Assembly: GCA_024278755.1 (NCBI GenBank)
Contig: JAJRSO010000038.1
Span: forward strand, 248,001-312,000
DNA length: 64,000 nt
Source: Calditrichota bacterium
GTDB lineage: Bacteria; Calditrichota; Calditrichia; Calditrichales; Calditrichaceae
Direction: 5' to 3'
Shown piece after piece: positions 1-64,000 of the stretch; position 1 is the first letter of the stretch; each line of letters starts with the position of its first letter. The position numbers and the translations under genes are program-made. Under the pieces are notes generated by a model. That model was given only the letters and a program-made list of their open reading frames with translations. It made no database searches and was not told where the DNA came from.

Positions 1-162
1 AAGACAAATAAGATCGTAGGGTTTACCTTTTGTAAAAGCCTTCGTATACTTGTCAATGGCAATATTTCCATTCTGTGCGTAATCAATTTTACTGTACGGC
101 TCCAGAATACGTTCCAGAATGAGCGCCAGAAAATGAACGTCTTCAACTATTAAAGTGCGCAT
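1..162 (-). CDS. Response regulator receiver domain, N-terminal part (runs off the window)
   Basis: Reading the minus strand from the ATG at 162-160 gives 54 codons, open to the window edge. The product begins MRTLIVEDVHFLALILERIL and ends in PYDLICL. This is the start of a CheY-like receiver: beta-1 with the acidic pair E7-D8, helix 1, an AQNG strand/turn, and the beta-3 strand that normally leads straight into the phospho-accepting Asp, which would be the next residue outside the window. Whether it is a stand-alone CheY or carries an output domain cannot be seen. It is divergent from flgB across about 310 bases, so it may be part of the chemotaxis or flagellar regulatory set and a possible partner of the kinase-like protein near 26 kb. 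Confidence in the receiver fold is high, in its role low. Confidence 0.8.
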   Translation of the reverse strand, partial: MRTLIVEDVHFLALILERILEPYSKIDYAQNGNIAIDKYTKAFTKGKPYDLICL

Positions 163-475
163 AAATTACTTCATGTAAGTTCCTGTTTCCCAACATATCG
201 ACTTAAACCTGCATAACCTTAGCGGCAAAAAAAATTCTAAGAAATGGAATAATTTTAAGAGTTACAGTTAAAACCGAGCGCACGGAAAATATTTTTCACC
301 TGCGGAAATCTTTTCCCGTTTTCATTTTCTATCGTTTATTTCGGCTTCCTTTCAATTCTGCCCAGTTTATTCTACCTCTTTGTTATTTAAAGTGTTAGCC
401 CTGTTAATTATTTTTATTTGTCTGTAAATGTATTTTGGCACGCAGCTTGTATTAAGATTTGCGAGGAGAAGAACA
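163..475. other. Divergent intergenic region between the response regulator and flgB
   Basis: This 313-base A/T-rich stretch has no convincing gene. It must hold the promoter of the leftward response-regulator gene and, at 435-450, a sigma-54-type promoter for flgB. In-frame ATG codons upstream of the flgB start (from 428) exist, but they lie over the promoter and would add residues unrelated to FlgB. Confidence 0.6.
435..450 (+). promoter_or_regulatory. Candidate sigma-54 (-24/-12) promoter of the flgB operon
   Basis: TTGGCACGCAGCTTGT matches the sigma-54 consensus TGGCAC-N5-TTGC: GG at 437-438, then exactly ten bases, then GT at 449-450 (GC in the ideal site). The predicted start of transcription is near 461, about 15 bases before the flgB ATG, so the ribosome site GAGGAG at 463-468 would sit at the very 5' end of the message. 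The same geometry occurs before fliP and flgF. Confidence 0.6.
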
Positions 476-844
476 ATGAAGATATTTAATTCACCGGGAG
501 TTGAGTTAGTTAAAAAGTCATTAAATGTTTATACCCGTCAACATGAGGCCATTGCAAAAAACATCGCCAATGCGAACAATGACGATTATAAACGCGTGCG
601 TACGGATTTTTCTAAACTCTTAACGGAAAATCTGGAACGGGGCTTAAAAACCACACGTCCCGGCCATATAGCGGAATCAAAAACACCGCAACCAAAGCAT
701 TTTCCCGGCTCAAGAGAAAAAGTTGATTTGTCACAGGAAATGGGTCAGCTGGCGGAAAATCAAATTAAATATGATTTTGCCGCCCGCGCCCTGGCGCGTA
801 AGTATAAAGCCTTACGTTTAAGTATCACCGGCAGAAACAGTTAA
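476..844 (+). CDS. flgB: Flagellar basal-body rod protein FlgB
   Basis: The product (122 residues from ATG 476) is the proximal rod protein FlgB, which is exported through the flagellar type III apparatus and builds the first part of the rod. It shows the N-terminal rod signature, with Ala-Ile-Ala-Lys-Asn-Ile-Ala-Asn-Ala around residues 21-30, and a C-terminal helix with the segment AENQIKYDFAARALARKYKA typical of FlgB. ATG 476 is chosen because GAGGAG lies about 8 bases upstream and the homology begins there; an ATG at 428 would overlap the sigma-54-type promoter. It is the first gene of the flgBC-fliE-F-G-H-I-J-K-flgD-E operon, 9 bases before flgC. Confidence 0.95.
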   Translation: MKIFNSPGVELVKKSLNVYTRQHEAIAKNIANANNDDYKRVRTDFSKLLTENLERGLKTTRPGHIAESKTPQPKHFPGSREKVDLSQEMGQLAENQIKYDFAARALARKYKALRLSITGRNS

Positions 845-853
845 GGGGAAGAG

Positions 854-1345
854 ATGAAAATCGGAGGTTTGTTTACTGCAATTCATACGACTTTGAATGG
901 TATGTCCAATCAGGTTACCCGGCTGGATGCAATTTCGGAAAATATTGCCAATGCCGAAAAAGTTCCCGATAAAAACGGGAAAGTGTACAAACGGAAGATC
1001 GTTGTTTCTAAAAATTTTGGCGGTCCCGAAGAATCTCGCTTTAAAAATGAGCTAAGCCTGCGTATGCGTACTACCCGTACGGATCATATGCGCAGTAAAA
1101 CCTTATCCGGTCCGGCCGGCTTTGCCGATAAGGGTACAAACGTTAAAATTATCTCGCAGGAAGGCTTTAAACTGGAATACAATCCCGGACATCCCAGAGC
1201 CGACGAAAACGGGTATGTAAAAATGCCTAAAATAAACAGTGTGGAAGAGATGGTCGATTTAATGGCCACCAGCCGCACATACGAGGCTAATGTTACGGTA
1301 TTAAACGCCGCAAAAACAATGGCAAAACGGGCATTGGAGATTTAA
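854..1345 (+). CDS. flgC: Flagellar basal-body rod protein FlgC
   Basis: FlgC is a proximal rod subunit next to FlgB. The 163-residue protein has the rod-family N-terminus (LDAISENIANAEKV near residues 25-38), which forms the coiled-coil D0 helix. Its C-terminus reads NSVEEMVDLMATSRTYEANV, the conserved end of FlgC/FlgG-type axial proteins in which the last helix packs against the first. A GGGGAAGAG ribosome site lies just before the ATG. It sits between flgB and a small unknown gene, with gaps below 10 bases, so it is co-transcribed. Nothing is unusual about its length. Confidence 0.96.
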   Translation: MKIGGLFTAIHTTLNGMSNQVTRLDAISENIANAEKVPDKNGKVYKRKIVVSKNFGGPEESRFKNELSLRMRTTRTDHMRSKTLSGPAGFADKGTNVKIISQEGFKLEYNPGHPRADENGYVKMPKINSVEEMVDLMATSRTYEANVTVLNAAKTMAKRALEI

Positions 1346-1348
1346 ACC

Positions 1349-1636
1349 ATGAATATTTCTAACCGTACGCCGCTTATTCGTCCGACGGAAAATCCATACC
1401 ATCAGTTTCGTCCGTTAAACGGATTAAATTCAACAAAAAACAATAATCCGGCCATGGCCAAAACAGGGCCTTCCACGACAAATTTAATGCCGACGGCTCC
1501 CGAAAATATTCTATCCATAAGAGAAAAAGAGACCCTTCAGGCGCTGTTCAGCGGAACGTCTAAAGAGCATACCTTCTATGGCACTGCCAAAGCAGGAAAT
1601 ATTCAGTCCGGGTTTTTACTGGATATAAAAGGATAA
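1349..1636 (+). CDS. Small uncharacterised protein between flgC and fliE
   Basis: This 95-residue protein has no family I can name with certainty. It has no signal peptide or membrane segment. The first 50 residues are rich in Asn, Pro and Thr and look disordered. The last 45 look ordered, with a pattern LSIREKETLQALF - YG - N-I-x-x-G-x-L-L-D-I-K-G that resembles a short motif I recall from small proteins in other flagellar or envelope clusters, but this cannot be confirmed without a search. It lies 3 bases after flgC and 15 before fliE, so it is clearly part of the rod/export operon. A rod-assembly accessory role is possible; no function is claimed. Confidence 0.75.
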   Translation: MNISNRTPLIRPTENPYHQFRPLNGLNSTKNNNPAMAKTGPSTTNLMPTAPENILSIREKETLQALFSGTSKEHTFYGTAKAGNIQSGFLLDIKG

Positions 1637-1651
1637 AAGGAAGAGTGTATT

Positions 1652-1975
1652 ATGGCTAATATTGGCAAGCTTCAAACCGTTAATCTGCAAGAATTAACCG
1701 GAAAAAATCCGGGAGCACAAATCAATAAAACACGGAAGGCCGAAGAAGCAGGCGCCCGTGATTTCGGAAAAACAATTTCGGATTTTATTATGGCTGTAAA
1801 TGCCGATCAAAAGACAGCGTCAAAAGAAGTAAATGACGTTATTTTGGGTAAATCCGAAAATTTGCATGAAGCAATGGCCTCAATGGAAGAAGCGCGTCTT
1901 AGTTTTCAACTGATGGTTGAGGTGCGTAATAAATTAATGGAATCATACAAAACATTACAACGAATGCAGGTTTAA
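1652..1975 (+). CDS. fliE: Flagellar hook-basal body protein FliE
   Basis: FliE is the small protein that joins the MS ring (FliF) to the rod and is the first substrate exported. The 107-residue product has the typical layout: a variable N-terminus, then a helix DFGKTISDFIMAVNADQKTA, and the conserved end LHEAMASMEEARLSFQLMVE followed by RNKLMESYKTLQRMQV. The final helix with its Met at the end of the protein is characteristic. The ribosome site AAGGAAGAG precedes the ATG. The position between flgC and fliF is the standard one for this operon. Confidence 0.95.
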   Translation: MANIGKLQTVNLQELTGKNPGAQINKTRKAEEAGARDFGKTISDFIMAVNADQKTASKEVNDVILGKSENLHEAMASMEEARLSFQLMVEVRNKLMESYKTLQRMQV

Positions 1976-1999
1976 CCGACTTAGCGTAAAGGATGTACA

Positions 2000-3601
2000 A
2001 TGAATCAGGTTATGGGACAAGTTACCGATCTATTTTTAAAATACTCCATAAAGCAGCGCATAATTATCAGTGCGGTCTTAATTGCCTTCGTATCGGTTGT
2101 AATTGTATTGGTTTTATGGTCCAATCGTACGGAATACGATCTGCTCTACAGCAATCTTGATCCCGGCGCGGCCAGCTCGGTTGTCGCGGATTTACGGAAT
2201 AATAAGGTGCCGTTTCGTCTGGAAAACGGCGGCACAACCATTTATGCACCGGCCGAAAGTGTTTCCGAGCTCCGTTTACGCTATGCGCAAAACGGTTACA
2301 TAAAAGATTCGGTGACCGGTTATGAATTATTCGAAGATAACAATATGGGTATGACTACATTTATGCAACGTTTAAATTTTAAACGGGCGCTCGAAGGCGA
2401 GCTTATGCGTACCATAAATCAGTTCCCCGAAGTTCAGAAAAGCCGGGTGCATCTGGTGATTCCCGAAGATCAGCTATTTGAAGGCGATAAAAAGGGAAGC
2501 GCTTCGGTTGTATTGTATATGCGACCGAATACAAGAATGAAACAGGGGCAGATAAAAGGCGTTGCCTCGTTGGTTGCCAATAGTGTAAACGGCATCGAGC
2601 AGGAAGATGTGGTTGTAATGGACGAAGAGGGAAATGTTTTGGCTGACGGAAAAGAGGAGGATGCTCTGCTAAGCGGCGTAGGCAGTCAGTTTGAGTTACA
2701 GCAGGCGCTGGAATCTAAGCTTCAGAAAAAGGTATTAGCATTGGTAGGGGGCGTTGTAGGGCGTAATAATGCCGTTGTAAAAATAGCGGCGGAGCTCAAT
2801 TTTGATCGTATCGAACGTAGCAGTGAACAAATAGATCCCGAATCTGCCACGCTTGTGAGCGAAGATAACTGGTCGGAGTCTTCACTCGGAAATACATCGG
2901 ATACATCAAAATACGAAGCGCAAAAAGTGGTTCGTAATTATGATTTCAACAAAGTCCACGAAACGTATGTATCCAATTCCGGTAATATCAAACGTCTTAC
3001 GGTCGCTGTTCTGGTAAACGGTTATTACACCAATAAAACAGGGGATGACGGAACCACCGTAGCAGAATATAAACCCCGTAGTGAAGAAGAACTGGGGCAG
3101 ATTGCGTCGCTCGTTAAAAGCGCTGTTGGGTACAATGAAGACCGCGGCGATATTATTGAAGTGCAAAACATTCAGTTGGCAGCGAAGCCGGTTATAAAAG
3201 AGACAGGAATTTTAAGTGATACATTGCCTTACGACATGTGGGAGAAGATGATTACATTTGTATTAATGCTAGTCGGAATTTTTATGGCCTACAAACTTTT
3301 ATCCGGGTTACTTAAAACCAGTATCTCACAATTGGGATTACCCGGCGTTTCCGCCAAACAACCGGCTCTCGCCGGGGCTGGGGGCGGCAGTGTTCAGGGC
3401 TCCATTTCTGCGCCTTCTGAAGAAGATGACTCGGTTTCGGAAGACCTGTTTATGAAAAAACTTTCTCCGGAGGCTCGCGCAAAAATGAAAGCAAATGATA
3501 AAATGACAGAGGAAGTTATTCGTTTTGCGGATGAAAATCCCGAAAATGCAACCAAACTTCTCCGTTCCTGGATTACACAGGCGGGAGTGAAAAATGGCTA
3601 G
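2000..3601 (+). CDS. fliF: Flagellar MS-ring protein FliF
   Basis: FliF forms the MS ring in the inner membrane, on which the export gate and C ring assemble. The 533-residue protein has a first membrane segment at about residues 19-41, a periplasmic region with two ring-building motifs (YLDPGAAS-like start near 50, and RVHLVIPE near 150), a second membrane segment near 416-433, and a cytoplasmic tail that should bind FliG. The tail ends NATKLLRSWITQAG, the usual FliG-binding motif. It ends in TAG, and the fliG ATG lies inside its last codons (8-base overlap), which indicates coupled translation. Confidence 0.97.
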   Translation: MNQVMGQVTDLFLKYSIKQRIIISAVLIAFVSVVIVLVLWSNRTEYDLLYSNLDPGAASSVVADLRNNKVPFRLENGGTTIYAPAESVSELRLRYAQNGYIKDSVTGYELFEDNNMGMTTFMQRLNFKRALEGELMRTINQFPEVQKSRVHLVIPEDQLFEGDKKGSASVVLYMRPNTRMKQGQIKGVASLVANSVNGIEQEDVVVMDEEGNVLADGKEEDALLSGVGSQFELQQALESKLQKKVLALVGGVVGRNNAVVKIAAELNFDRIERSSEQIDPESATLVSEDNWSESSLGNTSDTSKYEAQKVVRNYDFNKVHETYVSNSGNIKRLTVAVLVNGYYTNKTGDDGTTVAEYKPRSEEELGQIASLVKSAVGYNEDRGDIIEVQNIQLAAKPVIKETGILSDTLPYDMWEKMITFVLMLVGIFMAYKLLSGLLKTSISQLGLPGVSAKQPALAGAGGGSVQGSISAPSEEDDSVSEDLFMKKLSPEARAKMKANDKMTEEVIRFADENPENATKLLRSWITQAGVKNG

Positions 3602-4613
3602 TACCGCGCTCCAAAACCAACTTACTCCCATTCAGAAAGTCGCTCTTTTAATAATCGCATTCGGTGTAGAGCGGGCGGCCCCCATTTTAAAAGAATTAAA
3701 TGAAACGGAAGTGGAACGCATTTCCATAGAAATTGCCCGGCAGCAAAATGTAAGCGTCGAAGTGCTTTCGGCGGTGATGGAAGAATTTTATGAAATGATG
3801 ATGGCAAACCAGTATATCGTTCAGGGCGGACTGGGTTATGCCAAAGAGATTCTCGAAGCGGCCTGGGGACGTAAAAAAGCGGAAGAGGTTTTAAAACGGG
3901 TCGAAGCCGCCACCGAAGTAAGCGCTTTTTATCTGTTGCAAACCGTGGATGACAAACAGATGACTAATTTTCTGCAAAATGAACATCCGCAAACAGCCGC
4001 CCTGATTCTGGCAAATCTTAAACCGATGCAGGCGGCATCTATTCTCTCCGAACTGCCAGAAGAAAACCAGTACGAAATTGCCTACCGGGTAGCAACAATG
4101 GAAAAGACTTCACCCGAACTCATCGAAGATATCGAATCCGTTTTGCGCGAACAGCTCGGTTCGGTATTTGGCGGCGGATTAAGTAAAACAGGCGGCGTGG
4201 AATCCGTAGCCGAAATACTCAATTCCGTAAGCCGGGCGTCGGAGAAGAACATTTTAACCAATCTGCGCGAACGTAATGCAGAACTGGCCACGGAGATTAC
4301 CGATTTAATGTTTATGTTCGATGATATCGGAAAACTCCCGGATGCGGCAATTCAAATGATTTTAAAAGAAGTCGACTCCAAATCCCTGGCCCTGGCCATG
4401 AAAGCTTCGGACGATGAAATGAAAGAAAAATTCTACAAAAATATGTCCGAACGCGCGGCAAAGATGTTAAAAGAAGAGCTGGATTATCTGGGACCTGTTC
4501 GGGTCAAAGACGTTGAAGGCGCACAAAAAGATATTTTGGAAATAACCCGGCGTCTTGAAGAAAGCGGCCAGATTGTACTCTCCAGAGGGGACGACGAAGA
4601 ACTGTTGGAATAG
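3594..4613 (+). CDS. fliG: Flagellar motor switch protein FliG
   Basis: FliG is the rotor protein that contacts MotA and transmits torque. In the 339-residue product the N-terminal domain (about 1-100) binds FliF. The middle domain carries the EHPQ motif (NEHPQTAALILANL, near residues 128-141). The C-terminal domain (about 220-335) has the charged torque helix region ending in ELDYLGPVRVKDVEGAQKDI, the best conserved part of the family. The first ATG overlaps the end of fliF. The stop is TAG, which shows that TAG is an ordinary stop in this genome. Confidence 0.97.
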   Translation: MASTALQNQLTPIQKVALLIIAFGVERAAPILKELNETEVERISIEIARQQNVSVEVLSAVMEEFYEMMMANQYIVQGGLGYAKEILEAAWGRKKAEEVLKRVEAATEVSAFYLLQTVDDKQMTNFLQNEHPQTAALILANLKPMQAASILSELPEENQYEIAYRVATMEKTSPELIEDIESVLREQLGSVFGGGLSKTGGVESVAEILNSVSRASEKNILTNLRERNAELATEITDLMFMFDDIGKLPDAAIQMILKEVDSKSLALAMKASDDEMKEKFYKNMSERAAKMLKEELDYLGPVRVKDVEGAQKDILEITRRLEESGQIVLSRGDDEELLE

Positions 4614-4619
4614 GCTAAA

Positions 4620-5303
4620 ATGAAACAATTTACATTAAAATTAAATCAGCGTCTGAGTGGCATTAAAGAATCCACCGTAGGATTTAGCCCGGCCAGCGAT
4701 TCCCGCTTTGCCGATACGGAAAGTTACGATGACATATCCGCTTCGGACAGTATTCGTATTCGCCAGCTTAACGGACGTATTAAAATACTCGAAATGGAAC
4801 TTCAAAAAGCAAGAGAAGAGTCGTTTCAGGCAGGATACGGCGAAGGGCAGCGTAGTACGTTTCAGGAAGCAAATAAAAAAGTGGAAGCGATGCGTATTGA
4901 AATGCATGCCATGGAATTAAAGTATCTGGAAACCATCGAGCAGATTGAAATACCGCTAATGGAACTGGCGAAACGTCTGGCCGGAGAGGTACTTGCCGTG
5001 GAATTAAAACACCGCGATGATTTTGATGATATCCTGTTCGAACGGTTGCGTAAAATGTTGTACGAAGTTGTAGATCAAAATAAAGTAATCGTTGAGGTGA
5101 ATCCGGAACAATTAGAAGCGGTGGAAAACGTTCCGTTAAACCAAAAATTTAAACTACCCAAAAAAATGAATATTAATGTTTTGCCTGCGAACGATTTAAA
5201 AAAAGGCGAAGCGCGGGTTGAAACCGAAGATTTCTTAATTGACGGAACTTTTAAAACTCAAACAGAGCATCTGACGGACAACTTAATGGATAAGACCGAC
5301 TGA
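4620..5303 (+). CDS. fliH: Flagellar assembly protein FliH
   Basis: FliH is the peripheral stalk-like partner and negative regulator of the FliI ATPase on the export apparatus. The 227-residue product has a long coiled coil (about 45-110, rich in Glu, Gln and Arg) and a C-terminal domain resembling the ATP synthase delta subunit/FliH family (LAKRLAGEVLAVEL, then FDDILFERLRKMLYEV). The family is weakly conserved, so the name rests partly on position between fliG and fliI. Its TGA stop overlaps the fliI start region (ACTGATGG), which implies translational coupling. Confidence 0.9.
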   Translation: MKQFTLKLNQRLSGIKESTVGFSPASDSRFADTESYDDISASDSIRIRQLNGRIKILEMELQKAREESFQAGYGEGQRSTFQEANKKVEAMRIEMHAMELKYLETIEQIEIPLMELAKRLAGEVLAVELKHRDDFDDILFERLRKMLYEVVDQNKVIVEVNPEQLEAVENVPLNQKFKLPKKMNINVLPANDLKKGEARVETEDFLIDGTFKTQTEHLTDNLMDKTD

Positions 5304-6631
5304 TGGAAAAACTGACTGAAAAATTCCGTAAACATCTGCAAAATGTAGATAGGTTGAATCCGGTTCGGGTTGACGGAAAAGTTTCGGAGATAACCGGTAT
5401 CGTTATCGAAGCGGCTGCAAACAGTGGCTCCGTGGGGGATGTATGTGAAATTTCGGTTTCTTCCGAGTCGACCATTCAGGCCGAAGTGGTTGGTTTTCGT
5501 GAAAATAAAGTCCTGCTTATGCCCCTGGGCGACACTGTTGGCGTGGCCCCGGGCAGTCGCGTAAAACTGAACACACTTCCCCTGCGAGTGCCGGTTAGCG
5601 ATCAGTTATTAGGTCGGATTATCGATGGCCTCGGGAACCCAATTGACGGCAAAGGTCCCGTTAAAACAAAGCATTACCGAAGCGTTTATAATGTACCGCC
5701 CAATCCAATGGTACGCCAGCGTATTTCCAAACCCCTGGTTACCGGTCTGCGCGCAGTGGACGGACTTGTTACTCTTGGCAAGGGGCAACGCGCCGGTATT
5801 TTTGCAGGCAGCGGTGTGGGAAAAAGCGTCCTCATGGGTATGATTTCGAAATATACGAATGCGGATGTCAATGTTATTGCGCTTATTGGGGAGCGTGGGC
5901 GTGAAGTACGCGAGTTCATTGAACGAGACCTCGGAGAAGAAGGTTTGAGGCGCTCGGTGGTTATTGTGGCAACATCGGATCAGGCCGCCACTGTACGTAT
6001 TAAAGGCGCACTGTTGGCCACAACCATTGCTGAATATTTCCGCGATAAAAGTAAAGATGTGCTGTTATTAATGGATTCATTGACCCGTGTGGCCATGGCA
6101 CAGCGGGAAATCGGATTGGCCATAGGGGAACCGCCTACGACGAAAGGATATACGCCTTCCGTATTTGCCCTGATGCCGCGTTTATTGGAGCGGGCAGGTA
6201 GCGGAGAACACGGCAGTATCACCGGCCTGTACACCGTACTGGTAGAAGGCGATGATATGGATGAGCCGGTAGCCGATACGGCTCGATCTATTTTGGATGG
6301 CCATCTGGTACTTTCCCGTAAATTAGCCGCGCGCGGGCATTATCCTGCTATTGATATTCTGCATAGCATCAGCAGAGTTAAAAATGAAGTGACTACAGCC
6401 GAACAACAAAAATTCACTTCCGATATTATAGAACTATTGGCCGTATACGAAGAAGCGGAAGATTTGATAAACATCGGCGCATATGTTCCCGGAAGCAATC
6501 CTAAAATAGATGAAGCAGTGGATAAGATAGACATTATCCGGGCTTTTTTAAAACAAAATGTTAGCGAAGCCTCTACTTTTACGGAAACTCTGTCCGGACT
6601 TCGGGAGATGGCAGGAGATAAAGGCGCGTAA
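5303..6631 (+). CDS. fliI: Flagellum-specific ATPase FliI
   Basis: FliI hydrolyses ATP to load and unfold substrates at the flagellar type III export gate. The 442-residue product has the F1-ATPase beta-like fold: Walker A at about 169-176 (GSGVGKS), the segment ALIGERGREVREFIE, Walker B near 252-262 (DVLLLMDSLTR), and the family signature GLAIGEPPTTKGYTPSVF. Length is normal. It overlaps fliH at its start and fliJ at its end by one base each, consistent with a FliH-FliI-FliJ complex made from one message. Confidence 0.98.
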   Translation: MEKLTEKFRKHLQNVDRLNPVRVDGKVSEITGIVIEAAANSGSVGDVCEISVSSESTIQAEVVGFRENKVLLMPLGDTVGVAPGSRVKLNTLPLRVPVSDQLLGRIIDGLGNPIDGKGPVKTKHYRSVYNVPPNPMVRQRISKPLVTGLRAVDGLVTLGKGQRAGIFAGSGVGKSVLMGMISKYTNADVNVIALIGERGREVREFIERDLGEEGLRRSVVIVATSDQAATVRIKGALLATTIAEYFRDKSKDVLLLMDSLTRVAMAQREIGLAIGEPPTTKGYTPSVFALMPRLLERAGSGEHGSITGLYTVLVEGDDMDEPVADTARSILDGHLVLSRKLAARGHYPAIDILHSISRVKNEVTTAEQQKFTSDIIELLAVYEEAEDLINIGAYVPGSNPKIDEAVDKIDIIRAFLKQNVSEASTFTETLSGLREMAGDKGA

Positions 6632-7086
6632 TGGCCAGGGCGTTTCACTTTTCCCTTCAAAAAGTGCTGGATGTGCGCCGCCACCGGGAAAAGCAACGAA
6701 AAATTGAACTGAGTAAAGCAAACAGAAAACTGTTACAGGAACAAAGCGAACTTGACAAACTGAATATTGAAAAGGAAGCGCATTTAAATATCGGAAGTAC
6801 AAATGGAGATGATACGCCCGACCTCAACACGCTTAAAGTAAACGGTAGCTATTTGCGCCAGTTAAGCGAGCAGATCAGCGCTCAGAGAACGGAAGTTAAA
6901 AAAACAGAAAAAAAGACGGAAGAGCGTCGGGAAGAATTAATAGAAGCGGTTAAAAAAAAGAAAATTGTGGAAAAACTGCGTGAACGAAAAATGGAAGACT
7001 ATAGACAAGATTTGGTAAAACAAGAACAAAAAAAGGATAATGAAGCTGCTGTACGAATAACAAACCAGAAAAGGCAGAAAGAGTAA
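6631..7086 (+). CDS. fliJ: Flagellar export chaperone/stalk protein FliJ
   Basis: FliJ is the central-stalk-like coiled coil that links the FliI hexamer to FlhA. The 151-residue product is almost wholly helical and highly charged, begins with the family pattern FHFSLQKVLDVRRHREKQ, and shows continuous heptads to the end. Identification relies on this N-terminus, length and the position directly after fliI (TAATG overlap). The high Lys/Glu content is normal for the family. Confidence 0.92.
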   Translation: MARAFHFSLQKVLDVRRHREKQRKIELSKANRKLLQEQSELDKLNIEKEAHLNIGSTNGDDTPDLNTLKVNGSYLRQLSEQISAQRTEVKKTEKKTEERREELIEAVKKKKIVEKLRERKMEDYRQDLVKQEQKKDNEAAVRITNQKRQKE

Positions 7087-7088
7087 AA

Positions 7089-7628
7089 ATGGGCATCGTT
7101 AAGTGGATAGTTTTTTCCCTCGGAGTTTTTTCTTTTGCAATCGCAGCAATCTTTTCGGTAATGCTGATGATGCAGGACCCGCCACCGCCTAAAAAGGCAA
7201 ATGCAAAGAAACCGGTTGCAACAAAGGCGGAAATCAAAAAGATAAAAAATAAAAAAGGCGCGCTCAGCAAAAACGAAAAGCTGGTGTTGGAAATTGCCGA
7301 ACTGCATAGCGCCATAGAGAAAAAAGACAAAATAATTGACAGCCTTAAAGTAGTTGCGGCAAAAACGGAAACACTTCAAAAGGAACTGCAAAAAATTACG
7401 CAATCGAACGCAAGTTCCAAAAGCAAGGCGTCCCGTGCCAAGGATATGGCTAAAACCCTTTCTTCGATGAAAACCAAAGCCATGGCGCCAATTTTAAACA
7501 AACTGGATGATGATACGGTGATTCTCATTTATAAACAAACAAGTAAAACCGCGCGAAAAAATATTTTATTAGCGCTAAGCGAAGCCCGGGCGGCTAAAAT
7601 AACAAAAAAAATAATTAACCAGCAATAA
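7089..7628 (+). CDS. MotE-like / MgtE N-domain-like motility protein
   Basis: This 179-residue protein has one N-terminal membrane segment (about residues 5-25), a Lys-rich stretch, a coiled coil (about 55-105) and a C-terminal helical domain (about 120-175: MAPILNKLDDDTVILIYKQT followed by ARKNILLALSEARAAKI). That C-terminal pattern resembles the MgtE N-terminal fold found in MotE of Rhizobiales and YlxF-like proteins after fliJ. In those bacteria MotE is a chaperone of a periplasmic stator-associated protein. The name by fold and place is good; an equivalent role here is inferred. It starts 3 bases after fliJ. Confidence 0.75.
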   Translation: MGIVKWIVFSLGVFSFAIAAIFSVMLMMQDPPPPKKANAKKPVATKAEIKKIKNKKGALSKNEKLVLEIAELHSAIEKKDKIIDSLKVVAAKTETLQKELQKITQSNASSKSKASRAKDMAKTLSSMKTKAMAPILNKLDDDTVILIYKQTSKTARKNILLALSEARAAKITKKIINQQ

Positions 7629-7642
7629 TTTAGGGTACTCCT

Positions 7643-9985
7643 ATGAAAATGCTTAAAGGTCTTGAAATAATGGGATTGAAACAGGTCTCGAACAGAGAAT
7701 CTGTAAAAAAAGGCGCTCGGCTCTCATTCTTTGGAAATTTGTTATCCGGTTTTATGAATACCAAAACAATGCAGGCGCCAAAAACCGCCGCTAAAATCCC
7801 CGGCGCGTATTTTTCGGTTAAAAAAGGCGAAACGGTACAAACAAAAAAGACGCACACAAAAGAGGAATCGGTTTTTATCCGTCCCGCTATAAAAAAGAAC
7901 TCAACCATAAATAATCTGGATCATCTTCTTACGGAAAACACATCCCGACCCGGCACGGACACGCTTGACGCTAAAAGCGAAGCGTTAATATTGCATACCT
8001 TATCGGCCGCTTTTGCAAACCCGCAGGGGAACGCTTTGAAACCACATTTACCAAAAGATGAAAGTACAAAAACACTTTCTGCCGTTTTAAATAAGAAAGG
8101 AAAAGAGCCTGTTCTGCAACTCACTCTTAATGATCCGCTCAGGTTAAACGCCTTACAACGTTTTATATCCAAGATAAAAGCCAGCGCCGCTAAGAATCAT
8201 ATAAAATTACCTGCGATACTGGTAAATACATCTTCTGTAAAACCGGTCACCGGGTTGCAATCACCAAACACACCCGAACCAAAGGCAAGAGTAAATAAAT
8301 CCGGTCATGTCTCTTTAACAAACGCGTTCGCTACAAAAACAGCAAAAACCGGCTTGAGCGCAGCGTCCGAATTATCGGAAGAGTCTATCCGAGAAACAAG
8401 AACCGGTAAAACGAAAAAAAATCAAACTAAAACAAATCGGGCTAAAACCGGTGCCCATACTTCAAACCGGATGGTAAAAAGCAACGGATTAACGGCCAAA
8501 GAATCATCCGGAGAATTGATACAAAATAAAAAAACGGTTGAAACTCCGCAGAACACAGCGAGCCATAAACCAGCTTTACCCCATGTCTCCGAAGCCGTCG
8601 TTTCAGAAAAGACGCAATCCGTATCTTCTAAAGCGATAGACAAAATAATCGCAAAGACAAAATCGGCTCATAAAAACGCAAATCAAATCGCCGCGCTTCC
8701 TGTTAAGGGAAAAACGATTCAGTCGCAGGCAAAAAAAGGATTAAAAAAACATGCGGGAACGCGAGATCATACAAGGCAGAAAATACAACAAAAAAACACT
8801 GGAAACACGGCCGCTACGCAGCCGTCCCCTGGGAAAGCCATAAAATCAAACGTAGCCGAAGCAGTAAAATCGAATAAATCCGCGTCTGACCGGACGGGTC
8901 AAAAAACGGTAAAACTCAAAATCCAACCATCCGAATCTTTTTCCGGTAAATCCGTTCCGGTTAAAAAAGAATCCGCACATATGGATTTTGTTTTGCGCCA
9001 AATGGTTAAAAAAGGAACCGTTGAAATTCATCGTGATGTTCCATCGGAAACAACCACGCTTAAAGTAAAAAAACAAAATTCTAAAACTTCATACAATGAA
9101 AATGAACGGATTGACACAAAACCGTCTTCCTCTAAGGAGCCACACAAAAATTCTGCTGCAGATAGTATCAAAAAATCAGGCGCGGGTATTGAACCTGAAA
9201 ATCAAATAGGCAAGTTAAAAACGGAAATGGAACAATCCCGAAAGCATGCTCAACAAAAGGGACAGAACACTTTTGGTTTGAAAGAGGCGGAAAAAACGGT
9301 AAAAAAAGGGACGTCAAAATCGGATTCCGCACCCCGGATCAAAGTAAATAATGTCAACGAACATCCGGCATCTCGTAAACTTCATGATTTTTCCGCGAAA
9401 TCCACAGGGAAACCACTTTCCGTACAGGCTGCCGGCACAGACACCGAACCGGTTGCGGAAAGGGGAAAGCAATCAAACGAAATCGGAATGACTAAACCCG
9501 GTTCCGAAGCGGTGTTGGATACGAATATGCAATTGAACAAAGAGAATCGTGTCCCATTAAAATTTACCCCTCTCGTTAGCCGGATAAACGAATTAATACA
9601 AAAATTAAAGGGTTCTGTTAAACAAACTTCGGTTAAATCCAGTTTTAAGATTTCCGCCGGAAAAGCCGGTGAAGTGGAAATCCAACTGGATGAAAAGACT
9701 AAAGAGAAAACCCTTAAGATAATAGTGGAATCCGATAAAGTGCGTAACGAGCTGCAAAAAAGTCTGCCGCAAATACAGCAGAATCTGTTGTTAAAAGGAA
9801 TCGAATTTAGTTCCATTGCCATTGATACGGCGCCGCTTGGCTCCAAAATGAATCAGGCGCAAGATCAGCAGCGCAGCACGCATAAACCAAAAACTAAACA
9901 ATCGAAGGAGGTCCCAAATGAACAAGAACAATCCCCCGTAGCCCAAAAGAATTATGGCTACAATACAATCGAAGTAATCGCTTAG
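7643..9985 (+). CDS. fliK: Flagellar hook-length control protein FliK
   Basis: FliK is the secreted ruler that measures the hook and switches export specificity by touching FlhB. The 780-residue product is long for the family. Residues 1 to about 640 are low-complexity, very rich in Lys, Ser, Thr and Asn with few hydrophobic residues, and are probably unstructured. The conserved hook-length domain lies at about 650-745 (GKAGEVEIQLDEKTKEKTLK, then VRNELQKSLPQIQQNLLLKG). This matches the ruler plus switch layout. The position before flgD and flgE supports the name. The ATG at 7643 follows GGGTACTCCT with only a weak ribosome site; the ATG at 7649 is an alternative. Confidence 0.88.
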   Translation: MKMLKGLEIMGLKQVSNRESVKKGARLSFFGNLLSGFMNTKTMQAPKTAAKIPGAYFSVKKGETVQTKKTHTKEESVFIRPAIKKNSTINNLDHLLTENTSRPGTDTLDAKSEALILHTLSAAFANPQGNALKPHLPKDESTKTLSAVLNKKGKEPVLQLTLNDPLRLNALQRFISKIKASAAKNHIKLPAILVNTSSVKPVTGLQSPNTPEPKARVNKSGHVSLTNAFATKTAKTGLSAASELSEESIRETRTGKTKKNQTKTNRAKTGAHTSNRMVKSNGLTAKESSGELIQNKKTVETPQNTASHKPALPHVSEAVVSEKTQSVSSKAIDKIIAKTKSAHKNANQIAALPVKGKTIQSQAKKGLKKHAGTRDHTRQKIQQKNTGNTAATQPSPGKAIKSNVAEAVKSNKSASDRTGQKTVKLKIQPSESFSGKSVPVKKESAHMDFVLRQMVKKGTVEIHRDVPSETTTLKVKKQNSKTSYNENERIDTKPSSSKEPHKNSAADSIKKSGAGIEPENQIGKLKTEMEQSRKHAQQKGQNTFGLKEAEKTVKKGTSKSDSAPRIKVNNVNEHPASRKLHDFSAKSTGKPLSVQAAGTDTEPVAERGKQSNEIGMTKPGSEAVLDTNMQLNKENRVPLKFTPLVSRINELIQKLKGSVKQTSVKSSFKISAGKAGEVEIQLDEKTKEKTLKIIVESDKVRNELQKSLPQIQQNLLLKGIEFSSIAIDTAPLGSKMNQAQDQQRSTHKPKTKQSKEVPNEQEQSPVAQKNYGYNTIEVIA

Positions 9986-9994
9986 GAGAAAAAA

Positions 9995-10663
9995 ATGGAT
10001 GTAAGTCAGGTAAGCGCTTCACCAAATCAAACAACACAATCAATTACATCTGGCTCTGGTGACATGGGGAAAGCGGAATTTTTAAGTCTTTTGGTCGCTC
10101 AACTCCAAAACCAGGATCCCTTATCGCCTATGGACAGTCAGGACTTTTCGGCACAACTGGCTCAGTTCAGCTCGCTGGAACAATTAACGGACATCAATGC
10201 TACCTTAAAAAACAGCGCCGACATGGATATGCTGTTAACCAGTTCCATTAACAATACAATGGCCGCTGGTTTTGTTGGCAAAGAAGTGAGTTCTTACGGC
10301 GACAATCTATCGCTTATTTCCGATGGCAGTGTATCGATGGATTTTATTTTACAGGATTTCTCTGAGGATGTTACTGTAAATATATACGATGCCGCCGGAA
10401 ATCTGGTTAAAACTATGGAGACACACGGAATGGACAGCGGACAACAGTCCATAGTTTGGGATGGAAAAGATCAGGAAGGCAATCCGCTGCCGGGTGGAAA
10501 TTATCGCTTTGAAGTTGATGCGAAAGACAGTAACGGAGAATCTGTCGGGTCCGTCACCGTTAGCAAAGGCATTGTCTCTTCGGTACGCTATTCAAACGGA
10601 ACGGCCGTTTTAATTGTGAACGGAAAAGAGGTTTCACTGGCAGATGTGTTGGAAATCGGTTAG
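9995..10663 (+). CDS. flgD: Flagellar hook capping / assembly protein FlgD
   Basis: FlgD forms the scaffold cap on which hook subunits polymerise. The 222-residue product has the FlgD N-terminal signature at about 25-65 (GKAEFLSLLVAQLQNQDPLS, then the DFSAQLAQFSSLEQL motif). A C-terminal tudor/FlgD-Ig region at about 85-215 carries the typical GNPLPGGNYRFEV turn. Ribosome site GGAGAA is 6 bases before the ATG. It ends in TAG. It sits between fliK and the small operon protein that precedes flgE. Confidence 0.96.
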   Translation: MDVSQVSASPNQTTQSITSGSGDMGKAEFLSLLVAQLQNQDPLSPMDSQDFSAQLAQFSSLEQLTDINATLKNSADMDMLLTSSINNTMAAGFVGKEVSSYGDNLSLISDGSVSMDFILQDFSEDVTVNIYDAAGNLVKTMETHGMDSGQQSIVWDGKDQEGNPLPGGNYRFEVDAKDSNGESVGSVTVSKGIVSSVRYSNGTAVLIVNGKEVSLADVLEIG

Positions 10664-10675
10664 AGGAGTTCAATT

Positions 10676-11077
10676 ATGAAAGTGTCGGAACTTCAGTTAA
10701 ACAGCAGACTTTATCCGCTGCAAAACAATCCGGTTCAAACGCAAAAAACAACTGGTAATACGCAGAACGATAAAGCCGTAAAATCATTTTCCGAAATTTT
10801 AAATGACAAGCTCAGCAAGGCTTCGAATCTAAAATTTTCGGCGCATGCCGTACGCAGGCTGGAAGAGCGCAAGGTAGACATGTCTGCCGGTTCTATCGAC
10901 AGACTCAATGAAGGATTGCAGCAGTTGAATGCGAAAGGCGCCGCAAATTCTGTTATTTTAATGGATGAAACAGCGTTTGTGGTGAGCGTAAAAAATCGTA
11001 CGGTCGTCACGGCAGTGGATAAAATGAACGCAGGTAAAACGGTTTTTACCAATATTGACAGCGTTGCAATTGTATAA
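10676..11077 (+). CDS. Flagellar operon protein (TIGR02530/FlgNew type)
   Basis: This 133-residue protein matches, from memory, the small family annotated as flagellar operon protein found between flgD and flgE in Firmicutes, spirochaetes and others. The recognisable part is residues 50-130: LKFSAHAVRRLEERKVDMSA, then AANSVILMDETAFVVSVKN and RTVVTAVDKMNAGKTVFTNI. The first 45 residues are polar. Its biochemical role is not established. It follows flgD by 12 bases with a GAGGAG ribosome site and is followed by a 107-base structured leader before flgE. Confidence 0.85.
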   Translation: MKVSELQLNSRLYPLQNNPVQTQKTTGNTQNDKAVKSFSEILNDKLSKASNLKFSAHAVRRLEERKVDMSAGSIDRLNEGLQQLNAKGAANSVILMDETAFVVSVKNRTVVTAVDKMNAGKTVFTNIDSVAIV

Positions 11078-11086
11078 AAATTAACC

Positions 11087-11160
11087 GGGCTGGACCCGAA
11101 ACATATGAAAATATGTCTGGGGAGCCCTCAATCCGCCGACTGATTGAAGCGGATAATTAA
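11087..11160 (+). promoter_or_regulatory. Possible structured RNA leader of flgE
   Basis: Between the flagellar operon protein and flgE the RNA can fold into two neighbouring structures. The first is GGGCT...AGCCC closing an inner hairpin ACATAT-GAAA-ATATGT. The second is CAATCCGC...GATTGAAGCGG, in which CCGC pairs with GCGG or CAATC with GATTG. A strong AGGAGG site (11171-11176) follows. It does not match c-di-GMP, SAM or preQ1 riboswitches as I know them. It may only be an mRNA-stability or translation element for the abundantly needed hook protein. Confidence 0.35.
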
Positions 11161-11184
11161 TCACTACCTTAGGAGGGTAAAATT

Positions 11185-12228
11185 ATGTTACGATCATTGT
11201 ATTCAGGCGTCTCAGGACTTATCAATCATCAGATGAAGATGGACATCATCGGTAATAATATTGCCAATATCAACACGGTTGGCTATAAAGGCGGGCGCAT
11301 TAATTTTTCGGAAGCGCTTAACCAAACCTTGTCCAATTCAACACCGGGTAGAGGAACCGGCTATATCAATCCGATGCAGGTTGGTCTTGGTATGAAAACC
11401 GCTTCTATTGAAAATATCTTTACACAGGGCAATCTCGAGAATACCGGCATCATTACCGATATGGCGCTTGAGGGCGAAGGCTTTTTTGTGCTCAGCAGTA
11501 CATCCGGTGATTATTTCACCCGCGCCGGTCAGTTTTATTTTAATGCCGATGGAAAATTAGTCAATCAGCGCGGACTTGCCGTTCAGGGCTGGATGTATAA
11601 TGATAATACAAATACCGTCGGATTCGGTGCGGGAAATATGTCGGATATCGTGATTGATCCCAACCTGATTTCCGAAGCCGTCGAAACTGAAAACGTCTGG
11701 CTTTCGGGCAATTTAAATGCCGGTCTTGAAACCGTTGCCGAGGTCTGGAATATGGGCAGCGCCCTTACAGAGGCCGGGGCAAATGCCACCGGCGCAACTT
11801 TACTAAACAATTTGGAACAAGTGTCGACACCTTATGTTGCAGGCGATACAATTGTAATTTCCGGAACCGATTCGGATGGTACACCTGTATCAGCAACATA
11901 TACTTATGCGGCAGGAGATACGGTGCAGGATTTAGCGGACGCCATTTCGGCGGCATATAGCGGAGCAACCGCAACCATTACTGATGGAAAAATTGTTTTA
12001 ACAGACGATGTGGCAGGAACCAGTTCTACGACAATCAGCTTGTCCAACGGAACAGGCAATACCGGTTCCATTACACTGCCGAACTATGTAAATACCGTTC
12101 CCGGCGTTACCGGCACATCGCGTACTTCTGTTGTTGTTTATGACAGTCTTGGCGGAAGCCATAATATTATTATTGATTTTACAAAAACAACCATGGACGG
12201 ACAATGGACCTGGGAAGCGTCCACTTAG
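11185..12228 (+). CDS. flgE: Flagellar hook protein FlgE, N-terminal 347 residues (in-frame TAG follows)
   Basis: FlgE polymerises into the hook. This part starts with the axial-protein D0 helix (MLRSLYSGVSGLINHQMKMD, then IIGNNIANINTVGYKG) and continues through the hook D1/D2 domains. Residues about 225-290 resemble the flagellin/hook IN motif (GDTVQDLADAISAAYSGATA). Translation stops at TAG 12226-12228 after WTWEAST, in the middle of a domain. The same frame stays open immediately after the TAG to 12819 and encodes the rest of FlgE. The ribosome site AGGAGG is 8 bases upstream. Without the C-terminal D0 helix this fragment could not polymerise, so the TAG is either an error, a disabling mutation or read through. 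Confidence 0.93.
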   Translation: MLRSLYSGVSGLINHQMKMDIIGNNIANINTVGYKGGRINFSEALNQTLSNSTPGRGTGYINPMQVGLGMKTASIENIFTQGNLENTGIITDMALEGEGFFVLSSTSGDYFTRAGQFYFNADGKLVNQRGLAVQGWMYNDNTNTVGFGAGNMSDIVIDPNLISEAVETENVWLSGNLNAGLETVAEVWNMGSALTEAGANATGATLLNNLEQVSTPYVAGDTIVISGTDSDGTPVSATYTYAAGDTVQDLADAISAAYSGATATITDGKIVLTDDVAGTSSTTISLSNGTGNTGSITLPNYVNTVPGVTGTSRTSVVVYDSLGGSHNIIIDFTKTTMDGQWTWEAST

Positions 12229-12819
12229 GGAGACGAAACCATTTCGAGTGGTTCTACAGGTACCATATCTTTTAATGAAGCGGGAATTATGACTTCCTTT
12301 TTGTATGATGGGGGCGTGGACGCCATTACACTGGATCCGGGAAATGGAGCCGAATCAATGGATATTGCCCTTCATGCCGAAACCGGCAACGATTATTCTG
12401 GCATTTCGCAGTTTGATTCTCTTTCCACATTAAACGTTCGCGAACAAGACGGAAGAGCAACAGGGAGCCTGGTTGGAATTACCATCGGTTACGACGGCGC
12501 CATTTCCGGCTCGTTTAGTAACGGCGCTATCGATTCTATCGCTAAAGTGGCTCTTGCCAAATTTAAAAATACCGGCGGACTGAGCGATCTCGGCGATGGG
12601 ATTTATCAGGAGAGTCTTGCTTCCGGTAAGGTTGAAATTCAGGATTTGGAAGTGGGCGATCCCACGGCAATCATCTCCGGTTCTTTGGAAATGTCCAACG
12701 TGGATTTGTCGAAAGAGTTTACCGAAATGATTACTACCCAGCGCGGTTTTCAGGCCAGCGCCAAAGTTATCACGACGGCGGATCAAATTCTTGACGAACT
12801 GATTAGACTCAAAAGGTAA
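12229..12819 (+). CDS. flgE: Flagellar hook protein FlgE, C-terminal part (same frame after TAG)
   Basis: The frame after the TAG has no further stop and reads GDETISSGSTGTISFNEAG, then the FlgE-specific segment DGRATGSLVGITIGYDGAIS, and ends with the conserved hook C-terminus (VDLSKEFTEMITTQRGFQAS, then AKVITTADQILDELIRLKR). This supplies the last D0 helix missing from the upstream part. An internal ATG at 12289 could start a 176-residue protein, but there is no ribosome site of note before it and a separate C-terminal hook half would make no sense. Together the two parts give a 544-residue gene with one stop at codon 348. Confidence 0.9.
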   Translation, partial: GDETISSGSTGTISFNEAGIMTSFLYDGGVDAITLDPGNGAESMDIALHAETGNDYSGISQFDSLSTLNVREQDGRATGSLVGITIGYDGAISGSFSNGAIDSIAKVALAKFKNTGGLSDLGDGIYQESLASGKVEIQDLEVGDPTAIISGSLEMSNVDLSKEFTEMITTQRGFQASAKVITTADQILDELIRLKR

Positions 12820-12837
12820 GGTTTAAAATAAGCGGTT

Positions 12838-12872
12838 TGCGGGAGAGTTAAACTTTCCCGCAGATTGTTTTT
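12838..12872 (+). terminator. Rho-independent-type terminator after flgE
   Basis: TGCGGGA (12838-12844) and TCCCGCA (12856-12862) form a perfect 7-bp stem with an 11-base loop. After GATTG comes a run of five T. It lies 18 bases after the flgE stop and before motA, and would end or attenuate the first operon. Confidence 0.65.
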
Positions 12873-12901
12873 ACGGATACTAAAACTATCAGGAGCTGAA
12901 A

Positions 12902-13666
12902 TTGGATATAGCAACCATAATCGGAATTGTCGTGGGAATGGGGCTAATTGTCTTTACCATCGCTACGGGAGAAGGCGCCGGTATGTTCATTCATATTCCT
13001 TCGGCAATGATCGTATTTGGCGGAGCCCTCGCTTCAACTCTAATATCCTTTAGCCTTAAAGAAGTTCTTAGCGTAATCAGTGTTGTGCAAAAAGCGTTTT
13101 TTACGGCGGCATATGACGGAAGTAAACTAATCGACCAAATTGTAACCTTGTCCAAAAAAGCCCGGAAGGAGGGCCTTTTGGCCATCGACAAGGACGTCAA
13201 TGAAATCAGCGACGCCTTTTTACGCTCAGGAATGGAAATGGTTGTGGATGGTACGGAACCAGAGTTAATCCGCACCGTACTGGAAACAGAACTCTCATAT
13301 ACGATGGAACGTCATAAAAAAGGCGCCCAAATTATGAATGCATTTGGCGCATCCGCTCCTGCTTTTGGGATGATTGGAACTCTGATGGGCCTTGTGCAGA
13401 TGTTATCGAACTTGGATGATCCGTCAAAAATCGGCGGCGGTATGGCGGTTGCCCTCATTACAACCTTTTACGGTTCGGTTCTTGCCAATCTAATTTTTTT
13501 ACCGATAGCCGTAAAATTACAGAATAATTCCGGCACGGAAGTAATTATTAAAGAAATGATCATCGAGGGCGTTTTGTCCATTCAGTTTGGAGAGCACCCC
13601 AATACCATTCATCGTAAATTGTCTAACTTTTTAGCGCCTAAAGAGAGGTCGGAACTTGAAGAATAA
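12902..13666 (+). CDS. motA: Flagellar motor stator protein MotA
   Basis: MotA with MotB forms the ion channel that drives rotation. The 254-residue product has four predicted membrane segments (near residues 5-22, 33-52, about 150-170 and 180-200). The third and fourth contain the channel signature GASAPAFGMIGTLMGLVQML with the conserved Pro. The cytoplasmic loop between segments 2 and 3 is the torque loop that meets FliG. The start is TTG at 12902, chosen because AGGAG lies 6 bases upstream and no ATG occurs near the conserved start (DIATIIGIVVGMG). It heads the motA-motB-fliL-fliM block. Confidence 0.96.
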   Translation: MDIATIIGIVVGMGLIVFTIATGEGAGMFIHIPSAMIVFGGALASTLISFSLKEVLSVISVVQKAFFTAAYDGSKLIDQIVTLSKKARKEGLLAIDKDVNEISDAFLRSGMEMVVDGTEPELIRTVLETELSYTMERHKKGAQIMNAFGASAPAFGMIGTLMGLVQMLSNLDDPSKIGGGMAVALITTFYGSVLANLIFLPIAVKLQNNSGTEVIIKEMIIEGVLSIQFGEHPNTIHRKLSNFLAPKERSELEE

Positions 13667-13681
13667 AAAGGCCGGTAAAAG

Positions 13682-14377
13682 ATGAAAAAAGAAAAAGAAG
13701 AACCGGAAGAACCCTCCGCGCCGTTTTGGATGCTGACTTTCAGCGATATGGTAACGCTTCTGCTCGTTTTCTTTATCCTTATTTTGTCCTATTCCACTAC
13801 GGAACTGGAAAAGTTTCGCGGGGCAATGAGTTCGATGAAGGGCGCGTTGGGCATCATGGCCGAGAAAGGTTCTACGGTTGCCGGTAAAAAGGTGGAGTTT
13901 AGCCGCCATCCGGAAAACGACCCAACGGAAGATATCAAAAGTAAAATAGAATCTTTTCAGGAATCTATTAGTGAGGCGCTGGCGCAGGGTTTGATCGAGA
14001 TAGATGTTAGCGGTTCCGGCGTCCATATACGGCTTGGCGACAATGTTTTATTCGGTATTGGAAAGGCGCGCATTAAGCCGGCCGCGTATCCGATACTAAG
14101 CCAAATTGCCAAAATCATTAATAACGAAACAAAAGAAGTGTATGTAGAAGGACACACCGACAATGTTCCTATCCGGACAAAAAAATATCCATCGAACTGG
14201 GAACTGTCAACTGCCCGGGCCATGAGTGTTATGCGCTATCTGAATAAAGCCGAGGGGATTCCTATGGCAAAGATGGCGGCGGTCGGTCATGGTGAAAACA
14301 GGCCGATTGCGAGCAATGATACACCCGAAGGAAGAGCAAAAAACAGACGTGTGGAAATATTTATACGATGGAAATAA
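13682..14377 (+). CDS. motB: Flagellar motor stator protein MotB
   Basis: MotB anchors the stator to peptidoglycan and carries the ion-binding Asp. The 231-residue product has a short cytoplasmic tail, the plug/membrane segment FWMLTFSDMVTLLLVFFIL with the channel Asp at about residue 22, and a C-terminal OmpA-type domain (about 110-230: VYVEGHTDNVPIRTKKYPSN, then WELSTARAMSVMRYL). It starts 15 bases after motA. The ion used (proton or sodium) cannot be decided with certainty from the sequence alone. Confidence 0.97.
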   Translation: MKKEKEEPEEPSAPFWMLTFSDMVTLLLVFFILILSYSTTELEKFRGAMSSMKGALGIMAEKGSTVAGKKVEFSRHPENDPTEDIKSKIESFQESISEALAQGLIEIDVSGSGVHIRLGDNVLFGIGKARIKPAAYPILSQIAKIINNETKEVYVEGHTDNVPIRTKKYPSNWELSTARAMSVMRYLNKAEGIPMAKMAAVGHGENRPIASNDTPEGRAKNRRVEIFIRWK

Positions 14378-14389
14378 CAGGAGAAAAAA

Positions 14390-14899
14390 ATGGCTGAAGA
14401 CGAAAAAAACGTTGATACTGAAGAAAAAGCGAAATCCGGCGGTAAAAAATCAATGATGCTGCTAATCGTTGGGATTGTTATGATCGTTTTGGCAGCTGTT
14501 CTTGTGATTTTTGTTATATTCCCAAAATTTCAGCAAATGAATGGTACCGCACCCGAAGAAGAAGTTGCCGAAGAAGTGCCCGAGGGCCCGGTACAGATTG
14601 GTAAAATATTAAAAATCGAAAATATTACCATTAATCCGAAAGGTAGTCAGGGCCGGCGTTTTGCGGTATTTGAAATGGCTCTGGAATATTCAAATCCGGA
14701 ATTGGAACCTACCTTAAAAACGTATATGCCCATCATACTGGACCGCTATCAAACCTATTTAAGAACGAAAACAGTACGGGATTTAACGACGGTTTCAGAA
14801 ATAGATTCCATCCGTTCCGATTTGAAACAAATCGTCGTCGATCTGTTAAAAACGGATGAAATTACAAATTTATACTTTACCCGGTTTGTATTACAATAG
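14390..14899 (+). CDS. fliL: Flagellar basal body-associated protein FliL
   Basis: FliL is a single-pass inner-membrane protein that rings the stator and stabilises torque. The 169-residue product has a Lys/Glu-rich cytoplasmic start, one membrane segment at about 21-43, and a periplasmic stomatin-like FliL domain (about 65-169: FAVFEMALEYSNPELEPTLK, ending DEITNLYFTRFVLQ). Ribosome site GGAG lies 9 bases upstream of the ATG. It stops with TAG. Place between motB and fliM is standard. Confidence 0.94.
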   Translation: MAEDEKNVDTEEKAKSGGKKSMMLLIVGIVMIVLAAVLVIFVIFPKFQQMNGTAPEEEVAEEVPEGPVQIGKILKIENITINPKGSQGRRFAVFEMALEYSNPELEPTLKTYMPIILDRYQTYLRTKTVRDLTTVSEIDSIRSDLKQIVVDLLKTDEITNLYFTRFVLQ

Positions 14900-14911
14900 G
14901 TATTTAAGAGT

Positions 14912-15886
14912 ATGGCAAAAATACTATCACAGGACGAAATTGACGCGTTACTTTCCAATGTATCGGGAGATGCGGAAGAGCAAAGCGATGCGGAAGAAAA
15001 TCAAAAGATAACCATCTATGATTTTAAGCATCCGAATTTGGTGTCTAAAGAGCAGTTACGGCTGTTAGAAACTATACACGAAGGCATTTGTCGGAATTTC
15101 GGTGTGTTCCTTTCCGCTCAGTTGCGCATGATTGTGGAAATGAATCTGCTGGCCATCGATCAAATTATGTATTCCGAATTTGTAATGTCCATTGCGCCTC
15201 CCAGCAGTATTTATGTATGCGAAGCCGACGAGCCGCATTCCAATTTTGTTCTGGAAATGAATCCCCAACTCTCCATCTTTATCGTAGAACGATTATTTGG
15301 CGGACAGGGCGCCATGGTGGGCGAAGTGCGTCCGATCTCTATTATCGAGCAGAAAGTTATGCGCCGGGTCATCGATCGTATTGCATATGAAATTTCCAAA
15401 AACTGGAGCAATGTCGCCATTTTCCGCACCGATGTAAAACGGTTCGAAAGCAATCCCGAATTTGTACAAATCGTTCCTTCGTCCGAGCCTGTTGTGGTCG
15501 TTTCTATGGAAATAAAAATTCATGGCAATTCCTCATTAATGAATATCTGCTATCCCTATATGTGGATATCCAATATTCTTTCCACGCCGGAAGTTCAGGA
15601 GAAGATACTGTTTGGTTCAAAAGAATCGACCGATGAAGAAAAGGCCTTAATCGAATTTAATTTAAACCAGACGAATATAAATATGCGCACCCTCTTAGGT
15701 CGAAGCCTGATTAATGTAAAAGAGTTCCTCGAGCTAAAGAACGGAGATGTTATTCAGATGAAAAACCGTACCAGCGAACCGCTTAAAGTATATGCGGAAA
15801 ATAAGCATGTTTTTAATGCGGCGGCCGGAATACGAAATAAACGATATGCGATTAGAATTATAGACCTTGTTGATAAGGAGCTTTAA
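14912..15886 (+). CDS. fliM: Flagellar motor switch protein FliM
   Basis: FliM is the middle C-ring protein that binds phosphorylated CheY. The 324-residue product begins with the CheY-binding motif LSQDEIDALLSNV (residues 4-16). The middle CheC-like domain contains the GGxG motif (ERLFGGQGAMV), and the C-terminal SpoA domain (about 240-324) ends AAGIRNKRYAIRIIDLV. The presence of a functional EIDALL motif implies chemotactic control of rotation. It is followed 1 base later by the fliN-type gene. Confidence 0.97.
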   Translation: MAKILSQDEIDALLSNVSGDAEEQSDAEENQKITIYDFKHPNLVSKEQLRLLETIHEGICRNFGVFLSAQLRMIVEMNLLAIDQIMYSEFVMSIAPPSSIYVCEADEPHSNFVLEMNPQLSIFIVERLFGGQGAMVGEVRPISIIEQKVMRRVIDRIAYEISKNWSNVAIFRTDVKRFESNPEFVQIVPSSEPVVVVSMEIKIHGNSSLMNICYPYMWISNILSTPEVQEKILFGSKESTDEEKALIEFNLNQTNINMRTLLGRSLINVKEFLELKNGDVIQMKNRTSEPLKVYAENKHVFNAAAGIRNKRYAIRIIDLVDKEL

Positions 15887-15887
15887 A

Positions 15888-16814
15888 ATGGCTTTCGAAA
15901 ACTTTAAAAACAGTTATATAGAAAATCAACCTGAAATTGAAGGTATTGTTAAAACGGCGGTGGATCAACTGCTTCAAAAAGAGATAAGCTTCGAAAAACA
16001 GGTGAGTGAACAAAAAGATTTAAAGGCCTCTGTACGGCAATTGACCTTTCCGGCGGTAACCCTGTCTTTTAAAACCGGGAACAGCACCAATCATTTATTG
16101 GTAATGGAACCTGGCTTTGTAAATCAGTTTTACGCCTGGATGATCGCCGACGAACCGGCAGAGATGATCGGAGAAGAACAACTGGAAGGTTTAAAAGAAG
16201 CCTTCGATCAGATCTTGGGACAACTTAAAATTTCCGTTGCGGACGATCAGGCCTCTTTTAGCGCGGATGATATTCTGGTGGTACAAGCGGAAGATGGCGA
16301 AGCCGCCTCAGCGCAGCTCGAATCCGTTGCGGCTATGTTTGCAGATTATAGTTTTTCGGTAGAAGAAAAACAGTATAAAATTAAATTTTACTCCTGGCCG
16401 ATACCCGGTGCGCAAAATAATGTGCAGGTCGGAAACAGCGTCTCGGAACAAACAAATTCAAATGCAGTGGAGACAGAAGCAGTGGAAAAAGTAACAGTTC
16501 AGCCGGCAGAATTCGGAAGCCTTTCAGGAACGGGAACGGAACAGGGAACGGGCCGTAATGTGGATATGCTGCTGGATGTTAATCTGGAAATAACGGTAGA
16601 GCTTGATCGGAAAACGATGCTTGTTTCGGATCTATTAAAAATGGGTAAAGGTTCCATAATCGAACTCGAAAAATCGGCCGGAGAACCGCTGGATATTTTT
16701 ATCAACAGTCGGAAATTTGCGGAAGGCGAGGTCGTTGTGATTGATGATAAATTTGGTATACGTATAACACAATTGTTAAGTCCCAGAGATCGCATAAAAA
16801 GCCTGGGCATATAA
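15888..16814 (+). CDS. fliN: Flagellar motor switch protein FliY/FliN (long, SpoA domain)
   Basis: This is the lower C-ring protein. From ATG 15888 (308 residues) it has an N-terminal region of about 220 residues resembling the CheC-like part of FliM/FliY, then a linker rich in Glu, Thr and Gly, and a C-terminal SpoA/FliN domain (about 230-308: VNLEITVELDRKTMLVSDLL, and GEVVVIDDKFGIRITQLLSP). The long form is what is called FliY in Firmicutes, Leptospira and others; whether the CheC part still has phosphatase activity is not clear. The start at 15888 is preferred to one inside fliM at 15867 because of the AGGAG site at 15877. Confidence 0.9.
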   Translation: MAFENFKNSYIENQPEIEGIVKTAVDQLLQKEISFEKQVSEQKDLKASVRQLTFPAVTLSFKTGNSTNHLLVMEPGFVNQFYAWMIADEPAEMIGEEQLEGLKEAFDQILGQLKISVADDQASFSADDILVVQAEDGEAASAQLESVAAMFADYSFSVEEKQYKIKFYSWPIPGAQNNVQVGNSVSEQTNSNAVETEAVEKVTVQPAEFGSLSGTGTEQGTGRNVDMLLDVNLEITVELDRKTMLVSDLLKMGKGSIIELEKSAGEPLDIFINSRKFAEGEVVVIDDKFGIRITQLLSPRDRIKSLGI

Positions 16815-16815
16815 T

Positions 16816-17295
16816 ATGTTTTTTTTAAAAAGAACAATTTTCTTCTTTCTTCTTATGGCCGCCGTTACGGTACCCGAACCCCTTAACGGTCAAAGCGCAG
16901 GCGACTCGGTGACTTTTGCCCGGGAGGACAGTGCCTTTACGCTCCAGCGGCAACCGGAAAAAATAGGGAATTATTTCTATCGCGTATTTTTTGTTACGGC
17001 TATACTCATCCTTTTACTTTTTTTTATTCTGTTCTTCTATAAAAAATTCGGGGGTAAAAACCTTACTCCAGGCCGTTCAAAAATTCATATTCTTTCTCGT
17101 CAAAACCTCACACCAAAACAATCGCTTATGATTGTGGCAATTGAAGGGAAAAAATATGTGCTCGGTGTTTCGGATCATTCGGTTAATTTAATTACCGAAT
17201 TAGGAGAAATATCCGAAGATGAACTCCCCGTGAATGACCTTAAACAGGTGTCGCAAAATTTCACATCTGTTTTAAACAAATTTCTAAAAAAATAA
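16816..17295 (+). CDS. fliO: Flagellar biosynthesis protein FliO
   Basis: FliO helps assemble the FliP core of the export gate. The 159-residue product has a signal-peptide-like start (residues 1-25), a membrane segment at about 55-77 and a basic cytoplasmic domain with the pattern RSKIHILSRQNLTPKQSLMI and LGVSDHSVNLITEL typical of FliO. It begins one base after the fliN-type gene and closes this block; 159 bases without a gene follow before fliP. Confidence 0.88.
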   Translation: MFFLKRTIFFFLLMAAVTVPEPLNGQSAGDSVTFAREDSAFTLQRQPEKIGNYFYRVFFVTAILILLLFFILFFYKKFGGKNLTPGRSKIHILSRQNLTPKQSLMIVAIEGKKYVLGVSDHSVNLITELGEISEDELPVNDLKQVSQNFTSVLNKFLKK

Positions 17296-17398
17296 CAAAC
17301 AGGAAAATATTTCCGCATTACACTCATTTTTTTACCGGCGCGCCTCTATTTTCTTTCTTCTTAGCCCCGTCATAGCTGCTATTGAGCACTTAAAAAGA

Positions 17399-17414
17399 TG
17401 GCACAGGATTTGTC
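17399..17414 (+). promoter_or_regulatory. Candidate sigma-54 (-24/-12) promoter of the fliP operon
   Basis: TGGCACAGGATTTGTC has GG at 17400-17401, exactly ten bases, and GT at 17412-17413, the sigma-54 geometry; TGGCAC is the ideal -24 half. Transcription would begin near 17425, about 30 bases before the fliP TTG. It lies in the only sizeable gap between fliO and fliP. Upstream, GGAAAATATTTCC and a T-run (17301-17333) make only a poor terminator. Confidence 0.55.
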
Positions 17415-17454
17415 TAACATACAATGATTTTACGAGCATTATTAAGGATAAATC

Positions 17455-18207
17455 TTGAAGCAGTTAAAAAAAATACTTCCTTTTTTGTTTATGTTGTTTG
17501 TGTTTGTACTGCCGCAGAGTGCATGGGCACAAACGACTTTGCCCAAAATCAGCATCGGAATAGATAAATCTAATAATCCGGCCGAGCTGGTGAGTACGCT
17601 TCAGATACTTTTTTTAATTACCATTCTTACACTGGCACCATCCATTATTATGATGATGACCTCTTTTACGCGGATAATTATTGTATTTCACTTTCTGCGT
17701 CAGAGTTTGGCCACACAATCGGTACCCAGTAATCAGATTTTAGTAGGACTCGCTCTGTTTATCACATTTTTTATTATGAAACCGGCGCTCGTAAAAATAA
17801 ACGATACGGCGCTACAGCCATATATTCGTAAAGAAATCACGCAAAAAGAAGCGTTGAAAAATGCCTCCATTCCAATTAAAGCGTTTATGTTAAAACAGAC
17901 GAGAAAAAAGGACATTAAACTTTTTATTGATCTCAGGGGCGGTCCAAAACCAAAATCGATAGATGATATTACGCTTGAGACACTCATACCGGCGTTTATA
18001 ATCAGTGAACTAAAAACCGCTTTTCAAATAGGTTTTTTATTGTATCTGCCTATGCTGTTAATTGATTTGGTGGTGGGAAGCGTCCTTCTTTCGATGGGAA
18101 TGATGATGTTGCCGCCGGTAATGATTGCCATGCCTTTTAAATTACTATTATTCGTATTGGTAGATGGTTGGTATTTAATCGTCGAATCACTTGTTAAAGG
18201 TTTTTAG
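17455..18207 (+). CDS. fliP: Flagellar export gate protein FliP
   Basis: FliP forms the pentameric core pore of the flagellar type III secretion gate. The 250-residue product has a cleavable signal peptide (1-26, ending in QSAWA) and four membrane segments. The family signatures FTRIIIVFHFLRQSLATQSV and PSNQILVGLALFITFFIM are present, as is a C-terminal SMGMMMLPPVMIAMPFKLLL. The start is TTG at 17455 with AAGGA 6-10 bases upstream; the next ATG would remove most of the signal peptide. It heads a long operon running through fliA. Confidence 0.97.
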   Translation: MKQLKKILPFLFMLFVFVLPQSAWAQTTLPKISIGIDKSNNPAELVSTLQILFLITILTLAPSIIMMMTSFTRIIIVFHFLRQSLATQSVPSNQILVGLALFITFFIMKPALVKINDTALQPYIRKEITQKEALKNASIPIKAFMLKQTRKKDIKLFIDLRGGPKPKSIDDITLETLIPAFIISELKTAFQIGFLLYLPMLLIDLVVGSVLLSMGMMMLPPVMIAMPFKLLLFVLVDGWYLIVESLVKGF

Positions 18208-18209
18208 AT

Positions 18210-18479
18210 ATGACCACCGATTTTGTAATTTTCATCAGCAGAGAAGCATTAACAACAACCATGTACATTCTGCTTCCCATTCTCGGAACCGGTTTGATCG
18301 TGGGATTGCTCATCGGTATTTTTCAGGCCACCACTCAAATTAATGAAATGACATTGACCTTTGTGCCAAAAATAGTTCTGGTGTTTCTGGTCATCTTTCT
18401 TTTGATGCCCTGGTTCCTCGATTTAATGATGGGTTTTACACACGAAATCTTTAACCATATTGTAACGGTAACCCATTAA
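18210..18479 (+). CDS. fliQ: Flagellar export gate protein FliQ
   Basis: FliQ is a small export-gate subunit that wraps the FliP/FliR core. The 89-residue product has two membrane hairpin helices and the family motif PILGTGLIVGLLIGIFQATT followed by QINEMTLTFVPKI. Length is normal. It lies 2 bases after fliP and 1 before fliR. Confidence 0.97.
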   Translation: MTTDFVIFISREALTTTMYILLPILGTGLIVGLLIGIFQATTQINEMTLTFVPKIVLVFLVIFLLMPWFLDLMMGFTHEIFNHIVTVTH

Positions 18480-18480
18480 A

Positions 18481-19260
18481 ATGTTTGATGCAATAGACCA
18501 GATAGGACGTTTTTTACCGGTTTATCTTCTTGTATTTGGAAGAGTAAGCGCTATGACCGCCAGTATGCCCGTTTTAGGATATGCAACTGTGAATATAAAA
18601 GTGCGTTTTCTTATATCCATTAGTATTACCGCTATCATTGCACCCGGATTAGTCCCTACGTTTAGCGCGCACTATACGAGCTGGATTCCTCTTGTGCTGG
18701 ATATGGCACGGGAAGTATTTGCCGGCCTGATGATAGGCTTTGGAGCGCGTATAATTTTTGAAGGCATCACCATTGCCGGCTCCTATATCGGCCTGCAAAT
18801 GGGAATGGCCATTATGAATGTTTTCGATCCCAGCAGCCAGCAGCAACAGCCCATTATCAGTAATTTCTGGTTGTTAATAATGGTTACCTTTTTTGTTGTT
18901 ACAAATAGTCACTATTTTCTGATAGCCACCATTTTTGATAATTTTAAGTTTATACCTCTTGGGGCAGTTGCATTCCATCCGTCCATAGGGCGAGAGTTTT
19001 TATCGGCCGGTTCGCAAATGTATGATATCGCTTTAAAATTTGCGGCCCCTACGTTAATCTTTTTATTAACGATTGATGTTTCCATTGCTTTTATGGCCCG
19101 GGTAATGCCGCAGTTAAATGTTTTTTTTATTGGGCTACCCCTAAAAATTGGGATGGGTATGTTTCTGTTAGTTGTATCGTTAAAAATATTTCAAAGTTTT
19201 TTCGGTTATATATTTATGCAATTAGAAACATTTGTAACCGTCATTGTAAAGGGTCTGTAA
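18481..19260 (+). CDS. fliR: Flagellar export gate protein FliR
   Basis: FliR completes the P5-Q4-R1 export gate. The 259-residue product has about six membrane segments. Its N-terminal half carries the motif FGRVSAMTASMPVLGYATVN and its middle the GSYIGLQMGMAIMNVFDPSS segment seen in FliR/YscT proteins. It abuts flhB (the stop ends at 19260, the flhB ATG is at 19261), so coupling is likely. Confidence 0.97.
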   Translation: MFDAIDQIGRFLPVYLLVFGRVSAMTASMPVLGYATVNIKVRFLISISITAIIAPGLVPTFSAHYTSWIPLVLDMAREVFAGLMIGFGARIIFEGITIAGSYIGLQMGMAIMNVFDPSSQQQQPIISNFWLLIMVTFFVVTNSHYFLIATIFDNFKFIPLGAVAFHPSIGREFLSAGSQMYDIALKFAAPTLIFLLTIDVSIAFMARVMPQLNVFFIGLPLKIGMGMFLLVVSLKIFQSFFGYIFMQLETFVTVIVKGL

Positions 19261-20355
19261 ATGGCAGATGATTCCGCTCAGGAGAAAACTGAGCAACCTA
19301 CTGGGCGTAGGAGAGAAGAAGCAAAAGACAAAGGTCAGGTGGCAAAGAGCAGTGAACTGAATTCCGTAGCGGTACTCATAGCCGGAATGATAGCTTACAA
19401 AGCAGTTTCCGACTTATTTGGCGCTACTATTTTAAAATTTATGCGCAACACCTATCTGGAATCTTCATCTATTCAGATTACGGTTTTTTCGTTCCCGTCG
19501 CAGATTTTTGATTTTATGCAAGTAATGGCCATCATTGTATTACCCGTTCTGTTAATTGTATTATTTGGAGCCTTGGTTTCCAATGTGGCACAGGTTGGCT
19601 TTATGGTAGCGAAAAAAGCGCTTGTTCCGGATTTTAATAAAATAAGCCCGCTGAACGGATTGAAAAAACTTTTTTCGCTTCGCTCCATCGTGGAACTATT
19701 AAAAGGGATTTTAAAAATATCTATCCTGGCCATTGTCAGTTATTCCGTAATAAGTAAGCATCAGGCGTCTTTTGCGTTTCTTGCATTTAAAAGCGCATCC
19801 GAAATAATGGGCACTCTCGGCACTGTTTTGATTGAATTAACCTTTAAAATCACGCTGGCTCTATTGGTTATGGCTGCCGCCGATTATGCCTATCAAAAAT
19901 ACGAACATGAAAAAAGTCTGAAAATGAGCAAACAGGATGTTAAAGACGATAATAAACAATCCGAAGGGAACCCGGAGGTAAAAGGGAAAATAAAAAGCCT
20001 GCAAATGCAACAGGCGAGAAGACGAATGATGCAGGATATCCCGGAGGCCAGTGTCGTTGTAACCAACCCGACACATATAGCGGTGGCTTTAAAATATGAG
20101 CCTAAAAGCAGTTCCGATGCGCCCAAAATTATTGCCATGGGTAAAAATAAACTGGCCGAACGGATTAAAGAAATTGCCCGGGAAAACGATGTTCCAATTA
20201 TTGAAAATAAACCGCTTGCCCGGAGTTTGTTCAAATCCTGTGAAATAGGAATGGAAATACCTGCCGAGTTTTATCAGGCGGTCGCCGAAATTTTAAGCGT
20301 TGTTTATCAATCTAATTCGAAGCGTATGCCCCTTCTGGGAGAGATGAATGGCTGA
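19261..20355 (+). CDS. flhB: Flagellar export switch protein FlhB
   Basis: FlhB switches export from rod/hook to filament substrates. The 364-residue product has a start typical of the family (EKTEQPTGRRREEAKDKGQV), four membrane segments, and a cytoplasmic domain with the autocleavage motif NPTH at residues 269-272. The cleavage between N269 and P270 and contact with FliK are known for the family. The Arg/Lys-rich linker follows membrane segment 4. It overlaps flhA by 8 bases. Confidence 0.98.
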   Translation: MADDSAQEKTEQPTGRRREEAKDKGQVAKSSELNSVAVLIAGMIAYKAVSDLFGATILKFMRNTYLESSSIQITVFSFPSQIFDFMQVMAIIVLPVLLIVLFGALVSNVAQVGFMVAKKALVPDFNKISPLNGLKKLFSLRSIVELLKGILKISILAIVSYSVISKHQASFAFLAFKSASEIMGTLGTVLIELTFKITLALLVMAAADYAYQKYEHEKSLKMSKQDVKDDNKQSEGNPEVKGKIKSLQMQQARRRMMQDIPEASVVVTNPTHIAVALKYEPKSSSDAPKIIAMGKNKLAERIKEIARENDVPIIENKPLARSLFKSCEIGMEIPAEFYQAVAEILSVVYQSNSKRMPLLGEMNG

Positions 20356-22423
20356 TTCCATTAATAAAAGCAGTATGGCCAATATCGGAAGAAACAGCGG
20401 CTTTATACTGACCGTTGGTATTATTGTTATTTTAGGCGTAATGATTTTACCCATGCCCAGTTTTGTTTTGGATTTGTTACTGGTTATGAATATCACAAGC
20501 GCCCTCGTGGTTCTGTTTGTGACTCTGTTTATCCTGCGCCCGATGGAGTTCTCCGTATTCCCCGGACTCCTACTTATTTTAACTCTGTTCAGACTTTCGT
20601 TAAACATCGCATCCACGCGTTTAATTTTAAGCCAGGGCTATGCCGGCGAGATTATAGAAGCTTTTGGCTCTTTTGTGGTTGGCGGCAATTATGTGGTGGG
20701 AACGGTTATTTTTATGATCCTGGTCATTATAAACTTTGTGGTAATTACCAAAGGCGCCACCCGTATTGCGGAAGTATCCGCCCGTTTTACCTTAGACGCC
20801 ATGCCCGGAAAACAGATGGCTATCGACGCCGATCTGAATGCCGGATTGATTGATGATATTCAGGCCCAGAAACGTCGCAATGATATTGCCCAGGAAGCCG
20901 ATTTTTACGGCGCAATGGACGGCGCCAGCAAGTTTGTCCGCGGCGACGCCATTGCCGGACTTTTAATAACCGCCATAAATATTATTGGCGGTCTGTTAAT
21001 TGGAATGGTGCAAAAAAATATGGCTGCAGGTGACGCGGCCACAACCTATTCGTTGTTAACCATTGGCGATGGTCTTGTTGCGCAGATTCCCGCTTTAATT
21101 ATTTCGGTCGCCGCCGGTATTGTTATTACCCGGGCTTCCTCGGGTTCTACCATGGGTACCGAAATTGCAAGCCAGCTTATTGCGCAACCCAATGCCATTT
21201 ATGCCTCTTCCGGCGTTGTGGCGCTACTCGGAATTATGCCGGGTTTACCGTTTTTCCCATTTACTATTATGGCTGTTTTTATGGCTGTTGTGGCCCGACA
21301 GATTTCCCGGCTTCAGGCAGAACAGTTACTACTTGATACGGAAGAAGAAGAGGTAGAAGAGGTTGAAGCGCTGGAACGTATAGAAGAATTCCTGCATCCG
21401 GATGCTTTTGAGATTGAATTGGGCTACGGACTCATTCCAATGGTCGATCCCAATCAGGGCGGCAATTTACTAAACAGAATTACGACCATTCGTAAAAGTA
21501 TCGCCATCGAAATGGGCGTTCTCGTTCCACCCATTCGTATTCGTGATAATATTCAGTTAAACGCTAATGATTATGTGTTTAAGGTTTACGGAGTCGAAAT
21601 CGCTCAGGGCCAGGTAATGATGGATTATTACATGGTGGTTAATCCCGATGAAAGCCTGGAGTTACAGGGTGTGCAGATGATCGAACCGACGTTTGGCCTG
21701 CCCGCCGTCTGGGTAAGCGAAAAGGAAAGAGAAAAAGCGGAAATTGCCGGTAACACCGTGGTGGAAGCGCCGGCAGTGATAGCAACGCATTTAATGGAAG
21801 TTTTAAAAGCTAATAGTTACAAATTGCTCGATCGTCAGGAAACCCAGCGCATGCTGGACCATTTAAAAGAGACCCATGCTGCCTTGGTGGACGGGTTGGT
21901 GCCCGATTTGGTTTCTTTAGGAACGATCCGAACCATTCTTAAAAACCTGCTCCGCGAGCGCGTTCCTATCCGGAATCTGGTAACAATTTTAGAAACTACC
22001 GCAGATTATGCGGCATTTTCTAAGGATGCGGAAGTATTGACCGAATATGTAAGAGCATCACTTGCAGAGACAATAACAGACATGCTAAAAATGGAAAACG
22101 GACAGGTGACGGTTGCCATGCTGGAACCACGACTCGAAGATCATATTTTGGCCATGATGAAAGAGGGCAGCGTACATATGCAAAACTTGGGGTTTACTCC
22201 GCAACAGGTAAACGCCCTGTTTGAAAGTTTAGCCGAACGGGTAGAAGAAATGTCCAATCTCGGTGTCCGTGCAACCGTTCTTGTCTCACCGCAAATACGC
22301 CGCGCCGTTCGAAAATTTGTTGAATCTGTATTTCCCAATTTATTTATAATTTCGTATTCAGAATTAACCTCTGAAACTGACCTGAAATCTGTTGGAATAG
22401 TGAGTTATCCTAATGAAAGTTAA
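20348..22423 (+). CDS. flhA: Flagellar export gate protein FlhA
   Basis: FlhA is the ring-forming export gate that takes up proton-motive force and receives substrate-chaperone complexes. The 691-residue product has about eight membrane segments in residues 18-320, the FHIPEP family signature region (LRLSLNIASTRLIL, then KGATRIAEVSARFTLDAMPG), and the C-terminal cytoplasmic domain (about 345-690). The segment PGKQMAIDADLNAGLID is diagnostic. It overlaps flhB at its start and flhF (11 bases) at its end. Confidence 0.98.
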   Translation: MADSINKSSMANIGRNSGFILTVGIIVILGVMILPMPSFVLDLLLVMNITSALVVLFVTLFILRPMEFSVFPGLLLILTLFRLSLNIASTRLILSQGYAGEIIEAFGSFVVGGNYVVGTVIFMILVIINFVVITKGATRIAEVSARFTLDAMPGKQMAIDADLNAGLIDDIQAQKRRNDIAQEADFYGAMDGASKFVRGDAIAGLLITAINIIGGLLIGMVQKNMAAGDAATTYSLLTIGDGLVAQIPALIISVAAGIVITRASSGSTMGTEIASQLIAQPNAIYASSGVVALLGIMPGLPFFPFTIMAVFMAVVARQISRLQAEQLLLDTEEEEVEEVEALERIEEFLHPDAFEIELGYGLIPMVDPNQGGNLLNRITTIRKSIAIEMGVLVPPIRIRDNIQLNANDYVFKVYGVEIAQGQVMMDYYMVVNPDESLELQGVQMIEPTFGLPAVWVSEKEREKAEIAGNTVVEAPAVIATHLMEVLKANSYKLLDRQETQRMLDHLKETHAALVDGLVPDLVSLGTIRTILKNLLRERVPIRNLVTILETTADYAAFSKDAEVLTEYVRASLAETITDMLKMENGQVTVAMLEPRLEDHILAMMKEGSVHMQNLGFTPQQVNALFESLAERVEEMSNLGVRATVLVSPQIRRAVRKFVESVFPNLFIISYSELTSETDLKSVGIVSYPNES

Positions 22424-23615
22424 AACATTTACGGGCAATTCGTTGTCCGAAGCTATTGTAAAAGCAAAACAGGAATTTGGCAGTAATATTATTTTACTGG
22501 AATCTAAACAAATTCCAGCCAGTCGTACAAAAACCGGCACAAAACTATCCCAGATTACTGTTTCCGTCGATCCCGAACAGCCGGTACCGCAAAAACATGT
22601 GGAAGCATGGGCGCCACCGCGTTTGGAACAGCAGAAAACACAACCGCAAAGTTCAAAATCACAACCTAAACAAAACGATGATTTTAATAAAGTAATCCAT
22701 GACATCCTGTCCAGAAAACCCAAAGAAAAAGACCAGGAGAATAAGATACTTGAAGAACTGGCTCTGTTAAAAGAGCAGATAAGCCAGTTACAAACAAAAT
22801 CCGACATAGAACCGGCCGATTCGCTACCGCAGTTTTATATCGAGGTGCGTAACGAAATGATGGATAAAGGAATGCAGCAGAAGCTGGCCGATCGTTTGAT
22901 TCGCCGGGCATATGCGCTAACTGAAAACGGGCCTTCTGCCGGAAAACAGGAAGTTATAAAAAGCGTTATCTTAGAACTTAAAAATATGCTTAAGAAATAT
23001 AATTTTAAGAGGACGGCGTCAAAAAAGAGGAACAGAGTGGTGCTAATGGTCGGAGGTACTGGCTCAGGGAAAACCACTTCTGCTATGAAACTTGCGGCCC
23101 ACCAGGAAATCTTCGGCAAAAAAGACGTGCTTGTTGTTTCTACCGATCTGTACGGGCCTTCCGAAGCGTTAAAAGCATTTTCTAAAATGAACGGGACGGA
23201 GATTCTCGAAAAAAAGCGGGTAGATGAACTAGAACAATTAATGAAAACCGCCCGGCAGGAAGTAATTATTGTGGATACCCCCGGTCAGAGTCCGTTTTCT
23301 CCAAATTATTTAAGTAAGCTGGAAGAGTACGTTAAAGTCGTAAAGCCTTCGGACGTATTTTTAGTTTTGCCCATGACCAGTGATTTAAAAGATATGTATT
23401 TATCGGCAGCGCTGTACATGCTGTTAAAACCGGCGGCGATTATTATTACTAAATTTGATGAAACGGCTCAACCCGGAAAATTCTTTTCTATCATTGACGA
23501 ATTAAAACTGCCGGTAGCTGCAATCGCCGATGGAAAACGCATTTTTATTGACCTGCAAATGCCTAATGCCGATTATGCCATACAAAAACTATTTGATACA
23601 AACCGGAGCGCATAA
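22413..23615 (+). CDS. flhF: Flagellar number/position GTPase FlhF (SRP-type)
   Basis: FlhF is an SRP-like GTPase that marks the site, usually polar, where a flagellum is built. The 400-residue product has a basic/disordered N-terminal B domain (MKVKTFTGNSLSEAIVKAKQ is typical), a helical N domain (about 140-195) and a GTPase G domain with Walker A near residue 213 (VGGTGSGKTTSAMKLA) and the G3 motif IVDTPGQ (usually DTAGR-like). The IITKFDE motif serves as G4. The Pro-Gly-Gln wording at G3 is slightly unusual. Paired with flhG, it suggests polar flagella in controlled number. Confidence 0.95.
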   Translation: MKVKTFTGNSLSEAIVKAKQEFGSNIILLESKQIPASRTKTGTKLSQITVSVDPEQPVPQKHVEAWAPPRLEQQKTQPQSSKSQPKQNDDFNKVIHDILSRKPKEKDQENKILEELALLKEQISQLQTKSDIEPADSLPQFYIEVRNEMMDKGMQQKLADRLIRRAYALTENGPSAGKQEVIKSVILELKNMLKKYNFKRTASKKRNRVVLMVGGTGSGKTTSAMKLAAHQEIFGKKDVLVVSTDLYGPSEALKAFSKMNGTEILEKKRVDELEQLMKTARQEVIIVDTPGQSPFSPNYLSKLEEYVKVVKPSDVFLVLPMTSDLKDMYLSAALYMLLKPAAIIITKFDETAQPGKFFSIIDELKLPVAAIADGKRIFIDLQMPNADYAIQKLFDTNRSA

Positions 23616-24493
23616 TGCTGCAACGATTCGGACCCACCATAATGGAAAAAGGAAAAACAAGTCTTAACGAAAAAAGATGCGAGGTTATTGCGGTAACAAG
23701 CGGTAAAGGAGGCGTAGGGAAGAGCACGATAAGCGCCAATGTGGCAATTAATTTACAGCAAATGAACCGACGGGTATTATTAGTGGATGCCGATATTCAT
23801 CTGGGAAATATCGATCTTATTTTGGGAACCCGTAGCAGGCTTACTATTGCGGATGTTGTAAAAGACGGAGTAGCGCTTGACGATGTTATCATAAAAGGGC
23901 CCGGTGGTGTTGATATTCTACCGGCTTCTTCCGCATCCATCGATCTTATTCAGTCCGAAGACGTCTTTCTAAAAAAACTGTCCGCCGCGTTTTCCCGGTT
24001 TGATAACCCGTATGATTATATGATTCTTGACACCGGTGCGGGAATCGCTCAGAATGTGATTTCTTTTCTGCTCGGAGCGCATAAAATAATTTTAGTAATT
24101 ACCCCCGATCCGGCTTCCATAACAGACGCGTACGCCGTTATAAAAGTGGTGCGCAGCGTGGATAAAGAAGTGCCCATATTTATGACCTCCAATATGGTCG
24201 GTTCAGCCGACGAAGGGGAAATACTTTTTAAGAAAATGAACTTGATGGTACAAAAATTTCTGGAAAGCCGTATTCTGTTTGGCGGTTCCATCTTAAAAGA
24301 CGATTTAATCGGACGATCCATAAAAATACAAAAACCGTTTGTGCTACATCATCCGAACTCCGGTTCTACCACCGCCATCCGCGTGTTAAACCGCCGTGTT
24401 TTACATGCCTCCAGCAGTATGGGAAGCGACTCCGCAAATTTATTTGAACGTTTACTTAATACAAAAAAAATACAATTTGAGTGGAATGTATGA
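23615..24493 (+). CDS. flhG: Flagellar number regulator FlhG (MinD/ParA-type ATPase)
   Basis: FlhG (YlxH/FleN) is a MinD-like ATPase that limits flagellar number and acts against FlhF. The 292-residue product has the deviant Walker A GKGGVGKST (about 30-38), followed by LVDADIHLGNIDLILG, and the Walker B/sensor segment YDYMILDTGAGI. FleN-type proteins can also bind the master sigma-54 activator; whether this happens here is unknown. The ATG overlaps the flhF stop (TAATG). A second ATG at 23642 is possible. Confidence 0.95.
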   Translation: MLQRFGPTIMEKGKTSLNEKRCEVIAVTSGKGGVGKSTISANVAINLQQMNRRVLLVDADIHLGNIDLILGTRSRLTIADVVKDGVALDDVIIKGPGGVDILPASSASIDLIQSEDVFLKKLSAAFSRFDNPYDYMILDTGAGIAQNVISFLLGAHKIILVITPDPASITDAYAVIKVVRSVDKEVPIFMTSNMVGSADEGEILFKKMNLMVQKFLESRILFGGSILKDDLIGRSIKIQKPFVLHHPNSGSTTAIRVLNRRVLHASSSMGSDSANLFERLLNTKKIQFEWNV

Positions 24494-24711
24494 AAAAGTT
24501 TATTTACAGGATTGCCTATTTTATTGCCTTGCTAACCTTTCTTACAAACCTGCTTAACGGCACTACCTTGTTAACCAGCGTAACAAGAAGTATTGTGGCT
24601 TTCCTTATAATGCTTTTTTTAAGTGTTATTGCGCTTAAAATTATCCGTTGGACATTAATGATGAGCCAAAATGAGCCGAGTGAAGAAATTGTTGAAAGTT
24701 CGGAAAAATAA
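24490..24711 (+). CDS. Small two-helix membrane protein between flhG and fliA
   Basis: I do not recognise this 73-residue protein. It has two hydrophobic helices (about 5-25 and 30-54) and a short acidic tail ending EEIVESSEK. The ATG at 24490 overlaps the flhG TGA (ATGA), which implies coupled translation. Small membrane proteins of unknown role occur at this place in several flagellar clusters. Function is open; the presence in a tight operon supports a real gene. Confidence 0.75.
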   Translation: MKKFIYRIAYFIALLTFLTNLLNGTTLLTSVTRSIVAFLIMLFLSVIALKIIRWTLMMSQNEPSEEIVESSEK

Positions 24712-24726
24712 GGTACAGGCATCTGA

Positions 24727-25467
24727 ATGAACGGTGAGAGTTTAGTAAAAAAGTTTGTTCAATCACATGATCAGGGGCTTAAAGACGCTATTGTAAAATC
24801 CTATGCGCCTTTGGTTAAACATGTGGTAGGGCGGTTTAATCTTAGCTACTCAAACACGCTTTCTCATGACGATTTATATCAGGCAGGTATCTTTGGCCTG
24901 CTTACCGCATTGGAACGCTATAAGCCGGAAACCGGAACGCCCTTTAAATCCTTTGCCTATAAACGTATTCATGGTGAAGTGGTTGATACCTTACGCAAAG
25001 AGGGGATGATTGGCCGTGATAAATATGAACAGATAAAACGGCTTGAAAATACCACCAAATCACTTACATCCGCTTTAGGATATGAGCCTTCGGTAACCGA
25101 AATTTGCGCCAGTATGGGCATTAATGAAGACCAATATTATGCGCTTGTTGGAACGGCTCAAATGGTTTATACCACTTCATTAAACAGAAAAATTTCCGAT
25201 GATGAGGGGGAATTTATCTACCGTATCGAAACGGTGCGTGACGAAGAAGCGGTTTCCCCGGAAGAGACTACCGTTTTAAATGATTTAAAAATTAACCTAA
25301 AAACCGTTATTAACAACCTGCCCGAACGTCAAAAACTTATTATGGCTCTCTACTTTTATGAAGAACTGACTCTGGCCGATATTGCAAAGATCCTGGACCT
25401 TACCGAAGCTCGCATTTCTCAGATATTAAATAAAACGTTAATTGAAATCCGCACCAGTCTGGATTAA
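24727..25467 (+). CDS. fliA: RNA polymerase sigma factor FliA (sigma-28)
   Basis: FliA directs transcription of late flagellar genes such as flagellin. The 246-residue product has sigma region 2 (DDLYQAGIFGLLTALERYKP, then GTPFKSFAYKRIHGEVVDTL), region 3 (about 105-160) and region 4 with its helix-turn-helix (LTLADIAKILDLTEARISQI). The length is normal for FliA/WhiG. No FlgM anti-sigma gene is visible near it or near flgN. It is within the fliP-flhA operon, so its own expression may depend on the sigma-54-type promoter before fliP. Confidence 0.97.
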   Translation: MNGESLVKKFVQSHDQGLKDAIVKSYAPLVKHVVGRFNLSYSNTLSHDDLYQAGIFGLLTALERYKPETGTPFKSFAYKRIHGEVVDTLRKEGMIGRDKYEQIKRLENTTKSLTSALGYEPSVTEICASMGINEDQYYALVGTAQMVYTTSLNRKISDDEGEFIYRIETVRDEEAVSPEETTVLNDLKINLKTVINNLPERQKLIMALYFYEELTLADIAKILDLTEARISQILNKTLIEIRTSLD

Positions 25468-25475
25468 TAAAGGCA

Positions 25476-25769
25476 ATGGGCATCTCCCCTGAAAACCTAA
25501 ATTTTATAGAAGATAGCGCTGTGCTGCGTCTCTTCAGGCGTTTGCGAACGGGTATGCGTATAAAAAGCCGCATTGTTCTGGTCCTTGATAAAAACCATTA
25601 TTTACTACGCATTCAGGGACGAAACCTGTTAATGAAATCAAACCTATCCTTTAAACGAAAAGAAGAAATCTGGATTGAAGTGTTAAAGGTTCATCCAAAA
25701 TTAAAGCTGCGTCTATTAAAAATAAAAAGGACGGAAAACCGGCCAGGAGCAACAAATTATATTGTTTAG
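25476..25769 (+). CDS. Small basic protein with an OB/FliK-N-like beta domain
   Basis: This 97-residue protein has no clear family name. The middle (about 25-85) reads as five or six short beta strands with the pattern RIKSRIVLVLDKNHYLLRIQ, then GRNLLMKSN and EIWIEVLKVHPKLKLRLL. This resembles the small barrel repeated in the N-terminal part of some FliK-like proteins (a G-x-L-x-A-x-S-x-L-x-x-G-x-x-x-x-V-x-x pattern). The likeness is a weak, remembered one. It begins 8 bases after fliA and is strongly basic, with an Arg-rich first third. It may be an accessory export or regulatory factor. Confidence 0.65.
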   Translation: MGISPENLNFIEDSAVLRLFRRLRTGMRIKSRIVLVLDKNHYLLRIQGRNLLMKSNLSFKRKEEIWIEVLKVHPKLKLRLLKIKRTENRPGATNYIV

Positions 25770-25810
25770 ATCTTTGCCTTGTTCAAGTTAAATAAACGGC
25801 TTGTTCCCAA

Positions 25811-27058
25811 ATGAATACAAATGAGTCAGAGAGTCAGCTATTAGGAGAGTCTTATAAAATGAAGGATAAATCGCACGCCCAAACGGCCTTATCCAAAGAT
25901 TACAGTACCACCGTTACTATCCTGGAGCATCTTTCCGACGCTTTGTTTATCCTGAATCCGAAAGGGGCGGTGGAATATGCCAATGGCGCAGCGCTTGATA
26001 TGCTGGGACTGAAATTAAACGACATCCTGGGAAGGCCTTTTAATAATTATTTAAATGCCGCTTTCGACGCAGGTATGCTGGAAAAAGACAATAATTCAAA
26101 TATTTTACTGGAAAATATCTACCGGGGTATTTTTAATGAAATTGAAACATCTCTTGTGCATAAGGAGTACCGGACTCCTGTAATCATAAGTTTTGGATTG
26201 GTGCGTAATGCGGAGGGGAAGGTTACCTTTATCATTGCCAGCGCCAAAGACATTACAATTAGAAAAAAACTTGAAAAGGAAATCCAGCAGCAACAGCTAA
26301 TCGCGCTTTCGCGTGACCGGTACAAAGAGCTGGGAGAGTTGGCGGTAAACATGGTGCATAATCTCAGCCAGCCCATCACTTCCATACATTTAATGATTGA
26401 ATTAATGCAAAAACAGTTTAAAAACACAACGCCGCAACCGGAAAAATTTCAGCGCTATTTTGACGATATCATTAAAATGCTCGATACCATGTCCAACTCC
26501 ATTAGCCATGTACGTAACTTTGCCTTTTTAACAGAGGATGAATCCGTTAAGTCCGTTTCCTGTATGGAAATAATTAATAGCGCTTTAAAGCAGCTTGAAT
26601 ATGAGATTAACGATCGCAATATTGTAATAAATGTCAGTAGCCAAAACCAATTACCGCCCGTGATGGCAAATCCCATCAGTCTGCAACAGGTTTTTATCAC
26701 CCTGCTCCGTTTCCTTTGGACTGATGAATCTCAAACGGAGGAGGGAATGCCTCGGAGCAAAGATTTGCCGATACAATTGGAAATACAAAATATTGATGAT
26801 CGCTGGCTGAAAATTGTCGTAAAAAAAGGAACCGACAAAATCTTGGCTCCCGAAGATGAAACGAACCCCAAAAGCAAACCGCTCATTAGCGCCCATCTTG
26901 ATTTAACGGTGGTTCAGATAATTCTTACTTCCATTGGCGGTGATTTTTCCATGCAGCAGGATGGAAAAGGCCGGGAAGGTTTTATACTGCGCATCCCGGT
27001 GGACAAAGGCAGTGAACGCGATCAGCTTCGTAATTTAATTGAGATGATGCATAAATAA
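25811..27058 (+). CDS. PAS-domain protein with histidine-kinase H-box and degenerate ATPase domain
   Basis: The 415-residue protein has no membrane segment. Residues about 35-155 form a PAS domain (LSDALFILNPKGAVEYANGA). A dimerisation/phosphoacceptor helix pair follows with an H-box (LAVNMVHNLSQPITSIHLMI, H183). The C-terminal part aligns with a HATPase domain, but the N-box Asn is absent (VFITLLRFLW where NLLxNA is expected), there is no DxGxG, and the GxGLGL loop is HLDLTVVQII; only the last strand GKGREGFILRIPV is kept. It probably cannot bind ATP well. It may accept or pass phosphate, or only sense. An ATG at 25859 with AGGAG 11 bases upstream is an alternative start. It ends the fliP operon, so a role in flagellar regulation (FlgS/FleS-like) is inferred. 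Confidence 0.8.
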   Translation: MNTNESESQLLGESYKMKDKSHAQTALSKDYSTTVTILEHLSDALFILNPKGAVEYANGAALDMLGLKLNDILGRPFNNYLNAAFDAGMLEKDNNSNILLENIYRGIFNEIETSLVHKEYRTPVIISFGLVRNAEGKVTFIIASAKDITIRKKLEKEIQQQQLIALSRDRYKELGELAVNMVHNLSQPITSIHLMIELMQKQFKNTTPQPEKFQRYFDDIIKMLDTMSNSISHVRNFAFLTEDESVKSVSCMEIINSALKQLEYEINDRNIVINVSSQNQLPPVMANPISLQQVFITLLRFLWTDESQTEEGMPRSKDLPIQLEIQNIDDRWLKIVVKKGTDKILAPEDETNPKSKPLISAHLDLTVVQIILTSIGGDFSMQQDGKGREGFILRIPVDKGSERDQLRNLIEMMHK

Positions 27059-27387
27059 AATATGTGGATCCTTCACCGCCGGTAAAAGATTAGTTAACCT
27101 AACCCAAGATTGAATAGTATGCTGTTCGCTCGCCTTTACGATATATTTTAATAGTCTCGTCCTTTAGCAAAGGCAAAGTTTTCCTGTTCGGAAGTAAAAT
27201 CTTCCAGTCTGCCTTTTTCTGATTTTCCAAATATTCTCTGCATGGTTTCTCTTAGATATATAAAAGATAGCTAACTGCTATATAAACAAGAAATAATAAA
27301 TTTTGTTCTGTGCGCTATGCCAAAGAATTAATTCATGGCATTCTATTTGCAAACAATTCAGCGAAAGGAACTTTAAACGAGGCTTTT
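27059..27387. other. Intergenic region before flgF
   Basis: This 329-base gap separates the fliP and flgF operons. It holds the sigma-54-type promoter at 27336-27351. On the minus strand 27243-27148 there is a 31-codon frame (MQRIFGKSEKGRLEDFTSEQ, ending KGRDY) with a plausible start but only a weak ribosome site; it may be a small protein, a remnant or chance. CCTTT-AGC-AAAGG at 27161-27173 is a short hairpin without a T-run. Nothing else is recognised. Confidence 0.5.
27336..27351 (+). promoter_or_regulatory. Sigma-54 (-24/-12) promoter of the flgF operon
   Basis: TGGCATTCTATTTGCA fits the sigma-54 consensus with GG at 27337-27338, exactly ten bases, and GC at 27349-27350, flanked by the preferred TTGCA. 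It is the best of the three such sites in the window. The start of transcription is predicted near 27362, leaving a 26-base leader with GAGG at 27379-27382 before the flgF ATG at 27388. Confidence 0.7.
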
Positions 27388-28098
27388 ATGCATATTAATC
27401 TTAATAATTTAAAGCAAGCCATGACAGGCCAGGTAGACAGAAACAATGTCATTGCCAATAATCTTGCCAATATCAATACAATCGGTTTTAAAAAAGATTT
27501 TGTTTTTTTTGACGCCTTTGGAAAAGAACTGGAAAAACGGGAAGGACAGAATCAAACCATCAATTTTGATCAGGGTCAGTTAAAAGAAACTACAAATCCG
27601 CTGGATATCGCCTTATCAGGACGCGGCTTCTTTTCTGTGGAAACCGAGAATGGAACCGCTTATACCAGGGAAGGTCATTTTAAACTTGATACAAACGGTG
27701 TTCTTCGTACCGGCTCCGGCAATGCTGTGCTGGGCGAAGGCGGGCCTTTGGTGATTCTCGGGGAAAATATCAAACCGGATAAAATAACCATCACGCAAAA
27801 CGGAGAAGTGTACAGCGATGACGAATATGTCGATCGGTTGTCCATTGTGGATTTCGAAAACAGAGGGCAAATGCGAAAAGTCGGCGGAAATATGTTTATA
27901 ACCAATGAAGAGCCGGAGGCGCTTGCAATGGATCAGGTTGTTGTTCAGCAAGGGTTCCTGGAAGAGTCCAACGTAAATCCTGCGGATGAAATGATTCAGC
28001 TGATCGAGGTTCAGCGTCAATTTGAAAGCCTGCAAAAAATGGTACGCACACTGGACGATGTGTTTCGTACCGCTTCGTTAAGCGTAGGTAAATATTAA
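27388..28098 (+). CDS. flgF: Flagellar rod protein FlgF
   Basis: FlgF is a proximal/distal junction rod subunit. The 236-residue product has the axial N-terminal motif NNVIANNLANINTIGFKK, the middle domain LDIALSGRGFFSVETENGTA, and the C-terminal helix PADEMIQLIEVQRQFESLQK. The start at 27388 is chosen because the conserved helix begins there, GAGG is suitably placed, and an upstream start (27310) would lie over the promoter. It is first in the flgF-G-A-H-I-J-N-K-L operon. Confidence 0.94.
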   Translation: MHINLNNLKQAMTGQVDRNNVIANNLANINTIGFKKDFVFFDAFGKELEKREGQNQTINFDQGQLKETTNPLDIALSGRGFFSVETENGTAYTREGHFKLDTNGVLRTGSGNAVLGEGGPLVILGENIKPDKITITQNGEVYSDDEYVDRLSIVDFENRGQMRKVGGNMFITNEEPEALAMDQVVVQQGFLEESNVNPADEMIQLIEVQRQFESLQKMVRTLDDVFRTASLSVGKY

Positions 28099-28155
28099 TC
28101 AACCGGTCTGACCAATGTATTTCCGGATAAGCCGAAAAACAGAAGGAGAATACAG

Positions 28156-28944
28156 ATGCTAAGAGCTTTAAAAACCGCAGCGCTCGGTATGACTGCTCAG
28201 CAGATGAACGTGGATGTTATTTCCAATAATCTGGCCAATGTAAATACCACAGGATTTAAAAAGAGCCAGATTGAATTTCAGGACTTATTATACGATACCA
28301 TTCAGAAGGGCGACACCGACGGCCGCAAGGGACACGAGAATCCCGCAGCTTTGCAAATTGGTTTGGGTAACCGTCCAATCTCTACCTACCGTTCGTTTTC
28401 CAAAGGAAATATCGCAGATACGGGTAATTCATTGGATTTAGCCATTGACGGAAAAGGATTTTTCCAAATCGAACTGGCCGACGGCTCTTATGCCTATACC
28501 CGCGACGGATCGTTTAAAATTAATTCCGAAGGGTACCTGGTTACAAACTCGGGTCTTAAAGTATATCCCGAAATTTCTCTTCCGGAAAACGTAAGCGGTA
28601 TCAGTATCAGTGGCAACGGGGTGGTTTCGGTAATGATTGACGGCCAAACCGAAGCCGAAGAACTGGGGCAGTTTGAACTTGCCAGTTTTATGAATCCTGC
28701 CGGTCTTGAGGCGAAGGGCGGTAATTTATATTCGGTAACCGAAGCTTCCGGCGAACCGGTATACGGCAATGCCGGGGAAGACGGACTGGGAACGGTTTTG
28801 CAGGGTTATCTCGAAAAATCAAACGTAGATGTCGCCGAAGAAATGATTAACCTTATTGTCGCTCAGAGAGCGTATGAGGTCAATTCCAAAGCGGTTAAAA
28901 CCGCAGATGAACTAATGGCAATGACTAATAATCTGAAACGTTAA
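28156..28944 (+). CDS. flgG: Flagellar distal rod protein FlgG
   Basis: FlgG builds the distal rod that crosses the periplasm. The 262-residue protein is the usual length and has the motifs MLRALKTAALGMTAQQMNVD, then SNNLANVNTTGFKKSQIEFQ, and ends VAEEMINLIVAQRAYEVNSK before LMAMTNNLKR. The FlgG-specific YxxGxxxxTxNxLDLAIxG region is present (FSKGNIADTGNSLDLAIDG). AGAAGGAG lies 6 bases before the ATG. Its presence with FlgH/FlgI fits a diderm cell. Confidence 0.97.
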   Translation: MLRALKTAALGMTAQQMNVDVISNNLANVNTTGFKKSQIEFQDLLYDTIQKGDTDGRKGHENPAALQIGLGNRPISTYRSFSKGNIADTGNSLDLAIDGKGFFQIELADGSYAYTRDGSFKINSEGYLVTNSGLKVYPEISLPENVSGISISGNGVVSVMIDGQTEAEELGQFELASFMNPAGLEAKGGNLYSVTEASGEPVYGNAGEDGLGTVLQGYLEKSNVDVAEEMINLIVAQRAYEVNSKAVKTADELMAMTNNLKR

Positions 28945-28945
28945 A

Positions 28946-29656
28946 ATGAATTCATTCTTCTTTAAAATCGCACTTTTTTTGTTTTTAGCTTCTTTTTTGT
29001 TTGCAGGCAATCGATCGGTCGAACAGATAATTAAAGAAAAGGTTGAATGCCTCGTACGCGATACATACCAGGTAAAAAAGACGCAGGTCCATATCAACTG
29101 GCGCCGTCTGCCCGATTTATTCCCATATAATTCCGGTTACAGAACAGAAGTCCGTATGCAAAATCATAGGCTAAAACTGGGTTATCAAACCCTCTGGGTC
29201 AATTTACTAAAAAAGGGCAGACTTATAAAACGAGTGCCTGTCAGCCTGGAGATAAGCATCGACCGGCAGGTAATAATTACCACCCGAAAAATTAAACGTC
29301 ATCAACGGATAACCCCTGATATGTTAACCAAAAGGACCCGCAGAATTTCTTCGGACTGGTCTTCTTTGGCAACCTCCATACCGGAAGTGTTGGGAAAAGA
29401 GGCCAAACGGGTCATTCGGGAAGGAACTGTTTTAACAAAAAATCTTTATCGCGCTGCTCCGGTTATTCATCGCGGCGATATTGTAACAGTGCAGGTAAAA
29501 TCAAGCGGACTTACCCTAACTACCTCCGCCTATGCCAAAGAGGAAGGGTCGGTTGGCGAAACGGTTTATATCGAAACGCTGCAGGGCGGTAAAAGAGTAA
29601 AAGCAAACGTTCAGGGGCCCGGCCTTGTTGTTATTTTGCAGGAGAAAACAATATGA
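28946..29656 (+). CDS. flgA: Flagellar P-ring assembly chaperone FlgA
   Basis: FlgA is a periplasmic chaperone for FlgI polymerisation into the P ring. The 236-residue product has a signal peptide (about 1-20, ending FLFAG), a variable N-terminal region, a SAF domain (about 110-170: VIITTRKIKRHQRITPDMLT) and the C-terminal FlgA domain (GDIVTVQVKSSGLTLTTSAY, then GETVYIETLQGGKRVKANVQ). It begins 1 base after the flgG stop and overlaps flgH by 4 bases (ATGA). Confidence 0.92.
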   Translation: MNSFFFKIALFLFLASFLFAGNRSVEQIIKEKVECLVRDTYQVKKTQVHINWRRLPDLFPYNSGYRTEVRMQNHRLKLGYQTLWVNLLKKGRLIKRVPVSLEISIDRQVIITTRKIKRHQRITPDMLTKRTRRISSDWSSLATSIPEVLGKEAKRVIREGTVLTKNLYRAAPVIHRGDIVTVQVKSSGLTLTTSAYAKEEGSVGETVYIETLQGGKRVKANVQGPGLVVILQEKTI

Positions 29657-30267
29657 AAACCTTTGTCACTTTTCTGTTATTTTTAGTCTTCCAAGTTTCC
29701 GCCTCCTATGCACAAGGCACGCCCTCACTGTTTTCCGATATAAAGGCCCGGCATGTGGGCGATGTGCTTTCCGTAATTCTGGCTGAAAACGCATATGCCG
29801 TACAAGAGCACAAGAGTAACAGTTCGTCTAACAGCAGCAATAAAATAGGCGCGGCAGCTAACGGCAATATTGTTGATTTTCTTCCCGTTTTCGGCGGCTC
29901 CAGTAATATGGATTCCGATTACAAGGGGACAAACGGGAGTCAGCAGAAAGATCGTTTAACAGGACGTTTAACCGTGCGTATCGTGGAAAAAACCGAATCC
30001 GGAATGTTTAAAATTAAAGGAGAACGGGAAGTGGGAGTAAACGGCGAAGACAATATAATGAAATTGGAAGGCTACGTCCGGCCCAAAGATATATCTACCG
30101 ATAACGTCATTTATTCCTACCAAATTGCGGATGCAAAGATTGATTACCGGCAGGGCGGATTAACGGATAGTTTTATCAAACCGGGTACTTTTCCTAAAAT
30201 ATTTACCTTTCTGGCCGGGGGGCTGATGGTAGCGGCCGGCGCCGGTTTTTTTGTATTCAGCAAATAA
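29653..30267 (+). CDS. flgH: Flagellar L-ring protein FlgH (no lipobox cysteine)
   Basis: FlgH forms the L ring in the outer membrane. The 204-residue product has a signal peptide (1-20, ending SASYA) and the FlgH motif set (ARHVGDVLSVILAENAYAVQ, DRLTGRLTVRIVEKTESGMF, and GYVRPKDISTDNVIYSYQIA). Most FlgH proteins are lipoproteins with Cys at +1. Here there is no Cys in the whole protein, and the predicted mature end is AQGTP. Instead the C-terminus has a hydrophobic stretch (residues 181-201, FTFLAGGLMVAAGAGFF) that could insert in a membrane. The function as L ring is still likely, since flgI follows. Confidence 0.93.
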   Translation: MKTFVTFLLFLVFQVSASYAQGTPSLFSDIKARHVGDVLSVILAENAYAVQEHKSNSSSNSSNKIGAAANGNIVDFLPVFGGSSNMDSDYKGTNGSQQKDRLTGRLTVRIVEKTESGMFKIKGEREVGVNGEDNIMKLEGYVRPKDISTDNVIYSYQIADAKIDYRQGGLTDSFIKPGTFPKIFTFLAGGLMVAAGAGFFVFSK

Positions 30268-30281
30268 GTGTGGTTAAAATT

Positions 30282-31427
30282 ATGAAAAAAAATCTATTAA
30301 AACTATTCGTCGGCGCGATTTTACTCGGCCTTTTCGGACAGGCGCAGGCACAGGTACGCATTAAAGATATCGTATCGGTGGAAAATGCCAATCAGATTTC
30401 CTTAATCGGTTATGGGCTGGTCATCGGTCTCGATGGCTCCGGCGATCGTTCCGGTTCCCGGCGCGGCGCGATTTTTACCGTCCAAACCATTACCAATATG
30501 CTCGAAAAATTCGGGATTACGGTCCCGCGGGAGAAGCTACGCACCCGCAATGTTGCCGCCGTGATGATCACTACCCGTATTCCGGCCTTCAGCAGCCGCG
30601 GTTCGCAATTCGATGTGACCGTTTCATCGCTCGGAGATGCCACCAGTCTCGAGGGCGGTGTGCTACTGATGACCCCGCTACGCGATCCTTCCGGAGCCGA
30701 ATATGCCATGGCGCAAGGTCCCGTTTCCGTGGGCGGATTTAATATTCAGACTGTCGGTGGTGAAAAAATAAAAAAGAATCATTCTCTCGTGGGGCGCGTT
30801 CCGTCCGGCGGTTATTTGACTGCCGATCCGCCCAATAAAAACTTCGATTTAAACCAGGCTATAAATCTGCATTTATTAAAACCGGATTTTATAACTTCCA
30901 AACGAATTGCAGAAAAAATTAACCAATCTCTTAGTACCGATACCTCAACGGTTCATTATGCGCAACCCGTAAGTCCGGGCTTAGTGGAGCTGCATTTTCC
31001 CGATTCGGCCAAAACCCAAGCCCAGGCGGTGACATTTATCGCCAAAATAGAAACCTTGCTGGTACGGGTTGATACGGACGCCCGCGTTGTGATTAATGAA
31101 CGCACCGGTACCATTGTGGCCGGCGGCAATGTTACCATCGATGAAGTGATGATTTCACACGGAAATTTAACCATTCACACACGCAGCGTACCTGTTATTT
31201 CCCAACCACAGCCATTCAGCCAGGGCGGGCAGACAGTGGTTGTGCCGGTAACCGATACCCAGGTTAAGGAAAATATTGCCCGCACCGCCGTTTTAAAACA
31301 GACCACTACCGTAAGCGAACTGGCTTCGGCAATGAATACGCTGGGACTAAAGCCCCGTGATATTATTGCTGTATTCCAGTCCATTAAACAGGCGGGCGCT
31401 TTAAACGCCAAATTAATAATCAATTAA
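30282..31427 (+). CDS. flgI: Flagellar P-ring protein FlgI
   Basis: FlgI forms the periplasmic P ring around the rod at the peptidoglycan. The 381-residue product has a signal peptide (1-24, ending QAQA), the family block IKDIVSVENANQISLIGYGL, VIGLDGSGDRSG, and the conserved DATSLEGGVLLMTPLRDPSG. The C-terminal domain ends LGLKPRDIIAVFQSIKQAGA. A GTG at 30270 in the same frame would add 4 residues; the ATG 30282 begins the signal peptide more naturally. Confidence 0.96.
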   Translation: MKKNLLKLFVGAILLGLFGQAQAQVRIKDIVSVENANQISLIGYGLVIGLDGSGDRSGSRRGAIFTVQTITNMLEKFGITVPREKLRTRNVAAVMITTRIPAFSSRGSQFDVTVSSLGDATSLEGGVLLMTPLRDPSGAEYAMAQGPVSVGGFNIQTVGGEKIKKNHSLVGRVPSGGYLTADPPNKNFDLNQAINLHLLKPDFITSKRIAEKINQSLSTDTSTVHYAQPVSPGLVELHFPDSAKTQAQAVTFIAKIETLLVRVDTDARVVINERTGTIVAGGNVTIDEVMISHGNLTIHTRSVPVISQPQPFSQGGQTVVVPVTDTQVKENIARTAVLKQTTTVSELASAMNTLGLKPRDIIAVFQSIKQAGALNAKLIIN

Positions 31428-31451
31428 AAAGTATCTTTTTCCGGATAAAAA

Positions 31452-31820
31452 ATGAAACTAAATCAAATCACCCAAAAATTTATAACCGATTCGGCTAAAA
31501 AGGTTCAAACGAAACCGACAGCGGTCAAAGATCCGAAATTAGAAAAAAGCGCAAAAGAACTGGAAGGGCTTTTTGTCTCCTTCGTTTTAAAATCTATGGA
31601 AAAAACGGTTCCGCATGAAAACGGGCAAAAAAACAATCTTGCCGATATGATGTTCAGCAGCGTAATGGGCAAACAGATTTCGGAGCAGGGCGGCCTGGGG
31701 CTGGCAAAGTTTTTTTATAATTCGCTATCCGAACAAAGTCCAAAAAAACTGGCGGAATTAAAAGAAAAGATAAATACACCGACCAATTATATTATAAACC
31801 CGGCGAGGATGGAAAAATGA
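31452..31820 (+). CDS. flgJ: Rod-binding protein, FlgJ N-domain only
   Basis: The 122-residue product matches the rod-binding (rod-cap) domain of FlgJ (about 28-100: LEKSAKELEGLFVSFVLKSM, then LADMMFSSVMGKQISEQGGL). The muramidase domain that follows in Proteobacteria is absent, as is common outside that group, so a separate enzyme must open the peptidoglycan for the rod. It overlaps flgN by 4 bases (ATGA). Confidence 0.9.
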   Translation: MKLNQITQKFITDSAKKVQTKPTAVKDPKLEKSAKELEGLFVSFVLKSMEKTVPHENGQKNNLADMMFSSVMGKQISEQGGLGLAKFFYNSLSEQSPKKLAELKEKINTPTNYIINPARMEK

Positions 31821-32341
31821 ATAAACCAGATTTCAGTACGCCTTCACTTAAAGAGCAAATGTACCAGGTTTTACTCGAGGAAATGTCTGCCTACGATTAC
31901 CTGAACGAAACGCTAAGGGGAAAACAGGAAGCCATTGTAAAAAATGAGGTTAAAAAAATTGAAAGGCTCACAGGCGTGGAGCAGGTAGTGGTCAGCCGTG
32001 CCAACCGGCTCACCCAAACACGGTATGAATTGATGCAGAAATATTTTATGGAACAGAATATTACCGCCGATCCACACTCCCTCGGAAACGTAATTGGCAC
32101 TATCGAAGACAAAAACCGGGAACGCTGGGAACGGGTGGAAAGGCGCCTTCGTTCTACTGCTTTGGAAATTAAACGCCTGAATGCTGAAAATATGCGGTTA
32201 ATCGAACATAGTCTTGGCTATGTACGCGGGATGATCAATCTCTTTTTACCGCGGGATGAATTTGGCGGCAATATTTACACTGAAGACGGAAATGAAAACA
32301 TCAAGGTCAGCACAAAAAATATGCTCGACTGCAACGCCTAA
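31817..32341 (+). CDS. flgN: FlgN-like export chaperone for FlgK/FlgL
   Basis: FlgN binds the hook-filament junction proteins FlgK and FlgL and escorts them to FlhA. The 174-residue product is all helical with long charged heptads (LLEEMSAYDYLNETLRGKQE, and RSTALEIKRLNAENMRLIEH). It lies directly before flgK and flgL, the standard place. Sequence similarity in this family is weak, so the name rests on size, fold and place. No flgM gene is next to it. Confidence 0.85.
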   Translation: MNKPDFSTPSLKEQMYQVLLEEMSAYDYLNETLRGKQEAIVKNEVKKIERLTGVEQVVVSRANRLTQTRYELMQKYFMEQNITADPHSLGNVIGTIEDKNRERWERVERRLRSTALEIKRLNAENMRLIEHSLGYVRGMINLFLPRDEFGGNIYTEDGNENIKVSTKNMLDCNA

Positions 32342-32350
32342 GAGGAAATT

Positions 32351-33694
32351 ATGCCCGTATCGAATATTTTTGAAATAGGAAAACAATCGCTTCTTGCTTA
32401 TCAGTCGGCCATTCAGACCACAGCGGGAAACATATCCAATTCCAATAATGAAAACTATGCCCGGCGCAGAGTGGCGATTTCGCAAATGCTGGGCGGCTTT
32501 TCGGCTTTGGGATTCAATCCAGAAGAAAGCGTACGAATGCGTCAGCGTTTTGCCGAACAGCAATTGTGGAGTGAAAATCAATCGCTGAACGAATACAGCA
32601 CTTCTAATATGTTGTTGAGCCAAATTGAGGATATTTACGCGGAAGATACAGAATCCGGCATATCTACGCTGCTTACACAGTTTTGGAATTCCTGGAGCGA
32701 CCTGGCCAATGATCCCGAAAGCGACTATGCCCGGGCCATTGTAAAAGATAAAGGTCTCTTGCTCACTAACGCCTTTGGCCGAGTGCATCAGGATTTAAAA
32801 CAGATGCAAACTCAGATTCGTCCGGAGATTGATTCCAGAATTAGTGAGGTAAATCAGACTTTACAACAAATATCGGCAATCAACCAAAAATTGCGCTATG
32901 AAAAAGCGCCGGATTTAATGGATAAGCGCGATCAGCTCTTAAGCAACTTGTCCAGTGAAATCGATATTAAGGTAAAGGAAAAAGAAAGCGGTGAAGTGAG
33001 CATCTATTCCGATGGGTTTTTACTGGTTTCCGATGCAACCGTTAATACTCTGCGTACGGAAGTGGTGAATAATAATGACAATTATGAGATGCATATTTAC
33101 TGGGGCGATTCGGACAAAGAGCTTAATCCGGGTTCGGGAACTATTAAAGGTTTGCTGAATTCGCATAATTTGGAAATTCCGGATCAATTGGACAAACTGG
33201 ATCAACTGGCGGTACAAATTGCCGATTCGGTAAACAGTGTGCATGCAAGTGGCGAGAATTTAAGCGGGATCACCAACATTTCCTTTTTTGATTCACGGGT
33301 GACAGGCGCGGCGGATTTTAACGTAAACGACGCTATTTTAAATGATATTAGTTTAATCGCTACCCGTCAGAGCGGCGAAGGCGAAGGAAGTGGAAGTATC
33401 GCACAGGCGATTTCCGACTTGCAGTTTGATAAAGGAATGAACGGCAGTACAACAATGGAATACTATCAGGGTGTGCTGACACAACTTGGAAATAAAATTC
33501 AGGAAAGCGATTTTCTTGAACAGAGCCAGAAATTAATTGTTGAGCAGCTTCAGAATCAGAAAGAAAGTATTACCGGGGTTTCTATTGATGAAGAGATGAC
33601 CCGCCTTGTTCAGTACGAACAGGCCTTTCAGGCGGCTTCCAAAATTATCAACACCGTCGATGAAATGACCAATACCGTATTAGGATTAAAATAA
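32351..33694 (+). CDS. flgK: Hook-filament junction protein FlgK (HAP1)
   Basis: FlgK is the first junction ring between hook and filament. The 447-residue product is rather short for the family (often about 550), so part of the outer domain is absent. It has the N-terminal axial motif AIQTTAGNISNSNNENYARR, the segment FWNSWSDLANDPES typical of FlgK, and a C-terminal D0 helix (LVQYEQAFQAASKIINTVDE). AGAGGAAA is the ribosome site. Confidence 0.95.
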   Translation: MPVSNIFEIGKQSLLAYQSAIQTTAGNISNSNNENYARRRVAISQMLGGFSALGFNPEESVRMRQRFAEQQLWSENQSLNEYSTSNMLLSQIEDIYAEDTESGISTLLTQFWNSWSDLANDPESDYARAIVKDKGLLLTNAFGRVHQDLKQMQTQIRPEIDSRISEVNQTLQQISAINQKLRYEKAPDLMDKRDQLLSNLSSEIDIKVKEKESGEVSIYSDGFLLVSDATVNTLRTEVVNNNDNYEMHIYWGDSDKELNPGSGTIKGLLNSHNLEIPDQLDKLDQLAVQIADSVNSVHASGENLSGITNISFFDSRVTGAADFNVNDAILNDISLIATRQSGEGEGSGSIAQAISDLQFDKGMNGSTTMEYYQGVLTQLGNKIQESDFLEQSQKLIVEQLQNQKESITGVSIDEEMTRLVQYEQAFQAASKIINTVDEMTNTVLGLK

Positions 33695-33725
33695 ATTCAT
33701 TTTGGAACAGTAACGAGGTGATTAT

Positions 33726-34607
33726 ATGCGTGTTACCCAAAATATGATACTGCGAAATACCTTGAGCAGGGTAAATGACAACCGTGATGAAATGAACACT
33801 ATTCAGCGTCGCATCGCCTCGCAAAAAAGGGTACAGAAGGCGTCGGATGATCCGATAAGCTTTTCACGCGCTGCCCGTTTTCGGCGCAGCTTGGAACAAA
33901 ATAAACAGTTTATTAAAAATGTGGAAGATGCCAATGCCTGGATTAGCACAACCTCCATTTCCTTAGATCAATTACATGAATATGCACTTCAGGCATATGA
34001 TTTAGCGTCACGCGGGGCAGATGGAACCGCCGATGCGGAATTACGCGCCCAGCTTGCCGATTCCGTCCGCGGTCTTTTACAGGATTCCGTGAATCTTGGC
34101 AATTCACAATATCTCGGAAAAAGTATCTTTGCCGGAACCCTGACCAATGAAGAGGAACCTTTTTTACTAACCGGTGATGTTGTCACTTATCAGGGAAATG
34201 ACGAATATATTGAACGCCGTGTTACCGAAAACCAGGTGGAAAATATTAACACCACCGGTCAGGATTTGTTGGATACGGAACTGTTTGCCGGCCTGAACGC
34301 CTTAATAACGGCGCTGGATGCCAATGATGTGGATGCTATTAACGCCAGCATGGAACAGATGGGTAACGTAAAAAAAAATCTACTAACGCTTTCGACCACA
34401 ACCGCGTCCCGGGAGACGAATTTATTATTGGTTAAATACCGGCTGGAGAGCACCAATGAAGATTTGATTGCTTATATATCCGATGAAGAAGACGCGGTAT
34501 TAGAAGAGGAAATTGTTAAGTTTAAATCTCAGGAAACCGCCTATCAGGCGGCGTTACAATCGGCCAGCCAGATAATGAATATGAATATATTAAACTATCT
34601 TTCTTAA
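33726..34607 (+). CDS. flgL: Hook-filament junction protein FlgL (HAP3)
   Basis: FlgL is the second junction ring below the filament. The 293-residue product has the flagellin-like N-terminus MRVTQNMILRNTLSRVNDNR, IASQKRVQKASDDPISFSRA (the ASDDP motif is family-typical), and a C-terminal helix (SQETAYQAALQSASQIMNMN, then ILNYLS). It closes the flagellar part of the operon; the next gene begins 4 bases after its stop. Confidence 0.96.
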   Translation: MRVTQNMILRNTLSRVNDNRDEMNTIQRRIASQKRVQKASDDPISFSRAARFRRSLEQNKQFIKNVEDANAWISTTSISLDQLHEYALQAYDLASRGADGTADAELRAQLADSVRGLLQDSVNLGNSQYLGKSIFAGTLTNEEEPFLLTGDVVTYQGNDEYIERRVTENQVENINTTGQDLLDTELFAGLNALITALDANDVDAINASMEQMGNVKKNLLTLSTTTASRETNLLLVKYRLESTNEDLIAYISDEEDAVLEEEIVKFKSQETAYQAALQSASQIMNMNILNYLS

Positions 34608-34611
34608 TTAG

Positions 34612-35757
34612 ATGAAAACTAAATCCGAACAGAATGTCAAACCTCTTTATGTAACCCGTCCGGAGCTTCCTCCGCTGGAGGATTTTACTGCTTATTTATC
34701 TAAAATATGGGAACGTCGCTGGCTGACTAATAACGGGGTATTTCACCGTCAGCTGGAAGAAGAACTGGCAGGTTTTCTCGGGGTGCGTTATGTGAGCCTG
34801 TTTTCAAACGGAACCCTTGCCCTGGTAACCGCCTTGCAGGTACTGCGAATTACCGGCGAAGTGATTACAACGCCCTATACTTTTGTCGCTACAACCCATG
34901 CTCTGAACTGGAATCGCATCAAACCAGTTTTTTGTGATATTGAACCCCAAACAATGAATATGGATCCGGAAAAGATTGAAGTTTTAATTACGCCCGAAAC
35001 CACTGCCATTTTACCGGTTCATGTGTATGGGAATCCCTGCGCTACAGAAAAGATTCAGAAAATTGCCGATATTCACGGTCTTAAAGTGATTTATGACGCC
35101 GCCCATGCTTTTGGAGTAAAACGAGACGAACAATCCATTCTTAATTCGGGTGATTTATCGGTATTAAGTTTTCATGCCACAAAGATATTTACCACGATGG
35201 AAGGCGGCGCCATTGTTACAAATGATCCTAAATTAAAGAAACGAATTGATTTTTTAAAAAATTTTGGCTTTGCCGATGAAACTACCATCATGGCTCCGGG
35301 AATTAACGGCAAGATGAATGAAATGCAGGCCGCCTTGGGCTTATTGCAGTTAAAAGAAGTGGAAGAGAGCATTTCCTCGAGGAAACAATTAAGCGAGCGG
35401 TACCGGGCATTCCTGGCTGAAATTCCCGGTTTAAGTTTTTTAGAAGAACAAAGGGGCATTCAATACAACTATTCTTATTTCCCCGTTTTCATTGATGGTA
35501 AAAAATTTGGTAAAAGCCGGGATCAGTTATATGAGCAACTCAAAAAACAAAACATTTTTGCGCGGCGCTATTTTTATCCGTTAACCAGTTCGTTTTCTAT
35601 GTACAGGGGATTACCGTCAGCAAAAACAAAAAATTTGCCAATTGCCACTAAAATGAGCAAACAGGTGTTGTGTTTACCCCTTTATCCGGGTCTCTCAGAA
35701 GAAGAGCAGAACCGGGTTGTCGGACAATTAAGAACAAACCTCAGGTTGGGAAAATGA
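34612..35757 (+). CDS. DegT/DnrJ/EryC1-family sugar aminotransferase
   Basis: These PLP enzymes make amino sugars from nucleotide-linked keto sugars. The 381-residue product has the family fold: an N-terminal LSKIWERRWLTNNGVFHRQL start, the PLP-phosphate motif SNGTLAL, the Asp that pairs with the pyridine N (D162 in YDAAHAFG) and the Schiff-base Lys K191 in SFHATKIF. It begins 4 bases after flgL without a clear ribosome site, so it is likely translated by coupling. Context points to synthesis of a special sugar for flagellin or junction-protein glycosylation, like PseC or LegC type enzymes; the exact substrate is not known. Confidence 0.93.
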   Translation: MKTKSEQNVKPLYVTRPELPPLEDFTAYLSKIWERRWLTNNGVFHRQLEEELAGFLGVRYVSLFSNGTLALVTALQVLRITGEVITTPYTFVATTHALNWNRIKPVFCDIEPQTMNMDPEKIEVLITPETTAILPVHVYGNPCATEKIQKIADIHGLKVIYDAAHAFGVKRDEQSILNSGDLSVLSFHATKIFTTMEGGAIVTNDPKLKKRIDFLKNFGFADETTIMAPGINGKMNEMQAALGLLQLKEVEESISSRKQLSERYRAFLAEIPGLSFLEEQRGIQYNYSYFPVFIDGKKFGKSRDQLYEQLKKQNIFARRYFYPLTSSFSMYRGLPSAKTKNLPIATKMSKQVLCLPLYPGLSEEEQNRVVGQLRTNLRLGK

Positions 35758-36530
35758 AAATAGGTATCATGCAGCCTTATATATTTCCCTACCTGGGCTA
35801 TTGGCAGGTGATGAACAAGACGGATCGATGGATTTTTTTTGATACCGTACAATATAATAAACGCAGCTGGATGAACCGTAACAGAATTATGCATCCAAAC
35901 CCCGTTAAAGAATACCAATACATTTCAGTGCCGATTAAAAAACATCCCAGGGGGACGCTAATAAATGAAGTGGAAATCAACCAGGATATAAACTGGAGAG
36001 AAACAATAAAAGGCCAGTTAACTGTTTATAAACAGCTGCGCGCACCTTATTATGACGATGTCCACGCGCTGATTGAATCCATTTTGGATGAAGCAAAAAT
36101 GGATTCGTTTCTAGAACTTTGCATCCTTTCCAGCGAAGCAATCTGTAAAAGTCTGCATATTGCGATTAATTACAAAATTGCTTCACAAACGGATTTTGAC
36201 CGGGAACGAATTACGGCGCCAGGGGAGTGGGCTCTGGAAATTTGTAAAGCACAAAAAGCAGATATGTATATCAATCCATACAGTGGCTATGATATTTTCG
36301 ATGAAGAAAATTACCGGAAAAATAATATCGAACTTCGCTTTTTGAAACCGGCAATACGGGAATATACGCAATCAAAAAGAGAACGGTTTGTACCATCGCT
36401 CTCGATTATCGACATGCTAATGTTTACCGGATTCAGCTATACAGAAAAAAGTATCAAAAATGATTTTAGTCTCTATACCAAAGATGATTTGATAAAGGGT
36501 TTGCAGGATGAAGAGCGCGGGAAAAATTAA
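35754..36530 (+). CDS. WbqC-family protein
   Basis: WbqC-like proteins occur in O-antigen and glycan clusters; their reaction is not well established and some are thought to be acyl or formyl transfer partners of aminotransferases. The 258-residue product begins IGIMQPYIFPYLGYWQVMNK, then WIFFDTVQYNKRSWMNRNRI, the family signature. The conserved end has the QxxxxFVPxLSIIDMLMFTG segment. The ATG at 35754 overlaps the aminotransferase stop (ATGA), and the end overlaps the next gene by 23 bases. The pairing with DegT-type genes is common. Confidence 0.92.
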   Translation: MKIGIMQPYIFPYLGYWQVMNKTDRWIFFDTVQYNKRSWMNRNRIMHPNPVKEYQYISVPIKKHPRGTLINEVEINQDINWRETIKGQLTVYKQLRAPYYDDVHALIESILDEAKMDSFLELCILSSEAICKSLHIAINYKIASQTDFDRERITAPGEWALEICKAQKADMYINPYSGYDIFDEENYRKNNIELRFLKPAIREYTQSKRERFVPSLSIIDMLMFTGFSYTEKSIKNDFSLYTKDDLIKGLQDEERGKN

Positions 36531-37206
36531 ATCCTATTATCAGAAGCGCCTGCAAAATTGCGCAGATGACGATTTATATTATCAGGTTGGTAAAACGCAA
36601 TACGGTAAAAAAGTCCCTGCCGGGCAGATCGATCGGATCGTTGAAGCGATTCAATCTAATTTGCAACTATCAGCGGACGATCATGTTTTGGATATCGGTT
36701 GTGCCAATGGATTATTAAGCTATTCCATTGCCGAAAAAGCCGCTACTTTAACCGGAATTGATTTGAGTGAAGAGCTGATTCGAATTGCCGGAAAATACCG
36801 TTCCCGATCTAATATTTCCTATTTTACAGACGATATTTTTTCTTTCAATTTAGAAGGTTCAAAAATAAACAAGATTTATATGTATGAGGTTTTACAGCAT
36901 TTTTCATATGGTAGATTCAGACAATTGCTTCGCGCTTTACAAACCCATTTAAGAGCCTTCCGGTTTTTTATTGGAGGCATACCCGACGCCCATCGTCTCT
37001 TTAAATTTTACAATGACGATGAAAAGAAAAGGTTTTACTTTAACACACTGGAGCAGGAACAGCCGCACATGGGAACCTGGTGGTATGCTGATCATTTGCA
37101 AATGGTCTGTGAAGAACTGGGTTTAGCTAGTAAAATCATCGAACAGCATCCGGATCTATACACCGCACATTACCGGTTCGATTTTATTGTATGGACTGTA
37201 TCATGA
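36508..37206 (+). CDS. Class I SAM-dependent methyltransferase
   Basis: The 232-residue product has the SAM-binding motif I VLDIGCANGLLSY (about residues 53-65), motif II in TGIDLSEELIRIAG and an acidic motif at post-II in YFTDDIFSF, followed by the IYMYEVLQHF segment. It is a single-domain enzyme with no membrane segment. It probably methylates a sugar or another small group in the flagellar glycan; the acceptor cannot be told. It overlaps the sulfotransferase by 4 bases (ATGA). Confidence 0.9.
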   Translation: MKSAGKIKSYYQKRLQNCADDDLYYQVGKTQYGKKVPAGQIDRIVEAIQSNLQLSADDHVLDIGCANGLLSYSIAEKAATLTGIDLSEELIRIAGKYRSRSNISYFTDDIFSFNLEGSKINKIYMYEVLQHFSYGRFRQLLRALQTHLRAFRFFIGGIPDAHRLFKFYNDDEKKRFYFNTLEQEQPHMGTWWYADHLQMVCEELGLASKIIEQHPDLYTAHYRFDFIVWTVS

Positions 37207-38027
37207 CGGAAATAAAAAAAATTATTGGCATATTCGGGATGCCTCGTTCCGGGACAAGTTTTGTGGCGCAAATTTTTGACAGCCATCCTGAGGTGGCCTT
37301 TCGTATGGAGCCAATTTTTTCGTATGCGCTAAAAAACAGTGTTAATGAACATGCAACAAAAGCAGAATTTGAATCCTTTTTTGAAAAAGCGTTTAATGCA
37401 AAAGACGATGTGTTTATGAATCAACTAGAAAACAGAGCGAAGGGTATTTATCCGACTTTTAAAAAAGAAAAGAATGCTTCCGTTCTGGTATTTAAGACCA
37501 CCCGTTTTCATGAAATTATTCCGGCGCTACTTAAAAACTTTTCTCCGGAATTCATGAAAATAGTCTCGATTGTTAGGCATCCCTGCGGCGCGATTAATTC
37601 CTGGCTGAATCATCCCAATGAATTTCCGCCTGAGGCCGATAAAATGCAGGAATGGCGCAGCGGGGCTTGTCGTAAAACGGCTAAAGAAGAATACTGGGGG
37701 TTTAATGATTGGCTGAAGGTAACGCAATTACATCAACAGTACGAAAAGAAACATTTAAATTTTAAAGTTTTTCAATATGAAAACTTTGTCCAAAATATAC
37801 ATTACGAAACAGAAAATCTTTTTGATTTTACCGGTTTGGATATTAATAAACAGACGCGTGGTTTTATCAGTCAATGTCAATCCAGAGAAGATACGGATCC
37901 GTACTCCGTTTATAAAACAAAAGATGCTGCAGGCAAGTGGAAATTTCAGCTTAATGAAAAAATTAAGGATGCAATTATTCACGATGCTGTTAAGATGGGA
38001 TTGGGTAAATATTTAGTTTCTGTTTGA
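37203..38027 (+). CDS. Sulfotransferase family protein (PAPS-dependent)
   Basis: The 274-residue product has the PAPS phosphosulfate-binding loop at about residues 11-23 (FGMPRSGTSFVAQ, followed by IFDSHPEV), and the 3'-phosphate site in MKIVSIVRHPCGAINSWLNH. Further on, the segment FQYENFVQNIHYETENLFDF matches the family region that follows the YExL motif. These enzymes move a sulfate group from PAPS to hydroxyls of sugars or lipids. Location in a flagellum-linked glycan cluster suggests a sulfated flagellar sugar, an unusual type of modification. No PAPS-synthesis genes are in the window. The ATG at 37203 overlaps the preceding TGA. Confidence 0.9.
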   Translation: MTEIKKIIGIFGMPRSGTSFVAQIFDSHPEVAFRMEPIFSYALKNSVNEHATKAEFESFFEKAFNAKDDVFMNQLENRAKGIYPTFKKEKNASVLVFKTTRFHEIIPALLKNFSPEFMKIVSIVRHPCGAINSWLNHPNEFPPEADKMQEWRSGACRKTAKEEYWGFNDWLKVTQLHQQYEKKHLNFKVFQYENFVQNIHYETENLFDFTGLDINKQTRGFISQCQSREDTDPYSVYKTKDAAGKWKFQLNEKIKDAIIHDAVKMGLGKYLVSV

Positions 38028-38073
38028 TTTTCGGTTTTTGAATGATAAACGACAGGGATATAGGAGAAATGAG

Positions 38074-41000
38074 ATGAAAAAAACATATTTAAATATTGGT
38101 TGCGGAGATAAAAAAATCCCTGGTTTTATAAATATTGACACCTTGCCAAGCGCAGATCTGCGTCTTGATGTTACGAAGGGTCTGCCGTTTGAGAACAATT
38201 CAGTTGATGTAATTTTTAACGAACACTTTATCGAACACCTGTCGCAGGGGCAGGGGGTAAAATTTTTCAGAGACTGCAGAAGAGTTTTAAAACCCGGCGG
38301 CCGTATCAGAATCGCTACACCCGATCTCGATTTTGAAGTAGAACGGTACCAGAACAAAGAAAACTGGCAAAATATGCATGAATTGCCAAAGTTTGGAATC
38401 AACTATGTTCAAAACCGTTGTGAACTGTTCAATATCGCTATGCGAAACTGGGGCCACCAGTGGTTGTACAACGAAGAAGAATTGATCCGTCTTGCTGAAG
38501 AAGCCGGCCTGCAATTTGATAGCCGATGTGCTTTTGGTGTTAGCGCAGATCCCCTTTTGAGTAATTTGGAATACCGAACCGGTTCCCGATTGATTGTAGA
38601 ATTTATTAAACCCATCAGAACCTATTCTCAAGATGAGCCGTTTATAAGCATTTTAATACCGGCTTACAACAAAGAATATATTGCAGCAACTTTAGAAAGC
38701 GCCGTATCACAAACCTATAAAAATATAGAAATTGTAATCAGTGATGACAGCGAAACGCAGGATATTGAGAAGATAGTTAAAACGTTTTCTAAAAAAGATG
38801 CCCGAATCCGATATTATAAAAATGAAAAGAATCTTGGAGAAGCAGGAAGGGCAAATTATTTAAAAGTCTTTTCGCTGGCCAAAGGGGAGTTTATAAAATT
38901 TTTAAATGACGATGATGTTCTGGCCATTGATTGTGTCGCTAAGATGGCGGATGCACTTAAACAGTTCCCGGATGTAACCCTGGTGACATCCTACCGAAAA
39001 CGAATTAACGCCCACGGCGAATTTTTGGCAGATGAGGATTATAACCAAAAAATCGCTGAAGAGGATACCTTGATTGATGGGGCCTCCGCGATCGGAAAAC
39101 TGCTGGGCGAACGGATGAATTATATCGGCGAACCGACAACGGTGATGTTTCGAAAAGCTGATATTGAAAAAACCCGTCCCGATATTTTTAGTTTTGGGGG
39201 AAGAACGGCGCTTCGGAACGGCGATGTAACCATGTGGGTGAATCTTTTGAGTAAAGGGGATCTCATTTATTTTACAGAACCATTAAGTTTCTTCAGAATA
39301 CACAGTAAACAGCAGCAGCATAGTCCGGAATATACTGAAAAAGTGATTGCCGCCTGGCAGCAAATTTTAGCGGATGCAGAGCGAATGGGATTGAGCATAG
39401 AAAATACCGGCAGTCTGCGTGAAGAAAAAAATAGCGCGCGAAGTAAAAGTGCTTCCCAACGAGTAAATGTTAAACAAAATGATGAATACGCCGCTAAATT
39501 AAAACAGGAAATTTCTATTTATGAACAAAATACAAATGTTCATAATTTACCTGAAATCCATGATGTATATACAGGTAAATTTCTTGTTCCAAGTTTACAG
39601 CAGCTCAGCGGCCGAGGGGACTGGAAGGAATGGTGGATTAAGGAAATTGATGAATTTGTTGAAAAAGTAAAACGACCCGTAACCATTTTATCGCTGGCAT
39701 GTGGAAACGGCGATTTGGAAATTGATTTGCTTAATAAGTTATCCACGCAAGACCGTGTAACAATTATAGGAGTCGATGTAAATCCCAAGATGATCGCCCG
39801 TGCCAGAGAAATGGCAAAAAAACAAAATCTAAGCCAGGCCAAATTTGAAGTTCAGGATCTAAATTTCCCGAATCTTTCGGCTCCTATCGACATCGTTTTG
39901 GCAAACCAGTCTTTGCACCATCTGGTAAAACTGGAAAATTTATTTGATGAAATCGCTGCCAAAGCTTCTCCGGATATGATCTTTTTAATCAATGATATGA
40001 TTGGGCGCAATGGGCATATAATGTGGCCAAACAGCGAACTCGTTATGCAGAAACTATGGCAGGAATTACCTAAAAAATACAAACGTAATGCCTATACAAA
40101 AAAATACGATTCAAAGCCTTTTAATTACGACTGCAGCAATGACGGTTTCGAAGGCATCCGGGCGCAGGATATTCTTCCATTACTGGTTCGCTATTTTGAT
40201 GTAGAGATGTTTCTGCCTTTTTCTACCATTATTAACCGTTTTACCGAACGGGTTTACGGACACAATTTTGACACAAAACTGGAACAGGATAAGCAGCTTA
40301 TCTTAAGCATTTTGAAACTTGACGTTCAGTTAATGGAAGAAAAGAAACTGGCTCCTACGCAAGCCTTTATGCGCGTACAGCAAAAGGGAACCGTAAATAA
40401 AATGCGGTATCTGTACCAAACGCCCCAAGAAGCAATCGCTGCGCGGCAGTTTGCCGTTCCGTCCGATGAAAAAGCGTTTTCATTGGAAACACCTGCCCGT
40501 AGGTCTAAACGAATCAAACCACTCGTTTCAATTGTTATTCCCGTGTTTAATAATTTGGAATATACTAAGAAATGTTTAACAGCTATTGAAACAAACACAA
40601 CATATCCGAATTATGAAATTATCATTATCGATAATGCCTCGTCCGACGGTACAACCGAGTTTCTAAAAAATCAAATGAATAGTGGAATTCGGGCTGTTTT
40701 CAATACTGCAAACAAGGGGTTTGTGGACGCTTGTAATCAAGGCGCCGATATTAGCCGCGGAGTGTATATTTTGCTACTAAATAACGACACCGAGGTTCAG
40801 CCGGGCTGGCTATGCACCCTTGTTCAATTTGCGGAAGAAAATGAGGACTGTGGGGCTATCGGATCCAAATTAGTCTATCCCGATAAAACTTTGCAGGAAG
40901 CAGGCGGTATTATTTTTTCAGACGGCAACGGCTGGAATTTTGGCAGAGGACATAAACCCGACGACCTGCGTTTCTCTTTTGTACGGGAAGTGGATTACTG

Positions 41001-42006
41001 CTCCGGAGCGGCGTTGATGGTTAAAAATGAATTGTGGAAGAAAGCAGGCGGCCTGGATAGCCAATATGCGCCTGCTTACTACGAAGATACGGATATGTGT
41101 TTCACCGTGCGCAAGCTGGGTTATAAAGTTTACTACCATCCGCACAGCGTTGTAATTCATTATGAAGGAAAAACCGCCGGAACCGATTTAACAACCGGAT
41201 TTAAAAAATATCAAAAAATAAATCGGAGCAAGTTTATAAAAAAGTGGAAAAATGAATTAAAGCTTCAGCAATGCAATAATCCCATCAATCTAGTAAACGC
41301 TTCAAACCGACAGGCAACAAAAAATATTATTGTGTTTGATCCGTTCTTGCCAATGTTTGACAAAGCCTCCGGGTCGTTACGCTTGTTTCATATATTAAAA
41401 CTTTTGAAGAAAATAGGGTTCCACGTCACCTTTATTGCCCGCAATGGTTCCAATGAGAAAAAATACAAACCCATCCTGGAAAAACTAGGTATTATGACGG
41501 TTGCTACGGATATAGAAGCCATGCGTCATGCCGGTGTCGCTCTAAAAGATATTCCGGGGAATATTGATTATAAATCCTTTCTACAGGAACGTTTTTACGA
41601 TTATGCGATCATTGATTTCTGGGACATGGCAGAGTTTTATGTACCGATTATCCGTCAGTTTTCGCCGAAAACAAAAATAATTATTGACAGTGTTGATATT
41701 CATTTTATCCGCGAACTGCGCGAGGCGGAATTAAGGAAGGATAAAATATTGCGCCAAAAAGCGCTTCAAAATAAAAAGAAAGAATTGGCCGTTTATCAAA
41801 AAGCCGATCGCATTTGGGTGGTAACGGAAGAAGATCGGCAAGCGCTAAAAGGTTTGGTTAAAAAAATTCCCATCGATATTGTTCCTAATATCCATAAAAA
41901 AGTTGATTTCGAAAAGAATTCCAGAACAGTTCCGATTTACTCTTTGTGGGCAATTTCAATCATCCGCCCAATCAGGATGCCGTTCATTTTCTTGTTCGCG
42001 AAATAA
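38074..42006 (+). CDS. Giant glycan-modifying protein, N-terminal part: methyltransferase-GT2-methyltransferase-GT2-GT1 (ends by frameshift)
   Basis: Start ATG 38074 has AGGAG 7 bases upstream. The readable 1310 residues contain, in order: a SAM methyltransferase (about 1-185; LNIGCGDKKIPG, LKPGGRIRIATPDLD); a GT-A family 2 glycosyltransferase (about 189-410; ISILIPAYNKEYIAATLESA, LNDDD); a second methyltransferase (about 537-700; SLACGNGDLEIDLL, NQSLHHL); a second GT2 (about 816-1075; VSIVIPVFNNLEYTKK, LLNNDTEVQPGW); and the N-half of a GT-B group 1 transferase (from about 1085). Past about residue 1288 the reading changes to unrelated residues and stops at 42006, while the GT1 fold continues in the -1 frame (LFVGNFNHPPN). 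One missing base near 41936-41940 would restore one 2286-residue protein. Confidence 0.9.
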   Translation: MKKTYLNIGCGDKKIPGFINIDTLPSADLRLDVTKGLPFENNSVDVIFNEHFIEHLSQGQGVKFFRDCRRVLKPGGRIRIATPDLDFEVERYQNKENWQNMHELPKFGINYVQNRCELFNIAMRNWGHQWLYNEEELIRLAEEAGLQFDSRCAFGVSADPLLSNLEYRTGSRLIVEFIKPIRTYSQDEPFISILIPAYNKEYIAATLESAVSQTYKNIEIVISDDSETQDIEKIVKTFSKKDARIRYYKNEKNLGEAGRANYLKVFSLAKGEFIKFLNDDDVLAIDCVAKMADALKQFPDVTLVTSYRKRINAHGEFLADEDYNQKIAEEDTLIDGASAIGKLLGERMNYIGEPTTVMFRKADIEKTRPDIFSFGGRTALRNGDVTMWVNLLSKGDLIYFTEPLSFFRIHSKQQQHSPEYTEKVIAAWQQILADAERMGLSIENTGSLREEKNSARSKSASQRVNVKQNDEYAAKLKQEISIYEQNTNVHNLPEIHDVYTGKFLVPSLQQLSGRGDWKEWWIKEIDEFVEKVKRPVTILSLACGNGDLEIDLLNKLSTQDRVTIIGVDVNPKMIARAREMAKKQNLSQAKFEVQDLNFPNLSAPIDIVLANQSLHHLVKLENLFDEIAAKASPDMIFLINDMIGRNGHIMWPNSELVMQKLWQELPKKYKRNAYTKKYDSKPFNYDCSNDGFEGIRAQDILPLLVRYFDVEMFLPFSTIINRFTERVYGHNFDTKLEQDKQLILSILKLDVQLMEEKKLAPTQAFMRVQQKGTVNKMRYLYQTPQEAIAARQFAVPSDEKAFSLETPARRSKRIKPLVSIVIPVFNNLEYTKKCLTAIETNTTYPNYEIIIIDNASSDGTTEFLKNQMNSGIRAVFNTANKGFVDACNQGADISRGVYILLLNNDTEVQPGWLCTLVQFAEENEDCGAIGSKLVYPDKTLQEAGGIIFSDGNGWNFGRGHKPDDLRFSFVREVDYCSGAALMVKNELWKKAGGLDSQYAPAYYEDTDMCFTVRKLGYKVYYHPHSVVIHYEGKTAGTDLTTGFKKYQKINRSKFIKKWKNELKLQQCNNPINLVNASNRQATKNIIVFDPFLPMFDKASGSLRLFHILKLLKKIGFHVTFIARNGSNEKKYKPILEKLGIMTVATDIEAMRHAGVALKDIPGNIDYKSFLQERFYDYAIIDFWDMAEFYVPIIRQFSPKTKIIIDSVDIHFIRELREAELRKDKILRQKALQNKKKELAVYQKADRIWVVTEEDRQALKGLVKKIPIDIVPNIHKKVDFEKNSRTVPIYSLWAISIIRPIRMPFIFLFAK

Positions 42007-44933
42007 TGCCCGAAGTGCGTAAAAAACTACCGGATGTTAAACTAATCATTGCCGGAAATAATCCGCCGCAGGAAATTCAGGATTATGCTTCGGATACGAC
42101 CATTGTCACCGGGTATGTAGAAGATTTGGCTCCCTATTTAAAAAAAGCGCGTATCTCGGTTAGTCCGCTTCGTTACGGAGCAGGAATGAAGGGTAAAATT
42201 GGCGAAGCGCTCTCATGGAGTTTGCCCGTTGTAACCACATCCGTAGGTGCGGAAGGGATAAAACTTGTCGATGGAGAGCAGGCCTTGATTGCCGATGAAG
42301 CAGCGGCGTTTGCCGAAAAGATTATTATGCTTTATCAGGATGCGCAGCTTTGGAAAAAACTCTCTGTGAAAGGCCGCAGGCATGTGAATGCCAATTGGAG
42401 TCCGCAGGTAATTAAAAAGACACTTTCGTCGGTTTTTGGTAAACCCGAAATCGCTTCTGTTAAAAAAGCGGAAGAACTGGTCTCAATAATTATGCTCACA
42501 TTTAACGCGTTGGAATATACGAAAAAATGTATCCGCTCCATTCAGAAACAAACCAAATATCCGCACGAAATAATTATCGTGGATAACGGTTCCAAAGACG
42601 GCACCCGAAAATATTTACGTGAATTAGAGAAAAACTTTAAAAATATTCATATTAAACTAAATAAAAAAAACAAGGGGTTCTCCGGCGGAAACAATATTGG
42701 CGCCAAATTGGCTAAAGGGAAATATGTCTGTTTTCTGAATAATGATGTTTTGGTTTCGGACGGCTGGCTGGAAAGCATGGTCAATGCCCTGGAAGCGGAT
42801 GAAAAAATCGGAATGGTGGGACCGCTGACTAACAGCATCAGCGGTTTACAGATGGTTACCAATATTTCGTATAAAGACGAGGCCGGATTTTATAAGTACG
42901 CCGCTGTTGTACGCGCTCAGTATGCGGGAAAAATAACTCCCCGGCGGCGCATTGCCGGTTTTGCCTTTATCATGAGAAAAAAAATCTACACACAACTCGG
43001 CGGTTTTGATGAATCCTTCGGTATTGGAAATTACGAAGATGATGACCTTTGTTTACGGGTTAGGCAAAAAGGCTATGCCATTATGGTGGATGAAGGGACT
43101 TTTATTCATCATTTCGGAAGCCAGACCTTTAAGGCAAACGGCATTGATATCGGACAATCTTTAGATGAAAAGGGAAAAGTATTTAAAGAAAAATGGCCGG
43201 ATGTGGATTATGAAGAATTGCTGGAGATGAAAAATCCTTTGTCCAAATTGCACGTGCAAAGAATAAAAGTAGCAGCCGAAAAGATTAAGAACGGTTTTGT
43301 TGAAGAGGCCAGTGAAATATTTTTATCGGTGTTGGCGGAACATCCGCTCCATTCCGAGGCGTTGCTGGGCATGGCAACCTGTCTAATTCAGCTCAAAGAC
43401 TACAATCGGGTTGGTATTTATATTAATAAATTATTGCGAGAGGAGCCTAATAACGCTCACGCCTTAAACCTTGCCGGATTGGCTTTCGCCGGCAAAGGAG
43501 ATATCGAAGCCGCCAAATCTTCTTTCTCCCGGGCAATAGAAAAGAATCCGCAGTTTGTTGACGCACAGCGTAATTTGGGTGATTTATTTATCGAAGCGGG
43601 CGAATACGAAACGGGGATTAAAATATTTCAAACACTTTTGAAAAATCATCCTTCCGATATTCCCTCGTTATTATATATGGGTGAACTTAACCTGGAAGCG
43701 GGACGACCCGAAGATGCGCTAATATATGTTAAGCGGATTTTACAATTAGACGCCGAAAATGAACTGGCGAAGCGGTTAAAAACGATAATTGAAACCAATT
43801 TTGCTCAGTCGCATGAGTTTGCATCAAAAAAAATGACGGCTACAGCTCTGCAGGAAGAAAACACGAAAGAGCTTTTAAAAACCTATCGTGAAATATTGGA
43901 ACAGCAGCCTGAGTCGGCCGAGGCCCTGTTAGGCGCGGCCCGCTGCTGCAACCTTCTCTCGAAGCATAAACAGGCTTCCGTTTATATAAATAAACTTCTT
44001 CGGGTTGAACCGGAAAATGCGCAAGCCTATAACCAATCCGGATTGGCTTTGGCCGGAATGAAAGAGTATGCTTCCGCTAAATCGGTTTTTGAGCTTGCCA
44101 TACAAAAAGATCCCCGGTGTATTGACGCGCAACGGAATTACGGTGACACATTAATTGAATTGGGCGATTTCGAAAACGGAGTGCGCGTTTTTCAGGAGAT
44201 TTTAAAACGAAATCCGAAAGACGTTGCCTCCTTGCTGTATATGACGGATTTAAATTTTGAAGCACAACGATACGAAGACGCACGAATATATTGTAATCAG
44301 GCGCTCAAAACCGAACCGCAAAATGAACTGGCGCTTCAATATAAAGCCTTACTGGATAATCCGCCAAAGGATTCGGATGCCCAAAATACCGGGCAGACTA
44401 TTGAACAAGCTAACAGTTTTCTGGAAGAGGGCAAAACGAATGAAGCGATTACATTGTACCAAACCGTTTTAAACGCCGCTCCGGATAACTTAAACGCCCT
44501 TTTCGGAATGGCAACCGCCTGCCAGATTAAGGAAGAGTTTGCGCAAAGCCGAAAATGGCTACAGAAAGCGCTGGAATACCATCGGGATATTCCGGAAATT
44601 TACAATATGCTGGGAAATCTGGAACTAATTGAAGAAAACACGGATCAGGCAATCGCGTATTTTAGCGCTTCTTTGGAAATCAATTCCGCCCAAGCCGAAA
44701 TACGCAACCGTCTGGCAGACGCCCTGCTAATGGACAAACAGTATGAACAAGGCATTCAGCTTTTACTCAAAACCCAAAAAGAATTTCCGGAAGACAGCGG
44801 CACTTTGCTGCATCTCGGCTCGGTGTATCTCGAAGCGGGAAGAGAAGAAGAGGCCGAGTCTCTTTTTCGAAAGGTGCTGGATTTAGACCCGGAAAATAAA
44901 CCGGTGCTGGAATATTTTGAAAACAGAGTCTAA
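41946..44933 (+). CDS. Giant glycan-modifying protein, C-terminal part: GT1 C-half-GT2-TPR (frame -1 relative to N-part)
   Basis: The frame is open from upstream of 41946; GTG 41946 is only the first possible start and lacks a ribosome site. The part begins with GNFNHPPNQDAVHFLVREI, the GT1 motif expected after the break, and goes on with the donor-site segment SPLRYGAGMKGKIGEALSWS. A third GT2 domain lies at about 178-430 (VSIIMLTFNALEYTKKC, FLNNDVLVSDGW). A TPR solenoid with at least ten repeats lies at about 440-995 (A-L-x-G-x-A, A-x-x-x-x-x-L, P-E-N patterns). TPR-linked GTs often act on proteins. It is likely the remainder of the 38074 gene, made inactive or split only by one base. Confidence 0.9.
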   Translation: MGNFNHPPNQDAVHFLVREIMPEVRKKLPDVKLIIAGNNPPQEIQDYASDTTIVTGYVEDLAPYLKKARISVSPLRYGAGMKGKIGEALSWSLPVVTTSVGAEGIKLVDGEQALIADEAAAFAEKIIMLYQDAQLWKKLSVKGRRHVNANWSPQVIKKTLSSVFGKPEIASVKKAEELVSIIMLTFNALEYTKKCIRSIQKQTKYPHEIIIVDNGSKDGTRKYLRELEKNFKNIHIKLNKKNKGFSGGNNIGAKLAKGKYVCFLNNDVLVSDGWLESMVNALEADEKIGMVGPLTNSISGLQMVTNISYKDEAGFYKYAAVVRAQYAGKITPRRRIAGFAFIMRKKIYTQLGGFDESFGIGNYEDDDLCLRVRQKGYAIMVDEGTFIHHFGSQTFKANGIDIGQSLDEKGKVFKEKWPDVDYEELLEMKNPLSKLHVQRIKVAAEKIKNGFVEEASEIFLSVLAEHPLHSEALLGMATCLIQLKDYNRVGIYINKLLREEPNNAHALNLAGLAFAGKGDIEAAKSSFSRAIEKNPQFVDAQRNLGDLFIEAGEYETGIKIFQTLLKNHPSDIPSLLYMGELNLEAGRPEDALIYVKRILQLDAENELAKRLKTIIETNFAQSHEFASKKMTATALQEENTKELLKTYREILEQQPESAEALLGAARCCNLLSKHKQASVYINKLLRVEPENAQAYNQSGLALAGMKEYASAKSVFELAIQKDPRCIDAQRNYGDTLIELGDFENGVRVFQEILKRNPKDVASLLYMTDLNFEAQRYEDARIYCNQALKTEPQNELALQYKALLDNPPKDSDAQNTGQTIEQANSFLEEGKTNEAITLYQTVLNAAPDNLNALFGMATACQIKEEFAQSRKWLQKALEYHRDIPEIYNMLGNLELIEENTDQAIAYFSASLEINSAQAEIRNRLADALLMDKQYEQGIQLLLKTQKEFPEDSGTLLHLGSVYLEAGREEEAESLFRKVLDLDPENKPVLEYFENRV

Positions 44934-44957
44934 ATCCCGGCAAAAAGGAGACCGTTT

Positions 44958-45938
44958 TTGAGTTTATCTGTCTGCATGATCGTTAAAAACGAAGAGGCGG
45001 TGATTGCCGATTGCTTAAATAGCGTGCATTCCATTGCCGATGAAATTATTCTGGTCGATACCGGTAGCGCTGATAAAACCAAAGAAATTGCACATACTTT
45101 TAATGCAAAAATATTTTCGTTTGAATGGGTGAACGATTTTTCGGCCGCCCGCAATGAGGCGCTTAAGCGGGCAACGGCAGAATGGATTTTGCATATAGAT
45201 GCCGACGAAACGCTGAACAGCGCTTCCTTAAAAGAAGTACAGCGGATTATTGACCAATCGGACGCGGACGCCTTTACCGTTGTCGTGCGCAATTATCATC
45301 CCGCGGAAGATATGGTACGCTATATGGATTCGAAACAAATACGACTTTTTCGCAACCGCGCGCAGTACCGCTATCAAAATTCCATCCACGAACAGATTGC
45401 CTTATCTATTGAAGAGAGTGGCGGTAATATACAGGATTCTTCCATTCTTCTTCATCATTACGGGTATCGAAAGCATAATACACACAAAGCGCAGCGCAAT
45501 CGAATTCTTTTAGAAAAAAGCGTACAAAACGATCCGAAAAACGCATATTTACAGTTTAAACTTGGAGAGACCTATAAAGCCCTGCAACAAAACGAAGCGG
45601 CTAAAAACTGTTTTTTAAACGCTTTAAATAGCAACGGACAAGGATTATCGTCCGAAATTCTGGAGTTCGTTTACCTGCGCCTATCTCAATTGGAACTTGC
45701 TGCGAACCGCTATCATGAAAGTGTGCAGTACGCTCGTAAAAGTCTGTTGATTAATCCGGATAACGCTCTTTCATTGTATCTTATCAGCATCGGCCTTTTA
45801 TATACGGGAAGGGTTAAGGAGGCCGAATCTTTTTTAACTCATTTACAAAGTATAAATAGCAATAAACTTGTACCGGAAACCGATATCGCGCCGCTTGTTC
45901 AAATCTGCGAATCATATAAAAGAGAAAGAAACAGTTAG
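44958..45938 (+). CDS. GT2 glycosyltransferase with C-terminal TPR (paralogue 1)
   Basis: The 326-residue protein starts at TTG 44958 with AGGAG 7 bases before it. The GT-A domain (about 1-215) has LSVCMIVKNEEAVIADCL, IILVDTGSADKTKEIA, FEWVNDFSAARNEAL and the metal-binding DADE motif of the SunS-like family. A C-terminal helical TPR-like region (about 195-320; KNAYLQFKLGETYKALQQNE) follows. Such proteins are known from S-linked or O-linked protein glycosylation; it may glycosylate flagellin. It is close in sequence to the next gene, a tandem duplication. Confidence 0.9.
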   Translation: MSLSVCMIVKNEEAVIADCLNSVHSIADEIILVDTGSADKTKEIAHTFNAKIFSFEWVNDFSAARNEALKRATAEWILHIDADETLNSASLKEVQRIIDQSDADAFTVVVRNYHPAEDMVRYMDSKQIRLFRNRAQYRYQNSIHEQIALSIEESGGNIQDSSILLHHYGYRKHNTHKAQRNRILLEKSVQNDPKNAYLQFKLGETYKALQQNEAAKNCFLNALNSNGQGLSSEILEFVYLRLSQLELAANRYHESVQYARKSLLINPDNALSLYLISIGLLYTGRVKEAESFLTHLQSINSNKLVPETDIAPLVQICESYKRERNS

Positions 45939-47291
45939 ATGCAAACGCTTTCGGTCTGTATGATTGTGAAAAATGAGCAGAAATTTATTCGGGATTGTTT
46001 AGAAAGCATCAAACCCGTTGCCGATGAAATTATTATCGTTGATACGGGTTCTACAGACAAAACTATTGAAATTGTCCGCGAATACACAGAAAAAATCTTT
46101 CCCTTTCAATGGGTAGACGATTTTTCCGCCGCTCGAAACGAGTCCATCAGACACGCCCAAAATGATTGGATTTTATGGTTAGACGCCGATGAACGGTTGC
46201 GACCGGAATCAATTCCAATCCTTAAAAAATTATTGACCAAAGAGAAAAAACCTACCGCTTATGTGCTGCCAATCTGGAATATGCTGGCCGATAAAAAGAA
46301 CTATAAACTTTCCGGAGCGCACCGCTTATTTACGAATCACAAGGGTCTCTACTTTACAGGAAGGATTCATGAGCAGATTGTACAGAGTCTGGCCGCAAAA
46401 AAGGGAAACGAACGAAACTGCGCGGTCACGCTTATCCACCTCGGTTACGGTTTGGAAAAAGACGCCCAAAATAAAAAAAATGAACGCAACCGAAAACTTT
46501 TGAAGCGAATGGTAAAAGAAGAACCGCAAAACGCCTACGCGCATTTTACGCTGGCACAAAATTACAGCCAGGCATTGGAGTGGGAAAAGGCGGCCAAACA
46601 CTATCGGGAAGCACTAAAATATCACCGTTTTGACCCGGGAATGGAAGCCTCTCTGTTAAATACCTACGGGGAAGCCCTGATGAAACTGGGCCAAACGAAA
46701 CAGGCCCAAAAAATGGCCCTGCAATCAATTTCCAAAATTCCGCAGCAGGGAGGCGGCTATTATCTGCTTTATAAACTGGCCGAAAACGAAGGCGACAGAC
46801 AGAAAACCCTTAACTGGCTGCTAAAACTTTTTGACTCCAACCAAAAACTCCGTGAATCCGGTAAAAAACTATCCACGGATATTTTACTGAATCAGGATGA
46901 TGTAACCTTCGAAATTTTTAAAACCTATCTTGCTTTGAATGATGCACAAAAGGCGCTGGACTGGCTGAGCAAACTCCCGCAGGAAAAACAGATAGATGGG
47001 GGGCTGTTGCTCAAAAAGGCCGAGTTGTATTTTAAAACAAACAATTTAAACGGCGCCCAAAATATCCTGAAAAACGATATGTTTGCTCAAAACCCTGGCG
47101 CGTTGAATTTACTGGGCATCACTTACATTAAACAGCAAGATTGGAACAAAGCTGTTTATACGTACGAAGAACTTCTAAAAATTGAACCGGACAATTCAGA
47201 CACCATAAAACGTCTGGCCGGCATTTACGCGAAAAACGGGCAGATGGAAAAAGCACAGGCCTTGGTAAAACTTTTAAATTCTAAATTTTAG
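45939..47291 (+). CDS. GT2 glycosyltransferase with longer TPR (paralogue 2)
   Basis: The 450-residue protein is a paralogue of the previous one, beginning one base after its TAG stop. It has LSVCMIVKNEQKFIRDCL, IIIVDTGSTDKTIEIV, FQWVDDFSAARNESIR and the DADE motif, then a C-terminal TPR region of about 250 residues (NAYAHFTLAQNYSQALEWEK; ALNLLGITYIKQQDWNKAVY). The catalytic part is intact. The longer TPR could select a different protein acceptor. It is the last gene of the island; the 447 bases that follow contain no gene of note. Confidence 0.9.
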   Translation: MQTLSVCMIVKNEQKFIRDCLESIKPVADEIIIVDTGSTDKTIEIVREYTEKIFPFQWVDDFSAARNESIRHAQNDWILWLDADERLRPESIPILKKLLTKEKKPTAYVLPIWNMLADKKNYKLSGAHRLFTNHKGLYFTGRIHEQIVQSLAAKKGNERNCAVTLIHLGYGLEKDAQNKKNERNRKLLKRMVKEEPQNAYAHFTLAQNYSQALEWEKAAKHYREALKYHRFDPGMEASLLNTYGEALMKLGQTKQAQKMALQSISKIPQQGGGYYLLYKLAENEGDRQKTLNWLLKLFDSNQKLRESGKKLSTDILLNQDDVTFEIFKTYLALNDAQKALDWLSKLPQEKQIDGGLLLKKAELYFKTNNLNGAQNILKNDMFAQNPGALNLLGITYIKQQDWNKAVYTYEELLKIEPDNSDTIKRLAGIYAKNGQMEKAQALVKLLNSKF

Positions 47292-47738
47292 ATTTCTTCC
47301 GATCGGAGAATTGCAAAACTGCTGCAAAGCTCTTTTTAATTCACTGTAAATCTACAATCAGGAGCCTGTCTCCCATTAAAACAAGGTGATGCCGAACGTT
47401 AAACTAAACATAGAGAACGCAAGGCAGGAAAATACATTTAAAAAAACGAAACACTCTATGCAAAAGGCTTTAATCGTTGGAAATCTGTGGTCATCCGCGG
47501 CATAAAGAAGACGGGAACAGCCTGACCAAAAAGGTCTGGTGTTCTACATTTTAGGATTGCTTCGTCCCTATGTTCCTCGCAATGACGTTTCGTTTACATC
47601 CATAAAAACAAAACTGGATTTATTATTCAAAAGGGATTATTTTTAACTCTTTTTTTGTTCAGGATTAAAAACCGGATGAAACATTCCGGTATATTATTGA
47701 AATAAAATCTAAATTCATATTTTCGAGAGGAGTCTCAA
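47292..47738. other. Intergenic region after the glycan island
   Basis: This 447-base stretch marks the end of the flagellar/glycan operon. It holds a short repeat at 47552-47587 and a fragment like the dispersed repeats (AATCTGTGGTCATCCGCGG near 47480-47500). GACC-AAAAA-GGTC at 47524-47536 is a short hairpin. No reading frame with clear start, ribosome site and length is seen until 47739. Confidence 0.55.
47552..47587. repeat. REP-like short repeat
   Basis: GGATTGCTTCGTCCCTATG followed by TTCCTCGCAATGACG belongs to a type of dispersed repeat (GGATTGCTTCG...CGCAATGAC) seen between genes in many environmental bacterial genomes. The ends ATTGC and GCAAT are inverted repeats. Only one full copy is in this window, so the call rests on memory of the motif. 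Confidence 0.45.
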
Positions 47739-47906
47739 ATGGACGACAAAAAATGCTTCAACTGCAAAGCCCCGGAATCTGAAATCCCGGTGGTTAATAT
47801 GCGCTATAAAAACAAAGAATTATGGGTTTGTCCGCGTTGCATTCCCAGTATGATCCACGAGCCGCAGCTTGTTGAGCAGAGCCTGGCCGAAGCCGAAAAA
47901 GCTTAA
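47739..47906 (+). CDS. 55-residue zinc-ribbon-like protein
   Basis: This short gene has an excellent ribosome site (GAGAGGAG) 8 bases before the ATG. The product has two Cys pairs, CFNC at residues 6-9 and CPRC at 31-34, with a beta-rich stretch between (PVVNMRYKNKELWV). This is the zinc-ribbon layout. The last 15 residues are an acidic helix (QLVEQSLAEAEKA). No family name can be given. It is monocistronic and followed by a small hairpin. Zinc-ribbon proteins of this size often bind nucleic acids or proteins. Confidence 0.82.
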   Translation: MDDKKCFNCKAPESEIPVVNMRYKNKELWVCPRCIPSMIHEPQLVEQSLAEAEKA

Positions 47907-47916
47907 ACTATTTTAT

Positions 47917-47940
47917 CGGGGCGCTTAATGGGCGCCTTTA
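47917..47940 (+). terminator. Weak terminator-like hairpin after the zinc-ribbon gene
   Basis: GGCGC and GCGCC form a 5-bp GC stem around TTAATGG, followed by TTTAATTT. The stem is short but GC-rich and is only 10 bases after the stop codon. Confidence 0.45.
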
Positions 47941-47988
47941 ATTTCCTGTAGCTTTTAGCGTTTCACATCGATATAGAAAATATCGCAT

Positions 47989-48441
47989 ATGAAATTCTTA
48001 AAAAAAAATAGTTTAATACTCCTGATTACGCTCATTTGCGCCAGCAGAGCCGCTTCTCCGGAAAGTGGAAAGGGGATTGGCTTCCTTATTGGGGAGCCGA
48101 CCGGTTTAAACGCTAAAATGTGGACGTCATCCCAAACAGCGTTGGACGCAGGCCTGGCCTGGTCTTTTGGTAAAAATGGCCGTTTGCATTTTCATGCCGA
48201 TCATCTTTGGCATAATTTTGATGCTTTCGAACACAAACAGTTTTCCCTGTATTTTGGAGCCGGCGTGGAAATCAACCTGGGCAGCCTTCCGGTAGCAGGC
48301 GTTCGGGGCGTGCTTGGCGTCAATTATTTTTTTAAGGAATTCCCGTTGGATGCCTTTTTTGAAATTGTCCCCGTTTTCACTGTTTTGCCCGGCTCCGGAT
48401 TCACAGGTGGCGGGGGAATCGGTCTGCGCTGGTTTTTCTGA
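47989..48441 (+). CDS. Small outer-membrane beta-barrel-like protein
   Basis: The 150-residue product has a signal peptide (about 1-22, ending SRAAS) and a mature part of alternating beta-strand pattern with many Gly and aromatic residues, ending GGGGIGLRWFF. A C-terminal Phe is typical of outer-membrane barrel proteins. It looks like small porin-like or BAPKO_0422-type proteins of spirochaetes and FCB bacteria. No ribosome site is seen; instead a hairpin CGATAT-AGAAA-ATATCG ends 3 bases before the ATG. Likely in the outer membrane; ligand unknown. Confidence 0.75.
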   Translation: MKFLKKNSLILLITLICASRAASPESGKGIGFLIGEPTGLNAKMWTSSQTALDAGLAWSFGKNGRLHFHADHLWHNFDAFEHKQFSLYFGAGVEINLGSLPVAGVRGVLGVNYFFKEFPLDAFFEIVPVFTVLPGSGFTGGGGIGLRWFF

Positions 48442-48479
48442 AAGCATGTATAAATAATTTTCCACAGGAGCGAACATCA

Positions 48480-49067
48480 ATGAAAATGCTCTCCAAATAT
48501 TTTTCCATCTTCTTTTTATCTTTAACTTTTTTATACGCCGCAAACAAGCCCCTCGTTTTAATTACCTATTACAGTGCGGGCGGTCATACCAAAGCCCTGG
48601 CCAAAGCCGTATCAGAGGGCGCTGAGTCCGTACAGGGAGTATCTGTAAAACTGCTCAAAATTAAAGAGGTGCAGCCCAAAGATATTTTGACCGCCGACGC
48701 CCTTATTGTAGGTTCTCCGGTTTATAACGCCAATATCGCGCCCGCGGTGCAGCGTTTTATCAATAGCTGGCCTTTTAAAAAGCAGCCCATGAAAGATAAA
48801 CTCGGTGCGGCTTTTGTGACCGGAGGAGGAATCTCAGCAGGAGAAGAACTGGCGCAGATGAATATTTTGCATTCCATGCTGATTTACGGAATGGTGGTAG
48901 CCGGCGGTCCGAAATGGACCTCTGCATTCGGCGCATCGGCCATTACGGAAGAAGAACCGTTTAAAAAGACTAAAAACAATGGTAAAATTAGTCTGCATTT
49001 TCAAGAAAAAGGCAGAGCGCTGGGCAAACGCATTGCCGAACTCGTATTGAAAATGATCCTTCAGTAG
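48480..49067 (+). CDS. Flavodoxin-fold protein with an N-terminal signal sequence
   Basis: The 195-residue product has a hydrophobic N-terminus (residues 5-20, ending LYAA) and then a flavodoxin/WrbA-like domain: phosphate-binding loop LITYYSAGGHTKALAKAVSE, DALIVGSPVYNANIAPAVQR, and FVTGGGISAGEE. FMN binding is expected for the family. A signal sequence on a flavodoxin fold is uncommon, since FMN is loaded in the cytoplasm. The alternative, a start at ATG 48486, would not remove it. AGGAG at 48466-48470 supports the start at 48480. NAD(P)H:quinone oxidoreductase activity is possible. Confidence 0.8.
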   Translation: MKMLSKYFSIFFLSLTFLYAANKPLVLITYYSAGGHTKALAKAVSEGAESVQGVSVKLLKIKEVQPKDILTADALIVGSPVYNANIAPAVQRFINSWPFKKQPMKDKLGAAFVTGGGISAGEELAQMNILHSMLIYGMVVAGGPKWTSAFGASAITEEEPFKKTKNNGKISLHFQEKGRALGKRIAELVLKMILQ

Positions 49068-49183
49068 TGAAACAATTATTTCGTTCATAGTATCATTTTG
49101 TCCGCCCAAGGCCGGATTTAAGTAGAAAAAAGCGGTCGCAAAATATTGTCTTTCCGAGAGAATTTGCAAAGGGAGATAATAAT

Positions 49184-49258
49184 TTTGGTACTATGTCGTC
49201 TTTTGTGGGTATTTTTTTTAAAAGCCACGAATGAACACCGATTTTTACCGATTAAATT
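49184..49258 (+). repeat. Composite dispersed repeat, copy 1
   Basis: TTGGTACTATGTCGTCTTT, then TTTTTTTAAAAGC and ACGAATGAACACCGAT, matches 63753-63830 in the same order and orientation. In both cases it follows the end of a plus-strand gene. Confidence 0.6.
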
Positions 49259-49413
49259 TATTGTTTCTTTTGTTTAGAGTTCATTAGCGCATTCGCGGCT
49301 AAGAGTTCTTTATTTTTTAAGCGCGCAACGCATTTTGCCCTGTAAAACTAAAACAGAACAAATAGAATTGCTCGGTTTTTCTCCTGTTTTTTCTACCAGG
49401 CCGCCTCTGGTAT

Positions 49414-49444
49414 GATGGTACTCTGGGGCTTTTCTTTTGTATTT
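49414..49444 (+). repeat. Dispersed repeat block, copy 1
   Basis: GATGGTACTCTGGGGCTTTT followed by CTTTTGTATTT is nearly identical to 63908-63940. It lies about 170 bases after the composite repeat; the second copy has the same order with a similar gap. Confidence 0.6.
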
Positions 49445-49541
49445 ATTCTTACTCACACGGATCGACATAGCGCCATAATTTTGAAGTTTGGGACAATATT
49501 CCTATGCCTTTGCTCCCTCTTTTAGGACAGGCGACATTTGT

Positions 49542-49611
49542 GTAAATTAATTGTTTCCGTGTAAATCAGTGAAAATCCGCGGCTGATTTTTTTATTAACC
49601 ATTGAGAATTA
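49542..49611 (+). repeat. 70-base intergenic repeat, copy A
   Basis: It begins GTAAATTAATTGTTTCCGTG, continues TAAATCAGTGAAAATCCGCGG and ends ATTAACCATTGAGAATT. It matches copy B (49679) directly and copy C (55960) in reverse complement over most of its length. Confidence 0.7.
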
Positions 49612-49678
49612 ACGAATAAAGATTTCAGACTAGGTTCTTAATCGTTCTGTCCATCACGCAATACGATAATCATTTGTT

Positions 49679-49748
49679 GGAAATTAATTATTTCCGTGTA
49701 AATCAGTGAAATTCGTGGACGAATTTTTATTAGCGATTGGAGATTTTA
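49679..49748 (+). repeat. 70-base intergenic repeat, copy B
   Basis: GGAAATTAATTATTTCCGTG, then TAAATCAGTGAAATTCGTGG and ATTAGCGATTGGAGATTTT. It shares the core TTTCCGTGTAAATC and both ends with copies A and C; it lies 67 bases after copy A. Confidence 0.7.
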
Positions 49749-49808
49749 GATAGTTACAACCGTCTTTTTCCTACAAGGAAGGACAAGATAATATTTGCGA
49801 TAGTCTTT

Positions 49809-50681
49809 TTAAAAAAAGAGCATAAAGGTTGTCCCTCCCGGCCGAAAACGGACGGCTGGGGCCGGAAGATGGAAACGATCCAGAATCTCAAGAATATGTT
49901 TTACATACGTATTTTTGATCTTTATCTGTTTTAAATTATAATCCAAGGCCAGATACAACTCCTGTTTATGTTGGAATCCGGGCGTAATCCCATACCCTGC
50001 GGCAATATTTAAAAAGCGCACCCGTTGCAGCCATCTGAATTGTTTAAACAATCCGGCCGGATTAGCCGTCAACCAAAAGGTCATATGGGCGTAATCATGC
50101 ACGCCGGCATCTTTTTCTTTATCAGCAAATAAACGATAGCTCATTTTATAATCCACATGCTGCATAAATCCGATATGACGCTGCGTAACGGGAAACAGAG
50201 CGCCGAACACATTGGCCGTAAAATCGCCCGGTGAAAACCCCCAGCTTTTAAAATTCCCGTCCCACACTTCCATAGCAGTGAGAATCGTAAGAGCCGAACC
50301 GGCGCTTAGCCAGGAGGCTTTCGTCTTATCATAACCCGCCCAACGCGCAATACCGTATAGGTTTTGGCTGAAAAGGCTGGTGCTGTACACATGTCCGAAT
50401 TTATCAATACCGCGATGATAATTATCAAACCAATCCAGGCCGCCGTCACTTGTCCGGGCCCAGTGGAAGGGAACGACCGCATCGTTGTAATAAGCCTCAT
50501 CCGCAAAAAGATAAAGCCCGCCGATAGAGGCAAATACCGCTCCGTAAAATACACCGGTTCGCAATAAGCTTTTACCCGAGGTTGCTAATATAAGGGAATC
50601 CGGAGTTTTAGCTTGTATTTTTCTTCCTCCCAAAAAAAGAAACAGTACAATTATCGTAAAAAAAATATTTTTAAAACACAT
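49809..50681 (-). CDS. DUF2279 (YfiM-like) membrane-associated protein
   Basis: The 290-residue product has a signal sequence (about 1-24, ending RKIQA), a second hydrophobic stretch (about 43-60), and the DUF2279 pattern: HRGIDKFGHVYSTSLFSQNL, WLSAGSALTILTAMEVWDGN and SPGDFTANVFGALFPV. These His/Asp positions in the hydrophobic context are the family's conserved ones; its biochemical role is unknown. The last third is beta-rich (RFLNIAAGYGITPGF, and LYLALDYNLKQIKI), which may form strands in the outer membrane. It starts overlapping the stop of the protease-like lipoprotein by one base, so both are co-transcribed. Confidence 0.85.
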   Translation of the reverse strand: MCFKNIFFTIIVLFLFLGGRKIQAKTPDSLILATSGKSLLRTGVFYGAVFASIGGLYLFADEAYYNDAVVPFHWARTSDGGLDWFDNYHRGIDKFGHVYSTSLFSQNLYGIARWAGYDKTKASWLSAGSALTILTAMEVWDGNFKSWGFSPGDFTANVFGALFPVTQRHIGFMQHVDYKMSYRLFADKEKDAGVHDYAHMTFWLTANPAGLFKQFRWLQRVRFLNIAAGYGITPGFQHKQELYLALDYNLKQIKIKNTYVKHILEILDRFHLPAPAVRFRPGGTTFMLFF

Positions 50682-51703
50682 TAAAACTTAAATCCCTTTT
50701 TCTGAAGCAGTTCTTTGTTTTTTTCAATGAACTCTTTCACCGTTTCAATGGATATAGCATAGGTTATTCCCGGGATGATGGAGACTTCGCGGTTTAAATA
50801 AATAGTGCCGGTGTACGGTTGAGAGGGATTTACCGTTTTTGAATTAATATGCGCTTCGGGTTGTAATTTAATGCCCGATTTAGCCGGCAGGGCGTTGGCA
50901 ATACCCACAAGCTCAAAATTGGGAATCCCGTCTCGCAAAGCCAGTATGATACCTCCGCTAACACCCTGATACATGGTAGAATTAATGATAAAATCATGGC
51001 GCTTATTACGGTTGGGACTGCTGACAAGCGAACTGGTAATCATTTTCTTGCCGTGTGGAAAACCGATTAAATAGACAAACGCGCCCCAGTCGAGTTCAGC
51101 GGCAGAACCCCATGGATATTTAAAAACGATGGGTGGAAATCCGGCTTGCGGAGCAATGGATTTGCTCAGAATTGCTAAATCCGACTTTCTGTCTATTGCC
51201 TCGATTTGGACATTTCCGCCGCGCGGCATACCGATAATATTAAGCTGTTGGCGTATTTTAAGATCAACCCGTTCCACAAAAGGCAACGGCACGCCATTGG
51301 CCGTTTGAAAATATGTGATAACCGTATCGGGCTCATACACTGTATGTGCGCAGGTAATTAAAGCGGCCTTTTTTGCATCGGCATAAATTATAAGCGCACT
51401 GCCCGAAGCCGGCTTTTCAGTGATATATTCCGATAGCGCTTTTTGTTTAAAGTCATCCGATTTAACCAGAGCGGCGGTAACGGAATCTTTAATAGCAAAA
51501 AAATATTGTTTATAAAAGGTCATGGCATTTATCAGTTTCATCGAAGCAATAGCATCGTATAGTGCTTTGGAAGCAGGGCTGGACGGAAATTCCGAATCGT
51601 ACTTTCCGTCCAAAACAATGGTTCCGGTTACTACCGTTTTTTTCTGTGAAATACAACCGGAAATACTAAGTAAAACAATACTAACAAATAAAAGTCGCTG
51701 CAT
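50681..51703 (-). CDS. Trypsin-like serine protease lipoprotein
   Basis: The 340-residue product has a lipoprotein signal with lipobox LSISGC (Cys17). The middle has the chymotrypsin-fold catalytic pattern: His120 in LITCAHTVY, Asp175 in DRKSDLAILS, and Ser249 in the GVSGG motif. This places it near the S1C/DegP-like or trypsin-2 proteins; no PDZ domain is seen. The C-terminal end (VSIIPGITYAISIETVKEFI) is like the last strand and helix of such domains. It should sit on the periplasmic face of a membrane. Ribosome site GGGG precedes the ATG. It is co-transcribed with the DUF2279 gene and divergent from the VWA gene. Confidence 0.85.
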   Translation of the reverse strand: MQRLLFVSIVLLSISGCISQKKTVVTGTIVLDGKYDSEFPSSPASKALYDAIASMKLINAMTFYKQYFFAIKDSVTAALVKSDDFKQKALSEYITEKPASGSALIIYADAKKAALITCAHTVYEPDTVITYFQTANGVPLPFVERVDLKIRQQLNIIGMPRGGNVQIEAIDRKSDLAILSKSIAPQAGFPPIVFKYPWGSAAELDWGAFVYLIGFPHGKKMITSSLVSSPNRNKRHDFIINSTMYQGVSGGIILALRDGIPNFELVGIANALPAKSGIKLQPEAHINSKTVNPSQPYTGTIYLNREVSIIPGITYAISIETVKEFIEKNKELLQKKGFKF

Positions 51704-51898
51704 TCTTTTCCCCTTTTAAAGATAAACGAATATACGGTAAAGCAGCTTTTTCTGCCACTAAAGGATTTATTCTGCCAGTACATATGCTTTTTCGTACAAT
51801 AAAACAAATTTGATTCCATATGTATTTTTTTATCATATTGCAATGTTGTACAAGTAATTGTTTCAAAATCTATGTTTTATTTCAGTTGAATTGTTTTT

Positions 51899-52546
51899 AT
51901 GTTTAAACTTCCAGTCGCTATTGAATCGAATATCCCTTTTTTGGTTTTACTCGGAATTACGATACTGGCCGTGGCTTTGGCCTATTGGAACTACCGTTCC
52001 GTTAATCCACCTGTCAGTGTTTATAAACGACGTCTGCTAATGGGGTTGCGCTTTATCGTTTTTTTAATGGTACTTCTTCTTCTTTTTAAACCGTCGGTAA
52101 CTTTGGTTTTTCAACACGAAATCCAGCCCAAAACAGATGTTTATATCGATAATTCTCTGTCCATGTCCCTGAAAAACCAAAGGGAACAACGCTGGTCTCA
52201 GGTAGATACCGTTCTCAAAAAACTGGATGCGTTTAAAACTAATTCGCTCTGGCTGTTTAACACCCGCGTTTATCCTTTAACGGACAGTTCTTTTACTATT
52301 TCTCAGGATGCTACCAGTTTCGACAACCTCTTCCGGCATATCGATTCGCACGACGCAGACAACATCCTACTAATTAGCGACGGCAATGTTACAGATGGCG
52401 GCTATCCGGTTCAGCTTAAACGACATCAGGATAAAAAACTATTTACCATAGGAATTGGACGTAAGAAAAAAACAGGGATATATTTATCGAAAATGTGCTT
52501 TATGAACCACTGGTTTACAGGGGGAAAGAGCAGAAGATCAGCGTAA
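51899..52546 (+). CDS. VWA-domain membrane protein, N-terminal part (ends by frameshift)
   Basis: This part has two membrane segments (about 12-30 and 47-65) and a von Willebrand A-like domain with a MIDAS start DNSLS (D84, S86, S88) and a second acidic loop LLISDGNVTDGG. Homology ends at GIGRKKK, exactly at a run of seven A (52466-52472). After that the frame reads unrelated residues and stops at 52546. The -1 frame carries on the protein (DIFIENVLYEPLVYRGKEQK). With one more A the two parts join into a 700-residue protein. No function beyond a metal-binding adhesion-type domain on a membrane protein can be given. Confidence 0.85.
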   Translation: MFKLPVAIESNIPFLVLLGITILAVALAYWNYRSVNPPVSVYKRRLLMGLRFIVFLMVLLLLFKPSVTLVFQHEIQPKTDVYIDNSLSMSLKNQREQRWSQVDTVLKKLDAFKTNSLWLFNTRVYPLTDSSFTISQDATSFDNLFRHIDSHDADNILLISDGNVTDGGYPVQLKRHQDKKLFTIGIGRKKKTGIYLSKMCFMNHWFTGGKSRRSA

Positions 52547-54000
52547 AAATCGGCGCTAAAAACATTAAAAAAGCCATAAACGGCACGGTTAAACTCATGC
52601 GTAACGGTGTGGTAACAGCCGTTAAATCCGTTTTTATTGATACGCTGGGAACGATTCAAACAGTCGATTTTAACGATACGCCCATCGCGGTTGGTCGCAT
52701 TAAATTTAAAGTGATGCTTGAAGACATGGTAGCCGACGCCAATTCGCGCAATAACACCTTTCGTTTTGTACAACAAGTTTTAAAAAGGAAATTACAAATC
52801 GCAATTTTTTCGGGAGCCCCCGATTACGAAGGAAAATTTTTGAATCAGCTTCTCTCTGACGAAAAGGACTTTGAATGTTCTTTTTTTTATGAAAACAGAC
52901 GGAACCATTTAAAAGGGAAGAATAAATACCAATTAAAAAGTGAATTTGATGTTCTTATTTTCCAGGATTTCCCTGGGCCTTTTACATCCACAGAAGTCAT
53001 AGCCGATCTACGGGAATTATTACAAAAACGCAAAAGCAGTCTGCTCTTATTTCTCGGTGAAAAGGCCGACAGGACTAAAATAAATAGTATTCTAAAATAT
53101 ACGCCTTTCTCAAAACTGCCGAAAAGAATTCGTCCGGAGTCGTCTATTTCATTTAATCCGGAAAAATCCCCTCTTTTGGACCTATTCGAAGATCCCTCGG
53201 CCAATACACAATTTTGGCAGAAAATTCCTCCGGTCACACTTATATATTCAGCCGGAAAGCTACGCAACGGCGTCGAACCACTTTTAAAAAGTAACGGGCG
53301 GCCGATTCTTCTTTCCTATTCCAGGCCCGGGTATCGGAATATTACATTTATTGGAAGCGGCTTTTGGCGTTGGCATTTTTTAATGCAAAACAGCGGAATC
53401 TTTGGCAGCGGATATGCTTCGTTGTTAAAACACATCATTCGCTGGCTGGCTGCTAAAAAGGACATAAAACCCGTAATGGTACAGGCCGATGTGACTAAAA
53501 CGGTTCCTGGAAACACGGTTCATATTTCCGCTTATATTTATGATGTTAATTATTTGCCTGTACGTGACGGTACGCTTCGGCTTCAGGTTAAGCAGGGCAA
53601 TGAAGTCATCGATCTGGAAGCGGTTATGGATAGCAGCGGACGGTATCAGGCAGAATTCGTCCCTTTGACCGAAGGAACTCTATTGATTAAAGCGCAAGGC
53701 TTTCGTTTTGACCAATTATACGGCAGCGCGCAATTGCAAATCGATATTGCCGCCGCAAAAAAAGAGTTTATCCATACGGGATTAAACCGCCGCTATCTTC
53801 GGCAGATTGCCCGTAAAAGTCGGGGATTGTACAGCGATGCGGCCAATATAGATTCTTTATTAAGCCAAATCCCGCAAAACAGTACCTTTCAAAAAGAGAA
53901 ACGTGTGTTTGAGTTTTGGTACAATCCGTATCTTTTAGCGCTGATTCTATTTGTTATTATCAGTGAATGGATTCTGCGGCGCCGTTTTGGACTGGTGTGA
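52495..54000 (+). CDS. VWA-domain membrane protein, C-terminal part (frame -1)
   Basis: The frame is open from about 52474, but the first possible start is GTG 52495, which has no ribosome site. The 501 residues contain an Ig-like or BatA-type beta domain (about 10-90), a class I glutamine amidotransferase-like region (about 95-260; VLIFQDFPGPFTSTEVIADL, then LLLFLGEKADRTK), another beta domain with a GNTVHISAYIYDVNYLPVRD stretch, and a C-terminal membrane anchor (about 476-494). This layout is known from large VWA proteins of the FCB group. It is best seen as the rest of the 51899 gene. Confidence 0.85.
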   Translation: MLYEPLVYRGKEQKISVKIGAKNIKKAINGTVKLMRNGVVTAVKSVFIDTLGTIQTVDFNDTPIAVGRIKFKVMLEDMVADANSRNNTFRFVQQVLKRKLQIAIFSGAPDYEGKFLNQLLSDEKDFECSFFYENRRNHLKGKNKYQLKSEFDVLIFQDFPGPFTSTEVIADLRELLQKRKSSLLLFLGEKADRTKINSILKYTPFSKLPKRIRPESSISFNPEKSPLLDLFEDPSANTQFWQKIPPVTLIYSAGKLRNGVEPLLKSNGRPILLSYSRPGYRNITFIGSGFWRWHFLMQNSGIFGSGYASLLKHIIRWLAAKKDIKPVMVQADVTKTVPGNTVHISAYIYDVNYLPVRDGTLRLQVKQGNEVIDLEAVMDSSGRYQAEFVPLTEGTLLIKAQGFRFDQLYGSAQLQIDIAAAKKEFIHTGLNRRYLRQIARKSRGLYSDAANIDSLLSQIPQNSTFQKEKRVFEFWYNPYLLALILFVIISEWILRRRFGLV

Positions 54001-54009
54001 TTCTTCCTG

Positions 54010-54041
54010 AAATCTTCAATCGTTAATTTTCAATAATTTCC
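54010..54041. repeat. Partial repeat end (TCTTCAATCGTTAAT)
   Basis: AATCTTCAATCGTTAATTTT matches the outer end of the 70-base repeat (copies at 55960 and 56081), but the CCGTGTAAATC core is missing here. Confidence 0.45.
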
Positions 54042-54152
54042 GCTGAGTACACTTTACCTATCCTCAAAGAGATTGTGATTAATCCTCTGTATAAAGTAAA
54101 TCTATAAACGGCCGAAGGTAATTGCGGTAATATCACTAAAAAGGAACATAAA

Positions 54153-54503
54153 ATGAGAGATGAGACGCCCAAAATTCCACAGGATAATAAAGGCTATAAT
54201 TTGCTTAGCGATCGTAAAATCGCCGATTTTAACGCCATGCGTTCCCGTGGAGAACTGGGAAACGACTATCATGGATTGGCTTTCCGCGGGTGTGACTTAC
54301 GAGGGCTGGATGCAGAAGGGCTTGATTTGTCCGGCTGTAAGTTTAAACAGGCCGATTTGCGCGGGATTAATTTTAGCAATACAAAGCTGGACGGCGCCAG
54401 CATTTACGGATCTAAAATATCCGGTTGTCTGTTTCCTAAAGAAATAAGAGCCGATGAAATAATGATGTCCGTACAGCAGGGAACACGAATGCGAATCAGC
54501 TAA
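54153..54503 (+). CDS. Pentapeptide-repeat protein
   Basis: The 116-residue protein contains one short run of about ten pentapeptide repeats (residues 45-95: LAFRG, CDLRG, LDAEG, LDLSG, CKFKQ, ADLRG, INFSN, TKLDG, ASIYG, SKISG). These fold as a right-handed square beta helix. There is no signal peptide. Such proteins can mimic DNA or bind other proteins, but this one is small and its target is unknown. AAAAGGAA precedes the ATG. It converges with the DUF1015 gene on a shared terminator. Confidence 0.85.
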   Translation: MRDETPKIPQDNKGYNLLSDRKIADFNAMRSRGELGNDYHGLAFRGCDLRGLDAEGLDLSGCKFKQADLRGINFSNTKLDGASIYGSKISGCLFPKEIRADEIMMSVQQGTRMRIS

Positions 54504-54533
54504 AATAGATTCTTGTTATAAAAAAGAAACACA

Positions 54534-54560
54534 GATTCCATCTCTTTTCAAGATGGAATC
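54534..54560. terminator. Bidirectional rho-independent terminator
   Basis: GATTCCATCT (54534-54543) and AGATGGAATC (54551-54560) form a perfect 10-bp stem with a 7-base loop. On the minus strand a T-rich run (TTTCTTTTTTATAAC) follows; on the plus strand GTTGTCTTT. It lies between the convergent pentapeptide and DUF1015 genes. Confidence 0.8.
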
Positions 54561-54573
54561 CGTTGTCTTTAAA

Positions 54574-55815
54574 CTAATCCAGCAAATGCGATACCAGGCC
54601 GCTACGCAGTTTCGGCTCAAACCAGGTCGACTTTGGCGGCATAATTTTTCCCGCATCAGCTATGGCCATTAAATACTCTATGGAAGTGGCAAACATTCCA
54701 AAAGCCACGGCCATTTCACCGGAATCGACCCGGCGCTGCAATTCTTCCAAACCACGAATTCCACCCACAAAATCAATGCGTTTATCCGTACGCGGATCAC
54801 CAATTCCCAGATGTGGCACCAGCAAATTTTCCATCAAAATAGAAACGTCCAGGCGGCCTACCGGATCCTGCGGATCATACGTCCCTTCTTTGGCTACTAA
54901 TGCATACCAATGGCTGTCAATATACATTACAAATTGGTGCTTTTCCCGAGGCTTCCTTACTGTCTCCTCTATTTTTGTTACATCAAATTTTTCTGATATT
55001 TTTTGCAGCAGTTCCTCAGGCGTATTTCCATTTAAATCCTTTACCACCCGATTGTAATCCATAATGTACATTTGGTCGTCAGGGAAGATCACAGTTAAAA
55101 AATAATTATACTCTTCATCTCCAATGTGTTTTCCGCTTTTCACTTTCTGATCGTACAAACGCGCGGCTGACGCAGAGCGGTGGTGTCCGTCGGCAACATA
55201 TAAGGCATCAAGCTTTAAAAATTCATTTTGAATGGCTTCAATTTCTATATTATCGTCCACCACCCACAGGGTATGGCGAATGCCATCTTCTGCCGTAAAG
55301 TCATTTTCGGGAGAACGGATAATGATCTTAGCTAGTATTTCATCAATTTGCGGTTGGGCTTTATAGGTTAAAAAGACAGGCCCGACCTGGGCATTCAGAT
55401 GGGTCATATGCGCCACACGATCTTCTTCCTTATCGGCACGGGTAAGTTCATGTTTTTTTATCAGACCTTTTTTATATTCTTCCACAGAAGCACCGGCCAC
55501 AAGTCCAATTTGGCTGTGATCGCCCATAATCTGACGATAGATGTAAAAACAAGGTTTGGAATCCTGATGCAAAATTCCTTCTTTGATAAAGCGTTGCAGG
55601 TTTTCGGCGCCTTTTTCATAAACAGCTTTACTGTGTGTGTCGATATCTTCCGGCAAATCAATTTCCGGTTTATTAATATGCAGAAATGTATATGGATTTT
55701 CGGCGGCCATCTGACGCGCTTCCGCGCTGTTTAAAACATCATACGGAGGAGAGGCTACTTTTTGTGCTAAATCGGTTGTGGGACGCAGCCCTTTAAACGG
55801 TTTAATAACAGACAT
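54574..55815 (-). CDS. DUF1015-family protein
   Basis: The 413-residue protein begins VIKPFKGLRPTTDLAQKVAS, then PPYDVLNSAEARQMAAENPY, the DUF1015 signature. It also has the strongly conserved ADGHHRSASAARLYD motif (near residues 208-222) and LRTGxxTHxxD-like polar segments. It is cytoplasmic and of normal length. The family is widespread in bacteria and archaea, and its reaction is not settled. The His-His-Arg motif suggests a nucleotide or phosphate-binding site. AGGAG lies 7 bases upstream of the ATG on the minus strand. No obvious partner gene is adjacent. Confidence 0.93.
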   Translation of the reverse strand: MSVIKPFKGLRPTTDLAQKVASPPYDVLNSAEARQMAAENPYTFLHINKPEIDLPEDIDTHSKAVYEKGAENLQRFIKEGILHQDSKPCFYIYRQIMGDHSQIGLVAGASVEEYKKGLIKKHELTRADKEEDRVAHMTHLNAQVGPVFLTYKAQPQIDEILAKIIIRSPENDFTAEDGIRHTLWVVDDNIEIEAIQNEFLKLDALYVADGHHRSASAARLYDQKVKSGKHIGDEEYNYFLTVIFPDDQMYIMDYNRVVKDLNGNTPEELLQKISEKFDVTKIEETVRKPREKHQFVMYIDSHWYALVAKEGTYDPQDPVGRLDVSILMENLLVPHLGIGDPRTDKRIDFVGGIRGLEELQRRVDSGEMAVAFGMFATSIEYLMAIADAGKIMPPKSTWFEPKLRSGLVSHLLD

Positions 55816-55959
55816 TTTATTTTCTCCTTTTTTATATTTTTAAATTCGAAAAGCTAAAATTAATGAATCTTCAATTCGTATCAAAATGAAATATTGAAAA
55901 GTATTGACTCACTGTTATATATCCCCTTGGGTTTTGAAACAGGGAAGCGCCGCTATAGA

Positions 55960-56028
55960 GATTTTCAATCGTTAATTATAATTGTCGTCCACGGATTCCA
56001 CCGATTTACACGGAAATAATTAATTTAC
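55960..56028 (-). repeat. 70-base intergenic repeat, copy C (inverted)
   Basis: In reverse complement it reads GTAAATTAATTATTTCCGTG, TAAATCGGTGGAATCCGTGG and ATAATTAACGATTGAAAATC, thus matching copies A and B over their whole length. Confidence 0.7.
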
Positions 56029-56080
56029 AAAAAACCGTTCGCCCATCTCGCGTGCCGGACAAAACAACATAGAGCCTCGT

Positions 56081-56125
56081 TCTTGAATCTTCAATCGTTA
56101 AAAAAATTCGGCCGCGGATTCCGCT
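56081..56125 (-). repeat. Partial 70-base repeat, copy D
   Basis: TCTTGAATCTTCAATCGTTA and GCCGCGGATTCCGC match the outer end and middle of copy C, but the GATTTACACGG core and inner end are replaced by other sequence. Confidence 0.5.
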
Positions 56126-56276
56126 GCATTTTGCCGCGCACTCTTCAAATATCAAAATTTTCCTGAGATTCTTTTGCAATAACAGGGCCATTCTTTTAAA
56201 TTGTCGAAGCGAAAAAAATCGCTTAGAAACGACCTAACTTTCAATATTATAATAAGTTATCAGAACGGATCTAACT

Positions 56277-56345
56277 TTGTCATTTGTTCATCTTCATAGT
56301 CACACCAGTTATTCATTGCTCGACGGAGCCGGTAAAATAAAATAA
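56277..56345 (+). other. dnaE: First 22 codons of dnaE, closed by an in-frame TAA
   Basis: TTG 56277 starts MSFVHLHSHTSYSLLDGAGK followed by IK, then TAA at 56343-56345. This is the normal N-terminus of DnaE and contains the first PHP-domain metal motif HLHSH (His5, His7, His9). The frame is the same as that of the ATG at 56346, so only the TAA at codon 23 separates it from the rest. The stop and next start are joined (TAAATG), so reinitiation would be easy. Confidence 0.8.
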
Positions 56346-59300
56346 ATGGTTCAGCGTGCCGCTGAGCTCAATATGAAGGCCCTGGCCATTACCGATCATG
56401 GAAATATGTTCGGCGCCCTGGAATTTTATGATGAAGCTAAAAAGGCCGGAATCAAACCTATCCTGGGAATGGAAGCCTACATCGCCCCAAGAGAACGGCA
56501 ATTGCGCAAAGCTGTGGAAGGCGAATCCCATTCTTATCATTTGGTTCTGCTCGCTAAAAATGAGGTTGGTTTTAAAAATTTAATGAAACTAAGCTCCAAA
56601 GCCTACCTAGAAGGGATGTACTACAAACCGCGAATCGACAAAACGATTCTCAAAGAATATTCCGAAGGTCTCATCGCAACAACCGCCTGCATGAAAGGGG
56701 AAGTGCCATATAAATTACGCCGAGGAATGCGCGAACAAGCTATCAAGGCAGCCGAGGAGTATCTGGAAATATTCGGTGATGATTTCTATTTTGAAATCCA
56801 AAACCACCATATCCCCGAAGAAGCAAGCGTTTACCCGCTGATGTACGAATTAGCGAAAGAAATGGGTGTGCCGGTTATCGCCACCAATGACAATCACTAT
56901 CTTAAAAAAGGCGATCACGAAGCCCACGATATTCTACTTTGCTTGCAAACGGGTAAAGACCGGGACGATCCCAACCGTATGCGTTACGGGACGGAAGAAC
57001 TCTATCTGAAATCCGCCGACGAAATGTACCAGCTATTTAAAGAAACACCCGAAGTGCTGGAAAATACGCTGGCCATCGAAGAAAAAATCGACCTGAAAAT
57101 TGATTTTAAAAAGCGCTATCTGCCTGAATTTCCCATACCGGCCTCCGAAGGGAATATTTCGCCCGATGAATATCTGAAACGCCTCACTTACCGGGGTGCC
57201 GAAAAAAACTATCCTGAATTGACAGATGAAATAAAAAAACGTATCGACTACGAACTGAGCGTTATTCAACATATGGGCTTTGCCGGTTATTTTTTGATTA
57301 CACAGGATTTTATCAATGCCGCCAAAGCACAAGACATTCCCGTCGGTCTTGGCCGTGGATCGGCAGCGGGCAGTATCGTCTCTTACAACCTCGGCATAAC
57401 TCAGGTTGACCCGCTTAAATATGATTTATTATTCGAACGGTTTCTGAATCCCGATCGCATCAGCATGCCCGATATTGATATTGATTTCTGTGTGGAACGG
57501 CGCGACGAGGTGATTGAATATGTTAAAGAAAAATATGGCCGTAAAAACGTAGCGCAGATTATCACTTTCGGCACGATGGCTTCCAAAGGCGTCGTGCGCG
57601 ACGTCTCCCGTGTGCTTAAAATTCCCATTCAGCAGGCCGACACCATTTCCAAAATGATTCCGGCTAAAGCCGGAAAGGGAATGCCCCTGCAAAAGGCCAT
57701 TGAAGAGGTGCCCGAAATTAAGGAGCTCGCCGAACGAGACGATCCCCAGTTAAAAGAATTATTTAAATATTCGCTTACCCTCGAAGGCATTGCCCGTCAC
57801 ACATCCATTCATGCGGCGGGAATTATCATCACACCGGAAGAGACCGATAATTATGTGCCGCTATTCAAAACCAAAGAGGGCGATATTGCCACCCAGTGGA
57901 CCATGGGCTGGAGTGAGGCTATTGGGCTGTTAAAAATGGATTTCCTCGGCCTTCGTAATTTAACGGTTATTCAAAAGGCAGAAAAACTGATTAGCAAACG
58001 AATCGGAAAACGCTTTTCGGTGAGCGAGGCGCCCATCGACGATCCGAAAACATTCAAATTATTTGGCGACGGTTTAACGGTTGGCGTCTTCCAGTTCGAA
58101 AGTTCGGGCATGCAGGAATACCTGAAAAAACTTAAACCAAGCCGTATTGAAGATCTCATCGCCATGAACGCCCTGTATCGACCCGGCCCTATGAGCATGA
58201 TCGATGAATTTATCGACCGCAAATACGGACGGCATAAAATAGAATACTTGCATCCCAAGCTGGAGCCTATTCTTAAAGAGACTTACGGCATTATTGTCTA
58301 CCAGGAACAGGTAATGCGTATCGCTTCCGACCTGGGCGGTTTTTCTCTTGCTCAGGCGGATTTAATGCGTCGCGCTATGGGAAAAAAGAAAAAAGAGGTA
58401 ATGGAAGAGCAGCGGGATAAGTTTATTGCCGGTTGTATAGAAAACGGAATTGATAAAAAAACGGCTAAGGAAATTGCCGAACTAATCGTAAAATTTGCCC
58501 AGTACGGTTTTAATAAATCCCATTCCGCCGCTTACGCCATCATTGCTTATCAAACGGCCTACTTAAAAACACACTATCCGGCCGAGTTTATGTCCGCCAA
58601 CTTAACCACCGAAATGAACAATGGCGACCGGGTAATGATTTTAATGGACGAATGTAAAAAGATTGGGCTCAAAATAAAAGCGCCGGATGTAAATTACAGT
58701 GAGGGACATTTTGTGCCCATCGAAAAAGACGTTATTGCCTTTGGCATGGAAGCCATTAAAAATGTCGGCGCCGGAGCTATCGCCTCAATTGTGCAAGCCC
58801 GCGAGGAAGAGGGGCCGGTAAAAACCATCTTTGATTTACTGCAACGGGTGGATTTACGCCTGGTAAACAAAAAAGTTCTGGAAAGTCTTATTCAGGCCGG
58901 AGCGTTGGATTCTCTGGAGGGAACACGGGCTCAACTCTTTCATTCCATCGAAAAGGCCTCTTCGTTTGCCCAGGATATGCAAGGCGAAAAAAATCGGAAT
59001 AAAAATCAATTGAGTTTATTCGGCGGCCCGGGAACGGAAGATCAGAGCGACGCTTTGGTCACCTATCCGGAACTTCCGGAGGTGTCGGAATGGACGGTGA
59101 TGGAAAAACTGAAAAAGGAAAAAGAACTGCTTGGTTTTTATATTTCCGGTCATCCTCTGGAGCGTTATCGCCCGGTTGTACAGCTTTTCAGCACACCGAT
59201 TGATGAATATCTGCCGGCAGAAGGAGAGGAAGCAGCCGAAAATATGATAAAACCGCCCTCCACCTTACAGGTGTGCGGGCAGATTATCGAACTGCGTACA

Positions 59301-59777
59301 ATTCTTGATAAAAAACAGCAGAAAATGGCGTTTGTGAAAATTGAAGATTTTAAACGCACTTACGAAATTGTAGTTTTCGGTTCGGTGTATCCGTTATTTG
59401 AGCCCTTCTTAAAAGCGGACACTATGGTAATGGTACAGGGAAAAATAAGTTCGGGAAGTAGTTTAGCCGATAGTCCCATAAAACTCATTGGCGATCAGAT
59501 TTTGCCGATGGAGCAAGTGCCCGAGCGTTTAACCGAATCTCTTTTAGTGCACATCGTAAAAGATACAATTAATGCCGATAAACTGCACTATCTAAAAACC
59601 GTACTGAAATCCAGTCCGGGGAAAAGCCGTGTCTTTTTTGACCTTCAACTGAACGGCGGCGCACCCGTCCGGCTGCTATCCAATTCCATTAAAATCAGTT
59701 TATCCTTTAATACATTAACCGAATTGGATAAAATTATCGGTCTGGAACATATGAAAATTCAGGTGCGCGAACGATGA
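56346..59777 (+). CDS. dnaE: DNA polymerase III alpha subunit DnaE
   Basis: DnaE is the replicative polymerase. The 1143 residues readable from ATG 56346 include the rest of the PHP domain (ALAITDHGNMFGALEFYDEA), the palm with the catalytic Asp motif PDIDIDF (about 375-381), the VGLGRGSAAGSIVSY segment, a thumb/fingers region (GFNKSHSAAYAIIAYQTAYL), the tandem HhH, a beta-clamp-binding-like motif QLSLFGG (about 885), and the OB-fold (VCGQIIELRTILDKKQQKMA) with a short C-terminus. It is of the DnaE1 type. The N-terminal 22 codons with HLHSH are cut off by TAA (see the preceding entry). From 56346 alone the PHP domain would lack one metal motif, but the polymerase site is whole. Confidence 0.97.
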   Translation: MVQRAAELNMKALAITDHGNMFGALEFYDEAKKAGIKPILGMEAYIAPRERQLRKAVEGESHSYHLVLLAKNEVGFKNLMKLSSKAYLEGMYYKPRIDKTILKEYSEGLIATTACMKGEVPYKLRRGMREQAIKAAEEYLEIFGDDFYFEIQNHHIPEEASVYPLMYELAKEMGVPVIATNDNHYLKKGDHEAHDILLCLQTGKDRDDPNRMRYGTEELYLKSADEMYQLFKETPEVLENTLAIEEKIDLKIDFKKRYLPEFPIPASEGNISPDEYLKRLTYRGAEKNYPELTDEIKKRIDYELSVIQHMGFAGYFLITQDFINAAKAQDIPVGLGRGSAAGSIVSYNLGITQVDPLKYDLLFERFLNPDRISMPDIDIDFCVERRDEVIEYVKEKYGRKNVAQIITFGTMASKGVVRDVSRVLKIPIQQADTISKMIPAKAGKGMPLQKAIEEVPEIKELAERDDPQLKELFKYSLTLEGIARHTSIHAAGIIITPEETDNYVPLFKTKEGDIATQWTMGWSEAIGLLKMDFLGLRNLTVIQKAEKLISKRIGKRFSVSEAPIDDPKTFKLFGDGLTVGVFQFESSGMQEYLKKLKPSRIEDLIAMNALYRPGPMSMIDEFIDRKYGRHKIEYLHPKLEPILKETYGIIVYQEQVMRIASDLGGFSLAQADLMRRAMGKKKKEVMEEQRDKFIAGCIENGIDKKTAKEIAELIVKFAQYGFNKSHSAAYAIIAYQTAYLKTHYPAEFMSANLTTEMNNGDRVMILMDECKKIGLKIKAPDVNYSEGHFVPIEKDVIAFGMEAIKNVGAGAIASIVQAREEEGPVKTIFDLLQRVDLRLVNKKVLESLIQAGALDSLEGTRAQLFHSIEKASSFAQDMQGEKNRNKNQLSLFGGPGTEDQSDALVTYPELPEVSEWTVMEKLKKEKELLGFYISGHPLERYRPVVQLFSTPIDEYLPAEGEEAAENMIKPPSTLQVCGQIIELRTILDKKQQKMAFVKIEDFKRTYEIVVFGSVYPLFEPFLKADTMVMVQGKISSGSSLADSPIKLIGDQILPMEQVPERLTESLLVHIVKDTINADKLHYLKTVLKSSPGKSRVFFDLQLNGGAPVRLLSNSIKISLSFNTLTELDKIIGLEHMKIQVRER

Positions 59778-60211
59778 AAATTGTGGTTCAGCGAGTTTCC
59801 ATGGCTTCGGTTCGTATCGAAAAAAAGACAGTTGCCGAAATTAACCAAGGTTTGATGGTTCTGATCGGCGTTGATAAAAAAGACACGGAAACAGATGCCG
59901 CCTGGTGCGCAGACAAATGCGTTAATTTACGTATTTTTAATGATGAAAATGGAAAGATGAACCGATCTTTGATGGAAACCGGCGGTAGTATTTTGGCTGT
60001 TTCTCAGTTTACCTTGCTGGGAAATACAAAAAAGGGCAGGCGTCCCAGCTTTGTTGAAGCGGCCGAACCGGAAAAAGGAAAACGATTGTATGATTATTTC
60101 GTGCAACGGTTAAAATCTTTTAATGTAACCGTTAAATGCGGCGTCTTTGGCGCCATGATGGATGTGGAACTAATTAATGAGGGGCCGGTTACACTACTCA
60201 TTGAGAATTAA
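59774..60211 (+). CDS. dtd: D-aminoacyl-tRNA deacylase Dtd
   Basis: Dtd hydrolyses D-aminoacyl-tRNAs (and glycyl-tRNA-Ala) to keep D-amino acids out of proteins. The 145-residue product has both signature motifs: SQFTL at 77-81 and the NxGPVT motif as NEGPVT at 135-140, which together form the active site at the dimer interface. MKIVVQRVSMASVRI is the standard start. The ATG overlaps the dnaE stop (ATGA), so it is co-translated with dnaE. Confidence 0.96.
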   Translation: MKIVVQRVSMASVRIEKKTVAEINQGLMVLIGVDKKDTETDAAWCADKCVNLRIFNDENGKMNRSLMETGGSILAVSQFTLLGNTKKGRRPSFVEAAEPEKGKRLYDYFVQRLKSFNVTVKCGVFGAMMDVELINEGPVTLLIEN

Positions 60212-60274
60212 AGAGAAATAAAAACCGGTCCGAAATTTCAAATGGAATGGTATCTGTAATTTTGTAGTGTAACG

Positions 60275-61045
60275 ATGGAAAATAAAATGATCGATTTAAA
60301 ACCTGTATGGGATAAATGGTTTTTTCGCTGGAGTGTTTACGTTGTTCTGTTATTGCTCTTTGTCGTCCTTCTGGACAAGATTTTAATGCCTTGGTATGTA
60401 CGCTTTGGCAATGAAGTGGAGTTAGGCGATGTGGTGGAACTTCCGTATTCGGAAGCAGAGCAAAAATTGCAAAAAGAAGGCTTTCAGGTGGTAGTAACCG
60501 ATTCCGTGTACGATGCCCATTATCCCGCGGGAATCGTAGTTGAGCAAATGCCGCTGCCCTTTACCACCGTTAAAGAGGGACGCCGGGTTTATTTAAAGAT
60601 AAGTATCGGTGAAAAACCGATTATTATGCCTAATCTGTTTTATAAATCTCCCCGGGACGCGGAACTGATTTTAAAATCATATGGATTGAAAGTCGGGAAC
60701 AAATTGTACGAATATTCCGATATATCTCTTGCCGGTGTGGTTATCTCACAGTCCTATCCTGCCGGGCAGGAGATAAAAAAATCCATTCCTATAAATTTAA
60801 CCATAAGTCTTGGGCCTTTTCCAAAACAGCCCACTATTCCGTATCTTATTAAAAAATCACTGGACGCCGCAAAAAAACAACTGCATCTGCTGGGTGTAAA
60901 AAAAATAATACTGGAATATGAAGAGCGGGATGATGTTTTACCGGAGACGGTTTTGAGGCAGAGCCTCGATGCCGGAATTTTGATTGATGAAAATACGGAA
61001 ATCAAATTGCTGGTAAGCAAATTAAAATCGAACGGAGAAAAATAA
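60275..61045 (+). CDS. PASTA-domain membrane protein
   Basis: The 256-residue protein has a short cytoplasmic start, one membrane segment (about 19-41), and three extracytoplasmic PASTA domains (about 50-112, 113-180, 181-250). These show the P-x-x-x-x-x-x-x-A-x-x-x-L-x-x-x-G repeat (LPYSEAEQKLQKEGFQVVVT; MPNLFYKSPRDAELILKSYG; IPYLIKKSLDAAKKQLHLLG). PASTA domains bind peptidoglycan or muropeptides. Unlike PknB-type proteins it has no kinase domain, and unlike class B PBPs no transpeptidase. It may be a cell-wall sensor or stabiliser. It overlaps rpe by one base. Confidence 0.93.
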   Translation: MENKMIDLKPVWDKWFFRWSVYVVLLLLFVVLLDKILMPWYVRFGNEVELGDVVELPYSEAEQKLQKEGFQVVVTDSVYDAHYPAGIVVEQMPLPFTTVKEGRRVYLKISIGEKPIIMPNLFYKSPRDAELILKSYGLKVGNKLYEYSDISLAGVVISQSYPAGQEIKKSIPINLTISLGPFPKQPTIPYLIKKSLDAAKKQLHLLGVKKIILEYEERDDVLPETVLRQSLDAGILIDENTEIKLLVSKLKSNGEK

Positions 61046-61719
61046 TGGGGAAACTGGCACCATCGATTCTCTCGGCCGACATACTACAACTGCGAGCACA
61101 AGTGCAGGCCGTTGAAAAAAACGGCGCAGATTTAATTCACATAGATGTGATGGACGGGAGTTTTGTACCCAATATCTCTTTTGGTCCCATGATGGTTCGT
61201 GCTCTTAAAAAAATCACAAAGCTACCGTTAGACGTACATTTAATGATTCAGAATCCACAAAAGTATCTGTCGGTTTTTGCCGAGGCCGGCGCAGAAATTA
61301 TTACGGTTCATCAGGAAGCCTGTACCCATTTGGACAGAGTGATTGCCCAAATTAAAACCTACGGTTGTATGGCAGGGATTTCACTGAATCCGGCTACACC
61401 GTTAAGCACAATCATGCCGGTGTTATCGGAAACAGACCTACTGTTAATTATGAGTGTCAATCCCGGTTTTGGCGGCCAGCAGTTTATTCCGTACACGCTG
61501 GAAAAAATACGAGAAGCGGCTGATTTTAAACATCGGAATAAGGCAAAATATTTAATTGAAGTGGACGGCGGAATCTCTGTTAAAACTGCGCCTAAGGCCG
61601 TTAAGGCGGGGGCGGAAGTTTTGGTAGCCGGAAATGCCATTTTTAGTCAGGAATCGCCGGCAGATGCCTGCAAATCGCTTAAACGTGTCATCGAACAAGC
61701 CGGGGGCAGGGCAGTTTAG
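61045..61719 (+). CDS. rpe: Ribulose-phosphate 3-epimerase
   Basis: Rpe interconverts ribulose 5-phosphate and xylulose 5-phosphate in the pentose phosphate pathway. The 224-residue TIM-barrel product has the family motifs APSILSADILQLRAQV, LIHIDVMDGSFVPNISFG (metal-binding His and Asp), DVHLMIQNPQKY, MSVNPGFGGQQFI and VDGGISVKTAP. Length is normal. It ends in TAG that overlaps a GTG start of the next gene. The pairing of PASTA protein and rpe occurs in many genomes. Confidence 0.98.
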   Translation: MGKLAPSILSADILQLRAQVQAVEKNGADLIHIDVMDGSFVPNISFGPMMVRALKKITKLPLDVHLMIQNPQKYLSVFAEAGAEIITVHQEACTHLDRVIAQIKTYGCMAGISLNPATPLSTIMPVLSETDLLLIMSVNPGFGGQQFIPYTLEKIREAADFKHRNKAKYLIEVDGGISVKTAPKAVKAGAEVLVAGNAIFSQESPADACKSLKRVIEQAGGRAV

Positions 61720-62300
61720 TGAATAAGGAACTCCGGCTTAAAGAAGAATTACTACGCAAGAGTATCCATATCGGTACTTCTGTCATTCCGTTACTTTATT
61801 ACTACGGCTTATCAAAACAGGTAATTATAATGATAAGCCTTTTTTTAACGGCGGGATTTGTAACCGCCGATATTTTGAGGATGAATTTTAACCTTGCCCG
61901 TAAGTATTTTTTAATTGTATTTTCTTCACTGCTGAGACAAGACGAACAAACTAAAAGTTTAACGGGCGCCTCTTGGTTGTTTTTGGGAATGACCGCTACC
62001 TTTTATTTGTTCTCAAAAGAAGCGGCGATTCCGGCCGTATTATTTTTAACCCTGGCCGATCCCGTTGCAGCCATAGCCGGTAAAAAATATGGCAGCGATT
62101 ACTTTTTTGGTAAAACTATCGAAGGCAGCCTGGGATTTTATTTAACGGCATCGGCAATAATTCTGATATTTACCGGTTACAGCTGGCTGGGGCTGGGCAT
62201 CGCTTTGGGAGCGACAATAGTTGAGTTTTTACCCATTGGCATTAATGATAATATTTTAATACCTTTGTTTGCAGGATATATACTCCAGGTTTTGGGGTAA
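61719..62300 (+). CDS. Dolichol/diacylglycerol kinase-like (SEC59-family) membrane protein
   Basis: The 193-residue protein has about six membrane segments. Motifs are: LRLKEELLRKSIHIGTSVIP at the start, LTLADPVAAIAGKKYG (about 107-122) and the conserved FFGKTIEGSLGFYL and ATIVEFLPIGINDNI segments. They match the SEC59/VTE5/dolichol-kinase-like and CDP-diacylglycerol-synthase-related family, many members of which are CTP-dependent kinases of polyprenols or phytol. The substrate here is not known. It uses GTG 61719, one base overlapping the rpe stop. Confidence 0.85.
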   Translation: MNKELRLKEELLRKSIHIGTSVIPLLYYYGLSKQVIIMISLFLTAGFVTADILRMNFNLARKYFLIVFSSLLRQDEQTKSLTGASWLFLGMTATFYLFSKEAAIPAVLFLTLADPVAAIAGKKYGSDYFFGKTIEGSLGFYLTASAIILIFTGYSWLGLGIALGATIVEFLPIGINDNILIPLFAGYILQVLG

Positions 62301-62312
62301 CGGAGAAATGGA

Positions 62313-63290
62313 ATGAAGCGTTTAGGATTTATACTTTTTACTTTGATTTGTATAACCGGTCGCGCATCGGCCGGCGGATTTTATAAATACGCAGGCGAAT
62401 TTATGAGTCTGGGCGCCGGAAGCCGAATGATGGGCATGGCCGGTGCGGCCACAGCAAGTGTAAACGACGTTAGCGCCGCATACTGGAATCCTGCCGGATT
62501 GACACGGGCCAGGGGCTTTCAGGCGGAGTTTATGCACAGTAAACAGTTTATTAGCAGTATTCAAAACAATTATCTTGCCTTTTCCAATCAGAACAAAAAC
62601 GGAACAGCCCTGGCTATTTCCATGCTTTACCTGACCGTAAATGACATTCAGGACAGCCGGAATTATTATGATCTGGAAAATGACGACTGGGACCCTTCCA
62701 GAATTAGACTTTTTAACACAGGCGACTATATTTTCTATTTTTCTTATGCAAAACAATACGCGCAAAAACTTAGTTACGGTATAAATGTAAAGCTAATCTA
62801 CCGCGATTATTATGCCGCTACCGCCTTTGGGCTGGGGTTTGACGCGGGTTTACAATATCAGTATACACCACGCTTACGACTGGGTCTTATGGTACGGGAT
62901 ATCAGCAGCACGATGATTGCCTGGAGTAGCGGTGAAAATCAGTTTACGGCGCCGTCTTTTCGCCTTGGGGCTGCTTATTTATATGAAATCCCCGCATGGG
63001 ATTTATCGTTTCATCCGGCCGTAGATTTTAATATTCTGTTTGAGAACCGGCGCACTGACAGTCAGCTTCACCTTGGGGGAATGAGTATCGATTCTTTTTG
63101 GGGAGTGGAAACGATTTATAAAAACAGTTTCTCGGTACGAGCGGGTTTTGATGATCAGCAGCGCTTTAATACGGGGATCGGGCTTAAAATACCCAAACTT
63201 ACCTTCCATTATTCATTTACCCCTGATAACGGAGCGTTGGGAAATATCCAGCGCATATCAGTTCAGCTACAACTGGATCGTCTGTTTTAA
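62313..63290 (+). CDS. PorV/PorQ-like outer-membrane protein (UPF0164)
   Basis: The 325-residue protein has a signal peptide (about 1-19, ending GRASA) and the PorV/UPF0164 start GEFMSLGAGSRMMGMAGAAT, with the segment VNDVSAAYWNPAGLTRARGF, which is characteristic of FadL-related PorV/PorQ barrels. The rest alternates in beta strands and ends RISVQLQLDRLF with C-terminal Phe. In Bacteroidetes PorV is part of the type IX secretion system; here no other T9SS gene is near, so a general outer-membrane role is equally possible. It supports FCB-group affiliation. Confidence 0.87.
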   Translation: MKRLGFILFTLICITGRASAGGFYKYAGEFMSLGAGSRMMGMAGAATASVNDVSAAYWNPAGLTRARGFQAEFMHSKQFISSIQNNYLAFSNQNKNGTALAISMLYLTVNDIQDSRNYYDLENDDWDPSRIRLFNTGDYIFYFSYAKQYAQKLSYGINVKLIYRDYYAATAFGLGFDAGLQYQYTPRLRLGLMVRDISSTMIAWSSGENQFTAPSFRLGAAYLYEIPAWDLSFHPAVDFNILFENRRTDSQLHLGGMSIDSFWGVETIYKNSFSVRAGFDDQQRFNTGIGLKIPKLTFHYSFTPDNGALGNIQRISVQLQLDRLF

Positions 63291-63304
63291 TTGGGGCACG
63301 AGTT

Positions 63305-63727
63305 ATGAAATTAACCTTTTTATTTTTCCTTTTTCTTACCGTTTCTTTAACGGCACAGAACAAATCTGCCGCCGATTTGTTTTTATATGATTTTCTTCCC
63401 GGGTCTTATGATTTAACGGGCCGTCTGCCTGATTGCGACAGCTTATACAGCGGAACGGTTCAGATTAAACAGGCGGAAAACGGTTTTACGGTTTTGCGCT
63501 ATGTTGGCAAACGGGAAATAAAGGGAACAGGATATTTGGGAAAAGCCGCCGCGGGCGACGCCACCGTACTGCGTGTGCGTTTTGAAGAAAATGGGAAGGG
63601 CTATGAAATCACCTATTTGATTCAGGCGGATTTGGATAATTATGCCCGCCTGAGCGGTTATTTGTATCGTACCGATGGAACCACAAAAAAAGCCGGACTG
63701 GAAACGCTTTTTCATATACGCCGGTAA
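63305..63727 (+). CDS. Small secreted protein of unknown function
   Basis: I do not recognise this 140-residue product. It has a signal peptide (1-18, ending SLTAQ) and a mature part of predicted beta strands (SGTVQIKQAENGFTVLRYVG; KGYEITYLIQADLDNYARLS; GYLYRTDGTTKKA). This suggests a small beta barrel or lipocalin-like domain. There is no lipobox and only one Cys. It lies 14 bases after the porV-like gene and probably shares its message. Confidence 0.7.
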   Translation: MKLTFLFFLFLTVSLTAQNKSAADLFLYDFLPGSYDLTGRLPDCDSLYSGTVQIKQAENGFTVLRYVGKREIKGTGYLGKAAAGDATVLRVRFEENGKGYEITYLIQADLDNYARLSGYLYRTDGTTKKAGLETLFHIRR

Positions 63728-63752
63728 ATATTCAGGTATTGCAAACTAAAAA

Positions 63753-63830
63753 ATTGGTATAATGCCGTCTTTGCATGAGTAGCTTTTTTTAAAAAAGCTG
63801 CGGATGAACACGGATATCACTGATTTGATT
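63753..63830 (+). repeat. Composite dispersed repeat, copy 2
   Basis: TTGGTATAATGCCGTCTTT, then AGCTTTTTTTAAAAAAGCT and GCGGATGAACACGGAT. It matches 49184-49258 in order and orientation, with the inverted repeat better preserved here. Confidence 0.6.
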
Positions 63831-63907
63831 TGCCGCGGATGAATCTGATTTTCACTGATTAATTTCGTTCGGTGGTTAAATTTTTTCGCGTTCATTGGTC
63901 TTTCCGT

Positions 63908-63940
63908 GATGGTACTCTGTGGCTTTTCTTTTTTGTATTT
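63908..63940 (+). repeat. Dispersed repeat block, copy 2
   Basis: GATGGTACTCTGTGGCTTTT followed by CTTTTTTGTATTT nearly equals 49414-49444. It follows the composite repeat at a similar distance to copy 1. Confidence 0.6.
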
Positions 63941-64000
63941 GTGAGTCCAGTCTAAGAAGGCATAGCCAACGATTTCCACAGAAAGACACGGATTATTTTT

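Follow-up and report, generated by a model that had tools for sequence, protein, structure and literature searches.

What does a gene region with six transferase domains do beside the flagellar genes of an uncultured member of the Calditrichaceae, and could the order of its domains correspond to the order in which a sugar chain is built? The region, hereafter the giant, lies in a window of 64,000 nucleotides (positions 248,001 to 312,000 of contig JAJRSO010000038.1, assembly GCA_024278755.1), to which all coordinates refer; the features described are on its + strand. The giant occupies 38038-44933 as two overlapping open reading frames (ORFs) in different frames, 38038-42006 (1,322 aa, with an in-frame ATG at 38074) and 41946-44933 (995 aa). 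An earlier reading of the letters and ORFs alone (the sequence-only reading) had joined them into one polypeptide of about 2,286 residues, a length that fits the two ORFs, and proposed that this protein builds and caps a short sugar chain on a protein held by its tetratricopeptide (TPR) solenoid. We find the main idea reasonable, with corrections: the first sugar is assigned to a GmaR-like enzyme, and the giant is better described as two methyltransferase-GT2 cassettes followed by a core.

Domain architecture and the conserved core

The order along the region is MT-GT2-MT-GT2-GT4-GT2-TPR, the GT4 being a GT1-type domain of the GT-B fold. A Pfam search, with scores far beyond chance, agrees with the proposed content of two methyltransferases, three GT2 domains, one GT1-type domain and a TPR solenoid. 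The first ORF carries two methyltransferase and two GT2 domains and ends with the N-terminal half of GT4: MT1 (38086-38514; local HMM and Pfam), with an intact SAM motif, NIGCGDKKIPGFINID, and the window motif NIGCGDKK...NID; GT2a (38629-39400; Pfam GT2), with LNDDD and NGD conserved with five relatives; MT2 (39538-40401; Pfam Methyltransf_31, 2.8e-25), with ACGNG; GT2b (40516-41250; Pfam), the first domain of the conserved core, with NND, YYEDTD and GKT; and the GT4 N-terminal half (41374-41916), delimited by alignment with 12 relatives. The second ORF holds the GT4 C-terminal half (41946-42434; Pfam Glyco_trans_1_4, 1.8e-27) with MKGKIGEAL, GT2c (42468-43247; Pfam GT2, 2.9e-32) with NND and with YEDDD plus HHFGSQTF, and a long TPR array (43284-44909; Pfam TPR_19, 1.1e-52). 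Signature motifs were found in every domain of the giant, and all those inspected were intact, so the loss of catalytic residues from most domains, earlier named as a point that would count against the idea, is not seen. With six transferase domains with intact motifs in its split gene, where two in one chain would suffice, and with continuous frames in relatives, the giant has the domain content of a multidomain glycosyltransferase. A hydrophobic segment of membrane-span strength was looked for in the giant and not found. No carrier-protein domain is among the Pfam matches shown, and the likeness to an NRPS/PKS assembly line is therefore one of analogy only. All matches to NCBIfam equivalog families were far below the curated cut-offs. 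Elsewhere in the same genome, a GT2 match contains an in-frame TAA (G000:C39:75537-76031).

In relatives, the region is a single ORF of 1,224-3,038 aa, and homologues are thus not consistently split, the other finding that the sequence-only reading had said would undermine it. Examples are the intact giant of G030 (L021/L077; 3,038 aa, MT1-GT2a-...-MT2-GT2b-GT4-GT2c-TPR), which incorporates a methyltransferase and a sulfotransferase domain that the window encodes in separate genes, and those of G027 (1,802 aa) and G013 (1,224 aa). They have in common a C-terminal core, GT2b-GT4-GT2c-TPR, which we found in Calditrichota, Neomarinimicrobiota and one Armatimonadota MAG. Its spacing is tight, with 42-47 residues between GT2b and GT4 and 7-16 between GT4 and GT2c in 14 of 15 giants (40 in the remaining one). 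A deltaproteobacterial pair shares GT4-GT2c-TPR, and other giants of the window's class retain GT2c-TPR with different modules ahead. GT2c is the module most widely kept in the family in this class, with a mean column identity of 71% over 10 genomes; its nearest named matches are Calditrichota MAGs, the top one (92% identical) a Calditrichaceae bin.

Ahead of the core, methyl-, sulfo- and glycosyltransferase modules are gained and lost as units, even inside one genus. In genus g6, G013 has the core only, G012 has one sulfotransferase (ST1) before it, and G006 and G014 have ST1-ST2; these are orthologous by position (48-58% identity for ST1 and 63% for ST2, against 22-25% between ST1 and ST2). 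In each of the six giants found to have it, MT2 stands immediately before GT2b, and that of the window is 53-61% identical to the MT2 of G030 and of four Neomarinimicrobiota giants. The alternation of methyl- and glycosyltransferases noted earlier is therefore real as a domain order, but is better read as two MT-GT2 cassettes before a conserved core. Individual modules can also die: the SAM motif of MT1 is degraded in G030 and the domain is shortened in G024, which rules out an MT1 active throughout the family. The window's GT2b is 67-68% identical to Neomarinimicrobiota sequences and 47% to that of the family member G009, whereas its FlgL shows the opposite (35-37% and 57%). Over 45 genome pairs, which are not independent, GT2c identity tracks that of FlgL (rho 0.38) and GT2b identity does not (rho -0.11). 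Although G009 may carry another GT2 at that place, these identities show that the GT2b module has been replaced or exchanged, but not by which route.

The probable source of the first sugar and a proposed order of synthesis

The giant belongs to a glycosylation island adjoining the 3' end of a flagellar operon, which is formed by flgK (32351-33694) and flgL (33726-34607; Flagellin_N match, E 4.9e-16, at G000:C27:281735-282139). Then come genes for a DegT-type sugar aminotransferase (34612-35757; Pfam DegT_DnrJ_EryC1, 9.2e-104), a WbqC-like protein (35748-36530; Pfam WbqC, 8.5e-59), a stand-alone methyltransferase, MT3 (36508-37206; Pfam Methyltransf_25, 9.5e-13), and a stand-alone sulfotransferase (37191-38027; Pfam Sulfotransfer_3, 1e-14), followed by the giant and two GT2-TPR genes. 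Many relatives have the sulfotransferase domain, encoded separately here, within the giant itself. Predicted sulfation, absent from the sequence-only reading, is part of the system.

The two genes downstream of the giant encode candidate initiating enzymes. The first (44958-45938) is a GmaR/SunS-like GT2 with TPRs (NCBIfam SunS, 3.4e-23, below the cut-off), and the product of the second (45939-47291) matches the glycosyltransferase domain of GmaR (22ao_A, 1.1e-33, its best PDB match) as well as SunS. Both GmaR and SunS are enzymes that act on proteins. It is the second gene, and not the giant, that has the GmaR-like GT2 with TPRs expected of a GmaR-type transferase. The first flagellar sugar is thus probably added by the product of one or both of these adjacent genes (44958-47291) rather than by the giant. 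The proposal that the giant builds and caps the chain is favored by its domains, fusion and flagellar setting, but must be trimmed at this first step. The position of the GmaR-like domain also bears on which end of the giant acts first. In 14 giants of other lineages it is fused, lying C-terminal of GT2c in all 14 and N-terminal in none; where a gene of its own encodes it, that gene is downstream of the giant in 37 cases and upstream in four. Taken with a core that stays constant and an N-terminus that varies, this position suggests that the giant works beside the protein with its C-terminal end and acts on outer sugars with its N-terminal one.

We consider it moderately likely that the giant is a multi-transferase of the cytoplasm which lengthens an O-glycan on flagellin and afterwards adds methyl or sulfate groups, proceeding from its C- to its N-terminus with the TPR docking flagellin. 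The GmaR/SunS-like GT2-TPR enzyme or enzymes would attach the first sugar to Ser/Thr of flagellin, and the C-terminal TPR solenoid of the giant would dock the (glyco)flagellin. The core sugars would be added by GT2c, GT4 and GT2b, and the N-terminal MT-GT2 cassettes would extend and cap the chain, aided by the neighboring sulfotransferase and methyltransferase. If docking occurs at the C-terminal TPR, with the core transferases and then the N-terminal cassettes following, the order of synthesis would be the domain order read from C to N. The TPR of the Caulobacter enzyme FlmG binds flagellin (PMC7591256), which makes the solenoid a plausible dock; that it holds the protein, as the sequence-only reading had it, goes a step further. 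The sequences establish the domains with their motifs, the single frame in relatives, the flagellar link, the conserved core with its modular outer part and the constant place of the GmaR-like part; we infer the flagellin target, the sugar identities and the docking as well as the reaction order, the last from domain position and not from chemistry. More tentatively, the giant may be a glycan megasynthase whose N-to-C domain order is the reverse of the order of sugars and caps, with new glycans arising as GT2, GT4, GT9, methyl- or sulfotransferase modules are swapped or added onto the conserved core, also between phyla.

Alternatively, the giant may be a plain gene fusion serving co-expression, in which the usual separate enzymes of such an island are joined, intermediates are released and the polypeptide imposes no order. 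Fusion is not essential, since MT3 and the sulfotransferase are separate in the window while their equivalents are fused in G030. Structure prediction gives no fixed domain arrangement either. A model of the homologous 1,200-aa core of L051, standing for that of the giant, has a mean pLDDT of 86 and consists of GT-A, GT-B and GT-A domains and a TPR superhelix in succession, but with a pTM of only 0.57 the placement of these domains relative to each other is unreliable; the N-terminal MT1-GT2a-MT2-GT2b part, modeled from 8 rows, has a mean pLDDT of 52 and was set aside. A mere fusion would, however, sit poorly with the near-constant GT2b-GT4-GT2c linkers across phyla, the one-sided placement of the GmaR-like domain and an MT2 that always directly precedes GT2b in this set, and we regard it as rather unlikely.

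It is also conceivable, but unlikely, that the giant itself starts the glycan, with GT2c and the adjoining TPR adding the first sugar and the downstream GmaR-like enzymes modifying another site. GT2c-TPR is the usual end of GT2c-type giants, and the Foldseek matches of the L051 core include, besides chondroitin polymerase and GT4 enzymes such as BshA, polypeptide GalNAc-transferases and TPR superhelices including that of OGT. Yet the protein-acting GmaR and SunS match the downstream genes, GmaR is absent from the profile matches of the giant's GT2c, and G032, which has flagellin, has a GmaR-like gene alone beside flgKL on the stretch read, with no giant seen there. An initiating enzyme encoded next to the giant is the reading we carry forward.

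Flagellar linkage and integrity of the gene

Giants and flagella go together well beyond the window. Among 40 genomes of the window's class, 27 with a flagellin-family protein and 13 without, GT2c occurs in 21 of the 27 and in none of the 13 (Fisher p 2.3e-6), counts that are not independent as the genomes are related. In four further flagellated genomes, a GT9-like domain plus TPR replaces GT2c-TPR (L027, L032, L033 and L035, from G021, G037, G023 and G033, respectively), and counting these GT9-ended giants raises the tally to 25 of 27 against 0 of 13 (p 8.7e-9), with the same dependence among genomes. In G031, a giant-like ORF is cut off by the contig end. FlgK/FlgL homologues adjoin giants in relatives (phmmer), and at many loci, including ones in Neomarinimicrobiota, Brocadia and Syntrophales, giants lie beside flgK/flgL or fliC. 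Linkage to flagellar genes and co-occurrence with flagellin, two marks of a flagellin glycosylation system, are thus both present, and the flagellar context proposed earlier for the giant, in the island directly after flgK-flgL, is borne out.

Could the target instead be another surface polymer or protein, with the flgKL neighborhood reflecting co-regulation? The window organism's flagellin gene is on another contig (C77), the giant comes after flgL rather than fliC, and several related loci carry GT2c-type domains without a flagellar gene on the fetched stretch, a weak observation given short contigs and divergent seeds. The strict co-occurrence of GT2c with flagellin and the flagellin-like genes near Neomarinimicrobiota and deltaproteobacterial giants make such a target improbable, and flagellin is retained as the predicted substrate.

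Two other groups of loci extend the range of giants. At the edge of a contig, a Syntrophaceae MAG has an open frame of 3,420 aa (L086:1-10260), near flagellin and flgKL homologues, carrying GT2, GT4, GT2c, TPR and a GmaR-like domain. Anammox Planctomycetota (Brocadia and Kuenenia; L061, L070, L072 and L078) have one giant or two in tandem, with GT2c about 53-60% identical to that of the window; L072 is near flagellar genes. A link to the Kuenenia S-layer was looked for, and nothing useful was found.

The two frames of the giant meet within GT4, at about 41,904-41,920, in a short linker that is not conserved in the alignment with 12 relatives. This one-base break, the sole interruption in 6.9 kb, falls between the conserved '...VPNIH' and '...DLLFVGNF', where all 12 relatives continue in frame. 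Two homopolymers, A7 at 41860 and A6 at 41896, lie upstream of the switch, where the first frame is still correct, and phase variation at a homopolymer is thereby ruled out; so is a true split gene, because relatives are fused. A second break, at about 52.5 kb, divides ORFs 51899-52546 and 52495-54000, the halves of one protein; most relatives encode it in an unbroken frame of about 700 aa (703 aa in a same-genus relative), which makes a sequence error plausible for the giant too. The simplest reading of the giant's break is such an error or a very recent mutation, leaving a single polypeptide once the frame is corrected. Even with the break inside GT4, the giant is very unlikely to be a pseudogene in decay or a pair of working halves from a true frameshift: there is only one break in 6.9 kb, the motifs downstream are intact, relatives are intact, and the second break, which affects an unrelated protein of the window, points to sequence error.

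Kinship with known systems and what the family offers

The best sequence and fold matches in the PDB are K4 chondroitin polymerase and Pasteurella heparosan synthase. These enzymes make repeating polymers. Like the core of the giant they have two GT-A domains per chain, but they have no methyltransferase or TPR. In biological setting, the giant is kin of a known process, the O-glycosylation of flagellin in the cytoplasm by transferases that act in succession and need no carrier (PMC3958885), and of its multidomain enzymes, but is unusually large and modular. FlmG (PMC7591256) and GmaR of Listeria (PMC9638930), the latter the nearest solved relative of the gene downstream of the giant, also combine TPRs with a glycosyltransferase, yet have one transferase domain against six. 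That of FlmG is GT-B, and the giant falls outside the FlmG family, with its N-terminal TPR and C-terminal GT-B, because its own TPR is C-terminal, behind a GT2. In Clostridioides difficile type B, GT1 initiates and a GT2 carrying a methyltransferase domain follows, adding methylated flagellin sugars beside the flagellar genes; these enzymes (GT1, GT2-MT, GT3) are separate proteins, and neither a TPR solenoid nor a sulfotransferase is reported in the portion of that source drawn on here (PMC5207246). The Pseudomonas syringae island (vioA, vioM, vioT, fgt1, fgt2), which makes a capped trisaccharide, likewise has an aminotransferase, a methyltransferase and a large glycosyltransferase in a flagellar cluster, but as separate genes, the largest listed viosamine-cluster product being VioT at 1,173 aa (PMC3927599).

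A parallel for several steps on one polypeptide comes from chloroviruses. A064R of PBCV-1 (Rha-T, Rha-T, MT; GT-GT-MT in one chain) acts stepwise (PMC9614988), and A111/114R has three putative GT domains (PMC7826918); both serve consecutive residues of a glycoprotein glycan. They differ from the giant in having three domains (638 and 860 aa), in acting on a viral capsid N-glycan, and in that no TPR or sulfotransferase domain is described for them (PMC9614988, PMC7826918). A review of giant-virus glycans counts A064R among the few described enzymes with three transferase domains (PMC9614988), and we found no earlier description of giants such as ours in the open-licence literature. As judged from its predicted domains, the giant is set apart from known systems by six transferase domains (more in relatives), sulfotransferase modules and modular variation.

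The family, with six or more transferase domains, spans at least Calditrichota, Neomarinimicrobiota, anammox Planctomycetota and deltaproteobacterial lineages. DNA does not usually reveal the sequence of a glycan, since each transferase is a separate protein and it is not known in which order they act. Natural giants differ by single modules before one conserved core, so that glycan structure can be compared directly with domain order, and ordered action of the giant's domains is now a testable hypothesis. The order of sugars may be encoded by the domain order of the giant, with parts that are interchangeable among relatives, and the family could supply programmable glycosylation modules.
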